Shown in pieces: positions 1 through 64,000 of a stretch of 64,000 nucleotides of DNA; positions within the stretch are counted from its first letter, which is position 1; every line of letters begins with the position of its first letter. The notes beneath the pieces are model-generated. The model searched no databases. It was given only the letters and a program-made list of their open reading frames with translations, and had not been told where the DNA came from. The stretch is from a virus, in the IMG/VR virus record IMGVR_UViG_3300010885_043803, positions 1 through 64,000 of that record; one strand, given 5' to 3'. The position numbers were made by a program, and so were the translations under genes.

Positions 1-82
1 AGCACGTATACTCAGTAGTGTGTACGTTAGTAAATTACACATAGGCTTACATAGGCATTTAATTCTGAAAGGTAAAAACACT

Positions 83-1087
83 ATGGCATCATTAGCAGAA
101 ATCCGCGCAAGACTCGCAGCCGCAGAGTCAAACAAAGGCGGTCAGACAACAGGCGGCGACAACGCAATTTACCCCCACTGGAACATTGAAGAAGGCGCAA
201 GCGCCACAGTACGCTTCTTACCGGATGGTAACAGCAAAAACACTTTTTTCTGGGTTGAACGAGCAATGATCAAGTTGCCGTTTGCTGGAATCAAAGGTGA
301 AATGGAAAGTAAACAAGTACAAGTACAAGTTCCTTGTGTTGAGATGTGGGGCGAAGCTTGTCCAATTCTTGCAGAAGTGCGTACATGGTTCAAAGATAAG
401 TCTTTGGAAGACATGGGCCGTAAGTACTGGAAGAAACGCAGTTACGTATTCCAGGGTTTTGTTCGAGAGAACCCACTTGGCGACGACAAAACACCAGAAA
501 ATCCAATTCGTCGATTCATTATCGGCCCACAAATTTTCCAAACTATCAAGGGTGCTTTGATGGATCCTGAGTTGGAAGAATTGCCAACAGATTTGTTGCG
601 TGGTTTGGACTTCCGCATCACTAAAACCAGCAAAGGTGGTTATGCTGATTACAGTACCTCTAAATGGGCTCGTAAAGAGTCAGCACTAACACAAGAAGAA
701 CAAGCCGCAATTGAAAAGCATGGTTTGTTTAACTTGGCTGAATTCTTGCCCAAGAAGCCAACTGACGTCGAGCTTCGAGTCATCAAAGAGATGTTTGAAG
801 CAAGTGTAGACGGACAGCCATATGACACTGAACGTTGGGGACAGTACTATCGTCCAGCAGGCGTACAGGCCCCAGGCGGCAGCAAGGCATCTGCAGATGA
901 ATCTGCATCTGCACCAAAAGCTACTCCAGTTGCCGCCAAGGCGGCAGAAGTTGACGACGAACCCCCTTTTGATGTAGACGAAGCTACTCCTACTCAACCA
1001 GTGCAGGTGCCCAAGACAACGTCTGCTTCAAGCGACAAGGCGCAAGATATCTTGGCAATGATTCGTTCTCGTCAGAACAAGTCGTGA
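83..1087 (+). CDS. gp32: gp32-like single-stranded DNA-binding protein
   Basis: T4-type ssDNA-binding protein that coats single strands during replication and recombination and partners with UvsX/UvsY and the replisome. The 334-residue product has a short basic N-terminal helix, a core with the family-typical YPHW...TVRFLPDG segment and an aromatic-rich OB-like middle. A Ser/Ala/acidic linker (about residues 270-315) follows, and a conserved C-terminal tail ends DILAMIRSRQ. Two Cys (CVEMWGEACP) may be part of the zinc site, but the full T4 ligand set is not obvious. An upstream in-frame ATG at 20 is less likely: the ATG at 83 has an AAAGGT ribosome site 9 nt upstream and gives the normal N-terminus. 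A hairpin terminator follows. Confidence 0.93.
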   Translation: MASLAEIRARLAAAESNKGGQTTGGDNAIYPHWNIEEGASATVRFLPDGNSKNTFFWVERAMIKLPFAGIKGEMESKQVQVQVPCVEMWGEACPILAEVRTWFKDKSLEDMGRKYWKKRSYVFQGFVRENPLGDDKTPENPIRRFIIGPQIFQTIKGALMDPELEELPTDLLRGLDFRITKTSKGGYADYSTSKWARKESALTQEEQAAIEKHGLFNLAEFLPKKPTDVELRVIKEMFEASVDGQPYDTERWGQYYRPAGVQAPGGSKASADESASAPKATPVAAKAAEVDDEPPFDVDEATPTQPVQVPKTTSASSDKAQDILAMIRSRQNKS

Positions 1088-1090
1088 CAT

Positions 1091-1109
1091 TATTCCCCTC
1101 AAGGGAATA
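1091..1109 (+). other. stem-loop after gp32
   Basis: Perfect 7-bp stem TATTCCC/GGGAATA with a 5-nt loop, starting 3 nt after the gp32 stop. It lies just before the terminator hairpin and may protect the gp32 mRNA 3' end. Confidence 0.5.
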
Positions 1110-1120
1110 GCTCTGTAGTT

Positions 1121-1151
1121 GGGCCGGCTAGAATATGGTCGGCCCTTTTTT
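1121..1151 (+). terminator. intrinsic terminator after gp32
   Basis: GGGCCG/CGGCCC stem with a 13-nt loop followed by six T. It separates gp32 from the accessory block that starts at a late promoter. Confidence 0.85.
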
Positions 1152-1155
1152 ATGA

Positions 1156-1163
1156 TTTAAATA
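1156..1163 (+). promoter_or_regulatory. late promoter motif TTTAAATA
   Basis: T4-late-like TAAATA core just after the gp32 terminator. The motif ends 6 nt before the ATG at 1169, so the expected transcription start coincides with the start codon. Confidence 0.65.
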
Positions 1164-1168
1164 CACAC

Positions 1169-1981
1169 ATGAGAACGATCATCATATCTGGATCAAGTAT
1201 AACCGAGGATAGTCCTTGGCCAACTTGGGCCACCTGGTCTACTAAAATTTTTGATTGGCGCGATGTCGTCAATGTAAGTGTGCGTGGACTAGGAAACGAG
1301 GTAATAATATTGAAAGCATTACAGGCCGCCGAACAATCTCCAGGTAAAAAGTTTATTGTTGTACAACTCACATCGGTGGATAAGTGGGATTGGTATGTAC
1401 AAAATTCTGATCGTGTGGCAGAGTTAGACAAAGAAAAACATCCAATTGTTAGATTGAATTCTGGCGATGCGGCTGGATACTGGTCAACAGGGTCACACTT
1501 TCCAAAGTGGAAAGAGCATTACCGCAGCGAATATTTGAGCATTGACCACCAATGTTTCCATACCCTACAGTTGATTAGTTGGTTCCAGTTAGTGTGTAAA
1601 CAACGTGGATGGGATTACCATATTTTGTTTGACAGCCCAATATTTGCAGTCACTGAATCACAGTTAAACACTGGCATGCTTGATAAAAGCCAATGCGAGA
1701 GCTTGGCCTTGCTTGATAGTTCATTGAGTAAGCTTGCTCAAAGCACTGTTGATACTACAGATATGTACTTGCCCGGGCTTATTGGCTACTGCTGTTTGAA
1801 TAACTTGCCTTGGTTCCACACCAAATACAAAGGACATCCGGGTAGTCTAGCACATTTAGAATTTACAATTAATCAAGTAGTACCAGTGATAGAAAAATAC
1901 TTCAAAGTAATAGTGCCACCGGAACAGTTACGTACCGAAGCTGTCAAAATGCAATTGTTAGTCAATGAGCTACCTTACTAA
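1169..1981 (+). CDS. SGNH/GDSL-like hydrolase
   Basis: 270 residues. Probable SGNH-fold esterase/deacylase: block I GSSIT near the N-terminus (residues 8-12), a glycine/asparagine block II at GLGNE (about 40-44), and a C-terminal GHPGSLAH that fits the His of block V. Substrate unknown; such enzymes often add or remove acyl groups on glycans. It is the first of four SGNH-like genes in the window and opens an overlapping four-gene block reaching 4769. A late promoter motif sits immediately upstream and no ribosome site is evident. Activity not proven. Confidence 0.7.
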   Translation: MRTIIISGSSITEDSPWPTWATWSTKIFDWRDVVNVSVRGLGNEVIILKALQAAEQSPGKKFIVVQLTSVDKWDWYVQNSDRVAELDKEKHPIVRLNSGDAAGYWSTGSHFPKWKEHYRSEYLSIDHQCFHTLQLISWFQLVCKQRGWDYHILFDSPIFAVTESQLNTGMLDKSQCESLALLDSSLSKLAQSTVDTTDMYLPGLIGYCCLNNLPWFHTKYKGHPGSLAHLEFTINQVVPVIEKYFKVIVPPEQLRTEAVKMQLLVNELPY

Positions 1982-2864
1982 AATCAACGACACACAGTAC
2001 TGCCTATCAGATCATGCAGATGGATTTGATTCAAGCCTACGAAACGTATATCTGGATTCAATTACAGCACCGGCAACTGTTCAGACAGAATATATTCTAG
2101 ATCAACGTGTCAAGGACAACTATCCTCATTTGACTTTTTCAATCGACTACAAGATGAAAAAACAAATACTTGGAACACTCGGTGATTACAACATTCATCC
2201 AGATCTAGCATTTACTAATTTTTTGTGTAGCTTTAACAACAGCTATCATGTCAGCAGAGCACTATTAACAGGATTACTAAATTGTTACGGATGGTACAAG
2301 ACAGATTATGTTAGTAAAAATTTTACAACCAGTGCCGCTAGTATAGATGGGCATGTGGCTGACTATGTTGGCAACAAATCAGGCTTTTACTGTAAGTTTT
2401 TTACAACTAGCGAGGAATTTCATAATACAACAAATCAGTTTGGTGAAGTTATTAAGTTTGCGCATGGAAAAAATATTCACAACATAGAACACAAATTAAC
2501 CAACAGCTTTGTTCATCTAGTTAGTGAAACAAATAGCACAAGTTACTATCCTTTTGTGACTGAAAAATTTTTGTACAGTGTGGTGACCCGAGGATTGTTT
2601 GTGGCATACGCACAACCAAATTGGCATAAACATATTGAACAATACTTTGGATTTAAACTTTACACAAAATTGTTTGATTACCAATTTGACAGTGTTACAA
2701 ATCCAATAGATAGACTGTTGGAACTAGTTGCAATGTTATCAAAATTCAGTCACTTGTCTACTAGTGATTGGCATGACCTATACCAACTTGAATCTAATAC
2801 CATAGAGTACAACATAGATAACTATCGCAGTAGAAGATATTTCAAAGGATTAGAAAATGTATAA
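1965..2864 (+). CDS. glycosyltransferase-like protein (GT10-like C-terminus)
   Basis: 299 residues, overlapping the SGNH gene by 17 nt. About residues 195-235 read PFVTEKFLYSVVTRGLFVAY followed by HIEQYFGFKLYTKLFD. This matches the shape of the donor-binding region of alpha-1,3-fucosyltransferase-type (GT10) proteins (TEK, then G-P-hydrophobic, then a D-YD segment). The N-terminal half is not recognised. The same C-terminal signature occurs in the minus-strand gene at 60110-61423. Donor and acceptor sugars unknown. Confidence 0.5.
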   Translation: MSYLTKINDTQYCLSDHADGFDSSLRNVYLDSITAPATVQTEYILDQRVKDNYPHLTFSIDYKMKKQILGTLGDYNIHPDLAFTNFLCSFNNSYHVSRALLTGLLNCYGWYKTDYVSKNFTTSAASIDGHVADYVGNKSGFYCKFFTTSEEFHNTTNQFGEVIKFAHGKNIHNIEHKLTNSFVHLVSETNSTSYYPFVTEKFLYSVVTRGLFVAYAQPNWHKHIEQYFGFKLYTKLFDYQFDSVTNPIDRLLELVAMLSKFSHLSTSDWHDLYQLESNTIEYNIDNYRSRRYFKGLENV

Positions 2865-3981
2865 CGTATATCAGCACTGGGATCCACTCAAAGTTTGTGC
2901 AGTTGGTCGTAGCTACCCACCAGAATTTTATTCTTGGATCACAGTACCCCATGTGCGAGAATTGTTTGAACGTATTGCAACTGAAACTGAAGAAGATTAT
3001 CAAGCAATTATTAACAAGCTACAAGAATTTGGAGTTGAGATTGTTAGACCCAATCTACCTAAAAATACTATCATAGACGGCAAACATGTTGTACCACCCA
3101 TGTGCCCGCGTGATTTTATGATTATGATTGATAATCAATTTTGCTCCACTGTTCTGACTTGGGATGACTTTTATCAACAGGTAAGAGACCCAAGTTGGCC
3201 AGAACACGTGAACGATATAAGTGAATTGGAGATCTGGCAGCAACAAGAATGTAACAATCTACATAATTGGCAAAATGTCTATGATTCATGGATATATACC
3301 TGGAAACCAATAGTTGACAAAGTGCAGAGTCAAGGTAACGCTATTAAACATTTGTCAAAGTACAAGCACGTAAATGGTGCATGTGTAAGTCGTATAGGTC
3401 GAGACTTATACTTTGGTACTGAAAATTACAGTGACGACCCTAGTTATTATCAAAACATTGCTGACCAGGAATTCCCACATAAGCGAAACCACATTGTGAA
3501 CACAGGTGGGCATTCTGATGGTACTTACTGTCCAGTCTGTCCAGGACTAATTATAAGTTTAGAAGATGTTCCTACTTATGCAAAAACATTCCCAGGATGG
3601 GAAGTGGTGTACTTGCCAGGGCAGAGTTGGGACAAAGTTCAATCATTTTTAGCATTGAAATATAAAAATCGAGGCAAGTGGTGGATTCCTGGGTTTGAGA
3701 CTGATCAATCAGTAATTGATGTTGTTGAAAATTGGCTGGGTCATTGGACTGGGTATGTTGAAGAAACAGTGTTTGATGTAAACATGTTAATCATAGACCC
3801 CAAAAATGTCATGGTATTTAACTACAACGAACAAGTGTTTACAGCACTGGAACGATATGGAATCACTCCGCATATTGTACCTTTTAGGCACAGATATTTT
3901 TGGGATGGTGGTATTCACTGTGTTACCCTTGACCTGCATCGAGAAGGTGTTGAAAACAATTATTTTCCAGAACGTAAATGA
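2857..3981 (+). CDS. amidinotransferase (glycine/inosamine amidinotransferase family)
   Basis: 374 residues, the usual length for the L-arginine:glycine / inosamine-phosphate amidinotransferase family (pentein fold), which moves the guanidine group of arginine to an amine acceptor. Visible features: N-terminal WDPLK..AVGR (8-17), CPRD (83-86), GGH (217-219) for the catalytic His, and C-terminal GGIHC with Cys355 as the nucleophile, as in AGAT. The catalytic residues look intact. The acceptor could be an amino acid, an aminosugar or a lipid head group. It overlaps both neighbours by a few nt. A second homologue begins at 63159. Confidence 0.85.
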   Translation: MYNVYQHWDPLKVCAVGRSYPPEFYSWITVPHVRELFERIATETEEDYQAIINKLQEFGVEIVRPNLPKNTIIDGKHVVPPMCPRDFMIMIDNQFCSTVLTWDDFYQQVRDPSWPEHVNDISELEIWQQQECNNLHNWQNVYDSWIYTWKPIVDKVQSQGNAIKHLSKYKHVNGACVSRIGRDLYFGTENYSDDPSYYQNIADQEFPHKRNHIVNTGGHSDGTYCPVCPGLIISLEDVPTYAKTFPGWEVVYLPGQSWDKVQSFLALKYKNRGKWWIPGFETDQSVIDVVENWLGHWTGYVEETVFDVNMLIIDPKNVMVFNYNEQVFTALERYGITPHIVPFRHRYFWDGGIHCVTLDLHREGVENNYFPERK

Positions 3982-4769
3982 TTGACTTTAGTTCTACTAA
4001 TCCAGTAGTAGTTTCTTACCCTGCATTTTCGGGCGGCAAATTTATAGTAAATTGTTTGTCCTTGAGTCGACATTCTTGCCTTATGGATAATCGATCTGCT
4101 GTGCATGTGTTGAAAAATCCCGGTGATTATGAATTTAGACTACAACAAGTGATGGCTACTTTACCTCTAAAAGAGGATTTACTAAACTGGCAACGATATG
4201 AGTTTGATGAAGTAAAGTTATACGGGAAACATTTTGAAACACTACCAGTTCCAGAACAGCTAGCACCAATTGTAGAACAACTAAGCAAATCAAATCTAAA
4301 GTTTTATACAATTGATCATAACGGTCCTCCAAACATCAATAATACTCTATCAATTTGGCCTAATGCCACAGTAGTTCGGCTCATAAATTGTAGACATTTT
4401 CAAAATATTTCTATACAATTAAAGTCAACCCGACACGATGCAACACAACTTTGTGGTAACTATTGTGAGGAAAAATATAATCAATTGTGCGGACCGAGTT
4501 GGCCTAGTTGGGAAGAGTTTGACCAAGTGGGACACGATGTTCGAAGAATACCTAATGTTGATGATACTGTGATAAGTGAGATAAATCAATACTATCCCTG
4601 GAACACAGTTTCAAACAACGTTGTACAATTTGATATGGACGCTTGTATTTTTGATGAAACAAAATTTCTTGAATCAATGCAACAACTGTATCAAACACTG
4701 GGACTCGATGACTTCAATCGAGAACTAGTTTTAAAATTTTATCAGGCATACATAAACCTACATTATTAA
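3978..4769 (+). CDS. putative sulfotransferase-like / P-loop-like protein
   Basis: 263 residues, ATGA-coupled to the amidinotransferase. The N-terminus (VVSYPAFSGGKFIVNCLSLS) looks like a degenerate P-loop following a beta strand, as in PAPS-dependent sulfotransferases or other phage P-loop proteins. The rest is Trp/Asn-rich and unrecognised. The product at 24775 has a similar start (FMGGSHGNFLEF), so both may belong to one family. Function uncertain. Confidence 0.4.
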   Translation: MIDFSSTNPVVVSYPAFSGGKFIVNCLSLSRHSCLMDNRSAVHVLKNPGDYEFRLQQVMATLPLKEDLLNWQRYEFDEVKLYGKHFETLPVPEQLAPIVEQLSKSNLKFYTIDHNGPPNINNTLSIWPNATVVRLINCRHFQNISIQLKSTRHDATQLCGNYCEEKYNQLCGPSWPSWEEFDQVGHDVRRIPNVDDTVISEINQYYPWNTVSNNVVQFDMDACIFDETKFLESMQQLYQTLGLDDFNRELVLKFYQAYINLHY

Positions 4770-4778
4770 GGACCTAAC

Positions 4779-5834
4779 ATGGCAAAACCATTTGACATTA
4801 GCAAATTTCGCAAGGAAATTACCAAGAGCATTGACGGGCTCAGTATTGGTTTTAACGATCCCACAGACTGGATCTCAACAGGCAACTATGCCTTGAATTA
4901 TTTGATCTCGGGCGATTTTAACAAGGGCATCCCTTTAGGTAAAGTCACTGTGTTTGCTGGCGACTCTGGCGCAGGCAAGTCGTACATCTGCTCAGGTAAC
5001 ATTGTCAAACACGCACAAGAGCAAGGCATCTTTGTGGTGTTGATCGACAGTGAAAACGCACTTGACGAAGACTGGCTCAAAGCACTTGGCGTTGACACAG
5101 GCCCGGACAAACTACTTAAATTGAGCATGGCCATGATTGATGATGTAGCTAAAACTATTTCAACATTCATGAGTGACTACAAATCTTTGCCCGACGGAGA
5201 ACGCCCCAAAGTTCTTTTTGTTATTGACTCACTCGGCATGCTGTTGACACCTACTGATATAAACCAGTTTGACAGCGGTGATCTAAAAGGCGACTTGGGT
5301 CGCAAGCCCAAAGCTCTAACTGCCTTGGTTCGTAATTGCGTCAACATGTTTGGCAGCTACAACGTTGGTCTGGTGTGTACCAATCACACCTACGCAAGCC
5401 AAGACATGTTTGACCCAGACGACAAGATCTCGGGCGGCCAAGGTTTTATCTATGCCAGCAGTATTGTGGTTGCTATGAAGAAGATGAAGCTCAAAGAGGA
5501 CGAAGATGGCAACAAGGTATCTGAAGTAAATGGTATTCGTGCAGGCTGTAAAGTTATGAAAACACGATATGCCAAGCCGTTTGAAGGCGTTCAAGTCAAG
5601 ATTCCTTACACAACAGGTATGAGTCCTTATTCGGGTCTTGTGGACTTGATTGAAAAGAAAAACTTGCTCAAGCGTGAAGGTAACAGTTTGGTGTTTACCA
5701 CAAGCGATGGCGAAGTCATCAAGAAGTTCCGCAAAGCGTGGGAAAAAAATGATGAAGGTTGTCTTGACAAGGTCATGATAGACTTTAAAAATCAAAAGGA
5801 AGAGGTAAGTATCTCTGAGGAGGATGCTGAATAA
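4779..5834 (+). CDS. uvsX: UvsX RecA-like recombinase
   Basis: 351 residues, standard length. Strand-exchange ATPase of T4-type recombination-dependent replication. Walker A GDSGAGKS at 61-68 and Walker B VLFVID at 146-151, followed by the RecA-like L1/L2 region (GRKPKALTALVRN ... GGQGFIYASS). Acidic C-terminal tail (EEVSISEEDAE). AAGGA ribosome site 10 nt upstream of the ATG. It is followed by two TAATG-coupled genes ending in uvsY, a typical recombination operon. Confidence 0.97.
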   Translation: MAKPFDISKFRKEITKSIDGLSIGFNDPTDWISTGNYALNYLISGDFNKGIPLGKVTVFAGDSGAGKSYICSGNIVKHAQEQGIFVVLIDSENALDEDWLKALGVDTGPDKLLKLSMAMIDDVAKTISTFMSDYKSLPDGERPKVLFVIDSLGMLLTPTDINQFDSGDLKGDLGRKPKALTALVRNCVNMFGSYNVGLVCTNHTYASQDMFDPDDKISGGQGFIYASSIVVAMKKMKLKEDEDGNKVSEVNGIRAGCKVMKTRYAKPFEGVQVKIPYTTGMSPYSGLVDLIEKKNLLKREGNSLVFTTSDGEVIKKFRKAWEKNDEGCLDKVMIDFKNQKEEVSISEEDAE

Positions 5835-6100
5835 TGAGTGAAGAATTAGCAAGTGTAATTTGGAGCGAACTTAAACGCTACATCAACACAGTCGATCGTG
5901 TAGAAGCCGCCGAAAATTTAATTAGTATATTGATTGACAATGACTGCAACCCTGACGACATCAAGGATGCCTTCAAGGGAGATGCCGAGTTTAAACGTGC
6001 CATGGCAAGTTACCTTGACACTGGCCAGGATGGGCAGGAAGAGGAAGAAGAGGAAGAAGAGGACTTTACTGACTTTGAAACCGATGATTGGGAAGAGTAA
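5834..6100 (+). CDS. small acidic protein between uvsX and uvsY
   Basis: 88 residues, TAATG-coupled to uvsX. The first 60 residues are probably helical; the tail is extremely acidic (run of eight Glu, then DFTDFETDDWEE), resembling a DNA-mimic or protein-docking tail. Function not known. Its place between recombinase and mediator suggests a role in recombination or an ssDNA-mimic regulator (inference). Confidence 0.7.
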   Translation: MSEELASVIWSELKRYINTVDRVEAAENLISILIDNDCNPDDIKDAFKGDAEFKRAMASYLDTGQDGQEEEEEEEEDFTDFETDDWEE

Positions 6101-6552
6101 TGTGGTATAGTCGTGTAGTTGCTGACCTTGGGGCTATCCCAGACTTTATCGCATACTACGAAAAAGAACTTGACGAAGCCAAAAAAGAATGTCGCATTGG
6201 TGGCTTAGTTGAGCGTAACATCAAAGACCTTCCGGGTATAACCGAGCATCGTTTCAATCAACTGCAAGAGATTGAAGCAGTTCTTAATTTTCTTAATATC
6301 CAGTTACGCAAAATCCGCAAACGCCATTTCCAAAAATATCTTGAAGCGTATGCACGAGCCTTGACAAGTCGTGACGCTGAAAAGTACGTTGATGGTGAGG
6401 ATGAGGTTATCGATTTTGAAACTATTATCAATGAAGTGGCTCTATTGCGTAACAAATGGCTAGGCATCATGAAAGGTCTTGACACCAAGCAATGGCAAAT
6501 GGGACACATTGTTAGACTGCGCACAGCAGGCATGGAAGATATCACTGTATGA
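6100..6552 (+). CDS. uvsY: UvsY-like recombination mediator
   Basis: 150 residues starting at the TAATG-coupled ATG (MWYSRV). UvsY loads UvsX onto gp32-coated ssDNA. The middle is basic and helical (LRKIRKRHFQKYLEAYAR). The C-terminal KWLGIMKGLDTKQWQMGHI..LRTAGMED resembles the helix ending T4 and cyanophage UvsY. Gene order uvsX-x-uvsY supports the call. Identification rests on pattern and synteny. Confidence 0.75.
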   Translation: MWYSRVVADLGAIPDFIAYYEKELDEAKKECRIGGLVERNIKDLPGITEHRFNQLQEIEAVLNFLNIQLRKIRKRHFQKYLEAYARALTSRDAEKYVDGEDEVIDFETIINEVALLRNKWLGIMKGLDTKQWQMGHIVRLRTAGMEDITV

Positions 6553-7307
6553 TGCCAAGATTTTTAACTCCTGCTGATAGTCACAAGCACAGTTTAGAAA
6601 CATTAAATCAATTGCTTGAGTACGATGATTTTATGTTGACTATTGAAAGCATGCTTGATTTGGGATGCGGCCCCGGCCTTGACTTAGAATGGTGGGCGAA
6701 TCTCACCACTAGAGACGAAGTTCCGCAACCGTTGAATATTAAATGCCTGGGTGTGGACATGCGCCCAGCATTGAGTCTTGCGCAAAAATATCGAAATGTG
6801 CAATACATGGTACAAGATTTTGAAGATGAACTCAAAGTTAACCAGCAATACGATTTAATTTGGTGCCACGATGCATTCCAATACTCGATTAATCCATTAA
6901 AAACATTAAGCAATTGGAACAAAGTGCTAACCAATGACGGAATGTTGATGCTGGTGCTACCACAAACAACCAACATAGAGTACAACAAGTTAGCATACGA
7001 TCAAGCTGACGGATGTTATTTCAACTGGACCTTGGTTAGTTTAATACATGCATTGGCGGTAAATGGATTTGATTGTCGTGGCGGATACTTTCATAAAGAT
7101 GCAACAGATCCCTGGATCAAAGCAATTGTGTATAAAAGTGAGCATGGCCCTATGGATCCTAAAACCACACGCTGGTATGATTTAGTTGATAAAAATTTAT
7201 TGCCAGAATCAGCTGTGGACAGCGTCAACAAATACGGCTACCTGCGCCAACAAGACTTGGTTCTACGTTGGATAGACAAATCCATACACACCTACGCTAA
7301 TCATTAA
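6549..7307 (+). CDS. class I SAM-dependent methyltransferase
   Basis: 252 residues. Rossmann methyltransferase motif I LDLGCGPG at 36-43, an acidic residue ending strand 2 (LGVDMRP), and motif IV-like DLIWCHDAFQY about 90 residues later. Substrate unknown; gene context (the glycosyltransferase island starting next door) favours a sugar or a small metabolite. ATGATG start overlaps the uvsY stop. The 3' end overlaps the convergent gene by 11 nt. Confidence 0.85.
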   Translation: MMPRFLTPADSHKHSLETLNQLLEYDDFMLTIESMLDLGCGPGLDLEWWANLTTRDEVPQPLNIKCLGVDMRPALSLAQKYRNVQYMVQDFEDELKVNQQYDLIWCHDAFQYSINPLKTLSNWNKVLTNDGMLMLVLPQTTNIEYNKLAYDQADGCYFNWTLVSLIHALAVNGFDCRGGYFHKDATDPWIKAIVYKSEHGPMDPKTTRWYDLVDKNLLPESAVDSVNKYGYLRQQDLVLRWIDKSIHTYANH

Positions 7308-8124
7308 GCAGTCTCTTTAGTGGATATCCACTAGCAATTTCATCAACGGTCCACTCGGTGTGTGCAATTTGATTTAACCAGGATTCTCGATCAGGACGCA
7401 ACGGAGATTCAATTTGACTGAAATCTAAATTTGCAACAGGTGCCGCAAGGCTTGACGCCCCAACAAACGCTGGCACGCCATTAATAATTGCTTGCACACC
7501 CGGACCACTATTCCAATTAACAACGGCCCAAGTTGATTTAAGACTTTGCGCAAAGTCAAACTGATCATAAGTGTTGGGGACCTTGATTGGGATTTCAATG
7601 TCTGCTGGCACCTTGATTTTGTATCTGGGATGTAGACGAACCACAATAGGACGTTGACTATGTTGTCTTATAGTGTGCATAGTAGTTGATATCCACTGCT
7701 CAAGTTCTGGCTGCCCGGCCCACTGCCCACTGTCAGCTCGTTGTGTAGCAATCACAATCTTATCTCCGGTGTGCTGCCAAGGCTGAAGATTTAATCCAAG
7801 CGTTTTTGCTCGATCAGGTATATCATACTTGCCATAATAAGCATTTGATCCTGTTCCATTAACGCCAAGTTTCCAGGTGCGACCGCGATCAAACAAACCA
7901 ACTTCGACAACAACAACAGGTCTTCCTGTGGATCTAAATTTTTGCCAAACAATTTGGTTTGATGACATTCTTCCAGCCCATACCATACTCCATACTACTG
8001 CAACATCTGCATCCATGTCATGGCTGTTGAATTTTACACCAATGGCATCTAGTCCAGATCGTATGGCCGCAAATACAGGTTGACTATTAAGAGCTCCATA
8101 GTGATCAAAAAGAGTTACTAGCAT
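7297..8124 (-). CDS. capsule-type glycosyltransferase (KpsS/KpsC-like), paralogue 1
   Basis: 275 residues. Middle and C-terminal parts look like the GT-B-like capsular polysaccharide (Kdo) transferase family: VIATQR in mid-protein, RPIVVRLHPR, then WAVVNWNSGPGVQAIINGVPAFV. It ends with a conserved SPLRPDRESWLNQIAHTEW block. Two related genes lie at 10319-11263 and 11256-12062 with the same C-terminal pattern (D/S-R-x-W-I-N-R-L-A-x-S-x-W). Probably adds a sugar in surface-glycan remodelling. Confidence 0.65.
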   Translation of the reverse strand: MLVTLFDHYGALNSQPVFAAIRSGLDAIGVKFNSHDMDADVAVVWSMVWAGRMSSNQIVWQKFRSTGRPVVVVEVGLFDRGRTWKLGVNGTGSNAYYGKYDIPDRAKTLGLNLQPWQHTGDKIVIATQRADSGQWAGQPELEQWISTTMHTIRQHSQRPIVVRLHPRYKIKVPADIEIPIKVPNTYDQFDFAQSLKSTWAVVNWNSGPGVQAIINGVPAFVGASSLAAPVANLDFSQIESPLRPDRESWLNQIAHTEWTVDEIASGYPLKRLLND

Positions 8125-8133
8125 AGTGTTATG

Positions 8134-8141
8134 TTTAAATA
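8134..8141 (+). promoter_or_regulatory. late promoter motif TTTAAATA
   Basis: TAAATA-core motif in the divergent gap. It ends 5 nt before the ATG at 8146, supporting 8146 rather than 8131 as the start of the next gene. Confidence 0.55.
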
Positions 8142-8145
8142 TGTG

Positions 8146-8952
8146 ATGAGCAGAAAATTTTCAGTAGTTACCACTTTCAATCAAGATGGGTATTTAAAGT
8201 ACGGTAGTCGAATGATTGACACATTTTTAACAAATTGGCCATCAGATGTCGTACTGTATGTATACGCAGAGGATTGCGTAATAACACAAACAGCCCCAAA
8301 TCTAATTGTCATGGCAATGCCACAAGAGTTAGTGCAATTTAAACAACAATGGGCCGGTGTTCCAAAAGCCAATGGGGATGTTTCATTGGATCCTATTAGG
8401 TCAACACGCCGAGACGCTGGCAAGGGATTTAAATGGGATGCTGTTCGTTTTGCTCACAAAGTCTACGTTATTTTTGATTGTGCTCGCAACTGTGATGCAG
8501 ATGTATTGCTTTGGATGGATGGTGACATGGTGTGTCACAGCCCTATCTCTATTGCGGAAATATCAATACTGTGCCCAGAAACAAAAGATCTTTGCTTTCT
8601 CGGACGAAAAAACAAATATACTGAGTGCGGACTGTATGCAATGAATCTACACAGTGAATCTCTTAAACAGTTTTTGCAAGAGTTTCAACGCTGTTATGAC
8701 CAAGCAGAGCAAGGCATCTTTCAACTTGACGAGTGGCATGACAGTTATGTATTTGATGCTGTGCGAAAACGTTTTCGACTTGTTGAATTAGATTGGTCCA
8801 GTCATTTGATTACCGGGGAAGGGCATCCTCTAATCAATAGCACTTGGGGTAGATATCTTGATCATCTTAAAGGTGACCGAAAATCTCTAGGACGTAGCAA
8901 ACAGAAAGATTTAAAGACGCCTAGGATTGAGGAGTATTGGCAGACTTTTTAG
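8146..8952 (+). CDS. glycosyltransferase, GT-A fold with DxD
   Basis: 268 residues from ATG 8146; an in-frame ATG at 8131 lies on the promoter motif and is rejected. The N-terminus (VVTTFNQDGYLKYG) and DADVLLWMDGDMVCH, with a DxD-type metal/nucleotide-sugar site, indicate a GT-A glycosyltransferase like GT8. C-terminal W/D/H-rich acceptor region. Its 3' end overlaps the convergent GT25-like gene by 32 nt. Confidence 0.7.
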   Translation: MSRKFSVVTTFNQDGYLKYGSRMIDTFLTNWPSDVVLYVYAEDCVITQTAPNLIVMAMPQELVQFKQQWAGVPKANGDVSLDPIRSTRRDAGKGFKWDAVRFAHKVYVIFDCARNCDADVLLWMDGDMVCHSPISIAEISILCPETKDLCFLGRKNKYTECGLYAMNLHSESLKQFLQEFQRCYDQAEQGIFQLDEWHDSYVFDAVRKRFRLVELDWSSHLITGEGHPLINSTWGRYLDHLKGDRKSLGRSKQKDLKTPRIEEYWQTF

Positions 8953-9619
8953 GCATCTTGGCCCACATGCCAGTTTTTGTTAAGCTCTTTTTACCATCAG
9001 TATCTACAGCGGCCCTCCCCATCAAGTGTGAATGACATTGTAAGTTTACCACACTCATGTTAAGTGCATTGTCGGCTGGCAAGTAATAGTGCTGGTAATG
9101 TTTGCACAGTTTAGATGCTGCCTTGGGAGTAATTGCGTATCCCACTGCTCCGGGCATTACTTTCCCTTTGAATTTACAAGCCATGGGCTCGCCTTGGGGA
9201 GAGTAAAGTTTCTCTTTATAAAAATCGTTTTCGTACGCTGCTTTTCCAGTAGCAAGCAATAGGATATCATCCCACTCAATGGGCACAAACCCCCGCTCAA
9301 AGATTACGTCATCTTCAAAAATCATAATTGATTCATTGAGTTCAGCGCACAGTTGCCACAGTCGGTAGTGGCTGTGAAAACATCCCATTACTCCCGGTCT
9401 CTCACACGAACGCCTATAATTGTCGTCGATAGCATTGCCCTTGAAGCTGATTGGTTGTAGTTCTCGACCTTCTTTTTTAAAAATATCCACGGCATCATTG
9501 CCATATGTACCTTCAAATAGACTGGCATTAATCCCAAACTTAATAAGATCATTGACAACTTTTTTCCCGCTGTTTGCGGAACTGTAAATTTTGCTTAGAC
9601 TGATTACAAAGGCTCTCAT
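8921..9619 (-). CDS. glycosyltransferase family 25-like
   Basis: 232 residues. GT25 (LPS/beta-1,4-galactosyltransferase type) features: N-terminal AFVISLSK, GCFHSHYRLWQLC at about 80-92, EDDV about 101-104, and GAVGYAITPKAASKL about 156-170. Probably transfers a hexose to a surface glycan. Late promoter motif directly upstream. Lies convergent with the GT-A gene and divergent from the GT2 gene. Confidence 0.8.
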   Translation of the reverse strand: MRAFVISLSKIYSSANSGKKVVNDLIKFGINASLFEGTYGNDAVDIFKKEGRELQPISFKGNAIDDNYRRSCERPGVMGCFHSHYRLWQLCAELNESIMIFEDDVIFERGFVPIEWDDILLLATGKAAYENDFYKEKLYSPQGEPMACKFKGKVMPGAVGYAITPKAASKLCKHYQHYYLPADNALNMSVVNLQCHSHLMGRAAVDTDGKKSLTKTGMWAKMPKKSANTPQS

Positions 9620-9624
9620 GTTAA

Positions 9625-9632
9625 TATTTACT
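9625..9632 (-). promoter_or_regulatory. late promoter motif AGTAAATA
   Basis: On the minus strand the motif ends exactly 6 nt before the ATG at 9619, the same spacing as at 1156, 13506, 36671 and 54854. Confidence 0.6.
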
Positions 9633-9642
9633 AAGTATTGCT

Positions 9643-10326
9643 ATGAGCAATATATTAGTTTCGATAATTTTACCAACTCGTAAACGTAGCAAACTTGTTG
9701 AGAGAAGTGTGCGTAGTTTGTTAGAGACTGCTGATCGCCCAGATCAAGTTGAAATTTTAATTGCGTATGACAATGATGACCAAGAAAGCAAACAGTACTT
9801 TAATTCTCAGGATTGGAAAGATTTAATCAGCAAATTCAATGCCAAAACACAAGTAATTGAATCTCACCCTTGGGGTTATTCTGAGCTACACCAGTATTGT
9901 AATGCACTGACCAAATTATCAACCGGACAGTGGCTAATGCTATGGAACGACGATGCTGTGATGCGTACCCAAGCCTGGGACAAACACATTGCAGAAAATC
10001 AAGGATACCTCGGAATGCTACACATGTCCACAGAGAATTTTAGAGAAGCATTGACATTGTTTCCGGTTGTCCCGCGACAATGGATTGATATTTTTGGAAC
10101 ATACAGCCAAACAAATTTATGCGATTCTTGGATACAAGATGTGTGTGAGCAGGCCGACGCTGTGCGAGCAATACCTGTTAGAGTTTTTCATGACAGATTT
10201 GACGCCACTGGAAACAACGGAGACGAAACCTATCAAAATAGGTATTACAGAAAGAAGAGACATAACTCGGAAGAAATGAAACAAACAAGAACTGCTTGGG
10301 CACACAAGTTAATGCAGTTTAAATAA
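9643..10326 (+). CDS. glycosyltransferase family 2-like
   Basis: 227 residues. N-terminal VSIILPTRKR and VEILIAYDNDDQ are the GT2 nucleotide-binding strand and first acidic site; WLMLWNDDAVM supplies the DxD-like site. Inverting GT-A transferase, substrate unknown. Opposed 3' ends with the next gene overlap by 8 nt. Confidence 0.8.
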   Translation: MSNILVSIILPTRKRSKLVERSVRSLLETADRPDQVEILIAYDNDDQESKQYFNSQDWKDLISKFNAKTQVIESHPWGYSELHQYCNALTKLSTGQWLMLWNDDAVMRTQAWDKHIAENQGYLGMLHMSTENFREALTLFPVVPRQWIDIFGTYSQTNLCDSWIQDVCEQADAVRAIPVRVFHDRFDATGNNGDETYQNRYYRKKRHNSEEMKQTRTAWAHKLMQFK

Positions 10327-11263
10327 ACTTGCGCATGTGCGACCAGCACTGACCGCTTTCTAATTCGTCAAAGTTCCAATGACTCATGGCCAACCGATTG
10401 ATCCAGGCTTGCCGATCGGGCATGTTGGGATTTTCAATAGTTGCCAGATCTGTGTTGGCAATGTCCCGACACTGACTGTTATCGGGGTCAGTGACAAAAA
10501 TAGGATATCCTTCAATGGCAGCGCCCACCGTGGGACTAGAGTTATGATTCACCACAGCCCAGCAATTTTGTAAGTCATCCATCAATGTGGATTTGGCAAC
10601 AGAAATAAAAACATCTTTTAACGTTATATTTGATCTTATTTGTTCAATATACTTTGCTGATTCTCGATCTCCGGGATGTGGGCGCACCATAATGGGTCTT
10701 GAAGAATATTTGCGTATAGTAGCAATAGTATTGGTAGCCCACTCAATGACATCGGTTCCTTGCATGCTCCATCCACCATTGCGTTGTAAACACAGCAAGA
10801 TATGATTGCCGTTTTCCCTATATGGTTTTAATTCTAAGCCAAGGTCAGTGGATATTTTGATCCATCTAGATGGGTCCACAACAGTGTCACAATAGTTTCC
10901 ACTAGTGGGGAACACACCATCAAAACTGTAACGCAGGTAGTGCATGGGATTGTCTGTGTTTTTATACAGGAACAAACTACTGTCAATTACCACAACATGT
11001 TTGCCCTTGGCAAGTTGTCTAGCAATTATGTTTTTTCTGTTTTGCAAATGTGGAGAGCTTTTAGACTCTTGATGCACCCAACCCAGTATAACTGCCACAT
11101 CACAATCAACATCTGCTCCTGGACCATCATACACAACAGACCTGTCAATTTTGTTATGTACTACACCACGGTGGAATTTTTCTAATGCATCAGTTTTTTC
11201 TTTCTTTTTGTTTTTCTTGGGCAAACAATTTTTAAACGATATAACAATGTATTGATTAGCCAT
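10319..11263 (-). CDS. capsule-type glycosyltransferase (KpsS/KpsC-like), paralogue 2
   Basis: 314 residues. Same family as 7297-8124: HILLCLQRNGGWSM in mid-protein, RPIMVRPHPGDRES, CWAVVNHNSSPTVGAAIEGYPIFV, and C-terminal PDRQAWINRLAMSHWNFDELESG. Extra N-terminal Lys-rich stretch (KKNKKKEK). Start ATG has a GGAG ribosome site. It overlaps the upstream paralogue by 8 nt, so it is read from the run of genes starting at 13500. Confidence 0.65.
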   Translation of the reverse strand: MANQYIVISFKNCLPKKNKKKEKTDALEKFHRGVVHNKIDRSVVYDGPGADVDCDVAVILGWVHQESKSSPHLQNRKNIIARQLAKGKHVVVIDSSLFLYKNTDNPMHYLRYSFDGVFPTSGNYCDTVVDPSRWIKISTDLGLELKPYRENGNHILLCLQRNGGWSMQGTDVIEWATNTIATIRKYSSRPIMVRPHPGDRESAKYIEQIRSNITLKDVFISVAKSTLMDDLQNCWAVVNHNSSPTVGAAIEGYPIFVTDPDNSQCRDIANTDLATIENPNMPDRQAWINRLAMSHWNFDELESGQCWSHMRKFI

Positions 11264-12062
11264 TTATAATACTCCAAACCGAACCACGTGCTAGCTCTCT
11301 AACATGGAACTGACAGTATGCCAAGTGACACATCCAACTATATACCAAGTCAGAATCGGGCCAAAAAGGATTTTCAACAAGACTTAGATCTTTTGATGTT
11401 ACTGAGTCGGCGGCATGAGTCGGCGACAGCGCAAATGCTGGAACCCCACTTAGCACTGCTTCAGTTGCTGAATTACTATTATAAGTTACCAAGGCATGAG
11501 CATCTTGTAATGCATGCGCTAAACTGTCTTGTATCATGCGCTGATTTTTATTTTTCACTCTACGACGAACAACAATTTCTCGATCAGTGTGCTGTTTTAA
11601 TTCAGCAACAGTGCTATCAATCCAATCTTCAAGGTCAATTCCGTAATACTTGCATGGCTTCCCATCGGGCGCTGCCACAATTATTTTACTGCCATGATTT
11701 CTAGATGCAGGCTTATATCCCGGCAGCAACTGATTTAATCTATCAGCTGGCCTTGTGCGCATTTCTGTGTGTTGCAAGCCATTTTTAACCACACGGTGCC
11801 AAAATTTGCGACCAAGTTGATTTTTTGGAGAAACAGTATTGCCTAGGTAACCAGAATCAACATAGTAAAAATCTCTACCAGCTGCTTGGCATTGATTCAT
11901 TATTTTATATTTAAGGATACTGCGTAATACCACAGGATTGTTGTTGGCATCAAAATTAAATGTATTGGTGTTGGTTACAACACCACCAGCGGCAACGGCC
12001 AACATATTAATGTACTCATCCTCGCCATGGTCGCTTAGGTACACAAAATTTTTTGGATCCAT
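11256..12062 (-). CDS. capsule-type glycosyltransferase (KpsS/KpsC-like), paralogue 3
   Basis: 268 residues from the TAATG-coupled ATG at 12062. An upstream in-frame ATG at 12110 would run into the preceding gene and is rejected. Contains KIIVAAPDGKPCKYYGID, REIVVRRRVK, ALVTYNSNSATEAVLSGVPAFAL and a C-terminal block like the other two paralogues. The usual RPHP segment is degenerate (RRRVKNK), so activity is less certain than for its siblings. Confidence 0.6.
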   Translation of the reverse strand: MDPKNFVYLSDHGEDEYINMLAVAAGGVVTNTNTFNFDANNNPVVLRSILKYKIMNQCQAAGRDFYYVDSGYLGNTVSPKNQLGRKFWHRVVKNGLQHTEMRTRPADRLNQLLPGYKPASRNHGSKIIVAAPDGKPCKYYGIDLEDWIDSTVAELKQHTDREIVVRRRVKNKNQRMIQDSLAHALQDAHALVTYNSNSATEAVLSGVPAFALSPTHAADSVTSKDLSLVENPFWPDSDLVYSWMCHLAYCQFHVRELARGSVWSIING

Positions 12063-12742
12063 TATTTGTGTTGCAAACAGTAGTCTGCCAGCATGTGTTC
12101 GCGGTGCCACTCATCGCTTTGTGGTGTAGTAGCAAACTCATGAAAGCATGGAGTGCCCAAGGTATAATGCAAGAGCTTGGCCGAGGGGTTTGGCCCGTAT
12201 TCATCGGGCAACCAATTCCATTCTCGAGGCAGTTCACCAATACGCTCGTCATCTATCCACGAGAAGCGGTGGAGCTCACTGCCTGTGGATTTTTGGATGA
12301 ACTCAGGAGTAAGTCGTCTGTTAGGCAAGCTATCACAATTCCACAGAATAACACTACTCCAATTTTTTCGAGGATAGTCTTCATTTTTTGCTCCAAGGTA
12401 TTTTACAGGCATCTTTGTTTTGTAGTCATGTTTGACTACCATGACATCCATGTAGGTATTTTGCAATCCCCACAGTTTACCAATGTCATCACGCACAATC
12501 ATGTCACCGTCAATGAATATAGCCCAGCCGGTGTAGTCCATCAGATGGGGCACTAAAAATCGACTGTAGATAAACTGATTGCTACCATCAGTGTGCGTTT
12601 CTGTGTAATCTTCAAATAAATTTAATGCTAAAGGAATTATAGCAACTGGCCTACTTGCATGACGAATGATACTGTTTGCACAGGTATGATATGCCACCGC
12701 TTCCCTGGGATCATAACCGATAAAGACTGGAATTGGTTTCAT
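12062..12742 (-). CDS. glycosyltransferase, GT8-like
   Basis: 226 residues. IPVFIGYDPREAVAYHTCANSI at the N-terminus and AIFIDGDMIVRDDI (DxD-like) indicate a GT-A fold; a C-terminal AKLLHYTLGTPCF fits the His-containing metal site of GT8-type enzymes. It overlaps the upstream fusion gene by 4 nt and is TAATG-coupled to the gene downstream. Confidence 0.75.
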   Translation of the reverse strand: MKPIPVFIGYDPREAVAYHTCANSIIRHASRPVAIIPLALNLFEDYTETHTDGSNQFIYSRFLVPHLMDYTGWAIFIDGDMIVRDDIGKLWGLQNTYMDVMVVKHDYKTKMPVKYLGAKNEDYPRKNWSSVILWNCDSLPNRRLTPEFIQKSTGSELHRFSWIDDERIGELPREWNWLPDEYGPNPSAKLLHYTLGTPCFHEFATTPQSDEWHREHMLADYCLQHK

Positions 12743-13500
12743 TTTCTTTCAATATCTTCTTCAACACAGTTCTCGCCATATTGTATTTCAATTAGTCGAA
12801 GTGGCTGATCAGTTTCATTGCACAACATATGCCATTGGCCTTGCTTGATCCAAATATATTCATGCACTTTAAAATGTCCAATTAAGTCATGATCACTGGA
12901 ATTGTTTAGAGTGTAAACGGCAGCTTCGCCTTCGGCAACAAACCAAAACTCAGCACGTTGTTCATGACGTTGCATACTTAAACACGTCTTTGGCGCCACA
13001 GTTAGTTCTTTGAGCTTGGTGTTGGCCCCCACTTCATGTAACACACGATAGTATCCCCAGGCACGAGTTGTACGGGGCTTCTTCCAATCTTCTAGTATCC
13101 AGCTGGAACTGTTCTTTTTGTCTTCACCACCAACACCAAACACAAACTCAATGTTAGAATCCTCTACGTCCATTTCTGGAATATTTTTTGCAGTGCGATC
13201 GCCACCGTTGGCAAACACCAGTTCAGCATCGGGATAGTGTGCGCGAACTTGATGTATAAAGGCCTTGGCTGAACCGTCACTGTCATCAAAAGTATAGACT
13301 TCGTCTACCATGGAAAGATTGTTTATCACACACAAACGCTCATTCCATGGCATGAATGGCCGACCTTTTTTACGAGTCAGCCACTCATCGCTGTTGAGCC
13401 CTACAATTAACATGTCACCCAGAGTACGGGCAGTTTTGAAGTAGGCAATATGCCCAGAATGTACGGGATCAAACCCGCCGGTTACAAGTACGATTTTCAT
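12739..13500 (-). CDS. nucleotidyltransferase-cupin fusion (cytidylyltransferase + sugar-isomerase-like cupin)
   Basis: 253 residues with two domains. Residues 1-140: HxGH-type cytidylyltransferase (TagD/HldE type), with GGFDPVHSGH at 8-17, a VGLNSDEWL strand-loop, FANGGDR at 97-102 and NSSSWIL at 130-136 in place of the ISSTxIR signature. Residues 145-253: a cupin resembling the C-terminal part of type II mannose-6-phosphate isomerases (KELTVAPKTCLSMQRHEQRAEFWFV, GQWHMLCNETDQPLRLIEIQYG, EEDI). It probably activates a sugar or alditol phosphate with CTP. First gene of a minus-strand run, with an exact TATAAATA motif upstream. Confidence 0.8.
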   Translation of the reverse strand: MKIVLVTGGFDPVHSGHIAYFKTARTLGDMLIVGLNSDEWLTRKKGRPFMPWNERLCVINNLSMVDEVYTFDDSDGSAKAFIHQVRAHYPDAELVFANGGDRTAKNIPEMDVEDSNIEFVFGVGGEDKKNSSSWILEDWKKPRTTRAWGYYRVLHEVGANTKLKELTVAPKTCLSMQRHEQRAEFWFVAEGEAAVYTLNNSSDHDLIGHFKVHEYIWIKQGQWHMLCNETDQPLRLIEIQYGENCVEEDIERK

Positions 13501-13505
13501 AATGA

Positions 13506-13513
13506 TATTTATA
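13506..13513 (-). promoter_or_regulatory. late promoter, exact TATAAATA
   Basis: Matches the T4 late consensus at all eight positions on the minus strand and ends 6 nt before the ATG at 13500. Confidence 0.8.
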
Positions 13514-13525
13514 TGCTAATTTAAC

Positions 13526-13533
13526 GGTAAATA
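13526..13533 (+). promoter_or_regulatory. late promoter motif GGTAAATA
   Basis: Faces away from the exact late promoter at 13506-13513, so the 41-nt gap holds a divergent late promoter pair. It ends 9 nt before the ATG at 13542. Confidence 0.5.
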
Positions 13534-13541
13534 TCAAAGTC

Positions 13542-14267
13542 ATGTCTACTACCCCTATGTCAATTGATTGTGCTTGTCTCATACACGGCGATGTTTATGA
13601 CTGGAGCTATGTTGAAAAGTTGTATTCAATGTTGCAACGAAATTTTTCAGTGCCAGTTAACTTACATGTTTTTACCGAGGAGTCAAGATCAGTTCCGCCT
13701 CACATGATCAAACATGTATTGAAAGAATGGTCAGGCGTGGCTGGACCAAAAAAGGCCTGGTGGTACAAAATGCAGATGTTTGATAGAAACAACTTTGCCG
13801 GGCAATTATTGTATTTTGATCTGGATGTTGTTATAGTCAATAGCCTAGATTGGATACTGCACCTGTCTCGCGATTATTTCTGGACCATACGCGATTTTCG
13901 ATATTTGTGGAGACCAAATTGGGCTGGTATTAATTCCAGCGCAATGTACTGGGACACCAACAAGTTTCATCACATATGGAGAAGTTTTTGCAAGCAAGAT
14001 CTTGCTGAAATAATGCGCACACATCCGGGAGATCAGGATTTTTTAAGTAATACCATTGGGGGAGATCAGCGTAGATTCTTCAAGGAAAAAACAGTATCTA
14101 GCTGGCGCTGGCAAATATTTGATGGGGGAATGGATATGCAGTCTAGATCTTATCGTAAACCTGGAGCAGGAGCTATCGTACCTCCCGAAACAAGTATCAT
14201 AGTATTTCACGGAAGACCCAAACCGCTGGATATTAAAGATCAGTACATAATTAACAATTGGGCATAG
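13542..14267 (+). CDS. phage GT-A glycosyltransferase with DLD motif
   Basis: 241 residues. Contains KAWWYKMQMFD and LLYFDLDVVIVNSLDWI (DxD metal site), then HPGDQDFLS and a terminal IIVFHGRPKPLDI in which the His may complete the metal site. This is the pattern of GT8-like transferases in phages and capsule loci. Last gene of the glycosyltransferase island. Confidence 0.7.
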   Translation: MSTTPMSIDCACLIHGDVYDWSYVEKLYSMLQRNFSVPVNLHVFTEESRSVPPHMIKHVLKEWSGVAGPKKAWWYKMQMFDRNNFAGQLLYFDLDVVIVNSLDWILHLSRDYFWTIRDFRYLWRPNWAGINSSAMYWDTNKFHHIWRSFCKQDLAEIMRTHPGDQDFLSNTIGGDQRRFFKEKTVSSWRWQIFDGGMDMQSRSYRKPGAGAIVPPETSIIVFHGRPKPLDIKDQYIINNWA

Positions 14268-14282
14268 ATAATTGTTCTGTTG

Positions 14283-14290
14283 GATAAATA
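14283..14290 (+). promoter_or_regulatory. late promoter motif GATAAATA
   Basis: TAAATA-core motif 22 nt before the ATG at 14313, leaving a short leader with an AAGGACC ribosome site. Confidence 0.6.
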
Positions 14291-14312
14291 ACAATATGAA
14301 AAGGACCCAATC

Positions 14313-14975
14313 ATGGCCACACGTACATATCAATTAAATTGTAAAATTTGGGGAAATTCCAGCAACCCCGCCACCGTCACAGTTAACTACAATGGAAATC
14401 AAGTGTTTTCAAACACAGTTAGTACCATAGATGGCCCGTTGAACCCAGAAACACCCGAGGGTTTAAGTCCGTTGATTTACTGGACCACAGATACTGCAAC
14501 TGACGTCGGCGGAGTGTTCCCAGTCAGCGTTACTATCCAAAACGGCAACATGCTATTGCGTGACATCGTAGTTAATCAAATGTGGGCTGTTGACATATTT
14601 GATTTAGTTGCTGGTACATTGTGGCCAGCGCATGTACCTCAGACAGCAATGGAAGTTATTTCCGATTGGATCCAACTAACAGACGCAGATTTTGAAACCA
14701 AATATGGATTAACTAAAGCTGTGGCATACTCAGTGCAACGTCCGGAAGATCCGCCAGATCCAACCAAGCGTCTGAGATATGTTACAACCCAAAAATCAAT
14801 TGAAGACAACTACCAGGTGCCTATGTTAGGCGATCATCTTGGCCAGGATCCAAGAAGCAACATTGAAATTGACGGAGTTCCGCAAGTTGTTGCCGCGCCG
14901 GGCGGGTATATCGTTTTACAAAACGGCGATACAGTGACCATGACTTACACGGTTGATCTTCCACCTAATAGATAA
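14313..14975 (+). CDS. probable virion protein
   Basis: 220 residues, not recognised by family. Beta-rich composition (Thr/Val/Asn-rich strands, few Lys), a Pro-rich centre (RPEDPPDPTKR) and a late promoter upstream fit a structural or decoration protein. No signal peptide or membrane segment. It is isolated from its neighbours by two terminators downstream, as expected for a strongly expressed single gene. Function inferred from promoter class and composition only. Confidence 0.5.
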   Translation: MATRTYQLNCKIWGNSSNPATVTVNYNGNQVFSNTVSTIDGPLNPETPEGLSPLIYWTTDTATDVGGVFPVSVTIQNGNMLLRDIVVNQMWAVDIFDLVAGTLWPAHVPQTAMEVISDWIQLTDADFETKYGLTKAVAYSVQRPEDPPDPTKRLRYVTTQKSIEDNYQVPMLGDHLGQDPRSNIEIDGVPQVVAAPGGYIVLQNGDTVTMTYTVDLPPNR

Positions 14976-14992
14976 TACCGAAATCTTCAAAA

Positions 14993-15018
14993 AACCCTAC
15001 AAATCGTAGGGTTTTTTT
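14993..15018 (+). terminator. intrinsic terminator
   Basis: 8-bp stem AACCCTAC/GTAGGGTT with a 5-nt loop and a run of seven T, 18 nt after the 14313 gene. Confidence 0.9.
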
Positions 15019-15040
15019 GTGGCAAAAAAGCCACATTTTT
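15019..15040 (+). terminator. second, back-to-back terminator-like hairpin
   Basis: GTGGC/GCCAC stem with an A6 loop followed by ATTTTT, directly adjoining the first terminator. It is also A/T-bounded for the minus strand. Confidence 0.6.
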
Positions 15041-15044
15041 ATGG

Positions 15045-15073
15045 TTGACCAGAAAATCCCAATTTGCTAAAAT
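15045..15073 (+). promoter_or_regulatory. sigma-70-type early promoter
   Basis: TTGACC, 17-nt spacer, TAAAAT; immediately downstream of the double terminator and upstream of a 44-residue ORF. Confidence 0.8.
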
Positions 15074-15094
15074 TACAACATATTAGGAGTTAGC

Positions 15095-15229
15095 ATGTAC
15101 AGATTAGATAATTCGTTGCTTTTTCGCAACATCCAAGCACTTGACAAATACCTGCAACAAAACCCTGGTAAAACTTTTGTAGTAGAGTACGTCACCAGTT
15201 ACACACTAGGCGACCCCATGGAACAATAA
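15095..15229 (+). CDS. 44-residue early protein
   Basis: Short ORF beginning MYRLDNSLLFRN and ending GDPMEQ, with an AGGAG ribosome site 7 nt upstream and its own promoter. A second promoter follows directly after its stop. Mixed hydrophobic/charged sequence, no membrane segment, no family recognised. Position directly behind a strong host-type promoter suggests an immediate-early host-takeover peptide (inference). Confidence 0.6.
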   Translation: MYRLDNSLLFRNIQALDKYLQQNPGKTFVVEYVTSYTLGDPMEQ

Positions 15230-15231
15230 GG

Positions 15232-15260
15232 TTGACCAATAATTCAACCCCTGCTATAAT
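15232..15260 (+). promoter_or_regulatory. sigma-70-type early promoter
   Basis: TTGACC, 17-nt spacer, TATAAT, 30 nt before the AAA+ ATPase start. Confidence 0.9.
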
Positions 15261-15289
15261 ACTTGTATAAACTAAAAAAGGAGCTAGCA

Positions 15290-16318
15290 ATGACTCAAGT
15301 TGTAATTCACAAAGGCACTTATCGCAATCAAAACGTGCGTGGTGTTGCATTTACTCTTGTTAAAGACTTTACAAAAGGCGCCCGTGGCGGCTTTGTAACT
15401 GTTAAAAGCGAGGGACATTTTGGTCCCGAATTTGACGTGGTGCGTGTCCGTGTTGACAGCATCGAGGATATTGAAATTGTTGGAGGAAACACTGTGACAG
15501 CCCAGACCAAGACTGTAGAGTTCAAGCACCCAGTACACATAGAGACTGAAGAAGAAGCCATGGATCGTATCCGTACTCGATTTGAAATACTAACAGAGAT
15601 GACCAAGGCATGTACTGCCGGTGACATCCGTGCTATGATTGTGAGTGGCCCCCCTGGTGTGGGCAAGAGCTTTGGTGTAGAACAAGAAGTTGACAAGGCT
15701 TGCATGTTTGACAAAATTTCTGGCAAGCGTCTCCGCGCCGAAGTTGTTAAAGGTAGTGCCACCCCAATTGGCCTGTATCAAACTCTGTACAAGTATTCGG
15801 ACCCTAACTGTGTCGTGGTATTTGACGACTGTGACAGCATCTTGCTGGATGACGTTGCACTAAACCTGCTCAAGGGTGCCTTGGATTCCGGCAAGAAGCG
15901 CAAGATTTCCTGGTTATCAGAGTCTAGTACTCTGCGCCGTGAAGGCATCCCGGATCAATTTGAGTTTAAAGGCAGTGTTATCTTTATTACAAACTTGAAG
16001 TTTGACACAATGAAGTCACAAAAATTGCGTGACCATTTGGACGCTTTGCAAAGTCGTTGTCACTATCTGGATCTCACACTGGACACCATGCGTGACAAAC
16101 TGTTGCGCATCAAACAAATTGCCCGGGATGGTGTGTTGTTCCAGGATTACGATTTTGAGCAGTATCAGCAAGATGCCATCTTGGAGTTTATGAACACCAA
16201 CCAAGCTTGCTTGCGTGAGATGAGCCTGCGTATGGCTCTCAAGATTGCAGACCTAGTCAAGAGCTTCCCTGCAAAGTGGAGATTGATGGCTGAGACAACT
16301 TGCATGAAGAGTGCCTAA
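15290..16318 (+). CDS. AAA+ ATPase
   Basis: 342 residues from the ATG with an AGGAG site; an earlier in-frame start at 15263 overlaps the promoter region. The N-terminal 75 residues look like a small beta-barrel. The AAA+ core follows: Walker A GPPGVGKS (120-127), Walker B VVVFDDCD (175-182), and sensor-1 VIFITNL. A C-terminal helical lid ends the protein. Family-level role unclear: remodeller or loader, possibly in replication, given early promoter control. Followed by three tiny ORFs in the same transcription unit. Confidence 0.85.
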   Translation: MTQVVIHKGTYRNQNVRGVAFTLVKDFTKGARGGFVTVKSEGHFGPEFDVVRVRVDSIEDIEIVGGNTVTAQTKTVEFKHPVHIETEEEAMDRIRTRFEILTEMTKACTAGDIRAMIVSGPPGVGKSFGVEQEVDKACMFDKISGKRLRAEVVKGSATPIGLYQTLYKYSDPNCVVVFDDCDSILLDDVALNLLKGALDSGKKRKISWLSESSTLRREGIPDQFEFKGSVIFITNLKFDTMKSQKLRDHLDALQSRCHYLDLTLDTMRDKLLRIKQIARDGVLFQDYDFEQYQQDAILEFMNTNQACLREMSLRMALKIADLVKSFPAKWRLMAETTCMKSA

Positions 16319-16321
16319 TCT

Positions 16322-16519
16322 ATGCTAAAAGATAGACGAGTGCTCTTAGAGCAAGAACTTACACAGGCCCACGCAGAGGCCGCCATGTTGTACCTGGACA
16401 TTGTCACACACGATGGTGACGTGGCCGATGTCAAATATCAGGCTCTTAAAGAAAAGATTTTGAATTTGCAGTTTGATCTCAATGTAGTAAATCAATTAAT
16501 ACACAAAGGACACAAATGA
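16322..16519 (+). CDS. small coiled-coil protein
   Basis: 65 residues, starting 3 nt after the ATPase stop. Leu/Glu heptad-like pattern through most of the length. Not recognised. Likely cotranscribed with the ATPase and could be its partner (inference from spacing). Confidence 0.65.
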   Translation: MLKDRRVLLEQELTQAHAEAAMLYLDIVTHDGDVADVKYQALKEKILNLQFDLNVVNQLIHKGHK

Positions 16520-16641
16520 TAAAATATATTGCAAATAGAGATAACACAATTCTTTATCCATGGGAGCCGGGTCTTCTAGAATGGTTGCAGGAGAATTATC
16601 CTTATTCTGGGTACTGTATCCGGGAGTTGGAACATGTTTGA
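16516..16641 (+). CDS. 41-residue hypothetical protein
   Basis: ATGA-coupled to the coiled-coil gene. Sequence begins MIKYIANRDN and has an aromatic-rich centre (YPWEPGLLEWLQENYPYSGY). No family known. Translational coupling on both sides is the main support. Confidence 0.5.
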   Translation: MIKYIANRDNTILYPWEPGLLEWLQENYPYSGYCIRELEHV

Positions 16642-16741
16642 AATTTGGGATGGTCATGTTTATTTGTTTACAGTGACTACACAACATGAAGCTGACGAAC
16701 AGGCAGCGGCAGGGTTTTTGGTCAAGCAAGTTGACATCTAG
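16634..16741 (+). CDS. 35-residue hypothetical protein
   Basis: Overlaps the preceding tiny ORF by 8 nt. Begins MFEIWDGHVYLFTV, then a helical segment rich in Ala/Glu/Gln. Ends just before the double terminator. Very short, so support is mainly position and coupling. Confidence 0.45.
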   Translation: MFEIWDGHVYLFTVTTQHEADEQAAAGFLVKQVDI

Positions 16742-16760
16742 TAAGTAGTGTTATAGTTTC

Positions 16761-16801
16761 CGGATCATCGTTCTAAGTCTAGCTCCTAGATGATCCGTTT
16801 T
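16761..16801 (+). terminator. hairpin, probable terminator
   Basis: 9-bp perfect stem CGGATCATC/GATGATCCG with a 19-nt loop, then TTTT. Confidence 0.65.
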
Positions 16802-16832
16802 AGAGGTACCTTTAAAAGGTACCTCTTTTTTT
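16802..16832 (+). terminator. strong intrinsic terminator
   Basis: 11-bp perfect stem AGAGGTACCTT/AAGGTACCTCT, 3-nt loop, run of seven T. It ends the ATPase early unit. Confidence 0.92.
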
Positions 16833-16836
16833 CTTG

Positions 16837-16844
16837 ATTAAATA
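16837..16844 (+). promoter_or_regulatory. late promoter motif ATTAAATA
   Basis: Directly after the terminator; ends 8 nt before the ATG at 16852. Confidence 0.55.
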
Positions 16845-16851
16845 CAACATC

Positions 16852-17652
16852 ATGCACATCGTTTTTGCTGACGGCACTGACGTTGAAATTCATTTAACGT
16901 CCTCGCCAATACAGGTACCCATACAACGGATCTACAAGCATCTACAGCACGTATCGTTGCCGTTTAGAGCTTGGGACGACCCTGCGTACCCGCACTCAAT
17001 GCAGTACTCAGAATTAGTTGATTGCCTGTGCATCTATGCCAGCAAGGTTGGAATTCACGTTGACCGCCAACGTTGTTTGAAAAATGAGCAAGCGTATTTT
17101 AACCAACTACACCGGCTATATGAAATTGGTTATAATGGCAACTCGGACTGGCTGGATTTTCATGAACACATACACATGTGTGAGCAGTACACGAAGGACA
17201 AAAAGCCCATGATGAGTTTGGACTACAGAGAAAAGTCTGGACCATTAGAGCAAAAGTTCAAGTCAGACTGGACAGAGTTCATGGTCAATGTACTGCATCC
17301 TGGGGATGTATATGTGCCCTGGGCCGAGCTTGGCAAGAGCCCATATGACTACTGGGCTGATGGTGAACCCAACAACCTGTCTAGACTATGCGAGTTGGCC
17401 AAGCCTTGGCTTAAATTAAAACCCAAAATATGTGTTGCATTTGAACACATAGACAAAATGGAAAACGTTCGTGCAAATGAATTTGATTCATGGTGGAGTC
17501 ATTATGAAAAACTCTGGTGCCAGCACTGGAATATCTCTGCCTGGACGGTGCAAAACATGCATGCATCAACCTTGATTGGGCGTACCGATCATGTAGCAAT
17601 AAAGAACAAACTTTCACAAAAAATCTATCCAGTCAAAGTTGTACTAAAATGA
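16852..17652 (+). CDS. unknown protein
   Basis: 266 residues from ATG 16852; an upstream TTG at 16834 lies in the terminator T-run and is rejected. Not recognised. Trp/Tyr/His-rich with a Asp/Glu-containing middle (FHEHIHMCEQY, GDVYVPWAELGKSPYDYW). Its C-terminal strand pattern ends in VKVVLK. ATGA-like overlap with the next gene; it starts a run of four overlapping genes that ends with a radical SAM enzyme, so a shared biosynthetic task is plausible. Confidence 0.7.
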   Translation: MHIVFADGTDVEIHLTSSPIQVPIQRIYKHLQHVSLPFRAWDDPAYPHSMQYSELVDCLCIYASKVGIHVDRQRCLKNEQAYFNQLHRLYEIGYNGNSDWLDFHEHIHMCEQYTKDKKPMMSLDYREKSGPLEQKFKSDWTEFMVNVLHPGDVYVPWAELGKSPYDYWADGEPNNLSRLCELAKPWLKLKPKICVAFEHIDKMENVRANEFDSWWSHYEKLWCQHWNISAWTVQNMHASTLIGRTDHVAIKNKLSQKIYPVKVVLK

Positions 17653-18785
17653 AATGGACTGTGATTATCAAAAATGGTCAGCAGGTAAATCTAACATTGG
17701 CCACCGTACTTTACGATAAATTTGGCACTCTTACAAAACAATCTTACGTTGTATGTGATACCTGGGCTGATGGATTCACACAGGCTCAACAACAAGGATA
17801 TGAATATGCATTGTTTGTTGACAGCGGTACTACCTTTAGAGATTGGACTGAATGGTGTGCGTTAATTGATCATTATCCACAGCAAGGCCTTGTTGCGCAC
17901 ATAATTTGGCACCCCAATGGCGAACCGTATTTGCATGACCAATGTTGGTTTATGTGCTTACAGGACTTTGCGTTAGATGACCTTGACAACAGCATAGTTG
18001 AATATGTACAGCCAGTTAGAAGTAGCACAAACATACATGATGATTATACGCCCACTTGGATCAAACCCGGTGTTGGCACAACAGCGACTACTGGATTATT
18101 TGGACAGCGTATGATAGCAAAACAAATCAACAGAGGTTGTGCTGTGGTAAACTGGAACAATCATGCTAGAGACCTAAAGAAGTTTACGTATTCCAAGTCG
18201 CCGGATCTAACACAGTTTGCAGACTACATTGCCTTGGCTGAAAATCAGTTATGGATATTAAACAATGAGCCAGTACAATCTGCTAGCGTAGCCAATTTGG
18301 TAACACCGGGTTCAGGAATGTTTTGGGTGCTTAATGCCATTGATCCAACAACTGTCACAATACAAATTGTGGACATTAGCAAGGTGCAAGTGGAGTTTTG
18401 CCGGGCTCTTTGGCACTCCTGGACCGGTGAAGATTATGGCAGTTTTGCATGGCAATATATCAAACAAAACAATCTAGCGCATTACGAGCTTGATATTGCA
18501 AACATGTCTGACATTGAACGTTTAAAACTACGCAGTCCTGCAAGATTTGTTGAGTATGTAAATACACGGTTTTATTCTGCTGTGCCGGCCAACTTTGTAG
18601 AGCTTTGGCAAGCAGCCAAACAACAAGTGCATGTTGAGTTTAAGTGTGGCAACCTGGTTGAGTGGATCTTGGCCGGAAACAAATACGACAATGTTTGGTC
18701 ATCGAACATATTAAATTACAAGTGGACCATGTTACATTGTTCTCAAGAACAAACCAACAGATACAAGGAACTAGTCAAATGTTAA
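17649..18785 (+). CDS. unknown two-part protein, possibly GT-A-like N-terminus
   Basis: 378 residues from ATG 17649, overlapping the previous stop; a longer upstream reading is antisense-free but covers the preceding gene. Residues 1-110 (AQQQGYEYALFVDSGTTFRDWTEW) resemble the nucleotide-sugar half of a GT-A fold without a clear DxD. Residues 250-378 form a separate segment (TVTIQIVDISKVQVEF; NLVEWILAGNKYDNVWSSN) with a Rossmann-like feel. No certain family. Confidence 0.65.
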   Translation: MKWTVIIKNGQQVNLTLATVLYDKFGTLTKQSYVVCDTWADGFTQAQQQGYEYALFVDSGTTFRDWTEWCALIDHYPQQGLVAHIIWHPNGEPYLHDQCWFMCLQDFALDDLDNSIVEYVQPVRSSTNIHDDYTPTWIKPGVGTTATTGLFGQRMIAKQINRGCAVVNWNNHARDLKKFTYSKSPDLTQFADYIALAENQLWILNNEPVQSASVANLVTPGSGMFWVLNAIDPTTVTIQIVDISKVQVEFCRALWHSWTGEDYGSFAWQYIKQNNLAHYELDIANMSDIERLKLRSPARFVEYVNTRFYSAVPANFVELWQAAKQQVHVEFKCGNLVEWILAGNKYDNVWSSNILNYKWTMLHCSQEQTNRYKELVKC

Positions 18786-19486
18786 AGCAAGCCATAAGCG
18801 AAGTGATGATCAAACGCAATCGTGATTTGAAATTTCAACCCCCACCTTATAACAAAAATGCCTCATTTGATTGGATACAATGGCATTCAGGTTTGCCTTG
18901 GCTCAGGCTTGATATCCCAGTTCCCGCAGACACAATCTTAAAAGAAATTGCCAAAATTGAACCGTACTTGACAGTGCACCGTGAAGAGTATTCAGAACAC
19001 GCAGGCTGGAAAAGCTTTTGTATTCATGGCAAAGCTTATGATGCCACTCGCGAAGATACGCATTATAACGATCAACGGCCTTATACTTGGACCACAGAAG
19101 CATTGCAACACATGCCAGAAACAGTTGAGTACTTTAAAAATCATTGGCCAGGATCTGGATACAGGCGTATTCGAGTTATGTTGCTGGAGCCTGGCGGGTA
19201 CATTACCATACATGCAGACGCTACTTCACCGGGCATGCGAGCAGTCAACATATCAATTACTCAACCAGAACAATGCGACTTTATCATGTCTGGGCATGGC
19301 ACTGTGCCATATCAGACAGGGTCTGCCATGTGGTTAGATACATCTAATTTGCACGTGGTGTATAATCACAGTACCAAACCCAGATGGCATATCATAGTAC
19401 ATCAACAGTTTGACAACATCAAGTTCCAAGACTTGGTTGTAAACAGTTACAAAATGTTGTATAATAACATTGATGCGCCCAGATAA
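18779..19486 (+). CDS. aspartyl/asparaginyl beta-hydroxylase-like 2OG-Fe(II) oxygenase
   Basis: 235 residues from ATG 18779. Double-stranded beta-helix features of the Asp/Asn hydroxylase family: GGYITIHAD (139-147), GSAMWLDTSNLHVVYNHS with His192, and KPRWHIIVHQ with Arg202. Would use 2-oxoglutarate, O2 and Fe(II) to hydroxylate a peptide or metabolite. Overlaps both neighbours; the downstream partner is a radical SAM protein. Confidence 0.75.
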   Translation: MLKQAISEVMIKRNRDLKFQPPPYNKNASFDWIQWHSGLPWLRLDIPVPADTILKEIAKIEPYLTVHREEYSEHAGWKSFCIHGKAYDATREDTHYNDQRPYTWTTEALQHMPETVEYFKNHWPGSGYRRIRVMLLEPGGYITIHADATSPGMRAVNISITQPEQCDFIMSGHGTVPYQTGSAMWLDTSNLHVVYNHSTKPRWHIIVHQQFDNIKFQDLVVNSYKMLYNNIDAPR

Positions 19487-20600
19487 TTTTTGTTATGCAC
19501 CCTGGTCCGGACTTGAGATCATGCAAAGTGGTAAGATATTGCCATGTTGTAAGTTCATGGACGAATACTATGACCGACGATACAACATAACACAAGACAC
19601 AGTGGATGATTATCGTAACAGCAAGTACCTGGCCGAGATCAAACAAGAATTTTTAAATGGGCAATGGCCACGTGGTTGTGAACGTTGCAAGCTTGAAGAA
19701 GAATCACATATAAAAAGCAAACGTCAACTTGACTATGATCGTTGGCAAGACAAGTATGCAACCTATGACATCAACAGCAACGAATGTTTGTCACTGGGTA
19801 TTGCATTTGGTAACACTTGCAATTTAAAATGCATCATCTGTCATCCATCTGCATCCAGCAAGTGGCAGAAAGAATATAGTGATTTATATGGTGTGACTTT
19901 TCCCATAATAGAAAGTTTCCGTAAGCCTGTTATTAATTCAATTACAAGCCTAGCCCCCAATCTCATGCACATAGATATCTATGGTGGAGAACCATTTTTG
20001 TCCGGCATTGCAGAACATGAACAACTGCTTGACTACTACATTGCATCAGGTCAAGCAAAAGAAATCACAATCCATTATACCACAAACGGCACACTATGGC
20101 CTGGCGAATCTTGGTTCAGTCGCTGGCAGCATTTCAAAGAGATTGATTTGCAAATAAGCATAGATGGCATTGAAGAACGATTTGGCTATCTAAGATTCCC
20201 GGCCAAATGGAGCGACCTAGAACACAATGTACAACAATACATAAGTCGCCAAAGTAGCAATTTTAGGCTAAGTGTGGCTCACACCGTGAGTGCATTTAAT
20301 GTATACTACTTGGACGAATTTATTTCTTGGTGCCATGCCGTGGGCTTGCCAAAGCCCTGGTTAAGTCGATTACACAAACCCGAAGCCATGCGGGCCAACG
20401 TTTGGCCACGTGAAGTACGTGAAGTAATATCTCAGCACCTGCGCAAAAGCCGTTGGCCCGAAGTAAAGAACTGGGCTAGACTAATATTAGAAGATGGTCC
20501 TGACAGATTTGAGGAGTTTTGTGACCTTGTCAGCAAACATGATCGGTATAGAAAGTTAGATTACAGGATAATTTTTCCCGAGATGGCACAGTACATATGA
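19473..20600 (+). CDS. radical SAM protein with N-terminal extra Cys cluster (type A, copy 1)
   Basis: 375 residues from ATG 19473. Radical SAM motif C116-x3-C120-x2-C123 (CNLKCIIC), GGEP about 170, and TNGT about 200. Before the core lies a Cys-bearing region (C7, C25, C26, C69, C72) that could hold an auxiliary Fe-S cluster, as in twitch/SPASM-type enzymes but at the N-terminus. The same architecture recurs at 29184-30284. Substrate unknown; peptide or glycan modification is possible. Overlaps uvsW by 4 nt. Confidence 0.85.
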   Translation: MRPDNFCYAPWSGLEIMQSGKILPCCKFMDEYYDRRYNITQDTVDDYRNSKYLAEIKQEFLNGQWPRGCERCKLEEESHIKSKRQLDYDRWQDKYATYDINSNECLSLGIAFGNTCNLKCIICHPSASSKWQKEYSDLYGVTFPIIESFRKPVINSITSLAPNLMHIDIYGGEPFLSGIAEHEQLLDYYIASGQAKEITIHYTTNGTLWPGESWFSRWQHFKEIDLQISIDGIEERFGYLRFPAKWSDLEHNVQQYISRQSSNFRLSVAHTVSAFNVYYLDEFISWCHAVGLPKPWLSRLHKPEAMRANVWPREVREVISQHLRKSRWPEVKNWARLILEDGPDRFEEFCDLVSKHDRYRKLDYRIIFPEMAQYI

Positions 20601-22066
20601 AGCGAGCAACATTAATTATACGTGACGAAGTCAACTTGAAGATTGAAGGACTGGATCTTGACGCTCGCCGCACACTGGTCAATAAGTTCAAGTACGATGT
20701 TCCTTATGCACGTTATCTACCGGCAGTGAGATTGGGCAGATGGGACGGCAAGGTCAGTTACTTCCAACTTGGCGGCAGTACCTACGTTAATTTGTTGCCA
20801 GAAATAATTCCTTTGCTTGAACAAATGAATTATGACATAGAGCTAGAGGACCAGCGAGAGTATTCAGTTACATTTGATTTCAAAGAAGTTGAAGAAAATT
20901 CTTGGTCACATAAAGTTTGGCCAAAAGGACATCCTGCAGAAGGTGCTCCTGTAATGTTACGTGATTACCAAGTATCAATTGTCAATAACTTTTTGCAAAA
21001 TCCGCAATGCATCCAAGAAGTTGCCACCGGCGCCGGTAAAACCATTATGACAGCCACGTTGAGTTCACGCATAGAACCTTACGGACGAAGCATTGTTATT
21101 GTACCCAACAAAAGCCTTGTTACACAAACAGAAAAAGATTATGTGAATCTAGGTCTAGATGTTGGCGTGTACTATGGCGAGAGAAAAGAACACGGGCATC
21201 AGCACACTATTTGCACCTGGCAGAGTTTAAATGTATTGCTTAAAAATACCAAGTCAGGTGTGGGCAATGTTACTATACAAGACTTTATCGAAGGTGTGGT
21301 ATGTATAATTGTTGACGAAGTACACATGGCCAAAGCTGATGCGCTCAAAACTTTGTTGACAGGTGTAATGAGTACCATACCTATTCGTTGGGGACTCACT
21401 GGAACAATCCCAAAAGAAAAATTTGAAAGCCAAGCACTAATGGTAAGTCTTGGTCCAGTAATTGACCGCTTGACTGCCAACGAACTACAACAACAGGGCG
21501 TGTTGGCCAATTGCCATGTGAACATTGTTCAACTGGTTGATCATGTAGAGTACAAAGACTATCAAAGCGAACTAAAGTATTTGTTAGAAGAGTCTGGTAG
21601 GTTGGACACAATCTCCAAGCTTGTACAGCAAGTTAATGAAACCGGCAACACATTAGTGCTGGTAGATCGAGTAGCAGCCGGGCATGAGTTAGTTAGCCGT
21701 TTAGGTGATCGTGCAGTGTTTGTATCGGGTGCAACCAAAGCAAAGGCAAGACAAGATGAATATGATGAAGTGGCCGAGAGTACTGGAAAGATTATTGTGG
21801 CGACTTACGGTGTGGCCGCTGTGGGTATTAATATTCCAAGGATTTTTAATCTGGTTCTTCTTGAACCCGGAAAGAGCTTTGTCCGCGTTATACAATCAAT
21901 TGGACGCGGCATTAGAAAAGCAGAAGATAAAAACTTCGTACAAATCTGGGACGTCACGTCAACGTGCAAATTCGCTAAACGTCACCTTACAAAACGCAAG
22001 CAGTTCTACAAAGAAGCCAACTATCCCTTTACGCAGGAACAGCTAGAATGGATGACACATGGGTAA
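20597..22066 (+). CDS. uvsW: UvsW-like superfamily 2 helicase
   Basis: 489 residues, close to T4 UvsW. Unwinds branched recombination intermediates and drives the switch to recombination-dependent replication. N-terminal small domain (1-110), Walker A ATGAGKT (143-149), motif II DEVH (240-243), motif III LTGT, and motif VI QSIGRGIRK in the second RecA domain. ATGA-coupled to the radical SAM gene before it. Confidence 0.96.
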   Translation: MKRATLIIRDEVNLKIEGLDLDARRTLVNKFKYDVPYARYLPAVRLGRWDGKVSYFQLGGSTYVNLLPEIIPLLEQMNYDIELEDQREYSVTFDFKEVEENSWSHKVWPKGHPAEGAPVMLRDYQVSIVNNFLQNPQCIQEVATGAGKTIMTATLSSRIEPYGRSIVIVPNKSLVTQTEKDYVNLGLDVGVYYGERKEHGHQHTICTWQSLNVLLKNTKSGVGNVTIQDFIEGVVCIIVDEVHMAKADALKTLLTGVMSTIPIRWGLTGTIPKEKFESQALMVSLGPVIDRLTANELQQQGVLANCHVNIVQLVDHVEYKDYQSELKYLLEESGRLDTISKLVQQVNETGNTLVLVDRVAAGHELVSRLGDRAVFVSGATKAKARQDEYDEVAESTGKIIVATYGVAAVGINIPRIFNLVLLEPGKSFVRVIQSIGRGIRKAEDKNFVQIWDVTSTCKFAKRHLTKRKQFYKEANYPFTQEQLEWMTHG

Positions 22067-22646
22067 AATTTTTCAACAAGTAAAAGAGTTCTTGCCGCCA
22101 GTTAGTGGCGATGAAGTATTTGTCGAGATCGGCAGTGATCGCTACGAAGGATCAACTGCTTACTTTGCAGAACTTGCCTTGGAACGAGGCACAGTATTAC
22201 ACACAGTTGACGTTATTAACGATGCTCAACAGCGACTACGTAAACTAGATGGGGTCGAGTGGCACCTTGGCACTGGCAGCGAATGGGCCAAGACAATGTA
22301 TCCAACAATTAACCGACCAATCACTTGCTTGTATCTTGACAACTTTGACTACATTTGGGAAGCATCGCCAAATCGTAAACTACGATACATCGAAGAACAA
22401 ATCAAATTTTACAAAGACACATTCAATGTTGACATGAACAATCAAAATTGTCAAATTGAACACTTCAAACAAATACAAGCATTGTATCCTTACCTAGCTG
22501 ACCATTGTGTTGTGGTATGTGACGATACATACCCTGTTAATGATTGTTGGATTGGCAAATGCGGTGCAGTGGTTATATTTTTGTTGGCCAATAGATTTTC
22601 CATTGTCAGTAGAACCGATGATTGCGGCATAATTTTAGTTAGATAA
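22059..22646 (+). CDS. class I methyltransferase-like protein
   Basis: 195 residues. EVFVEIGSDRYEGST is a Rossmann motif I variant, HTVDVI ends strand 2, and ITCLYLDNFDYIW plus DHCVVVCDDTYP fit later strands. This resembles the Methyltransf_24 / cephalosporin-hydroxylase-like group; the gene at 30274 is similar in layout. Overlaps uvsW by 8 nt. Confidence 0.65.
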   Translation: MGKIFQQVKEFLPPVSGDEVFVEIGSDRYEGSTAYFAELALERGTVLHTVDVINDAQQRLRKLDGVEWHLGTGSEWAKTMYPTINRPITCLYLDNFDYIWEASPNRKLRYIEEQIKFYKDTFNVDMNNQNCQIEHFKQIQALYPYLADHCVVVCDDTYPVNDCWIGKCGAVVIFLLANRFSIVSRTDDCGIILVR

Positions 22647-22655
22647 ACAAATAGG

Positions 22656-22684
22656 TTGACTACACTTGCACAACCATTTATAAT
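22656..22684 (+). promoter_or_regulatory. sigma-70-type early promoter
   Basis: TTGACT, 17-nt spacer, TATAAT. The predicted transcription start falls at about 22691, on the ATG at 22692, so the mRNA may be leaderless. Confidence 0.88.
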
Positions 22685-22691
22685 GTAATAT

Positions 22692-23192
22692 ATGAGAATA
22701 CTAACACTTGACGATACGGCATATGATTTAAACACGTTGCCAGAAGAAGTAGATGACATGCGTTTTGCTATTTTAGATAATAGCGATCCCAACGCACCAG
22801 ATTACTTTTACATACCTTTGATTTTTCTTGAAAGCTTTAATAGCCCAGCTTTGGTATTGAAAATTGGAGAGCATACAATTCGAATGCCCATGGACTGGCA
22901 AGTACTAATTGGGGAACCAGACATAGGTGACTTAGAAGTACTGCCACTCACAGCTATCAACGATCGTGGCTTCAGAGTATTTCAGTTCAATCCGCTAAGT
23001 AGTTTTAGGCCCAGCTTTCCAGACATTGAAATCGTGGATGTGTATCACGAAGTAACATGGTATGCCCCAAAGTTAAAAAATGGACAAATGCTAGCTGTGC
23101 CACTCACTGATGGGGACACCCCAGAATGTGTCTACTTTGTCAAAGATGTAAGCCGTAATTGCGAAGTAGTCAATTATAATTTGGCCTGGTAA
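22692..23192 (+). CDS. unknown early protein
   Basis: 166 residues, acidic, strand-rich (FYIPLIFLESF, MDWQVLIGEP, VTWYAPKL). No family recognised. No Shine-Dalgarno is available if transcription starts at the ATG. First gene of an early unit that carries the probable gp62 and a zinc-finger protein. Confidence 0.75.
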   Translation: MRILTLDDTAYDLNTLPEEVDDMRFAILDNSDPNAPDYFYIPLIFLESFNSPALVLKIGEHTIRMPMDWQVLIGEPDIGDLEVLPLTAINDRGFRVFQFNPLSSFRPSFPDIEIVDVYHEVTWYAPKLKNGQMLAVPLTDGDTPECVYFVKDVSRNCEVVNYNLAW

Positions 23193-23194
23193 TT

Positions 23195-23404
23195 ATGGAT
23201 CAATACAAAGACGACGGAACTGACCGCAAGGTAGTTGCACTTCATAAAGATAAAACAGAACAAGAATTGCATACCAAGATTAGCGAACTAGCTCGCAAAG
23301 TTGAAGAACAAGATGCTAAAATACAGCGCATGCATCGCGACATTGTGCGTTTGCGAGAAGCCATTAACCAAGTAGCAATTAGATCAAACCCAAATGCTCG
23401 ATAA
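23195..23404 (+). CDS. small coiled-coil protein
   Basis: 69 residues. A basic/acidic N-terminus, then a clear heptad coiled coil (about 22-60, ELARKVEEQDAKIQRMHRDI). Overlaps the next gene by 11 nt. Probably an oligomerising partner; function unknown. Confidence 0.7.
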   Translation: MDQYKDDGTDRKVVALHKDKTEQELHTKISELARKVEEQDAKIQRMHRDIVRLREAINQVAIRSNPNAR

Positions 23405-23834
23405 ACTACACATTCGAAATGAGATGGCAAATCTTGATCGAAAGAATCGCGAGTTCTACGACAGCTTGACTGATGAGGAACGCAAGAAGTTCAGTCCTTA
23501 TCTCATGATTCGCTGGAGCAGTGCAATTGATGGAGACAGAGAACTTCAAGAGTATTATGTAAGAAGTTGCAATCACTATCTTAATCGAGACTTCTTTGCA
23601 GTCAATCGTCATCCCAAACTGCAATGGCTCATGGCAACCGCAGTAAGCCCGGATCTGGGTACGCCTTCGCACTCTTGGATAAAGCCCAAACCAAAAGAAA
23701 AAGGTGACAATGAAGTTAAGAAAAAGTTGATGTCGTTATACCCAAACATGAAGATGGACGAGATCGAATTGCTCAGTAAGCTAGTATCTAAAAAAGATAT
23801 AGCTGCCTATATGCGTGAGATGGGTGATGATTGA
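23394..23834 (+). CDS. gp62: probable gp62-like clamp-loader small subunit
   Basis: 146 residues. Pattern resembles T4 gp62, the small subunit that with gp44 loads the sliding clamp: a helical N-terminus, FSPYLMIRW, then LNRDFFAV..HPKLQWLMATAV...W and a helical C-terminus. The Trp/aromatic spacing around LQWLMATAV is the main support. Assignment rests on pattern and on lying in the replication region; gp44 and gp45 are not in the window. Could be another conserved small phage protein. Confidence 0.5.
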   Translation: MLDKLHIRNEMANLDRKNREFYDSLTDEERKKFSPYLMIRWSSAIDGDRELQEYYVRSCNHYLNRDFFAVNRHPKLQWLMATAVSPDLGTPSHSWIKPKPKEKGDNEVKKKLMSLYPNMKMDEIELLSKLVSKKDIAAYMREMGDD

Positions 23835-23836
23835 AC

Positions 23837-24511
23837 ATGTCTTATATTTGCCGATATTGTGACCGAGAGTTTGTTAAAGAAACCAGTTTACAAGTACATG
23901 TTTGCGAACACAAGAAGAGATATCTTGAACGTGAAGAAACAGGTGTACAAATTGGATTGCAAGCATACTTGACTTTCTATGAGATTACTCAAGGATCAGC
24001 TAAACTAAAATCCTGGGACGACTTTGTCAAGAGTCCGTACTACAGGGCATTTGTTAAATTTGGTAGATACTGTCAAAGTATTCGCGCAATCAACATTTCA
24101 CGTTTTATCGATTGGCTGCTCAAGAACAACAAAAAAATTGACTACTGGTGTCGCGATACTGTGTATACAGAATATTTGGAAAGTTATCTCAAAGTAGAAG
24201 CAGTTACCGACGCACTGGCTAGAGCAATAGAATACAGCATTGCTTGGGCTGAGATCACAGACAGTCCGTCGCATGATTGTTTGAGATTTGGCAACGACAA
24301 TGTTATTTGCCACAACATCATATCAGGTCGTATAAGCCCCTGGGTGGTGTACAATTGTGACTCGGGCATTGAGTTTTTGGGTCGTATCAATCAAGAACAA
24401 CTTGCTATGATTTGGAACTTGGTAGACACAGATTTTTGGAGTAAAAAATTCCAGGATTATGTGGCCGATCAAGAATATGTCAAAGATATCTTAAAACAAG
24501 CAGGATGGTAA
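23837..24511 (+). CDS. zinc-finger protein
   Basis: 224 residues from ATG 23837; an upstream TTG overlapping the previous stop is less likely. N-terminal C-x2-C ... H-x4-H type finger (YICRYCDREF, LQVHVCEH) within the first 25 residues, then an all-helical body with many aromatic residues. DNA- or RNA-binding is plausible. Cotranscribed with the probable gp62. Confidence 0.7.
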   Translation: MSYICRYCDREFVKETSLQVHVCEHKKRYLEREETGVQIGLQAYLTFYEITQGSAKLKSWDDFVKSPYYRAFVKFGRYCQSIRAINISRFIDWLLKNNKKIDYWCRDTVYTEYLESYLKVEAVTDALARAIEYSIAWAEITDSPSHDCLRFGNDNVICHNIISGRISPWVVYNCDSGIEFLGRINQEQLAMIWNLVDTDFWSKKFQDYVADQEYVKDILKQAGW

Positions 24512-24778
24512 ATGCCAGCTGGTGTAATAGTGTTGAGCAAAGACACCTGGGAAGACTTGGAAGATCGCCTGCGAGATGAATATGCACATACACCAAGTGT
24601 GATGCTTATTAGAAGCCGCATGAGAGAAGTACTGGGATTTACTCCGCGGGTTCACAGTCAATGGATTGAATTCACACCAGCCAACAGCACTGTTCCTAGA
24701 ATCCGTCTGATTGAAGAAGTGCATTTAGATTTTTTCAATCCAGCACAAGAAACATTTTTTAGACTAAAATATCTATGA
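24512..24778 (+). CDS. unknown small protein
   Basis: 88 residues, following the zinc-finger gene without gap. Basic helix (WEDLEDRLRDEYAHTPSVMLIRSRMREVL) then beta strands. No family recognised. ATGA overlap with the next gene. Confidence 0.65.
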   Translation: MPAGVIVLSKDTWEDLEDRLRDEYAHTPSVMLIRSRMREVLGFTPRVHSQWIEFTPANSTVPRIRLIEEVHLDFFNPAQETFFRLKYL

Positions 24779-33721: not shown

Positions 33722-35636
33722 AGGCGGTAATGTTTTTAAAGATCCTGCCGGTAATCCAGCAACTCAGCGTATAAATCAAGCTGATGTTCCTGCGACTATC
33801 GCATTTGTAGAAAAAGTACTGGGGATGAAATTCCCACAAGAGCGTTGGCTAGGATCAACTGGCCGTAAGCCCACATCTGGTGACCTTGACCTTGGGGTAG
33901 ATACTAGCGAAGTAACCAAAGATCAAATTGCTGACAAGTTAACACAATGGGCACAGTCACAAAAACAAGATCCACGTGAATGGGTTAAAAAAGCAGGCGA
34001 AGTACATTTTAAAACACCCATTGCTGGTGATGCTAAAAAAGGTTTTGTGCAAACAGATTTTATGTTCTTTCCCAATCTTGATTGGGGAACATTTTTTTAT
34101 GGCGGCGCCGAAGGATCTAACTACAAGGGCATGAACCGCAATGTTCTAATGAGCAGTATTGCTAAATCCCTAGGACTCAAAGTGGGCGCCAATGGTATGT
34201 TCAGTCGTACTACAAATCAACTGGTCAAGGGCGGCATGGACCCCGACTATGTGGCTCGAGTATTGCTAGGATCAAATGCAACTAAAGAAAATCTCAAGAA
34301 TGTTGAAAGCATTTATGCCGCACTAGAAAATGATCCAGAGCGTGATGCCAAGCTGAAAGATTTTAGAGAATATCTTGCACGAGAAGGACTCACTGAACCT
34401 GGTGCACCTGTGCAAGAAAATGAAGTCAGCTTTATGTCTCGCTTACGTGATAGAATTGTAAATCAAGGCTATCACATTATCATTGAATCCGAAGCTCCGG
34501 CCAAGAAGAAAGATCCAAGGATCCCACATCCTGAAGACGCTTTCTTCTTAGGTGGTAGTGCAGCCGCATCAAAAGCCATACAAGGCATGGAAAATGCTAT
34601 TGCCAATGCTGGTAAAACCACTATCAAGTGGGATGGTAAACCTGCATTGATCTGGGGCAGATTGCCCAACGGCAAACTAGCAGTCATGGACAAATATATG
34701 TTTGACGCCAAGTATCCGGCACAAAGTCCCGAAGACTGGGTCAAGTATGATCAACAAAAAAAATCTGGTAATTTAAGAAGCGACTTGTATCCCAAGCTCA
34801 AAGCCATATGGCCAGGATTAGATGCTGCCACAATAGGCCCTGGCTTTTATTGGGGTGACTTGATGTGGGCCGGAGAACTACAACCACAAGGCGGTAAGTA
34901 CACATTCAAACCTAATTTTGTACAGTATTCAATCCCAACCAATAGCGAACTAGGTCAAACTATTCCCGGCAAAACTGGTGGCATTGTTGTTCATCAGCAG
35001 TTTGCTAATTTAGGCGATCAAGTAGCCCAGCCTTGGGATGGTCAGGGCTTGCAGAATGTTCGTGGAGGGGTTGATATTATCAAGCCCAATATTGGCATTA
35101 CATTTAAACTAAAGCCACCTGCAAAATTAATTGCTGCCGCAAAACAAGCGGTTGGCACATACGGCGCAGCCGTGGATCAACTGTTGAATTCTCTACCGGC
35201 TAGCACACGAGCACAAATGCAGACCTATTTCAATCAACGCATTATTGGCGCTACAAAATTCAGTATGCCCAACTGGTTGAAAACCAAGTCTAGTGCTCGT
35301 CAGTACAGTGAACTAGTAACTGGTAATCCAGACGTCAATGGACAATACAATGCCAAAACTGGCAATATCCCCGGCAAACTCTACACACTTGACGCCAACA
35401 ACAAACCAGTGCCCAGTCCGGCTCACCTGGGACTGCTGGCAATTTGGAACTCAATATACAATTTAAAATTAAACCTGGCACAACAGCTTGAACAACAAGT
35501 ACAAGGGCTAGAGCAAAGCACTGGTGGTCAAGCCGAGGGCGAAGGATTTGTTGTTCCTACACCAACTGGGCTAGTCAAGTTGGTGAATCGTGGGGTATTT
35601 TCAGCAGGAAATGCCGCACAAAATAATCCCAAGTAA
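33711..35636 (+). CDS. nucleotidyltransferase + ligase-like fusion (DUF6267-like)
   Basis: 641 residues. N-terminal part has a pol-beta-type nucleotidyltransferase signature: GST (48-50), DLDL (58-61) and a later carboxylate in QTDFMFF (about 114-120). Central part has covalent nucleotidyltransferase (DNA/RNA ligase) motifs: KWDG (306-309, motif I), FYWGDLMW (motif III-like), GGIVVH (motif IV) and TFKLKP (motif V). An uncharacterised protein of this kind is widespread in T4-like cyanophages (DUF6267, from memory). May seal or modify RNA ends. Followed directly by a late promoter. Confidence 0.7.
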   Translation: MLAEGGNVFKDPAGNPATQRINQADVPATIAFVEKVLGMKFPQERWLGSTGRKPTSGDLDLGVDTSEVTKDQIADKLTQWAQSQKQDPREWVKKAGEVHFKTPIAGDAKKGFVQTDFMFFPNLDWGTFFYGGAEGSNYKGMNRNVLMSSIAKSLGLKVGANGMFSRTTNQLVKGGMDPDYVARVLLGSNATKENLKNVESIYAALENDPERDAKLKDFREYLAREGLTEPGAPVQENEVSFMSRLRDRIVNQGYHIIIESEAPAKKKDPRIPHPEDAFFLGGSAAASKAIQGMENAIANAGKTTIKWDGKPALIWGRLPNGKLAVMDKYMFDAKYPAQSPEDWVKYDQQKKSGNLRSDLYPKLKAIWPGLDAATIGPGFYWGDLMWAGELQPQGGKYTFKPNFVQYSIPTNSELGQTIPGKTGGIVVHQQFANLGDQVAQPWDGQGLQNVRGGVDIIKPNIGITFKLKPPAKLIAAAKQAVGTYGAAVDQLLNSLPASTRAQMQTYFNQRIIGATKFSMPNWLKTKSSARQYSELVTGNPDVNGQYNAKTGNIPGKLYTLDANNKPVPSPAHLGLLAIWNSIYNLKLNLAQQLEQQVQGLEQSTGGQAEGEGFVVPTPTGLVKLVNRGVFSAGNAAQNNPK

Positions 35637-35654
35637 CTGTTTTTTTAGAGATCG

Positions 35655-35662
35655 ACTAAATA
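35655..35662 (+). promoter_or_regulatory. late promoter motif ACTAAATA
   Basis: Predicted start of transcription at 35668, one nt before a hairpin (35669-35682). Confidence 0.65.
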
Positions 35663-35668
35663 AAAGCA

Positions 35669-35682
35669 GACCCCAAGTGGTC
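35669..35682 (+). other. 5' leader stem-loop
   Basis: GACC/GGTC stem with a CCAAGT loop at the predicted 5' end of the mRNA for the virion protein; it leaves the AAGGAG ribosome site free downstream. Confidence 0.45.
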
Positions 35683-35703
35683 ATATATTAAGGAGATTTA
35701 AAA

Positions 35704-36174
35704 ATGGCATATTTTCCACCTTTCAATGGTGACGCACAACCAGTATTTGCGTTAGACGTTAACAACGGTCCTCAGACCGGTAACATTGGTTCTACTGATG
35801 CGTTAGTTCAGCCTCAAGGCCCCAAGCTAGACTTCTTCAAAGTTCTAGTTAAAAACGGTTCTGCAACAGCAATTGATCTTCGCGATCAGTTGGGTAACTA
35901 CAGCGGCGGCGGTACAGTGTTTAACCCAGGTGTTGTTGTTCAGATCAACCAACGTGTTCAACAAACTGCTACCATCGCTATCTACCAAGTAGAAGGCGCA
36001 AGCACTGGCCAGATCAGCTACGCTATCTACCCACAAGATGCTTACACTGCTTCCACATTGCAGACAGCTATTCAAGCTCTTGGCAACATTCAGATCACAG
36101 CATCTGATGGTACTGTGACTGGTGTTGACGTTAGCGGCACAATTGTTACTGAGCCTGGCTTCCAACTAGCTTAA
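35704..36174 (+). CDS. virion structural protein
   Basis: 156 residues, low in charge, Gly/Ala/Thr/Gln-rich, beta-forming, no signal peptide. Very strong ribosome site (AAGGAG), a late promoter and a private terminator point to high late expression, as for a capsid decoration or tail protein. No exact family. Confidence 0.65.
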   Translation: MAYFPPFNGDAQPVFALDVNNGPQTGNIGSTDALVQPQGPKLDFFKVLVKNGSATAIDLRDQLGNYSGGGTVFNPGVVVQINQRVQQTATIAIYQVEGASTGQISYAIYPQDAYTASTLQTAIQALGNIQITASDGTVTGVDVSGTIVTEPGFQLA

Positions 36175-36195
36175 TCGATTATACGTCGACCACAC

Positions 36196-36222
36196 AACCC
36201 TGGATTTATTCCAGGGTTTTTT
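36196..36222 (+). terminator. intrinsic terminator
   Basis: 9-bp perfect stem AACCCTGGA/TCCAGGGTT, 5-nt loop, T-rich tail. Confidence 0.92.
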
Positions 36223-36229
36223 CTTGTCC

Positions 36230-36237
36230 GTTAAATA
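36230..36237 (+). promoter_or_regulatory. late promoter motif GTTAAATA
   Basis: Right after the terminator; ends 7 nt before the ATG at 36244. Confidence 0.6.
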
Positions 36238-36243
36238 ACAGAC

Positions 36244-36675
36244 ATGACTTATCGTATCTTTTGCAAAACTAAATTTGACATCACAGCCACTGGAGTGCGC
36301 AGTCATTATAGATCTGCACGTATGCCTTTTAAGGACGAACAGGGACGGGATATTATTGACCAATCTACATGGAATCGCTCACGGAACAAACAACGTAATT
36401 GGGAAACTGTTAATCAAGTCATAAGCCTGCGCACATTGCCAGAGAATATCAATGCACCTAAGCAGGTGATTGTGGATGATGTATCGTTTTGGGAGTTTAG
36501 TTTTGATATTGACAATATTGAAACAACCACATTAGATGACAACCCAGTTGGTGCGCTAGTACGAGACTGTCAGGGAGTACCAATGATACTAGGGCTTGAC
36601 GAAACACCTGGACTAGCACCAATGCTTGATGCAAGCATTGATTCTAATATATGGTTCTGGACCAACTTAGAATAA
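36244..36675 (+). CDS. probable virion-associated protein
   Basis: 143 residues. N-terminus FCKTKFDITATGVRSHYR, then a basic mid-part (QSTWNRSRNKQRNWETVNQVISLRT) and an acidic strand-rich end. The first segment looks conserved (short-spaced aromatic/basic residues). Late promoter context suggests structural or packaging role; function unknown. Confidence 0.6.
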   Translation: MTYRIFCKTKFDITATGVRSHYRSARMPFKDEQGRDIIDQSTWNRSRNKQRNWETVNQVISLRTLPENINAPKQVIVDDVSFWEFSFDIDNIETTTLDDNPVGALVRDCQGVPMILGLDETPGLAPMLDASIDSNIWFWTNLE

Positions 36676-36678
36676 ATA
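36671..36678 (+). promoter_or_regulatory. late promoter motif AATAAATA
   Basis: Overlaps the stop of the preceding gene and ends exactly 6 nt before the ATG at 36684. Confidence 0.65.
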
Positions 36679-36683
36679 ATTCT

Positions 36684-36947
36684 ATGTCCGACACCACTGA
36701 AATTGAAAAAAAGAGCCTTGAAGCGCACGTTGAATTGTGTGCTGAAAGATACCGCCAATTAGAATTCACTATTTCTGATATCAAAGCAGATGTGGCCGAA
36801 CTAAAAAACATACTAAATGTGGTGCGTGATAAATTGTCTGAGATGAGTGACAAGAGAAACAATCAACTTATTACCTGGGCCATTAGTATAATGAGTATTA
36901 TGCTTGGTACCATTGGTTACTTGACTGTTAATTACGTTTTAAAATAA
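36684..36947 (+). CDS. XhlA-like membrane-anchored coiled-coil protein
   Basis: 87 residues from ATG 36684. Residues 5-62 are coiled coil (AEERYRQLEFTISDIKADVAELKNIL type heptads); residues 65-85 are one transmembrane helix (ITWAISIMSIMLGTIGYLTVNYV). This matches the XhlA haemolysin/holin-accessory layout. Likely involved in lysis or membrane attachment; no lysozyme is nearby. Confidence 0.6.
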   Translation: MSDTTEIEKKSLEAHVELCAERYRQLEFTISDIKADVAELKNILNVVRDKLSEMSDKRNNQLITWAISIMSIMLGTIGYLTVNYVLK

Positions 36948-36948
36948 C

Positions 36949-37479
36949 ATGAATATAACAGACAACACACTTCGACAATTAGAACAAGTGCTGTCGGCTG
37001 ACTTTGAATCAGCCAAACAAAATTTAATTTTTAGTACTGAAAACGGTTATCAAGTTTTTGATCGTTATACCATATTAAAAAAACAAAATAATGTAACTGT
37101 TACAGAATACACTGGTGATCCTCTGCCTTTTACCAGCGTGAGAACAGCACTGAGCTGGTGCATAGCAGACAAATACAATCAGATTAAACTAGCCAACGAA
37201 ATCAAACGATTAGATGAAAAGCGTTGGCGATTACGAAACGACGTGAGCTTTTCTCAAAAGCTCACTAGTAGATTTAAGGACCCCGGCACTCGGGAAACCG
37301 CACTACTTAAATTAGAAACCAAACAAGCTTTGCTTAACAATGTAGAAATTGGTTTAGAAAAATGTGCAAACTTAGCTAAATATTGGCAACTACGGGGATT
37401 CAACGATGAAATTGAACGAACTAAGCGCAGTGCGCAAAACAGAGACAATCGCTCGAGTATTCGAGTCTTACCTAGGTAA
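36949..37479 (+). CDS. unknown late protein
   Basis: 176 residues. Mixed N-terminal alpha/beta domain (about 1-75, VFDRYTILKKQ, TEYTGDPLPF) and a long basic helical C-terminal region. No family recognised. Overlaps the next gene by 74 nt in another frame, an unusually long overlap for this genome. Confidence 0.65.
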   Translation: MNITDNTLRQLEQVLSADFESAKQNLIFSTENGYQVFDRYTILKKQNNVTVTEYTGDPLPFTSVRTALSWCIADKYNQIKLANEIKRLDEKRWRLRNDVSFSQKLTSRFKDPGTRETALLKLETKQALLNNVEIGLEKCANLAKYWQLRGFNDEIERTKRSAQNRDNRSSIRVLPR

Positions 37480-38260
37480 GAAGGTAGACTTTCAGGCATT
37501 GTCAAACACACAGGCTCAACACATGTTACGCCGTGTTAGATCTTTGATCAGTGAGCAGAGAAGTTCATCGGGCATTTACAAGAGCGAGAAAAATCCTGCT
37601 TACTTGAAATTAATGATGATGGAACAAGCTTTGGCCAGTCATATCAATGAAGTTGGCACCACGCCAATGGCAATTGATGTCAACGATCCAAAGACCAAAC
37701 AGATCATGCAAAAAGCCGGTAATGGTCAAACACTGAACCCTGAAGAACAAAAAACCATGAACGCTATTGCTCTCATGAAAAAAGAGGGCAAGAAAGCAGG
37801 CATGAAGCGCATGGTCAAAGAAAGCGAAATTCAACAAGCTCAAGTTGTTCTAGCAAGCCAAGACATGCTGGATCGTATTCAGAAAATGACCGAAGATATC
37901 AGCGAAATGCAATTCAAAGATCTACCAGCATTGACTGACAGTATCAAGAATGACATGGGAACCGAACAAGCCACTGCATATCAAGCACAAGCCAGTGCCG
38001 CATTGAGCACATTACTAAGTGCATTGCAACAAGGCAAAACTCAACTAGAAGCGGCTCAGGGTGCTATTACTGGCACTGGTACTGACCTTGCAGTGCCAGG
38101 CGCTGATGATGACCTGGGTGCTGATCTAGACGCTGACGTAGATGCAGCCGCCTTGGCAGCACCAGACATGGGCGGAGATGAAGAAGATATATCAGTGGAT
38201 GCTGATATTGACGCAGAAATTGAGCCAGCATCATCCCTGGGTAGAGAACGCAGAAAATGA
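37406..38260 (+). CDS. probable virion/prohead core protein
   Basis: 284 residues. Helical N-terminal half (MLRRVRSLISEQ, KLMMMEQALASHI), a helical middle (MLDRIQKMTEDISEM ... LPALTDSIKNDMG), then an Asp/Ala-rich repeat-like acidic tail from about 225 and a short basic end (GRERRK). Resembles scaffold or core-type proteins of T4-like phages in composition, but family not certain. ATGA-coupled to the next gene. Confidence 0.6.
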   Translation: MKLNELSAVRKTETIARVFESYLGKKVDFQALSNTQAQHMLRRVRSLISEQRSSSGIYKSEKNPAYLKLMMMEQALASHINEVGTTPMAIDVNDPKTKQIMQKAGNGQTLNPEEQKTMNAIALMKKEGKKAGMKRMVKESEIQQAQVVLASQDMLDRIQKMTEDISEMQFKDLPALTDSIKNDMGTEQATAYQAQASAALSTLLSALQQGKTQLEAAQGAITGTGTDLAVPGADDDLGADLDADVDAAALAAPDMGGDEEDISVDADIDAEIEPASSLGRERRK

Positions 38261-38595
38261 GAATTGACGAAGTAGCTAGCCAGCCAGATACGGCCAGGCT
38301 GGCCGCTTTGGCAGAGTTCCTTCTAGGACGCAGTAATGATACAAATGCGTCTAAAACAATTTCTACCGAAGCATTTATAAATTTAGCTGGCGACATGGGT
38401 ATACCTTTGACTCATCAGCAATTGGTTAAATTTAGTCAAATGCCTCCACTGAATGGCATCATTGCCAATGTTGAACCAAATCAGATAACTTTCAAAGGTG
38501 CCGAGCCCGATGTTGACGATTCAGACATGAGCATCGACCAAGCTCGCGCCACTGTTGATAAAATGGCCAAAAGAGCCGCCAGCAAAGGAATATAA
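38257..38595 (+). CDS. unknown late protein
   Basis: 112 residues. Helical N-terminus (ARLAALAEFLLGR) and acidic C-terminal half. Its short motif ISTEAFINLAGDMGIPLTHQQL looks like a folded helical domain. Function unknown; coupled to the core-like gene, so a virion role is plausible. Confidence 0.6.
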   Translation: MRIDEVASQPDTARLAALAEFLLGRSNDTNASKTISTEAFINLAGDMGIPLTHQQLVKFSQMPPLNGIIANVEPNQITFKGAEPDVDDSDMSIDQARATVDKMAKRAASKGI

Positions 38596-38596
38596 C

Positions 38597-38713
38597 ATGC
38601 TAGAAACTATTTTTTTAATAGCCATTGGTGCCTTCATTGGGTGGAATTTTCCTCAACCCGAGTTTGCTCGTAATATTCAGAAAAAAGCAGTTGACTTTTT
38701 TTCAAAAAAGTAG
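38597..38713 (+). CDS. 38-residue membrane peptide
   Basis: Starts 1 nt after the preceding stop. A hydrophobic segment (TIFLIAIGAFIGWNF, residues 4-18) followed by a basic tail (RNIQKKAVDFFSKK): an N-in single-span or amphipathic membrane peptide. Its 3' end contains the -35 box of an early promoter. Function unknown. Confidence 0.65.
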   Translation: MLETIFLIAIGAFIGWNFPQPEFARNIQKKAVDFFSKK

Positions 38714-38719
38714 TATACT
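38691..38719 (+). promoter_or_regulatory. sigma-70-type early promoter
   Basis: TTGACT, 17-nt spacer, TATACT; overlaps the end of the 38-residue ORF and drives the His-rich gene. Confidence 0.85.
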
Positions 38720-38776
38720 AAACTGCTAGGCAAGGCGTTATATAATAGTAACACCTACCTTAAAGGAGAGAGTACT

Positions 38777-39100
38777 ATGAAAAAAATATTTGTAAGCATG
38801 TTGTTAGCTGGGGTAATGATGCCAGCATTTGCACAGCATCACCAACACCAACATGGACATGGACATGGACATGGATACTGGCACCACCGTGGGCATGGCA
38901 GTGGATGGAATTGGGTTGTCCCAGCTGTTATTGGCGGTGCAGTGGTTTATGGTGTAACACGCCCTGATCCAGTTATTGTACAGCAACCAGTTATTGTGCA
39001 ACCTCCTGTACAGGTAATACAACGACAAAATTGCAGTCCCTGGACAGAAACAGAAAATTCTGATGGTACAATTACCCGAACAAGAACATGCGCACAATAA
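38777..39100 (+). CDS. secreted His-rich protein (moron-like)
   Basis: 107 residues with a good Sec signal peptide (MKKIFVSMLLAGVMMPAFA, cleavage after Ala19). A (H/Q/G)-rich stretch follows with repeated GHGH, a hydrophobic segment (WVVPAVIGGAVVYGV) and a Pro/Val repeat region ending in a Cys pair. Likely periplasmic or outer-membrane-bound metal binder (Ni, Zn or Cu) resembling proteins of Betaproteobacteria. Own sigma-70 promoter and AAAGGAG site make it an independently expressed cargo gene. Confidence 0.75.
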   Translation: MKKIFVSMLLAGVMMPAFAQHHQHQHGHGHGHGYWHHRGHGSGWNWVVPAVIGGAVVYGVTRPDPVIVQQPVIVQPPVQVIQRQNCSPWTETENSDGTITRTRTCAQ

Positions 39101-39204
39101 CATTAAACAAAATAACCATTGTACCTATCACAGTGATCTGCACTTATCTATTGTATAAGATAGGTCTTGAGCTATGGTGTATATCCTACGGACTGTTAAA
39201 TTAA
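39101..39204 (+). other. leader region of iscU
   Basis: 104-nt gap with a palindrome ATCACAGTGAT (39127-39137) and an inverted repeat ACCTATC (39123-39129) / GATAGGT (39159-39165) enclosing CTTAT/ATAAG. Could be an operator or an RNA structure. No clear ribosome site before the iscU ATG and no clear promoter of either class. Confidence 0.35.
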
Positions 39205-39597
39205 ATGGCTTACAGCGAAAAAGTTGTTGATCATTACGAAAACCCCCGCAACGTGGGCTCCTTTGAAAAGGGCGACGAAGATGTGGGCACTGGCATGGTG
39301 GGTGCACCTGCCTGCGGCGATGTAATGAAACTACAAATAAAGGTGGATCATGATACAGGTATTATTACAGATGCAAAATTTAAAACGTATGGCTGCGGCT
39401 CAGCGATCGCGAGCTCGAGTTTGGTTACTGAATGGGTCAAAGGAAAAACTCTTGACGAAGCCGGGTCAATTAAAAACTCCGAAATCGCTCAAGAGCTAGC
39501 TCTTCCACCGGTCAAAATACATTGCAGTATCCTTGCCGAAGATGCCATCAAGGCCGCAGTAGAGGACTACAGAAAGAAGCATGCTAACAGTCACTGA
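39205..39597 (+). CDS. iscU: IscU-type Fe-S cluster scaffold
   Basis: 130 residues, the usual length. Scaffold on which [2Fe-2S] clusters are built with IscS and handed on by HscA/HscB. All key residues are present: Cys37 and Asp39 (APACGD), Cys64 (YGCGS), LPPVK (100-104, HscA recognition), His106 and Cys107. Overlaps iscA by 17 nt. The phage has no iscS here, so it would rely on host desulfurase. Confidence 0.95.
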   Translation: MAYSEKVVDHYENPRNVGSFEKGDEDVGTGMVGAPACGDVMKLQIKVDHDTGIITDAKFKTYGCGSAIASSSLVTEWVKGKTLDEAGSIKNSEIAQELALPPVKIHCSILAEDAIKAAVEDYRKKHANSH

Positions 39598-39901
39598 CAG
39601 TGCGGCAAAGAAGATTCAGCAAGTAATTGCCAAACGTGGCCGGGGTCTGGGCATTCGGCTAGGTGTTAGAACCACAGGTTGCTCGGGGCTAGCTTATGTG
39701 TTAGAATATGTAGATAGTCCACAAGAAACTGATCAAACTGTCGAATGCAATGGATGCAAGATATTCATTGATCCGAAAAGCTGTCCATATTTGCAAGGTG
39801 TAACTGTTGATTATGTACGCCAAGGTCTCAATGAAGGCTTTGAATTTAAAAATCCCAATGAACGTGACCGTTGCGGTTGCGGAGAAAGCTTTAGAATTTA
39901 A
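39581..39901 (+). CDS. iscA: IscA-type Fe-S carrier protein
   Basis: 106 residues. A-type carrier with the three conserved Cys: Cys34 (TTGCSG), Cys98 and Cys100 (CGCGESF). Delivers clusters to client enzymes. Extra Cys at 56, 59 and 68. Overlaps iscU by 17 nt, and its stop adjoins the exonuclease start. Confidence 0.93.
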   Translation: MLTVTDSAAKKIQQVIAKRGRGLGIRLGVRTTGCSGLAYVLEYVDSPQETDQTVECNGCKIFIDPKSCPYLQGVTVDYVRQGLNEGFEFKNPNERDRCGCGESFRI

Positions 39902-40611
39902 TGATAACTCAACGCTACAATTATGCACCCCTTGATAGAACAACCATTCAAGGCAAGCGACATTATTGTTTGCCCGACGGCAGTAAAGTACCTAGTGTCA
40001 CTACTATCCTTGATAAAACTAAACCGGCTGAAGCTCGACAGGCATTGGCTAATTGGAAAAAGCGTGTAGGTGAAACCAAGGCACAGGAAATTACTACAGA
40101 AGCCGCAAATCGAGGCACACGCATGCATTCCTACTTGGAACATTATGTATTGCAGGAAGACATGAAGCCCTTGCCAAATAATCCCTTTGCACAACCATCA
40201 TGGTTCATGGCCGCAGAGGTTATTCTTAAAGGTCTATGTAATGTGGATGAATTTTGGGGAGTAGAAGTTCCTGTTTACTACAGTGGCCTTTATGCTGGCA
40301 CCAGTGACTGCGTTGGCGTCTGGAAGGGCCGTCCAGCCATCATGGACTTTAAACAAACTAACAAACCCAAAAAGCGCGAATGGATCGAAGATTATTTCTT
40401 ACAACTTGCGGCCTATGCTCAAGCACATGATAACATGCATGGCACAAGTATTGATCAGGGCGTAATTTTAATGGCCGCTCAGCCCAAACTCTTGGAAGAT
40501 GGCACATATACCACGCCAGAATATCAAGAGTTTGTGGTAGAAAAAGAAGAATTTGCTCACTGGAAAGATCAGTGGAATCGGCGAGTTGAGTTCTACTATT
40601 TGTCTAGCTAA
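39901..40611 (+). CDS. PD-(D/E)XK exonuclease
   Basis: 236 residues, RecB/Cas4-like nuclease common in T4-like phages. GTSDCVGV with Asp136, IMDFKQTNK with Asp149 and Lys151, and QLAAYAQAH (QxxxY) form the active site. N-terminal PSVTTIL and RGTRMHSYLE are typical of the family. Probably processes DNA ends or recombination intermediates. It overlaps the iscA stop by 1 nt; iscA and the nuclease may be cotranslated, and some Cas4-type relatives bind Fe-S clusters, but this one lacks the cluster Cys. Confidence 0.85.
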   Translation: MITQRYNYAPLDRTTIQGKRHYCLPDGSKVPSVTTILDKTKPAEARQALANWKKRVGETKAQEITTEAANRGTRMHSYLEHYVLQEDMKPLPNNPFAQPSWFMAAEVILKGLCNVDEFWGVEVPVYYSGLYAGTSDCVGVWKGRPAIMDFKQTNKPKKREWIEDYFLQLAAYAQAHDNMHGTSIDQGVILMAAQPKLLEDGTYTTPEYQEFVVEKEEFAHWKDQWNRRVEFYYLSS

Positions 40612-40614
40612 ATA
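40607..40614 (+). promoter_or_regulatory. late promoter motif GCTAAATA
   Basis: Overlaps the exonuclease stop; 22 nt before the GTG of the tail fibre gene. Confidence 0.6.
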
Positions 40615-40635
40615 CTGGCAAACGAGGATTTCAAC

Positions 40636-42210
40636 GTGGCCATAGTACAGATTTCAAGAATAACCAATCGTAAGGGTGCAACCGATAATTTGCCACAGCT
40701 GGCAGGTGCTGAGCTTGGGTGGTGTATTGACAGTCGTCGACTGTTCATTGGCAATGGTACTTTGCAAGAAGGTGCCCCGGTTATTGGGAACACAGAAATC
40801 CTTACAGAATTTTCTGATATTACAGTTTTAAGTAACTACACATATCAAGATGTAGCTGTTGGATATATTGCGGAAACTGGCCCAAGCGCCAGCGACCCCA
40901 CAATACGAACAGTACAAGCCAAACTTGATGATCAAGCTTGTGTGCGCGATTTTGGTGCAGTAGGTGATGGCATAACCGATGACACCGCAGCCATTAATCG
41001 AGCACTGTACCAACTGTATTGCCGAGAGTCAAATCCACAAATTAGAAGAAGTTTGTTTTTCCCAGCTGGTGTTTACTTGGTCACAGAATCTATTGTGATC
41101 CCAACTTATGCCAAGTTGATTGGCGAAGGTGCCGATTGCAGCGTTATTCTATTGTCTACTGATGACAGCTCAATACCGGACTATGTTGCACAATATGGAG
41201 ATAGTAGACTACAAACAGGCGTTAACATTGGTACCAATGGAGCCACACCACCTAGAAACATTGAAATTAGCTCAATGTCATTTCAATCAACTAATGTCAC
41301 TGATATATTCTTGGTCAACTCTGCCACACAATGTTGGTTTGACAGTGTGAATTTTATTGGCCCAGTTACACAAACTGAAATTGAAGACAACGGATCAACC
41401 CCACTACCAGAAATTACTGGTGTGTCATTTGCTAGTAACGGAAGTCTTGTAACCAACGACATTACATTTGATAAATGCGGATTTAGCAACATCACCACCG
41501 GTATTGGTACCGGCAATGTTATTCGAGCAGTCACTGTAAGCAACAGCAAATTCAATATACTGTTTCAAGGCATTGTGCTAACCAATGACGGTGACGGCGG
41601 AGCAACTGGATTTAGATCAGTGCATAACATGTTTGACAATATCTATGCTGAAGGTATTGTATATGATGACGTTAGTTTAAATGCATCGGCATATAACGTT
41701 TTTTACAATGTTGGTAATAGTATTGGTAGTGAAACACCCACAGGCCCTGTGATTACTTTTACAAATGACATTTGTGTATCTATCAATGACTTATTTGAAC
41801 GCAGTGATGCAGATGCGTTCACCTACCCTAGAATATCTATAAGTAACACTAGTTCTTCAACTGGTGGAACTCAATTAACGTTGGGTCGTTATACTCAAGA
41901 AAATGGTAAAACGTTTACACTTCAAAATGGTGTGTCCGGACAACCAATTTTTAATGTGAACCTAACATACACGAAAGCATTTCAAATGGAATATACAATT
42001 ACTCGAGACACTGATGTTCGTCATGGTGTATTTGTAGTGGTACCATCTACAACAGGTACAGATCCCGCATACACAGATGACTTTACAGAATTTGGTAGCG
42101 TAGGGATTGAACTCTCAGCAATACAATCCGGAACACAAGTGTCCGTTGAATATGATTCAACAGTTAGCTTGCCCGGTACCTTAACTTATACCTTATCATA
42201 TTTGGCCTGA
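40636..42210 (+). CDS. tail fibre/tailspike with pectate-lyase-like beta helix
   Basis: 524 residues, GTG start with a GAGG site. N-terminal anchor (about 1-65, LAGAELGWCIDSRRLFIGNG) is the domain found at the start of many phage hyaluronidase/fibre proteins. A pectate_lyase_3 signature follows (RDFGAVGDGITDDTAAINRAL, about 97-117) and a right-handed beta helix up to about 390. The C-terminal beta region probably trimerises. Likely recognises or degrades host surface polysaccharide. Confidence 0.88.
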   Translation: MAIVQISRITNRKGATDNLPQLAGAELGWCIDSRRLFIGNGTLQEGAPVIGNTEILTEFSDITVLSNYTYQDVAVGYIAETGPSASDPTIRTVQAKLDDQACVRDFGAVGDGITDDTAAINRALYQLYCRESNPQIRRSLFFPAGVYLVTESIVIPTYAKLIGEGADCSVILLSTDDSSIPDYVAQYGDSRLQTGVNIGTNGATPPRNIEISSMSFQSTNVTDIFLVNSATQCWFDSVNFIGPVTQTEIEDNGSTPLPEITGVSFASNGSLVTNDITFDKCGFSNITTGIGTGNVIRAVTVSNSKFNILFQGIVLTNDGDGGATGFRSVHNMFDNIYAEGIVYDDVSLNASAYNVFYNVGNSIGSETPTGPVITFTNDICVSINDLFERSDADAFTYPRISISNTSSSTGGTQLTLGRYTQENGKTFTLQNGVSGQPIFNVNLTYTKAFQMEYTITRDTDVRHGVFVVVPSTTGTDPAYTDDFTEFGSVGIELSAIQSGTQVSVEYDSTVSLPGTLTYTLSYLA

Positions 42211-42635
42211 TGTGGCCCGTTACTTTCGAAGAGCGCCTGCAAGAGTGGAATGACTTACGCAAGGAGCTCGGGTCCCTTACCTTAGAACAACAATTGCCAA
42301 TTGTTAACGATTGGTGGTTTCGCGCACCCATGATCAATCAACATCTTCAATGGGATTCTCATCGCAACTGGCCTGGCCCCTGGGATCTTTTGGCCGAAGA
42401 CTGCTGGTGCGATGTTGCAAGAGCACTAGGAATAGTGTATACTATTATGATGGTTCCTGCTAACAGCAATTGCAGTATTACTATGGCCTGTTGCGATATT
42501 GGCAATTTAGTCCTTGTGGAGCAAGGAAAATATATACTGAATTGGGCGCCACAAACGATCTTAAATATCGATTCAACAAACATTCAGATACTGCGACAAG
42601 TTGACAGCAGTGAGCTACAACGACAATTAGGTTAA
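42210..42635 (+). CDS. unknown conserved-looking protein
   Basis: 141 residues, ATG overlapping the fibre stop. Trp-rich N-terminus (NDWWFRAPMINQHLQWDSHRNW) and a Cys/Val core (LLAEDCWCDVARALGIVYT) followed by strands. No family name. Might be a fibre-assembly or virion factor by position. Confidence 0.6.
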   Translation: MWPVTFEERLQEWNDLRKELGSLTLEQQLPIVNDWWFRAPMINQHLQWDSHRNWPGPWDLLAEDCWCDVARALGIVYTIMMVPANSNCSITMACCDIGNLVLVEQGKYILNWAPQTILNIDSTNIQILRQVDSSELQRQLG

Positions 42636-42638
42636 TAA

Positions 42639-44957
42639 ATGACACAAATACAAGTACAAAAACGTGGTGGGCGTAAAGAACCACTAGACCTTGAAAAATT
42701 ACATAAAGTAGTGTTTTGGGCAACACAAGGAATCACAGGAGTATCAGCAAGCGAAGTAGAAATCAAAAGTCATTTACAGTTTTACAACGGAATTCCAACA
42801 GCAAGCATTCAAGAAACATTGATCAAGTCAGCCGCTGATTTAATCAGCGAAGAAACGCCAAACTATCAGTATGTTGCCGGGCGCTTAATTTGTTACCACA
42901 TTCGTAAACAAGTCTACGGTGACTTTACCCCATGCCACATTCGAGAATTAGTTAAACGTAATGTAGCCAGTGGGTTCTACGATCATGAACTGTTAACAGC
43001 ATACAGCACTGACGAGTGGGACAAGATCAATGCATTTATACGCCATGATCGAGACGAGCAGTTGACATATGCTGCCATGGAACAGTTTCGCGGCAAATAC
43101 CTAGTACAAAATCGCGTAACAAAAGAAATTTTTGAAACACCACAAGTGACCTATGCATTGATTGCTGCCACATTGTTTGTTAACTATCCATCTGAAACAA
43201 GATTGCAATGGGTCAAAGACTACTATGACGCAATTAGCACACATCAAATCAGTCTGCCTACACCTGTAATGTCTGGTGTTCGCACACCACAACGTCAGTT
43301 CTCCAGCTGTGTTCTAATCGAGACTGACGATAGCTTAGATTCAATCAATGCAACAACGTCTAGTATTGTAAAATATGTAAGTCAAAAGGCAGGTATTGGC
43401 ATCGGCGCCGGTCGCATTCGTGCTCTTGGTTCACCTATTCGCAATGGTGATGCTTATCACACTGGTGTAATTCCCTTTTATAAAATGTTCCAGGCGGCTA
43501 CACGCAGTTGCAGCCAAGGTGGAGTGCGCAATGGCGCGGCTACGTTGTATTATCCGATCTGGCATCTTGAAGTTGAGGATCTGTTGGTCCTAAAAAATAA
43601 CAAAGGCACCGACGACAACCGTGTACGTCATATGGACTACGGCGTACAGTTTAACAAAGTCATGTATGAACGTTTGCTGACCAATGGAAACATATCATTG
43701 TTCTCTCCCAATGATGTTCCCGAAATGTTTGATGCATTCTACAAAGATGTTGACCGTTTCCGTGATCTATACGAAGCGGCTGAACGCAATACAAAAATAC
43801 GCAAGAAAAAGATCAAGGCAATTGATTTGTTTACAATGTTCATGCAAGAACGTAAAGACACTGGTCGTGTGTACTTGATGAATGTAGACCACGCCAACAA
43901 TCATGGCGCATTTATTCCTGAACTAGCACCGATACGTCAAAGCAATCTGTGCTGTGAAATTAATTTGCCTACAAAACCACTAAACGATATTAATGACCCC
44001 AATGGAGAAATTGCATTATGCACACTCAGCGCATTGAACTGGGGAGTGTTTAAAGAGCCGCAAGACATGGAAAGTGCTTGCACATTGGCAGTGCGTGGAC
44101 TTGATGCATTGTTGACTTATCAAGACTATCCAGTTCTCGCGGCAAAAATGGCCACAGACAATCGTCGACCCTTGGGGGTTGGCATCATTAACTTGGCCTA
44201 CTGGTTGGCCAAGAATGATCTAAGCTACAGCGATCCAGCCGCATTGGCCAAGGTCGACGAGTGGGCTCAACACTGGAGCTATTACTTGATCAAAGCCAGT
44301 GCTGATCTTGCCCAAGAGTTTGGAGCATGCCCCAAGAGCAACGAAACAAAATACCATAATGGCGTTCTCCCAGTAGACACATACAAGCAAGAAGTTGATG
44401 AGCTTGTACCACACCGTGATGTAGTTGACTGGGCCGGATTACGTGAGCAACTTAAACGTACCGGAATTCGAAACAGTACACTGATGGCGTTAATGCCAGC
44501 AGAAACAAGTGCTCAAATTAGTAATGCCACCAATGGTATTGAACCACCACGTAGCTATGTTTCGATCAAACAAAGTAAAGATGGTGTGCTAAAACAAGTG
44601 GTGCCAGAGTATCGTAGATTAAAAAACAAATATGAACTTTTATGGGATCAAAAATCTCCTGAAGGCTATTTGAAAATTTGTGCAGTTTTGCAAAAATATA
44701 TTGATCAAGGTATCAGTGTCAATACCAGCTACAATCCACAATTTTACGATGAAGAAAAAATTACCATGAGTGACATGCTCAAGCATTTGGTAATGTTCTA
44801 CAAGTACGGCGGAAAGCAACTTTACTACTTCAATACCTATGATGGATCCGGCGAAATTGATATCGACCGACTAGCACAATCCAAATCTATCTTAATTGAA
44901 AGCGTTGACACATCGTTAATAGCAGACGATGCAGATTGCGACAGTTGTAAAATTTAA
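42639..44957 (+). CDS. nrdA: ribonucleoside-diphosphate reductase alpha subunit (class Ia)
   Basis: 772 residues. Large subunit that makes deoxynucleotides from host NDPs. N-terminal ATP-cone (about 1-90), active-site region with FSSCVLIETDD (Cys near 223), NLCCEINLPTKP and CTLSALN (catalytic Cys), and C-terminal CDSC (about 767-770), the redox pair that glutaredoxin renews. Followed by nrdB and a glutaredoxin in one unit. Confidence 0.96.
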   Translation: MTQIQVQKRGGRKEPLDLEKLHKVVFWATQGITGVSASEVEIKSHLQFYNGIPTASIQETLIKSAADLISEETPNYQYVAGRLICYHIRKQVYGDFTPCHIRELVKRNVASGFYDHELLTAYSTDEWDKINAFIRHDRDEQLTYAAMEQFRGKYLVQNRVTKEIFETPQVTYALIAATLFVNYPSETRLQWVKDYYDAISTHQISLPTPVMSGVRTPQRQFSSCVLIETDDSLDSINATTSSIVKYVSQKAGIGIGAGRIRALGSPIRNGDAYHTGVIPFYKMFQAATRSCSQGGVRNGAATLYYPIWHLEVEDLLVLKNNKGTDDNRVRHMDYGVQFNKVMYERLLTNGNISLFSPNDVPEMFDAFYKDVDRFRDLYEAAERNTKIRKKKIKAIDLFTMFMQERKDTGRVYLMNVDHANNHGAFIPELAPIRQSNLCCEINLPTKPLNDINDPNGEIALCTLSALNWGVFKEPQDMESACTLAVRGLDALLTYQDYPVLAAKMATDNRRPLGVGIINLAYWLAKNDLSYSDPAALAKVDEWAQHWSYYLIKASADLAQEFGACPKSNETKYHNGVLPVDTYKQEVDELVPHRDVVDWAGLREQLKRTGIRNSTLMALMPAETSAQISNATNGIEPPRSYVSIKQSKDGVLKQVVPEYRRLKNKYELLWDQKSPEGYLKICAVLQKYIDQGISVNTSYNPQFYDEEKITMSDMLKHLVMFYKYGGKQLYYFNTYDGSGEIDIDRLAQSKSILIESVDTSLIADDADCDSCKI

Positions 44958-44974
44958 AAAAAAAGGATAACAAC

Positions 44975-46102
44975 ATGACAGTATTCAACCCTTCCAAAAA
45001 TCGCGACCACACCACTTCCTTGGCGTTTTTAGATCCACAAGGATCACTGGGGATTCAACGATATGAAACCTTAAAATACAAACAGTTTGACAAACTAACC
45101 GACAAACAACTGGGATTCTTTTGGCGTCCCGAAGAAGTGGATGTGCTTCGTGATGCCAAAGATTTTAAAGATCTAACAGACCACGAACGACACATTTTTA
45201 CGTCAAATCTAAAACGCCAAATTTTGTTAGACAGCGTTCAAGGTCGTGGTCCCAACTTGGCATTATTGCCATTGGCAACAATACCAGAACTAGAAACTTG
45301 GATCGAAACCTGGGCCTTTAGCGAAACTGTGCATAGCCGCAGTTATACACACATTATTAGAAACATTTATTCTAACCCTAGTCAAGTGTTTGACGAGTTA
45401 TTAGACATTGAAGAAATTGTTCAATGTGCCAAATCTATCAGCAAGTATTATGATGACTTATATGACGCTAGCCTAGCATATCAATATCTAGGCGTAGGCA
45501 AGCATGTAATCAATGGTAACACAGTTGTAGTTGACAGATACGAACTTAAGAAGAAACTATGGCTGGCCATTAACAGTGTCAATGCACTCGAAGGTATTCG
45601 TTTTTATGTGAGCTTTGCTTGCTCATGGGCATTTGCTGAACTCAAGAAGATGGAAGGCAACGCCAAGATTATCAAACTGATCTGCCGCGATGAAAACATA
45701 CACCTAGGTAGTACACAAACTCTGATCAAGTTGTTGCCACAAGATGATCCAGACTACGTTAAGATCAAAGAAGAATGTCAGGCCGATGTTGTTGCCTTGT
45801 TTGCCGAAGTGGTGCAACAAGAAAAAAATTGGGCACAGTATTTGTTCAAAGATGGCAGCATGATTGGTTTGAACAAACAACTACTTGATGACTATGTTGA
45901 ATGGATTGCGCATAAACGCATGACTGCTCTTGGATTGCCCAGTCCCTATCGCGGTGGAAGTAATCCATTGCCTTGGACTGCCAAGTGGATTGCCGGTGCC
46001 GATGTACAAGTTGCACCCCAAGAAACTGAAATTACCAGTTACGTGATTGGTGGTACCAAACAAGACGTTGATCAAAATACATTTTCTGGACTAAGTTTAT
46101 AA
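44975..46102 (+). CDS. nrdB: ribonucleoside-diphosphate reductase beta subunit
   Basis: 375 residues, normal length. Houses the diiron-tyrosyl cofactor: Asp86 (LLDS), Glu117 and His120 (SETVH), and Tyr124 (SYTHIIRN, equal to E. coli Tyr122). AAAGGA site 14 nt upstream. 1-nt overlap with the glutaredoxin gene. Confidence 0.95.
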   Translation: MTVFNPSKNRDHTTSLAFLDPQGSLGIQRYETLKYKQFDKLTDKQLGFFWRPEEVDVLRDAKDFKDLTDHERHIFTSNLKRQILLDSVQGRGPNLALLPLATIPELETWIETWAFSETVHSRSYTHIIRNIYSNPSQVFDELLDIEEIVQCAKSISKYYDDLYDASLAYQYLGVGKHVINGNTVVVDRYELKKKLWLAINSVNALEGIRFYVSFACSWAFAELKKMEGNAKIIKLICRDENIHLGSTQTLIKLLPQDDPDYVKIKEECQADVVALFAEVVQQEKNWAQYLFKDGSMIGLNKQLLDDYVEWIAHKRMTALGLPSPYRGGSNPLPWTAKWIAGADVQVAPQETEITSYVIGGTKQDVDQNTFSGLSL

Positions 46103-46368
46103 TGTTAACAGTATATTCTAAAAATCATTGCCCGTTTTGTGATCAAGCAAAAGCCCTGCTTGAAAAATGGGAAATACCTTTTGAAGAAGTAAAAATCGAT
46201 GCTGATGATTCTGCTCGAGAATTCATAGTCGGTGCCGGGCACCGAACAGTCCCACAAATTTACCATGAAGGCAAATTATTTGTTGACGGTGGGTTTCAAG
46301 GTTTAAGTAAGCTGACTGCAGACAATGTCAAAGAACGTCTGGGACTTACTAACTTAGGAACTCTATGA
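46102..46368 (+). CDS. nrdC: glutaredoxin
   Basis: 88 residues. Thioredoxin fold with CPFC (residues 10-13), TVPQI (cis-Pro) and GGFQGLSKL near the end. Reduces NrdA. ATG overlaps the nrdB stop by 1 nt. Symbol given by analogy to T4. Confidence 0.92.
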   Translation: MLTVYSKNHCPFCDQAKALLEKWEIPFEEVKIDADDSAREFIVGAGHRTVPQIYHEGKLFVDGGFQGLSKLTADNVKERLGLTNLGTL

Positions 46369-46667
46369 ATATCGAATCAAACAAAGTTTTTATTTTTAAA
46401 CTAATCACCAGCGAAGAAATTGTAGCTCGAGTTGAAGAACAACACCAGGACTTTTTAGTACTTTCACATCCCATTACCATGGTTGTAACACAACAAGGGT
46501 TACAAATGATACCTAGTTTATTTTCCGCAAATATTGAAGCAAATGTACAGCTAAATAAAAGCAGTATTTCAATGGTAACTGAACCCAGGGAAGATATTGC
46601 TGACAGTTATCGTCAAGCAACAACTGGTATTTCAGTACCGCCAAGAAAACAAATTATTACAGGATAA
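46365..46667 (+). CDS. small protein, possibly Sm-like fold
   Basis: 100 residues. Strand-loop pattern (VFIFKLITSEEIVARVEEQ, FLVLSHPITMVV) is compatible with an Sm/LSm beta-barrel as seen in small T4-like phage proteins, plus a flexible tail (TGISVPPRKQ). ATGA-coupled to glutaredoxin. Function unknown. Confidence 0.5.
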   Translation: MNIESNKVFIFKLITSEEIVARVEEQHQDFLVLSHPITMVVTQQGLQMIPSLFSANIEANVQLNKSSISMVTEPREDIADSYRQATTGISVPPRKQIITG

Positions 46668-46672
46668 CTTTA

Positions 46673-46942
46673 ATGCCAGCAGTGTGCAGACTTGGCGATC
46701 CAGACAACGGCAAGGGTCGAATTCTTGAGGGTGTAAATTCCGTGTATGTCAATGGCAAACCCATTGCCGTCGTTGGAGCCAAGGTAAGTCCTCATGGTAA
46801 AGGTAAGCATCGATCTGCTAAAGTACAACAGGGAAGTGGCACGGTATTTGCCGGTGGCAAAGCAGTAACTTTTGTTGGCGCCATGGACAATTGCGGACAT
46901 ACTAGAAGCTCTGGCAGTGGCGATGTATTTGTGGGCGGTTGA
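46673..46942 (+). CDS. PAAR-domain tail spike tip
   Basis: 89 residues. PAAR repeats: CRLGDPDNGKG, VNGKPIAVVGAKVSPHG and VFAGGKAVTFVGAMDNCGH, with Cys/His that bind the tip metal ion. Forms the sharp cap of the baseplate spike that pierces the outer membrane. Overlaps the large protease gene that starts at 46945 within a few nt, so the two are probably assembled together. Confidence 0.88.
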   Translation: MPAVCRLGDPDNGKGRILEGVNSVYVNGKPIAVVGAKVSPHGKGKHRSAKVQQGSGTVFAGGKAVTFVGAMDNCGHTRSSGSGDVFVGG

Positions 46943-46944
46943 CC

Positions 46945-49900
46945 ATGGGTGCATTGTCATCAGTGATGGCCACTGCTGGTGCAGGTTTATTACCTAATCC
47001 CCCTCAGGATGTTGGCACCACAATAATCGCACCAAACAACATTGCAAATGCTGTGGCAACATATGGCAATGTTTCAATTATATCAACATTTCAAAGTATT
47101 TGCTCTACTGCACTAGGTGCAGTAAGTGGCGGAAATCTATCTCAAACAAACTTATTAGGCTTGTTGGCCCTGGGCTCCAACACATTCCCTGCACTAACCA
47201 GTGTGTTACCGGAAAATACCGCACCCACTAGTGTACTGGTTTCTGGTTTAGCTAGCCCCTGGGACAGTTCTATTTCTTACATAGCCGGCGACGTAGTTTC
47301 CTATAATGGCAATGTGTTTATTGCCAAGGTTGCAAGCAAAAATCAAACACCCACAACTGGCACATACTGGAATCTTTACATTGTATGTTATAGCTTACCA
47401 ACGGTTGTTGGAATTGATTCAACAACAGTGTCCGGCAACGGGGACCAGTCAAAATTTTGTCAAGCTTTTATGGCTGCTCAGGGATATATTTCCCAGGCCA
47501 ATGCAACTATTAATTCAGTAAAAAACAGTGCGATCTTGGCCGAAACATTTACACCAGCAAATGGTGGCATGGACAATTTGACCACTGGTGGGTTGAATCA
47601 AGTAACCAGCGACATTGCCGGGCTTGGTGCAGATTTAAAGAAACTGGGAAACTTGATTAATCTAGCACAGTTGGATTATTGGGGACTGCCTGGAGAGTTG
47701 TTGGCACAACTTGGGCGTGTGGGCAATGGTATATTACCAGGGCTGGCCACTCCATTAACCACTGCCGGTATAACAACACAACAAATTTCCAGTTTGTCCA
47801 AAGGGTCAAACACACTAGATGCGCAAGCAGAAAAAACTGCATATACAGTAATGACAAAAATCACTGGGTCGGTTCTTTCCCAGGTACTAGCTGTGTTTGG
47901 GGTTACAACTAGTAACATAGCCAACATGGCACAGTTGTTGAATCCAAAAGTTATAATGCCAACTGCTTACAGCAAATTGTTGTGTCCAACAAAAGATGGA
48001 CTTGTGCCAATCTATGTCAACGGCGCCACAAATCAAAATCTAATTACCACAGTAGACGATGCCAACATCGTTGCTTACTCGGGACAAACTGGTACCAATG
48101 GTTACAACACACTTAAATTAATTACTCCACCAGATCAAGCCCTGGCAAACAAAGCATTTGCCCAAGCAATGCAACAGGTAAAAAATGTTTCAACATCGTT
48201 GTTGCCTGGTATTAGCACAGCAATGTTGGCGGTAGAATCAAACACTGGATTGACTGCGGTTAAGAATTTGACCAAACCAGTTCCGGCCACTGTGATTACT
48301 GCATACCAACAACAATTAGGTCAAGGATCGGGTCCTAACGGCACACTGGTTATTGGTGACATTTTGGGAGTAGCATATAAAGAATCTATTTCCACTAGCC
48401 TTACCACTATTGCCAACGCAGTTTCTTCCATTAGCGCATCTTCTCTCAACAGTGTTTATACCAATATGTCAGATACCTTGGCTGGTACATTTGGGCCATC
48501 AACTGGTCCTGTGATTATCCCCAGTGGTCCCGGAGCTGGTACGTACACTACCTGGAACGAAGCATTTAGTACAGCATTGACACCAGCGGCTGCCTCGGCA
48601 ATTTCTACTATTGCATCCAGTAATGCCAGCAAGGTGACTGCAACCAATACCCAGTATACTTCAATTATAACCGAAATCGTTAAAGAAATAACAAATCAAA
48701 ACCGAGCACAAATTGATTTTACTGCGTTCGAAGCTAATTCAACTTCGAGCACAATGAGTTTTTCAACAAACTTACATGAGTATGGAAACGATCCAGACGC
48801 AAATGATGTTTTGCTCAAGTTTACTAACACCGCTACACTAGGTGGTCAGTCGTTGATTAGTAGTTTGCGCGAAGGCAGAAACATCGAAGCATTGCAAAAT
48901 GCTGGAATCAAGCTTGACACACAACTAGACTCTGCTCCGGGACCGGTGATTAGCAACACAACAACATCTGCAACACCTTGGTCTCGGGCATCACAGTATT
49001 GGAGCAGAAGCTCCACGCTATCAAACACTTTTCGAAACTGGGGCATTTTACGCTCGTGGAAAGGGCAACAGATTCCAAATTGGGGATCAGACGGCACCAC
49101 AGAACAGACTGGCACAGTATCCGTAAAGGCCAGTGGTACCAATGTGGATGTTGTTATTGTTGATGCAGTGCTTGATCCTGCACATCCTGAGTTTGCAGTA
49201 AATGCAGATGGTACAGGTGGATCACGAGTAAAATACTACAACTGGTTTGATGCAAATATACCGGGCGATCCCTCTGCTGGTAGTCGATATAACCCACCCA
49301 TAACAACCAATGCACCGAGTTCTGCTGATGACAGCAGGCATGCTTGCCATGTAGCCGGCATCGCAGTCGGAAACACACAAGGGTGGGCACCAAAGGCAAA
49401 CATTTTTAACATATCACCCCAGTATGTAACTGGTGGTGTTCCTTATTTGTATTTGTATCAGTACATATTGGCCTGGCACAACAAAAAGAAAGCCACTGGC
49501 AACACCAATCCAACTATTCTCAACAACAGTTGGTACAGTCGTTACACAATTCCTTATACCAGCATTACTTCCTTGACATATCGAGGAGTAACTTACGCAG
49601 GGCCGTTTACTCTTGTTCAACTGTTGGGCTATGGCATTACCAATGATGGGGCTGGTAACTGTATTGTTGCCCTGCAAAATTCAACTATGGATGCACAAAT
49701 AAAAGCATGTATCAACGCCGGTATTATTTTTGTAGGATGTGCTGGCAATAACGATACAAGAATTGCAACATCCAGTGATGCAGACTTTAATAACACATTG
49801 ACTGCCACCGGCTTCAATGGCGGCAGTCCAATTTATTATGCTCGTGGTAGTTCGCCAGTTGCCACACAAAATGTTATATGTGTTGGCGCAATTCGCGCAC

Positions 49901-50277
49901 CAAAGAATGATGGCAAGGCTAGTTCAAGTAACTGTGGTCCTCGTGTTGATTTGTTTGCACCTGGTGCATTCATTACCAGCGCCTGGCTGACTGCCAATGG
50001 TGCATCCGGACAACCTACTCCGGTACCAGATCCAAGAAACACAGCTTATTACATTGGCAAGGATACTGGAACCAGCATGGCAGCTCCGCAGGTCACTGGC
50101 ATACTTGCCGCGGCATTGGAGGTCAACCCAACCATGACACAAGCACAAGCATTGGCATACATTCAAAATGCGGCTGCACCAAATCAAATCCCGGATACTG
50201 CAGGCGGATATGCTGATACATTCAGTTTACAAGGAGCACCAAACAAATATCTTGCACTACCATCTGATTTAAAGTAA
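46945..50277 (+). CDS. tail-associated protein with C-terminal subtilisin-like (S8) protease
   Basis: 1,110 residues from ATG 46945 (an in-frame TTG at 46939 rejected). Residues 1-690: low-complexity Ala/Thr/Asn-rich structural region holding a chitin-binding-type module (about 103-145, PWDSSISYIAGDVVSYNG...YWN). Residues 735-1070: S8 protease with catalytic Asp740 (VVIVDAV), His799 (DSRHACHVAGI), Asn in CAGNND and Ser1044 (GTSMAAPQ). The triad is complete. Position next to PAAR suggests a spike- or hub-borne protease acting on host envelope protein, in place of the T4 gp5 lysozyme. Confidence 0.8.
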   Translation: MGALSSVMATAGAGLLPNPPQDVGTTIIAPNNIANAVATYGNVSIISTFQSICSTALGAVSGGNLSQTNLLGLLALGSNTFPALTSVLPENTAPTSVLVSGLASPWDSSISYIAGDVVSYNGNVFIAKVASKNQTPTTGTYWNLYIVCYSLPTVVGIDSTTVSGNGDQSKFCQAFMAAQGYISQANATINSVKNSAILAETFTPANGGMDNLTTGGLNQVTSDIAGLGADLKKLGNLINLAQLDYWGLPGELLAQLGRVGNGILPGLATPLTTAGITTQQISSLSKGSNTLDAQAEKTAYTVMTKITGSVLSQVLAVFGVTTSNIANMAQLLNPKVIMPTAYSKLLCPTKDGLVPIYVNGATNQNLITTVDDANIVAYSGQTGTNGYNTLKLITPPDQALANKAFAQAMQQVKNVSTSLLPGISTAMLAVESNTGLTAVKNLTKPVPATVITAYQQQLGQGSGPNGTLVIGDILGVAYKESISTSLTTIANAVSSISASSLNSVYTNMSDTLAGTFGPSTGPVIIPSGPGAGTYTTWNEAFSTALTPAAASAISTIASSNASKVTATNTQYTSIITEIVKEITNQNRAQIDFTAFEANSTSSTMSFSTNLHEYGNDPDANDVLLKFTNTATLGGQSLISSLREGRNIEALQNAGIKLDTQLDSAPGPVISNTTTSATPWSRASQYWSRSSTLSNTFRNWGILRSWKGQQIPNWGSDGTTEQTGTVSVKASGTNVDVVIVDAVLDPAHPEFAVNADGTGGSRVKYYNWFDANIPGDPSAGSRYNPPITTNAPSSADDSRHACHVAGIAVGNTQGWAPKANIFNISPQYVTGGVPYLYLYQYILAWHNKKKATGNTNPTILNNSWYSRYTIPYTSITSLTYRGVTYAGPFTLVQLLGYGITNDGAGNCIVALQNSTMDAQIKACINAGIIFVGCAGNNDTRIATSSDADFNNTLTATGFNGGSPIYYARGSSPVATQNVICVGAIRAPKNDGKASSSNCGPRVDLFAPGAFITSAWLTANGASGQPTPVPDPRNTAYYIGKDTGTSMAAPQVTGILAAALEVNPTMTQAQALAYIQNAAAPNQIPDTAGGYADTFSLQGAPNKYLALPSDLK

Positions 50278-50299
50278 TACTGTTGTACTACTTTAACGG

Positions 50300-50328
50300 T
50301 TGACAACTAATTCTAATTTCCGTATAAT
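50300..50328 (+). promoter_or_regulatory. sigma-70-type early promoter, consensus
   Basis: TTGACA, 17-nt spacer, TATAAT: perfect match at both boxes, 28 nt before the ligase start. Confidence 0.95.
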
Positions 50329-50356
50329 ACTAATACTTAACTAAATGGAGATTTAG

Positions 50357-51736
50357 ATGGATGTGCTAGTGCTCAGCGATACTAAGTTTGATGGACAAAA
50401 ATTGGCCGCAGGCTGGATTTACGACCTTGAAAGCAGTGACAGTCGAATTCACAAAGAAAAGGTGATTGAAAAAGCCTTGATGGCCGCAAAGTTAGGCAGT
50501 GCAGATGCACAATGTTTTTTGTTTAACTGTTACCAAGCATACAATCCATTTTATACTTTTAATGTTAAAAAAGTGCCTGACAGCAAAGGTAGAACCGGAT
50601 GCTTTAATCCTTGGACAAAATTTTGGGCCTTACTAGAAAGCCTTCGCACTCGCAGTGTCACTGGCGGCAATGCACGATCTGCCATTGCTGAACTCATGGA
50701 AGAGTTTGATAGTGATGAGTGGAATGATGTATGTGCCAGAGTAATCAAAAAAGACCTGCGCTGTGGCATTAGCGAAAAAACACTTAACAAAGTCCTGGGC
50801 AAAACCGAGTGGAAGATTCCCACATTCAGCTGTCAGCTCGCACAAGACAGTACAGACCAACCCAAAAAGCTTCGTGGCATCAAACGATTAGAAGTCAAGC
50901 TTGACGGTGTTCGTGTGATTGCAGTAGTTTCTGGTACCAGTATTGCACTGTATAGTCGCAATGGCAAAGTATTTGAAAACTTTCCACAAATTGAAGATGC
51001 TATTCGTGAACAACGCCGAGCATTTCAACATGGTCGAGGTACCGGCGGCAACTTTGTACTAGATGGCGAGATTGTGGGCGAAACTTTTCAACAGCTCATG
51101 CGCCAAGCACATCGTAAATCAGATGCTCAAACTGATGGTATGGTATATCATATTTTTGATATTATTCCGTTTGAAGCACTCAAAGAAGGCCATTGTAATT
51201 TACAACAACACAAACGAATTGAGTGGCTCGAAAGTGCTCGAAACGCACTAGCAGAAGAGACTAGTTGTTTGCGCATCATGAATGGGCTTAATGTAGATTT
51301 AGACACTGGCGAAGGGCATGACATCATGCGGCGTTTTGCTGACGATGCTGTAGCCCAAGGCTTTGAAGGAATCATGATCAAAAGCATGGATGCACCGTAT
51401 GAATGCAAACGCAGTGATTTTTGGATGAAATGGAAGCCCACCATTACAGTGGACTTAAATATCATTGGCGTTGAAGAAGGCACAGGTCGTAACCTGGGCC
51501 GATTAGGTGCAATTGTTTGTGAAGGAGTTGATAATGGACGTCGTATTAATGTTAATGTTGGCAGTGGTTTGTCTGATAGCGATCGTGATGAATATTGGAC
51601 CAACCGGGATGACTTACTTGGCCACATTGTGGAAGTCCAAGCAGACGCAGTCACCCAAAACCAAGACGGAACATACTCATTGAGATTTCCACGCTTTTTG
51701 AGATTCCGTGATTTTGATCCAGGAGATAAAATTTGA
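50357..51736 (+). CDS. gp30: ATP-dependent DNA ligase (gp30-like)
   Basis: 459 residues. Seals nicks between Okazaki fragments. N-terminal DNA-binding domain (about 1-165), adenylation motif I KLDG with Lys181, motif III VLDGEI, motif IV EGIMIK, and motif V WMKWKP; OB domain to the end. GGAG site before the ATG; own consensus promoter. Confidence 0.95.
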   Translation: MDVLVLSDTKFDGQKLAAGWIYDLESSDSRIHKEKVIEKALMAAKLGSADAQCFLFNCYQAYNPFYTFNVKKVPDSKGRTGCFNPWTKFWALLESLRTRSVTGGNARSAIAELMEEFDSDEWNDVCARVIKKDLRCGISEKTLNKVLGKTEWKIPTFSCQLAQDSTDQPKKLRGIKRLEVKLDGVRVIAVVSGTSIALYSRNGKVFENFPQIEDAIREQRRAFQHGRGTGGNFVLDGEIVGETFQQLMRQAHRKSDAQTDGMVYHIFDIIPFEALKEGHCNLQQHKRIEWLESARNALAEETSCLRIMNGLNVDLDTGEGHDIMRRFADDAVAQGFEGIMIKSMDAPYECKRSDFWMKWKPTITVDLNIIGVEEGTGRNLGRLGAIVCEGVDNGRRINVNVGSGLSDSDRDEYWTNRDDLLGHIVEVQADAVTQNQDGTYSLRFPRFLRFRDFDPGDKI

Positions 51737-51978
51737 ACCAAGTATTTGTTAACACACTAAAAAATATACTGACCGAAAAGCTCACTAAAGAAGAATTCTT
51801 GGCCGAGCTTGAGCGCAGTCCCGATGAGTTTTGTTCTTTACGACTCAACGAGCTTGATGATTATTCCAAAGAAATTGTCTGGGAATGTATCAAGGTTATT
51901 GATAAAGAAAACTTCAATGGCACTGACGTTGAGTCCAAGTATAGCCGTTTAATAAGAGAACACTTTGGATTAGCATGA
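51733..51978 (+). CDS. small acidic helical protein
   Basis: 81 residues, TTG start overlapping the ligase stop (TTGA). Acidic helical sequence (KNILTEKLTKEEFLAELERSP). No family known; translated with ligase, so it may be a small replication accessory. Confidence 0.55.
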   Translation: MNQVFVNTLKNILTEKLTKEEFLAELERSPDEFCSLRLNELDDYSKEIVWECIKVIDKENFNGTDVESKYSRLIREHFGLA

Positions 51979-52250
51979 ACATTTGGATAGCAGTCCGTAA
52001 TCCTCTACGTCATCGGCCATTCCGTAATCTTTGGGTACGGAGTAAACAAGTTACCCAACACAAAGTTTGGGAAATTCAACTAAGTCAATATGCATATAAC
52101 TGCTTGGAGTTCCAAGCCAATCTTGCTTGGTGGGGAGAAGACCATGCCGGCCCCAGAATTACTATTAATATCTTTGGGTTAACTCTGGACATTTGCATGT
52201 ACGACACACGACACTGGAATGATGAAACCAACAGTTGGGCTACTCTCTGA
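51975..52250 (+). CDS. unknown small phage protein
   Basis: 91 residues, ATG overlapping the preceding stop. Basic N-terminus and a Trp/Asp/His-rich C-terminus (WWGEDHAGPRITINI, YDTRHWND) that looks like a conserved compact beta fold of phages. Function unknown. Confidence 0.6.
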   Translation: MNIWIAVRNPLRHRPFRNLWVRSKQVTQHKVWEIQLSQYAYNCLEFQANLAWWGEDHAGPRITINIFGLTLDICMYDTRHWNDETNSWATL

Positions 52251-53109
52251 TTTTGAACTGTCATCGTACAAGCATCGTCAAGAAGATTTTCTTTTACCAG
52301 ATACGCCAAGCACATGTTTGAATCGTAAACATTTTAAAACATATCCTCACAAAGTCAACTATACTTTTAACAGTCGTGGATATCGTGATAATGAATGGCC
52401 TGACTCTGCAAAAGAATTAACCGAGGCATTTTGGTGTATTGGTGATAGTTCAGTAATGGGCGTTGGTGCGCCTATTAGCCATTCATGGCCAGTTGTGCTG
52501 TCAGAGATGACTAATAAACGTTGTATCAACATAAGCATGCTCGGTGCCAGTAACGAATGGATTGCTCGGCAGGTCAATAAATTACTTGACCAACTAGAAG
52601 TTGATACTGTTGTGATATGTTGGAGTTATGTACATCGTCGTGAACAGGCGCTCCAACACGCACTTGAAGACTTGTGGGAAACTTTCTATGCATCTGTTAA
52701 AGATGCAACTTGGCCTGTTGTTGGTTTTAAAGAGTTTGACACATTGCCGGATAATATCAAACTTGAAATTAAACAACAGCATGACTTTGTTGGCTTTAGA
52801 GTAGAATCGCACTTGATGGATGAACATAGAATACTTGGTGGTGTTTGTGTAGATGAAGAACTGAATTTAATATTAACATTAAAGTTGATTCAAGAGATAG
52901 AACTACGCAAAGGTAATACCAAGATACTGCATACGTTTGTTCCAAATTTTATAAACAAGGAATATCACAGCAAGTTTGCGCAAATGTTTGAACGCATTAC
53001 TTCACAGTCAGTATTAGAAATTAAAAAAATAGATTTTGCCCGGGACTATCATCACTTTGATATTAAAACTTCTAGACAGTTTGCAAAGCAAATCGTGGGG
53101 AGACTCTAA
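52219..53109 (+). CDS. SGNH-like hydrolase
   Basis: 296 residues. FWCIGDSSVMG (about 71-81, Ser nucleophile), NISMLGASN (Gly/Asn block), VVICWSYVHRRE (third block position) and DYHHFDIKTSRQFA at the end (catalytic His-Asp area). Preceded by a segment naming an aromatic-rich N-terminal domain. Overlaps the previous gene by 32 nt and the next SGNH-like gene by 1 nt. Confidence 0.7.
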   Translation: MMKPTVGLLSDFELSSYKHRQEDFLLPDTPSTCLNRKHFKTYPHKVNYTFNSRGYRDNEWPDSAKELTEAFWCIGDSSVMGVGAPISHSWPVVLSEMTNKRCINISMLGASNEWIARQVNKLLDQLEVDTVVICWSYVHRREQALQHALEDLWETFYASVKDATWPVVGFKEFDTLPDNIKLEIKQQHDFVGFRVESHLMDEHRILGGVCVDEELNLILTLKLIQEIELRKGNTKILHTFVPNFINKEYHSKFAQMFERITSQSVLEIKKIDFARDYHHFDIKTSRQFAKQIVGRL

Positions 53110-53720
53110 TGAAAATACTAATAGTAGGTGACAGTTTTGCATCTGATTGGTCTATAAAGTACAAAGACTATCCGGGCTGGACAAACTTAATAGCAAATGA
53201 TTACGATGTAACTATTTTAAGCCAGCCTGGATGCGGGGAATACAAAATTCTCAAACAATTACAATCAGTTAACATTGATCGGTATGACTTGATTATAATT
53301 TCTCATACAAGCCCTGGTAGAATTCACACACCAAAACATCCTGTACATAGTCAAGACCTGTTGCATAAAAATTCAGATTTAATCTATACAGACCTTGAGT
53401 ATCATGCATTAAAATTTACAAATTTATTCAATAGCTCGTTGTCCACAGCACACGATTTCTTTGTGTATCACTACGATGAAGAGTATTATGATCACGTTTA
53501 TCAGTTACTACGTGACGAAATTACTAAATTGGTTGCATCCCGATCAACGCTGATAGTTAACCACCTGCCTTGCTTGTCCACTTACACCGGCAGCAACGTC
53601 TTGGATTTTTCCCCGATGCTTGAGACCCATCGAGGTATCATCAATCACTTTTCTCAACCTGGCAATCAAATAATTTATCAGGCTGTAAAAAAATACATAG
53701 AGCAATATTGTGCAACCTAA
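53109..53720 (+). CDS. SGNH-like hydrolase
   Basis: 203 residues. ILIVGDSFASDW (5-13), QPGCGEYKI (Gly block) and HFSQPGNQIIYQ near the end (His block). Smaller than its neighbour and lacking a clear Asn block. The two lie in tandem, overlapping by 1 nt, and probably act on the same acylated substrate (inference). Confidence 0.7.
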   Translation: MKILIVGDSFASDWSIKYKDYPGWTNLIANDYDVTILSQPGCGEYKILKQLQSVNIDRYDLIIISHTSPGRIHTPKHPVHSQDLLHKNSDLIYTDLEYHALKFTNLFNSSLSTAHDFFVYHYDEEYYDHVYQLLRDEITKLVASRSTLIVNHLPCLSTYTGSNVLDFSPMLETHRGIINHFSQPGNQIIYQAVKKYIEQYCAT

Positions 53721-54570
53721 AGATATAAAGTGGATCCATGTCGAAGCAAGTTCTAGGTGCAATGCCAGTTGCCCGGGTTGCTCACGAAACAACAATGGAT
53801 ACGGCACGAACCCAGCACTGATTGAAAAAGATATTGACATTGATCAGTACACTGATTTTATAAAACAGTTTCCCAGCCTTGAAGGCATACAGTTTTGTGG
53901 TAATTTGGGCGACCCCATTGCTCATCATGATTTTTTAAAATTAGTAGAAGTTTCAAAACCACTCTGTAAAAAAATACAAATACATTCCAATGGTGGTCTA
54001 AAATCAGCAACTTGGTGGGGCAAGTTGGCCGCATTACTGTCGGGCATAGAACATGACGTTTGGTTTGGGCTTGATGGGATCGGGGAAGTACATCAGCAGT
54101 ATCGTCAAGGAACCAACTTTGATCGTGTTATTGCCAATGCCACTGCATTTATCAATGCCGGTGGTTACGCCACTTGGCAATTTATACCATTCAAACACAA
54201 CGAACATCAGATCAAAGATTGCATGCGAATGAGCCAACGGCTTAAATTTAAAAAATTCAAGTTGATACGTTCGTTTAGGTCGGATCTTACCATGGTTAGA
54301 GACTGGCGTACCGGTGAGTATCTATACGACTTAGAGCCGTCTACTGTAACACAAAAAATATTTTTCAATCCAAAGAAACACCTGGTTGAGTTTGACCGTT
54401 GTATGCACTTGTCAATGCCCAGCATTTACTTGTCATCCACAGGAAAAGCTAGCACATGTTGTTATTTTGTTAACCATGTGTCATTTGATCAAGTTGATAA
54501 ACTGTTTGACAGCGTACAAATTGATCTGGCCAACCCTGACCCTGTGTGTTTGAGCAACTGTGGCTCTTGA
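53710..54570 (+). CDS. radical SAM protein (type B, copy 2)
   Basis: 286 residues, GTG start. C17-x3-C21-x2-C24 (CNASCPGC), CGNLGDP (GGEP-like), a core alpha/beta barrel and late Cys (RCMHL, STCCYF, VCLSNC). Very similar layout to the 32437 product but 50 residues shorter. Overlaps the SGNH stop by 11 nt. Confidence 0.83.
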   Translation: MQPKDIKWIHVEASSRCNASCPGCSRNNNGYGTNPALIEKDIDIDQYTDFIKQFPSLEGIQFCGNLGDPIAHHDFLKLVEVSKPLCKKIQIHSNGGLKSATWWGKLAALLSGIEHDVWFGLDGIGEVHQQYRQGTNFDRVIANATAFINAGGYATWQFIPFKHNEHQIKDCMRMSQRLKFKKFKLIRSFRSDLTMVRDWRTGEYLYDLEPSTVTQKIFFNPKKHLVEFDRCMHLSMPSIYLSSTGKASTCCYFVNHVSFDQVDKLFDSVQIDLANPDPVCLSNCGS

Positions 54571-54594
54571 CATAGCAAAATTTCTGTGTATAAT
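54567..54594 (+). promoter_or_regulatory. sigma-70-type early promoter
   Basis: TTGACA, 16-nt spacer, TATAAT. Predicted start at about 54601, on the ATG itself, a second candidate for leaderless early mRNA. Confidence 0.88.
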
Positions 54595-54600
54595 GTTGAC

Positions 54601-54858
54601 ATGGCTACATTGCACAGATTTAGAATTTATGTAAATTCAACCGCACAGTGGTATTCTGTTATGAATGAATGCCGTGATTGGTTTGGAAAAAATTGGAAAA
54701 CCCAGCCAAAAGTTCGCAAAAAATTAGAGACATGGCGCCGCCACAGTGGAGAGCCTATATGTGTGTGGTTTGAGGTTCCCGATGAACGATGGGCCACCTG
54801 GGTGTCGACTAAATTTGCACTAGAAGTTGTATCCGAAACACGCTTCAAGGACCGCTAA
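54601..54858 (+). CDS. unknown small early protein
   Basis: 85 residues from ATG 54601 (a GTG at 54586 lies inside the -10 box). Basic, Trp/Arg-rich (WFGKNWKTQPKVRKKLETWRRHSG), strand-containing. Looks like a small basic nucleic-acid-binding or host-interaction protein. The late promoter of the next gene starts within its end. Confidence 0.65.
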   Translation: MATLHRFRIYVNSTAQWYSVMNECRDWFGKNWKTQPKVRKKLETWRRHSGEPICVWFEVPDERWATWVSTKFALEVVSETRFKDR

Positions 54859-54861
54859 ATA
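54854..54861 (+). promoter_or_regulatory. late promoter motif GCTAAATA
   Basis: Ends exactly 6 nt before the ATG at 54867; overlaps the preceding stop codon. Confidence 0.62.
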
Positions 54862-54866
54862 ATTTA

Positions 54867-56378
54867 ATGATCTTGACTATACTAATGTTTGTGGTGGCAC
54901 TATGTCTAAGCGCAGTGGCCGCTTTTTATTCCATTGTGGGCTTGACCGCAATCTTTGCCGCCGCTGTCATGCCCATTGTTCTCATGGGCAGTATCCTTGA
55001 AGTAGCCAAACTCACAGTCACAGTGTGGTTACACGAGCACTGGGATCGAGCTCGCTGGTTAATGAAGATTTATCTGAGCACAGCAGTGGTAGTGCTGATG
55101 GTAATCACCAGCATGGGCATCTTTGGCTTCTTAAGCAAAGCTCACAGCGATCAAAGCATGGTGTCGGGAGATGTGCAAGCAAAAATTGCAGTTTACGATG
55201 AGAAAATTAAAACATCACGAGAGAACATAGATGCAAACCGCAAAGCACTTAAACAAATGGATGAGGCAGTGGACCAAGTCATGGCAAGAAGCACTTCAGA
55301 AACGGGTGCAGATAAAGCCGTGGCTCTCCGTAGGACGCAACAAAAGGAACGTCAGCGTCTCCTTGCTGAAATTGAAGCCGAACAGAAAAGAGTTAGCGTA
55401 CTTGCTGAAGAGCGAGCGCCGATTGCCGCCGAGGTTAGAAAAGTAGAAGCCGAAGTAGGACCAATAAAATATATCGCCGCATTAATTTACGGTGATAACA
55501 CTGATACTAACATGCTTGAAGCCGCGGTTCGTTGGGTCATTATATTATTGGTCATTGTGTTTGACCCTTTGGCTGTGATGATGTTGTTGGCCGCAACTGA
55601 AAGTCGTAAATGGTTGCGTCAAGATCAAACAAAACCTAAATATGAACAAGATGATGGCCCGTTGACTCAAGAGCAAGTTGAACAAATAAAAGAATCCACT
55701 AAAGAAGATTTGCCCATTGGTGAACTAGTAATCAAGGATGAACTATTTCCATCAGACCCATCACCCCCGGGATGGATGTACAACACTACCACAACAACAT
55801 ACCCATCCACTGAAGAAGAAGTTGAAGAATTAAAAACCGAATTTGATCGTAGCAAACATGCATACCTTGATCAACAATTTCAACCCTTTGAAAACTTACA
55901 GCCAATGGCACATCGTCCTGAATCAGAAAATGAATCAGATACTGTAACAGACGATGAACATGATTTAGAAGATAATGACGCAGTCAAGCAAGCCAAGTCA
56001 CAGTGGAAGATAGATAATCCGGGTGAAACTTTAAAAGAACAGCGTCGATTATTTGAGCGTGGAATCATTGATCGACTGCCTTGGGAAGACTACTTGCCAA
56101 ACCCAGCAGTTGGTAATGTGCCGTTTGGTGAGAAATTCCCAACTGCGCCTGCACGTGGAGATATGTTTACACACGTTGGTTATGTACCTTCTAAGTTGTA
56201 CAAATTCAATGGTGAAAAGTGGATTGAAATTATCAAAGACACTACAGATCAATATACATACAATCAGTCTTATATTGATTATTTGATCAATGCTGTTAGC
56301 AGTGGCCATTATGATGCAGACCTTTTAACCGAGGGCGAACAAGCCCAAATTGAATCTCGTTTACAACAGGACAATTAA
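54867..56378 (+). CDS. large membrane protein with coiled coil
   Basis: 503 residues. Three N-terminal membrane helices (about 1-22, 24-46, 68-90), a coiled coil (about 100-205), a fourth helix (about 222-243), and a long acidic cytoplasmic tail. The tail ends with a small beta motif (FTHVGYVPSKLYKFNGEKWIEI). No family recognised, but this type occurs in T4-like phages. Located in front of clpX with 1-nt overlap; may be a membrane anchor or sensor of the takeover module (inference). Confidence 0.7.
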   Translation: MILTILMFVVALCLSAVAAFYSIVGLTAIFAAAVMPIVLMGSILEVAKLTVTVWLHEHWDRARWLMKIYLSTAVVVLMVITSMGIFGFLSKAHSDQSMVSGDVQAKIAVYDEKIKTSRENIDANRKALKQMDEAVDQVMARSTSETGADKAVALRRTQQKERQRLLAEIEAEQKRVSVLAEERAPIAAEVRKVEAEVGPIKYIAALIYGDNTDTNMLEAAVRWVIILLVIVFDPLAVMMLLAATESRKWLRQDQTKPKYEQDDGPLTQEQVEQIKESTKEDLPIGELVIKDELFPSDPSPPGWMYNTTTTTYPSTEEEVEELKTEFDRSKHAYLDQQFQPFENLQPMAHRPESENESDTVTDDEHDLEDNDAVKQAKSQWKIDNPGETLKEQRRLFERGIIDRLPWEDYLPNPAVGNVPFGEKFPTAPARGDMFTHVGYVPSKLYKFNGEKWIEIIKDTTDQYTYNQSYIDYLINAVSSGHYDADLLTEGEQAQIESRLQQDN

Positions 56379-57565
56379 TGATATCTCCCATTGATATTTG
56401 CAGTTTTTGCGGCAAACACAAGGACAGTGTACAAAAATTAATAGTCAGTGACACCGTGGCCATTTGCAATGAATGTGTTGACTTGTGCCGGGACCTTCTC
56501 AAAGATATTGTACCCACAGAAGAAGTTGAATCTGCCATTGATCGTTCAGATCCCAGGATACTAAAAAAATATCTAGATGAATATGTTATTGGGCAAGACT
56601 CGGCCAAGGTTGTTCTTGCAGTAGCAGTCATTAATCATTACAAGCGACTACAACGCAAAGAAACAGATCCCGAAGTTACAAAAGCCAATATTCTCATGCT
56701 TGGCCCCACTGGTTCGGGCAAAACATTGTTGGCACGTACAGTGGCCAAATATCTTGATGTACCTTTTGTTATTGCCGACGCCACAAGTATTACTGAAGCA
56801 GGCTACGTGGGCGATGACGTTGAAATGCTTATTGCTCGTTTGTATGCGGCATCGGGTAACAGTGTAGAAAAAACACAACGTGGAATTGTGTTTGTTGATG
56901 AAATTGATAAAATTGCTCGCAAAGGCGAAAGCGCAAGTATTACCCGTGATGTGTCGGGTGAAGGCGTGCAACAAGCATTGCTCAAGCTAGTTGAAGGTAC
57001 TGTTTGCCGTATTCCGGCAACAGGCAACCGTAAGCATCCCAATAGTGACATGATTGAAATTGACACAGCTAATATTTTGTTCATTGCCGGCGGTGCATTT
57101 GTTGGGCTAGATTCAGTGATTCGCAGTCGAGTACATGGATCATCTATTGGGTTTAGTAGTCTGGTAACTAAAAATATCGAAGTTAACCTTGCCGACGTTA
57201 GCCCCGACGACTTGGTTAAATTTGGCATGATCCCTGAGTTTGTAGGACGTTTTCCGGTTGTGGTAAGTCTCAATGAGCTTGATCGTGCTGACTTGAATCG
57301 AATACTAGTAGAGGTAAAGAACAATTATATTGAGCAATATCGATGGTTATTTCAGCAAGACAACGTGGACTTTGAAATTACAGAAGATGCACGTTTTGCC
57401 TTGGTTGATCGAGCTATGACCACTGGCACTGGAGCTCGAGCATTGCATAGTGAATTGGAGAGAGTTCTATTACCGCACATGTTTGATCTAGCACGTTATC
57501 GCAATGATGGTATCAAGACCCTGGTCATTGATCAGCAGTTGGTAAATAATCCTAAAGCACTTTAA
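56378..57565 (+). CDS. clpX: ClpX-type AAA+ unfoldase
   Basis: 395 residues. Unfolds tagged proteins for ClpP or remodels complexes. Zinc-binding domain Cys8, Cys11, Cys30, Cys33; Walker A GPTGSGKT (109-116); pore loop GYVG (142-145); Walker B FVDEID (172-177); RKH loop R218-K219-H220; ClpP-docking IGF at 257-259; C-terminal GARALHSELE. All functional parts look intact. No clpP is seen in the window, so it could use host ClpP. Confidence 0.96.
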   Translation: MISPIDICSFCGKHKDSVQKLIVSDTVAICNECVDLCRDLLKDIVPTEEVESAIDRSDPRILKKYLDEYVIGQDSAKVVLAVAVINHYKRLQRKETDPEVTKANILMLGPTGSGKTLLARTVAKYLDVPFVIADATSITEAGYVGDDVEMLIARLYAASGNSVEKTQRGIVFVDEIDKIARKGESASITRDVSGEGVQQALLKLVEGTVCRIPATGNRKHPNSDMIEIDTANILFIAGGAFVGLDSVIRSRVHGSSIGFSSLVTKNIEVNLADVSPDDLVKFGMIPEFVGRFPVVVSLNELDRADLNRILVEVKNNYIEQYRWLFQQDNVDFEITEDARFALVDRAMTTGTGARALHSELERVLLPHMFDLARYRNDGIKTLVIDQQLVNNPKAL

Positions 57566-57579
57566 CGAAAGGATATATC

Positions 57580-57801
57580 TTGAAATTACATGGTAGAGCT
57601 GTAATAGTTTCAGACGGTAATGTAGAAAAAGCACTGCGCAAGTTTAAAAAGAAGATTGCAACTTCTGGGTTGTTGCAAGATCTAAGGGACAAAGAATTTT
57701 ATGTAAAACCCACGACACGCCGTAAAACACAAAAAAGTCTTGCTAAAAAACGTTGGGAACGCTATGTCAACGGCCAACAACTCCCGCCAAAATTGTTTTA
57801 A
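57580..57801 (+). CDS. rpsU: ribosomal protein bS21
   Basis: 73 residues. Family signature of S21: ALRKFKKKIATSGLLQDLRDKEFYVKPTTRRK, then a basic C-terminal helix. TTG start with AAAGG 9 nt before; no ATG in frame. bS21 sits by the anti-Shine-Dalgarno of 16S rRNA and is exchangeable, so a phage copy could enter host ribosomes and favour phage mRNAs (established for several phages at genome level; here inference). Confidence 0.9.
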   Translation: MKLHGRAVIVSDGNVEKALRKFKKKIATSGLLQDLRDKEFYVKPTTRRKTQKSLAKKRWERYVNGQQLPPKLF

Positions 57802-58055
57802 TGTATATTGAGTTTGAATTGCCCAACAGCAATGTGTCAACTTACGTAGCAGACCAACAATTATCTCGGGCACTAGTTGAGTGGTCAGAAAAATACAATA
57901 TTCCTTACACTACCAAATTGGTCAAACTCAAAAAAAGAGTAACATTTAACGAAGATCGTTACTATGAGTTTTTTATACTAACTTGGGTACCAAAAACAAA
58001 ACATAGTTTTTGGCTAAACTACCGAGTGATACGTGACCTAAATAACAAACTTTAA
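57801..58055 (+). CDS. unknown small protein
   Basis: 84 residues, TAATG-coupled to bS21. Alpha/beta with an aromatic-rich C-terminus (YYEFFILTWVPKTKHSFW). Not recognised. Coupling suggests coexpression with bS21. Confidence 0.65.
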   Translation: MYIEFELPNSNVSTYVADQQLSRALVEWSEKYNIPYTTKLVKLKKRVTFNEDRYYEFFILTWVPKTKHSFWLNYRVIRDLNNKL

Positions 58056-58071
58056 CATAGTTTTCGCGTAT

Positions 58072-58079
58072 AATAAATA
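58072..58079 (+). promoter_or_regulatory. late promoter motif AATAAATA
   Basis: Part of TATAATAAATA, which also holds a sigma-70 -10 look-alike without a -35 box. Predicted start 58085, inside a stem-loop. Confidence 0.62.
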
Positions 58080-58083
58080 ACAA

Positions 58084-58107
58084 TGTAGCGCCGATGGTCG
58101 GGCTACA
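58084..58107 (+). other. 5' leader stem-loop of the Hsp20 mRNA
   Basis: TGTAGC/GCTACA outer and CCGA/TCGG inner stem with a 3-nt loop and one bulged G, starting at the predicted mRNA 5' end. Confidence 0.55.
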
Positions 58108-58142
58108 CTTATAGTCAACTTGCTTATTAAAGGAGAAATGAC

Positions 58143-58589
58143 ATGACTAAAATCACATCTTTTGATCTAACCCCCTTCTACCGTACATCAATTGGCGTAG
58201 ACCGCTTGTTTGATCGTATTATCAACCAAATTGATAATACGGCTACAGCAGGCACTAACTATCCCCCATACAATATTGTAAAAACTGGTGAGCATACCTT
58301 TGAACTACAATTAGCATTGGCTGGGTTTACACAAGGCGAAGTTGAAATCACTGTCAAAGATGGTGTAATTTCAATCACGGGCGAGAAGAAAACTTCAAGT
58401 CTGCCCGAAGGACATGAGTACTACTACCAGGGTATCAGTGCTCGTAAGTTCTTCCGTAGTTGGCCTTTGGGTGATTACGTGGAAGTTGTTGACGCTTTGA
58501 TGCGTGATGGTATTTTAACTGTTCGTCTTGAACAACGAGTACCCGATGCCATGAAACCGAAAACAATTGAGATCGCATATCAAAACTAA
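58143..58589 (+). CDS. Hsp20/alpha-crystallin small heat-shock protein
   Basis: 148 residues, IbpA-like. ATP-independent holdase. N-terminal FDRIINQI region, alpha-crystallin domain (about 42-135: LALAGFTQGEVEITVKDGVISITG, ISARKFFRSWPLGDYVEV) and a C-terminal I-x-I motif (I142-E-I144). Strong AAAGGAG site and structured leader; likely abundant late in infection. Confidence 0.93.
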   Translation: MTKITSFDLTPFYRTSIGVDRLFDRIINQIDNTATAGTNYPPYNIVKTGEHTFELQLALAGFTQGEVEITVKDGVISITGEKKTSSLPEGHEYYYQGISARKFFRSWPLGDYVEVVDALMRDGILTVRLEQRVPDAMKPKTIEIAYQN

Positions 58590-58596
58590 ACTTTAA

Positions 58597-58604
58597 CGTA
58601 AATA
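58597..58604 (+). promoter_or_regulatory. late promoter motif CGTAAATA
   Basis: Predicted start 58610 falls in the GC-rich stem-loop 58608-58623. Confidence 0.55.
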
Positions 58605-58607
58605 CAC

Positions 58608-58623
58608 GGGGGCTTCGGCCCCC
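58608..58623 (+). other. GGGGGC-TTCG-GCCCCC hairpin
   Basis: Six GC pairs closed by a UUCG tetraloop, an exceptionally stable RNA hairpin. No T-run follows, so it is better read as the 5' cap-like structure of the clpS transcript, or as a 3' end for hsp20, than as a classical terminator. Confidence 0.7.
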
Positions 58624-58640
58624 ATTTAAAAGGATTCGAA

Positions 58641-64000: not shown

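Follow-up and report, generated by a model that had tools for sequence, protein, structure and literature searches.

In a lineage of lake jumbo phages, the hexamer TAAATA, which is the core of T4-type late promoters, stands only a few bases in front of the start codon of numerous genes. This short-gap arrangement is confirmed as real, genome-wide and common to the lineage. We infer, with a probability of about 0.85, that late promoters of the gp55 type placed this close to the AUG would give leaderless late mRNAs beside others led by Shine-Dalgarno sites. What we observe are the positions of the motif, the bimodality of its distances, its conservation among orthologues, the switching between the two states, the classes of genes involved and the presence of the sigma factor.

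The window, i.e. the whole stretch of 64,000 bases that was analysed, comprises bases 1-64,000 of a 92,746-base contig, virus record IMGVR_UViG_3300010885_043803. The UvsX protein of the contig is at most 93% identical to those of other metagenome contigs, among the matches listed, and at most 67% identical to those of isolates, of which Sinorhizobium phage Phosso, Vibrio phage 2.275, Atu_ph07, CBB and GAP32 are the nearest; these identities mark the contig as a fragment of a T4-superfamily jumbo phage. The same genes are carried by contigs of 320-353 kb. Six long relatives (G001-G006) were considered, and two of them from lakes, G001 and G003, entered the gap counts. At least 599-600 relatives were found, and the lineage of the virus appears to be common in lake metagenomes. 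A megablast search of window bases 1-25,000 against phage records gave no match, and a tRNA search of the window found none. An AhpC-like peroxiredoxin is encoded at L005:5062-7056 (nearest relatives in Burkholderiales, 64-69%) and is adjoined by what we take, by eye, to be an outer-membrane porin-like gene. Naming the host through the AhpC-like protein was dropped because the similarity is too weak; the pair of genes is a weak hint of a Burkholderiales-type host. Also by eye, we presume IscU-, IscA-, ClpX-, Hsp20-, ClpS- and ClpP-like genes at 39205-39901, 56378-57565, 58143-58955 and L004:18032-18625, a host-like protein-quality and Fe-S set on one phage contig. The 1112-aa protein encoded at 46939-50277 presumably has a subtilisin-like C-terminal part and adjoins a presumed PAAR-like protein at 46673.

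Enrichment and spacing of TAAATA at gene starts

TAAATA is rarer in the window than expected (33 copies vs 51.8 in shuffles), as if it were avoided outside promoters. When any ATG is counted, gene start or otherwise, one follows at exactly 5 nt in 6 of the 33 copies (p = 4e-5) and at 4-8 nt in 13 (p = 5e-6); over the whole contig, 8 of 51 sites have an ATG at exactly 5 nt and 17 of 51 at 4-7 nt. Among contig hexamers with 10 copies or more, TAAATA is at the top for gap 5 and takes second place for gaps 4-7, behind the Shine-Dalgarno hexamer AAGGAG; the hexamer p values are uncorrected for the roughly 4,000 hexamers tested, and the corrected value at gap 5 in the contig is about 0.03. The held-out 28.7 kb of the contig (bases 64,001-92,746), which had not been seen when the preliminary description was made, has an ATG at 4-8 nt in 6 of 18 sites (p = 0.005).

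As a control, 14 other hexamers of the same composition were counted 4-8 nt before gene starts. TAAATA occurs there 15 times in the contig vs a control mean of 2.1, 28 times vs 3.5 in G001, 25 vs 3.8 in G003 and 16 vs 2.8 in the cultured pelagiphage HTVC008M; Atu_ph07 gave 3 vs 2.1, and T4, S-PM2, GAP32 and Vibrio phage 2.275 gave none. Over 1001 candidate ATGs of the contig, G001 and G003, the zone 4-8 nt upstream contains TAAATA 68 times vs 1.3 expected. It is the sole non-Shine-Dalgarno hexamer among the 14 best listed for that zone, its single-base variants being little enriched; in T4 and GAP32 it falls outside the 14 best. A second enrichment lies 15-45 nt upstream of starts, with 39 copies in G001 and 42 in G003 vs same-composition means of 12.8 and 16.4.

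Gaps were measured from TAAATA to the nearest in-frame ATG of called genes, the gene caller being a simple one and the starts predicted. Pooled over the contig, G001 and G003, their distribution is bimodal: 67 lie at 4-8 nt and a single one at 9-14 nt, while 50 lie at 15-25 nt, 45 at 26-60 nt and 6 at 0-3 nt. At the rate seen for 15-25 nt, the void at 9-14 nt has a probability of 4e-11. A genome-wide peak at 6 nt, the absence of which would by the preliminary description have refuted its reading, is present in the contig, in two long relatives and in a cultured pelagiphage, and it recurs among the orthologues of two genes. The spacing is less rigid than the fixed 6 nt proposed there: a peak exists, but the gaps spread over 4-8 nt, with their centre at 5-7. 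Nor is it a feature of one phage, as had been suggested, since it is common to the lineage; T4 is without it.

The two classes differ in their ribosome sites. A core Shine-Dalgarno 4-mer accompanies 1/14 short-gap starts in the contig, 1/28 in G001 and 0/25 in G003, vs 5/8, 30/41 and 32/46, respectively, in the long-gap class. The shortage in the short class is partly forced because the motif itself occupies that place. Unlike this contrast, the void between the classes is not forced by the position of the motif; a promoter whose start site lies about 6 nt downstream would predict it, since a leader of 4-9 nt would be neither leaderless nor able to hold a ribosome site. Start codons of short-gap genes (68 ATG, 3 GTG, 0 TTG) are not significantly different from those of Shine-Dalgarno genes (202, 6 and 12; p = 0.43), so codon use is neutral on leaderless initiation, and exclusive use of AUG was discarded as an uninformative test of it. 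Overlap with an upstream stop codon was also considered as the cause of the short spacing and rejected, as the TAA of the motif is such a codon in a minority of short-gap sites (2/14 in the contig, 4/28 in G001, 2/25 in G003).

In the window, the five genes on which the original suggestion rested do have a TAAATA that ends exactly 6 positions before the A of the ATG, i.e. with 5 bases between. On the plus strand, TAAATA 1158-1163 precedes ATG 1169 of a 270-aa protein without family match (1158..1171); TAAATA 36673-36678 precedes ATG 36684 (36673..36686), its TAA being the stop of gene 36244; and TAAATA 54856-54861 precedes ATG 54867 (54856..54869), its TAA being the stop of ORF 54586-54858. 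The product of 54867 has 503 aa and a weak match to a virion structural family. On the minus strand, TAAATA 9630-9625 precedes ATG 9619 of a Glyco_transf_25 family gene divergent from 9643+ (9617..9630), and TAAATA 13511-13506, here within TATAAATA, precedes ATG 13500 of a gene for a cytidylyltransferase-like plus cupin protein (13498..13511), divergent from 13542+. That none of the five has a clear ribosome site is correct, but partly by construction, since TAAATA occupies its place. The four near cases, all on the plus strand, were also described rightly: 16852 with 7 bases between (16839..16854; inside ORF 16834-17652 and outside the gene-based short-gap set), 36244 with 6 (36232..36246; 143 aa), 13542 with 8 (13528..13544; glycosyltransferase family, the divergent partner of 13500) and 8146 with 4 (8136..8148; a 268-aa protein without family match). 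A further site, absent from the preliminary description, is TAAATA 59749-59744 on the minus strand (59737..59749), which is followed at 3 nt by ATG 59740 and at 6 nt by ATG 59737, an in-frame pair at the start of a metallo-phosphoesterase gene; the counterpart in G003 has a single ATG 6 nt after the motif.

Sites with long gaps stand in contrast to these: the gap from TAAATA is 41 nt for ATG 35704, whose leader contains an AAGGAG site (35657..35706, plus strand), and 36 nt for ATG 58641, whose leader contains AAAGGA (58599..58643, plus strand). Between TAAATA 58599 and gene 58641 there is also a GC-rich hairpin-like element, GGGGGC TTCG GCCCCC, at 58605-58623. In a mixed case on the plus strand (14285..14315), 22 nt that include AAAAGGA separate TAAATA from the likely start 14313, and an out-of-frame ATG lies exactly 5 nt after TAAATA, its short frame overlapping the likely start. 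Two portal relatives (L370 and L347) have comparable ATGs 4 and 7 nt downstream of the motif; these ATGs and that at 14285-14315 could be leaderless mini-ORFs in leaders, or chance.

Probable promoter character, gene classes and orthologues

In the available text of PMC2988020, the T4 late promoter 8-mer TATAAATA spans positions -13 to -6, about one helical turn before the start, which places the T4 transcription start 6 positions after the last A; that T4 late promoters work without a -35 partner is stated there and in the available part of PMC7892883. What is conserved here is TAAATA, exact over its 6 bp; the TA that opens TATAAATA is not kept in the clade. No -35 consensus was detected in the profiles of G001 and G003, in which the values over the 30 bases before the motif stay at or below about 0.5; the profile of the contig (14 sites) has no conspicuous positions other than T-rich ones close to the motif. 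A gp55-family sigma factor (phrog_12791) was found in all six long relatives searched, G001-G006, with E values of 1.6e-62 or better. A gp55 search of the 92.7-kb contig gave 0 matches, as expected because the contig is about a quarter of a genome.

The distribution of the sites over the gene map points the same way. Divergent gene starts need a promoter of their own, and the short motif is concentrated there: it is found at 7/18 of them in the contig, 5/32 in G001 and 9/34 in G003, vs 2/61, 8/183 and 4/204, respectively, of the genes lying at most 15 nt behind a same-strand neighbour. In the window, two of the divergent intergenic regions with short motifs measure 41 nt (13500/13542) and 23 nt (9619/9643) and leave little room for a leader. 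Two divergent TAAATA pairs are nearly back to back, at L004:10737-10749 (contig 70737-70749) and at contig 76048-76065; the hexamers are one and six bases apart, each motif lies 4-9 nt before an ATG, and the intergenic regions are 24 and 31 nt long. Bacterial RNA polymerase favours a pyrimidine at -1 and a purine at +1. The base before the AUG is a pyrimidine in 49/67 short-gap genes vs 372/763 others (p = 1e-4), as would be expected if that base were position -1 of a start site.

In the proposed explanation, TAAATA would be the core of a T4-type late promoter, a -10-like element for a gp55-family sigma factor without a -35 element. In the window phage and its lake relatives, between about a third and more than half of the TAAATA copies near gene starts are followed by an AUG 4-8 nt downstream. 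RNA polymerase is predicted to start on the A of that AUG or no more than about 3 nt upstream, and a few bases of leader are tolerated in leaderless initiation. Having neither a leader nor a Shine-Dalgarno site, the predicted mRNAs would rely on leaderless initiation for their translation, with the host 70S ribosome or its equivalent acting at the 5'-terminal AUG; resistance to kasugamycin is a property of leaderless mRNAs. The remaining late promoters, 15 nt or more upstream, would give mRNAs with ordinary Shine-Dalgarno leaders, and distances of 9-14 nt would be avoided because they would yield leaders that are neither absent nor long enough for such a site. The start sites, the late timing in the window phage and the mode of translation are here inferred from the DNA.

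The genes involved are consistent with late expression in the relatives. The short class of G001 and G003 includes the portal protein in both, the terminase large subunit in G003 (5 nt) and several virion structural families, according to a family scan of 9 (G001) and 10 (G003) short-gap proteins out of 31 and 27 at 0-9 nt. Those contig short-gap genes that have family matches are mostly auxiliary (glycosyltransferases, cytidylyltransferase-cupin, phosphoesterase, fatty-acid desaturase), several others are of no known family, and 54867 alone has a virion match, a weak one. The reading as leaderless late mRNAs, put forward from the window alone, thus gains support from the genome-wide peak, from gp55 in the long relatives and from the predicted use by portal and terminase genes.

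Orthologues of 54867 were collected from 80 loci with 57 distinct upstreams, and 54 of these have TAAATA at 4-8 nt (7 nt in 23, 5 nt in 14, 6 nt in 10, 4 nt in 4 and 8 nt in 3), although the bases around the motif vary. In two of the remainder, L139 and L160, the match begins inside the gene and an in-frame ATG lies 4 nt after the motif, which brings the count to 56/57; the last, L148, has no motif within the 40 nt read.

The portal gene is found in both states. From 80 loci, 79 were used (L319 begins inside the gene), and dropping 16 identical upstreams left 63. With TAAGTA accepted too and the start chosen by a conserved N-terminal motif, 44 have a gap of 4-7 nt, 18 one of 17-26 nt and 1 no motif; none of the 63 lies at 9-16 nt. 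A strict version restricted to TAAATA divides 64 rows into 38 short, 11 long and 15 without motif. On the portal tree there are 8 changes of state, 7 of which are forced by well-supported branches, i.e. at least 7 switches. A core Shine-Dalgarno 4-mer, counted without TAAG because that is part of the TAAGTA variant, occurs in 1/44 short and 8/18 long upstreams, the long ones often being of AGGA or AAGGA type. A paired test for gain of a Shine-Dalgarno site on switching was not significant, with about 3 pairs for and 0-1 against among 7, which are few. The p values quoted in this work are within genomes, since the loci share ancestry and values computed over orthologues would be too small.

Known systems and competing explanations

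Both ingredients of the proposed arrangement, the T4-type late promoter and the leaderless mRNA, are known; for their combination we found no report in open-licence PubMed Central. The T4 late promoters, served by gp55, gp33 and gp45, share with those described here the TAAATA core and the lack of -35 conservation, and a gp55-family sigma is present in the long relatives; T4 differs in that its count of sites 4-8 nt in front of gene starts is 0, and its late mRNAs keep leaders. Only the long mode is found in T4, S-PM2, GAP32 and the Vibrio jumbo phage 2.275. For CBB and GAP32, which are related jumbo phages with the same motif and the same sigma family, the available text of PMC5259590 predicts late promoters of the form ATAAATA before structural genes, with 35 sites in CBB, and the word 'leaderless' is absent from that text. 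In GAP32 we counted 56 sites at distances of 15 nt or more and 0 at 4-8 nt. The sigma factor alone is thus no explanation, since GAP32 shares both the sigma family and the motif and yet lacks a short class; what differs between the lake phages and GAP32 is the placement of the start codon and, presumably, the tolerance of the host ribosome.

Bacterial and phage leaderless mRNAs such as that of lambda cI (PMC9031893, in the part available) likewise have the AUG at or near the 5' end and no Shine-Dalgarno site, both of which are predicted here, but in the present case the arrangement is tied to a phage-specific class of promoters and extends over many of them, virion genes included. AR9 is also a jumbo phage with its own class of late promoters; the available portion of PMC5312081, which remarks that phage transcripts are often leaderless, gives leaders of 26-491 nt for its late transcripts and, unlike the phages considered here, AR9 has RNA polymerases of its own.

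A further parallel is HTVC008M, with a sharp peak of 12 genes that have TAAATA exactly 5 nt before the ATG, annotated baseplate and tail-completion genes among them. It is a smaller phage from another T4-superfamily lineage, with an extended ATAAATAGT motif. In one annotated 50-kb stretch, the starts of 5/5 genes at 4-8 nt are the annotated codons, and the products include baseplate wedge, tail completion and head-tail adaptor proteins. Relatives of its tail-completion gene have TAAATA 5 or 6 nt before the ATG in 15/15 loci, HTVC008M itself included. Short-gap sites are few in Mosig (5) and Melnitz (2), which are relatives of HTVC008M, and in PA5oct (2) and Phosso (1); 400 kb each of the Atu_ph07 and Phosso genomes and 200 kb of that of Vibrio phage 2.275 were read. 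A phosphoesterase-like gene with a short-gap motif, so assigned by eye from the N-termini, is presumably shared by the contig (67682, L004:7682) and the pelagiphage Mosig (94129), and it is possible that gene and promoter were exchanged between the lake jumbo clade and Mosig.

The position of TAAATA within the ribosome-binding zone, where it is enriched like the Shine-Dalgarno hexamers, could also mean that it acts in longer mRNAs as a translation signal, for instance an A/U-rich standby or S1 site replacing the Shine-Dalgarno sequence. We consider this very improbable and rejected it: in the T4 group the hexamer is established as the core of late promoters, it is enriched again at 15-45 nt, a distance at which a Shine-Dalgarno core accompanies most genes, and depleted at 9-14 nt, its single-base variants are little enriched, and its concentration at divergent starts leaves no nearby same-strand gene to supply a longer mRNA. 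Real leaderless promoters might instead be read by the host sigma-70 in early or middle genes rather than by the late sigma factor of the phage, and the mostly auxiliary nature of the contig genes with family matches (glycosyltransferases, desaturase) would suit such a reading, as would the distance of about 7 nt that likewise separates the -10 box of sigma-70 from its transcription start. TAAATA differs from TATAAT, however, the profiles of G001 and G003 lack a -35 consensus, and in the relatives, which possess gp55, the class includes portal and terminase genes; recognition by sigma-70 is accordingly an improbable alternative.

The promoters could be late ones, placed as described, and the proteins nevertheless be made from read-through mRNAs by coupling, or from a later AUG, the spacing then reflecting compaction of the genome. 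The sites in which the TAA of the motif is an upstream stop codon fit this idea, but most short-gap sites have no such overlap, divergent genes have no adjacent upstream gene, the start codons of orthologues are kept together with the spacing, and compaction would leave the 9-14 nt range filled; a later AUG also disagrees with the deposited annotation of the five HTVC008M genes at 4-8 nt in the annotated stretch. We regard coupling or a later start as having very little chance of being correct. Chance or an artefact of gene calling deserves a thought because the starts in such contigs are predicted by a simple caller, yet its probability is negligible: annotation-free counts, same-composition controls and other phages passed through the same caller speak against it, and the held-out part of the contig and the control counts already contradict it.

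Possible implications for late gene expression

Late transcription of the T4 type is a textbook system, in which the late promoters of T4 leave room for leaders. In the lake lineage, at least a third of the late promoters seem to have been shifted onto the start codon, those of virion genes included. Under leaderless late initiation as proposed here, the same promoter and sigma factor would make both leaderless and leadered mRNAs, and, with orthologous genes found in both states, the cost or benefit of leaderless translation is directly testable; HTVC008M, being in culture, offers an accessible system. Annotation may be affected as well, in that programs which locate start codons by Shine-Dalgarno sites could misplace short-gap starts. 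A more far-reaching proposal, which we put forward as doubtful, is that at least two T4-superfamily lineages, the lake jumbo phages and that of HTVC008M, split their late genes into leaderless and Shine-Dalgarno classes under one promoter and so set virion output through the translation state of the host late in infection, genes hopping between the classes by a move of the promoter. If this were true, the leaderless mRNAs would be favoured when initiation factors or 30S subunits are limiting.
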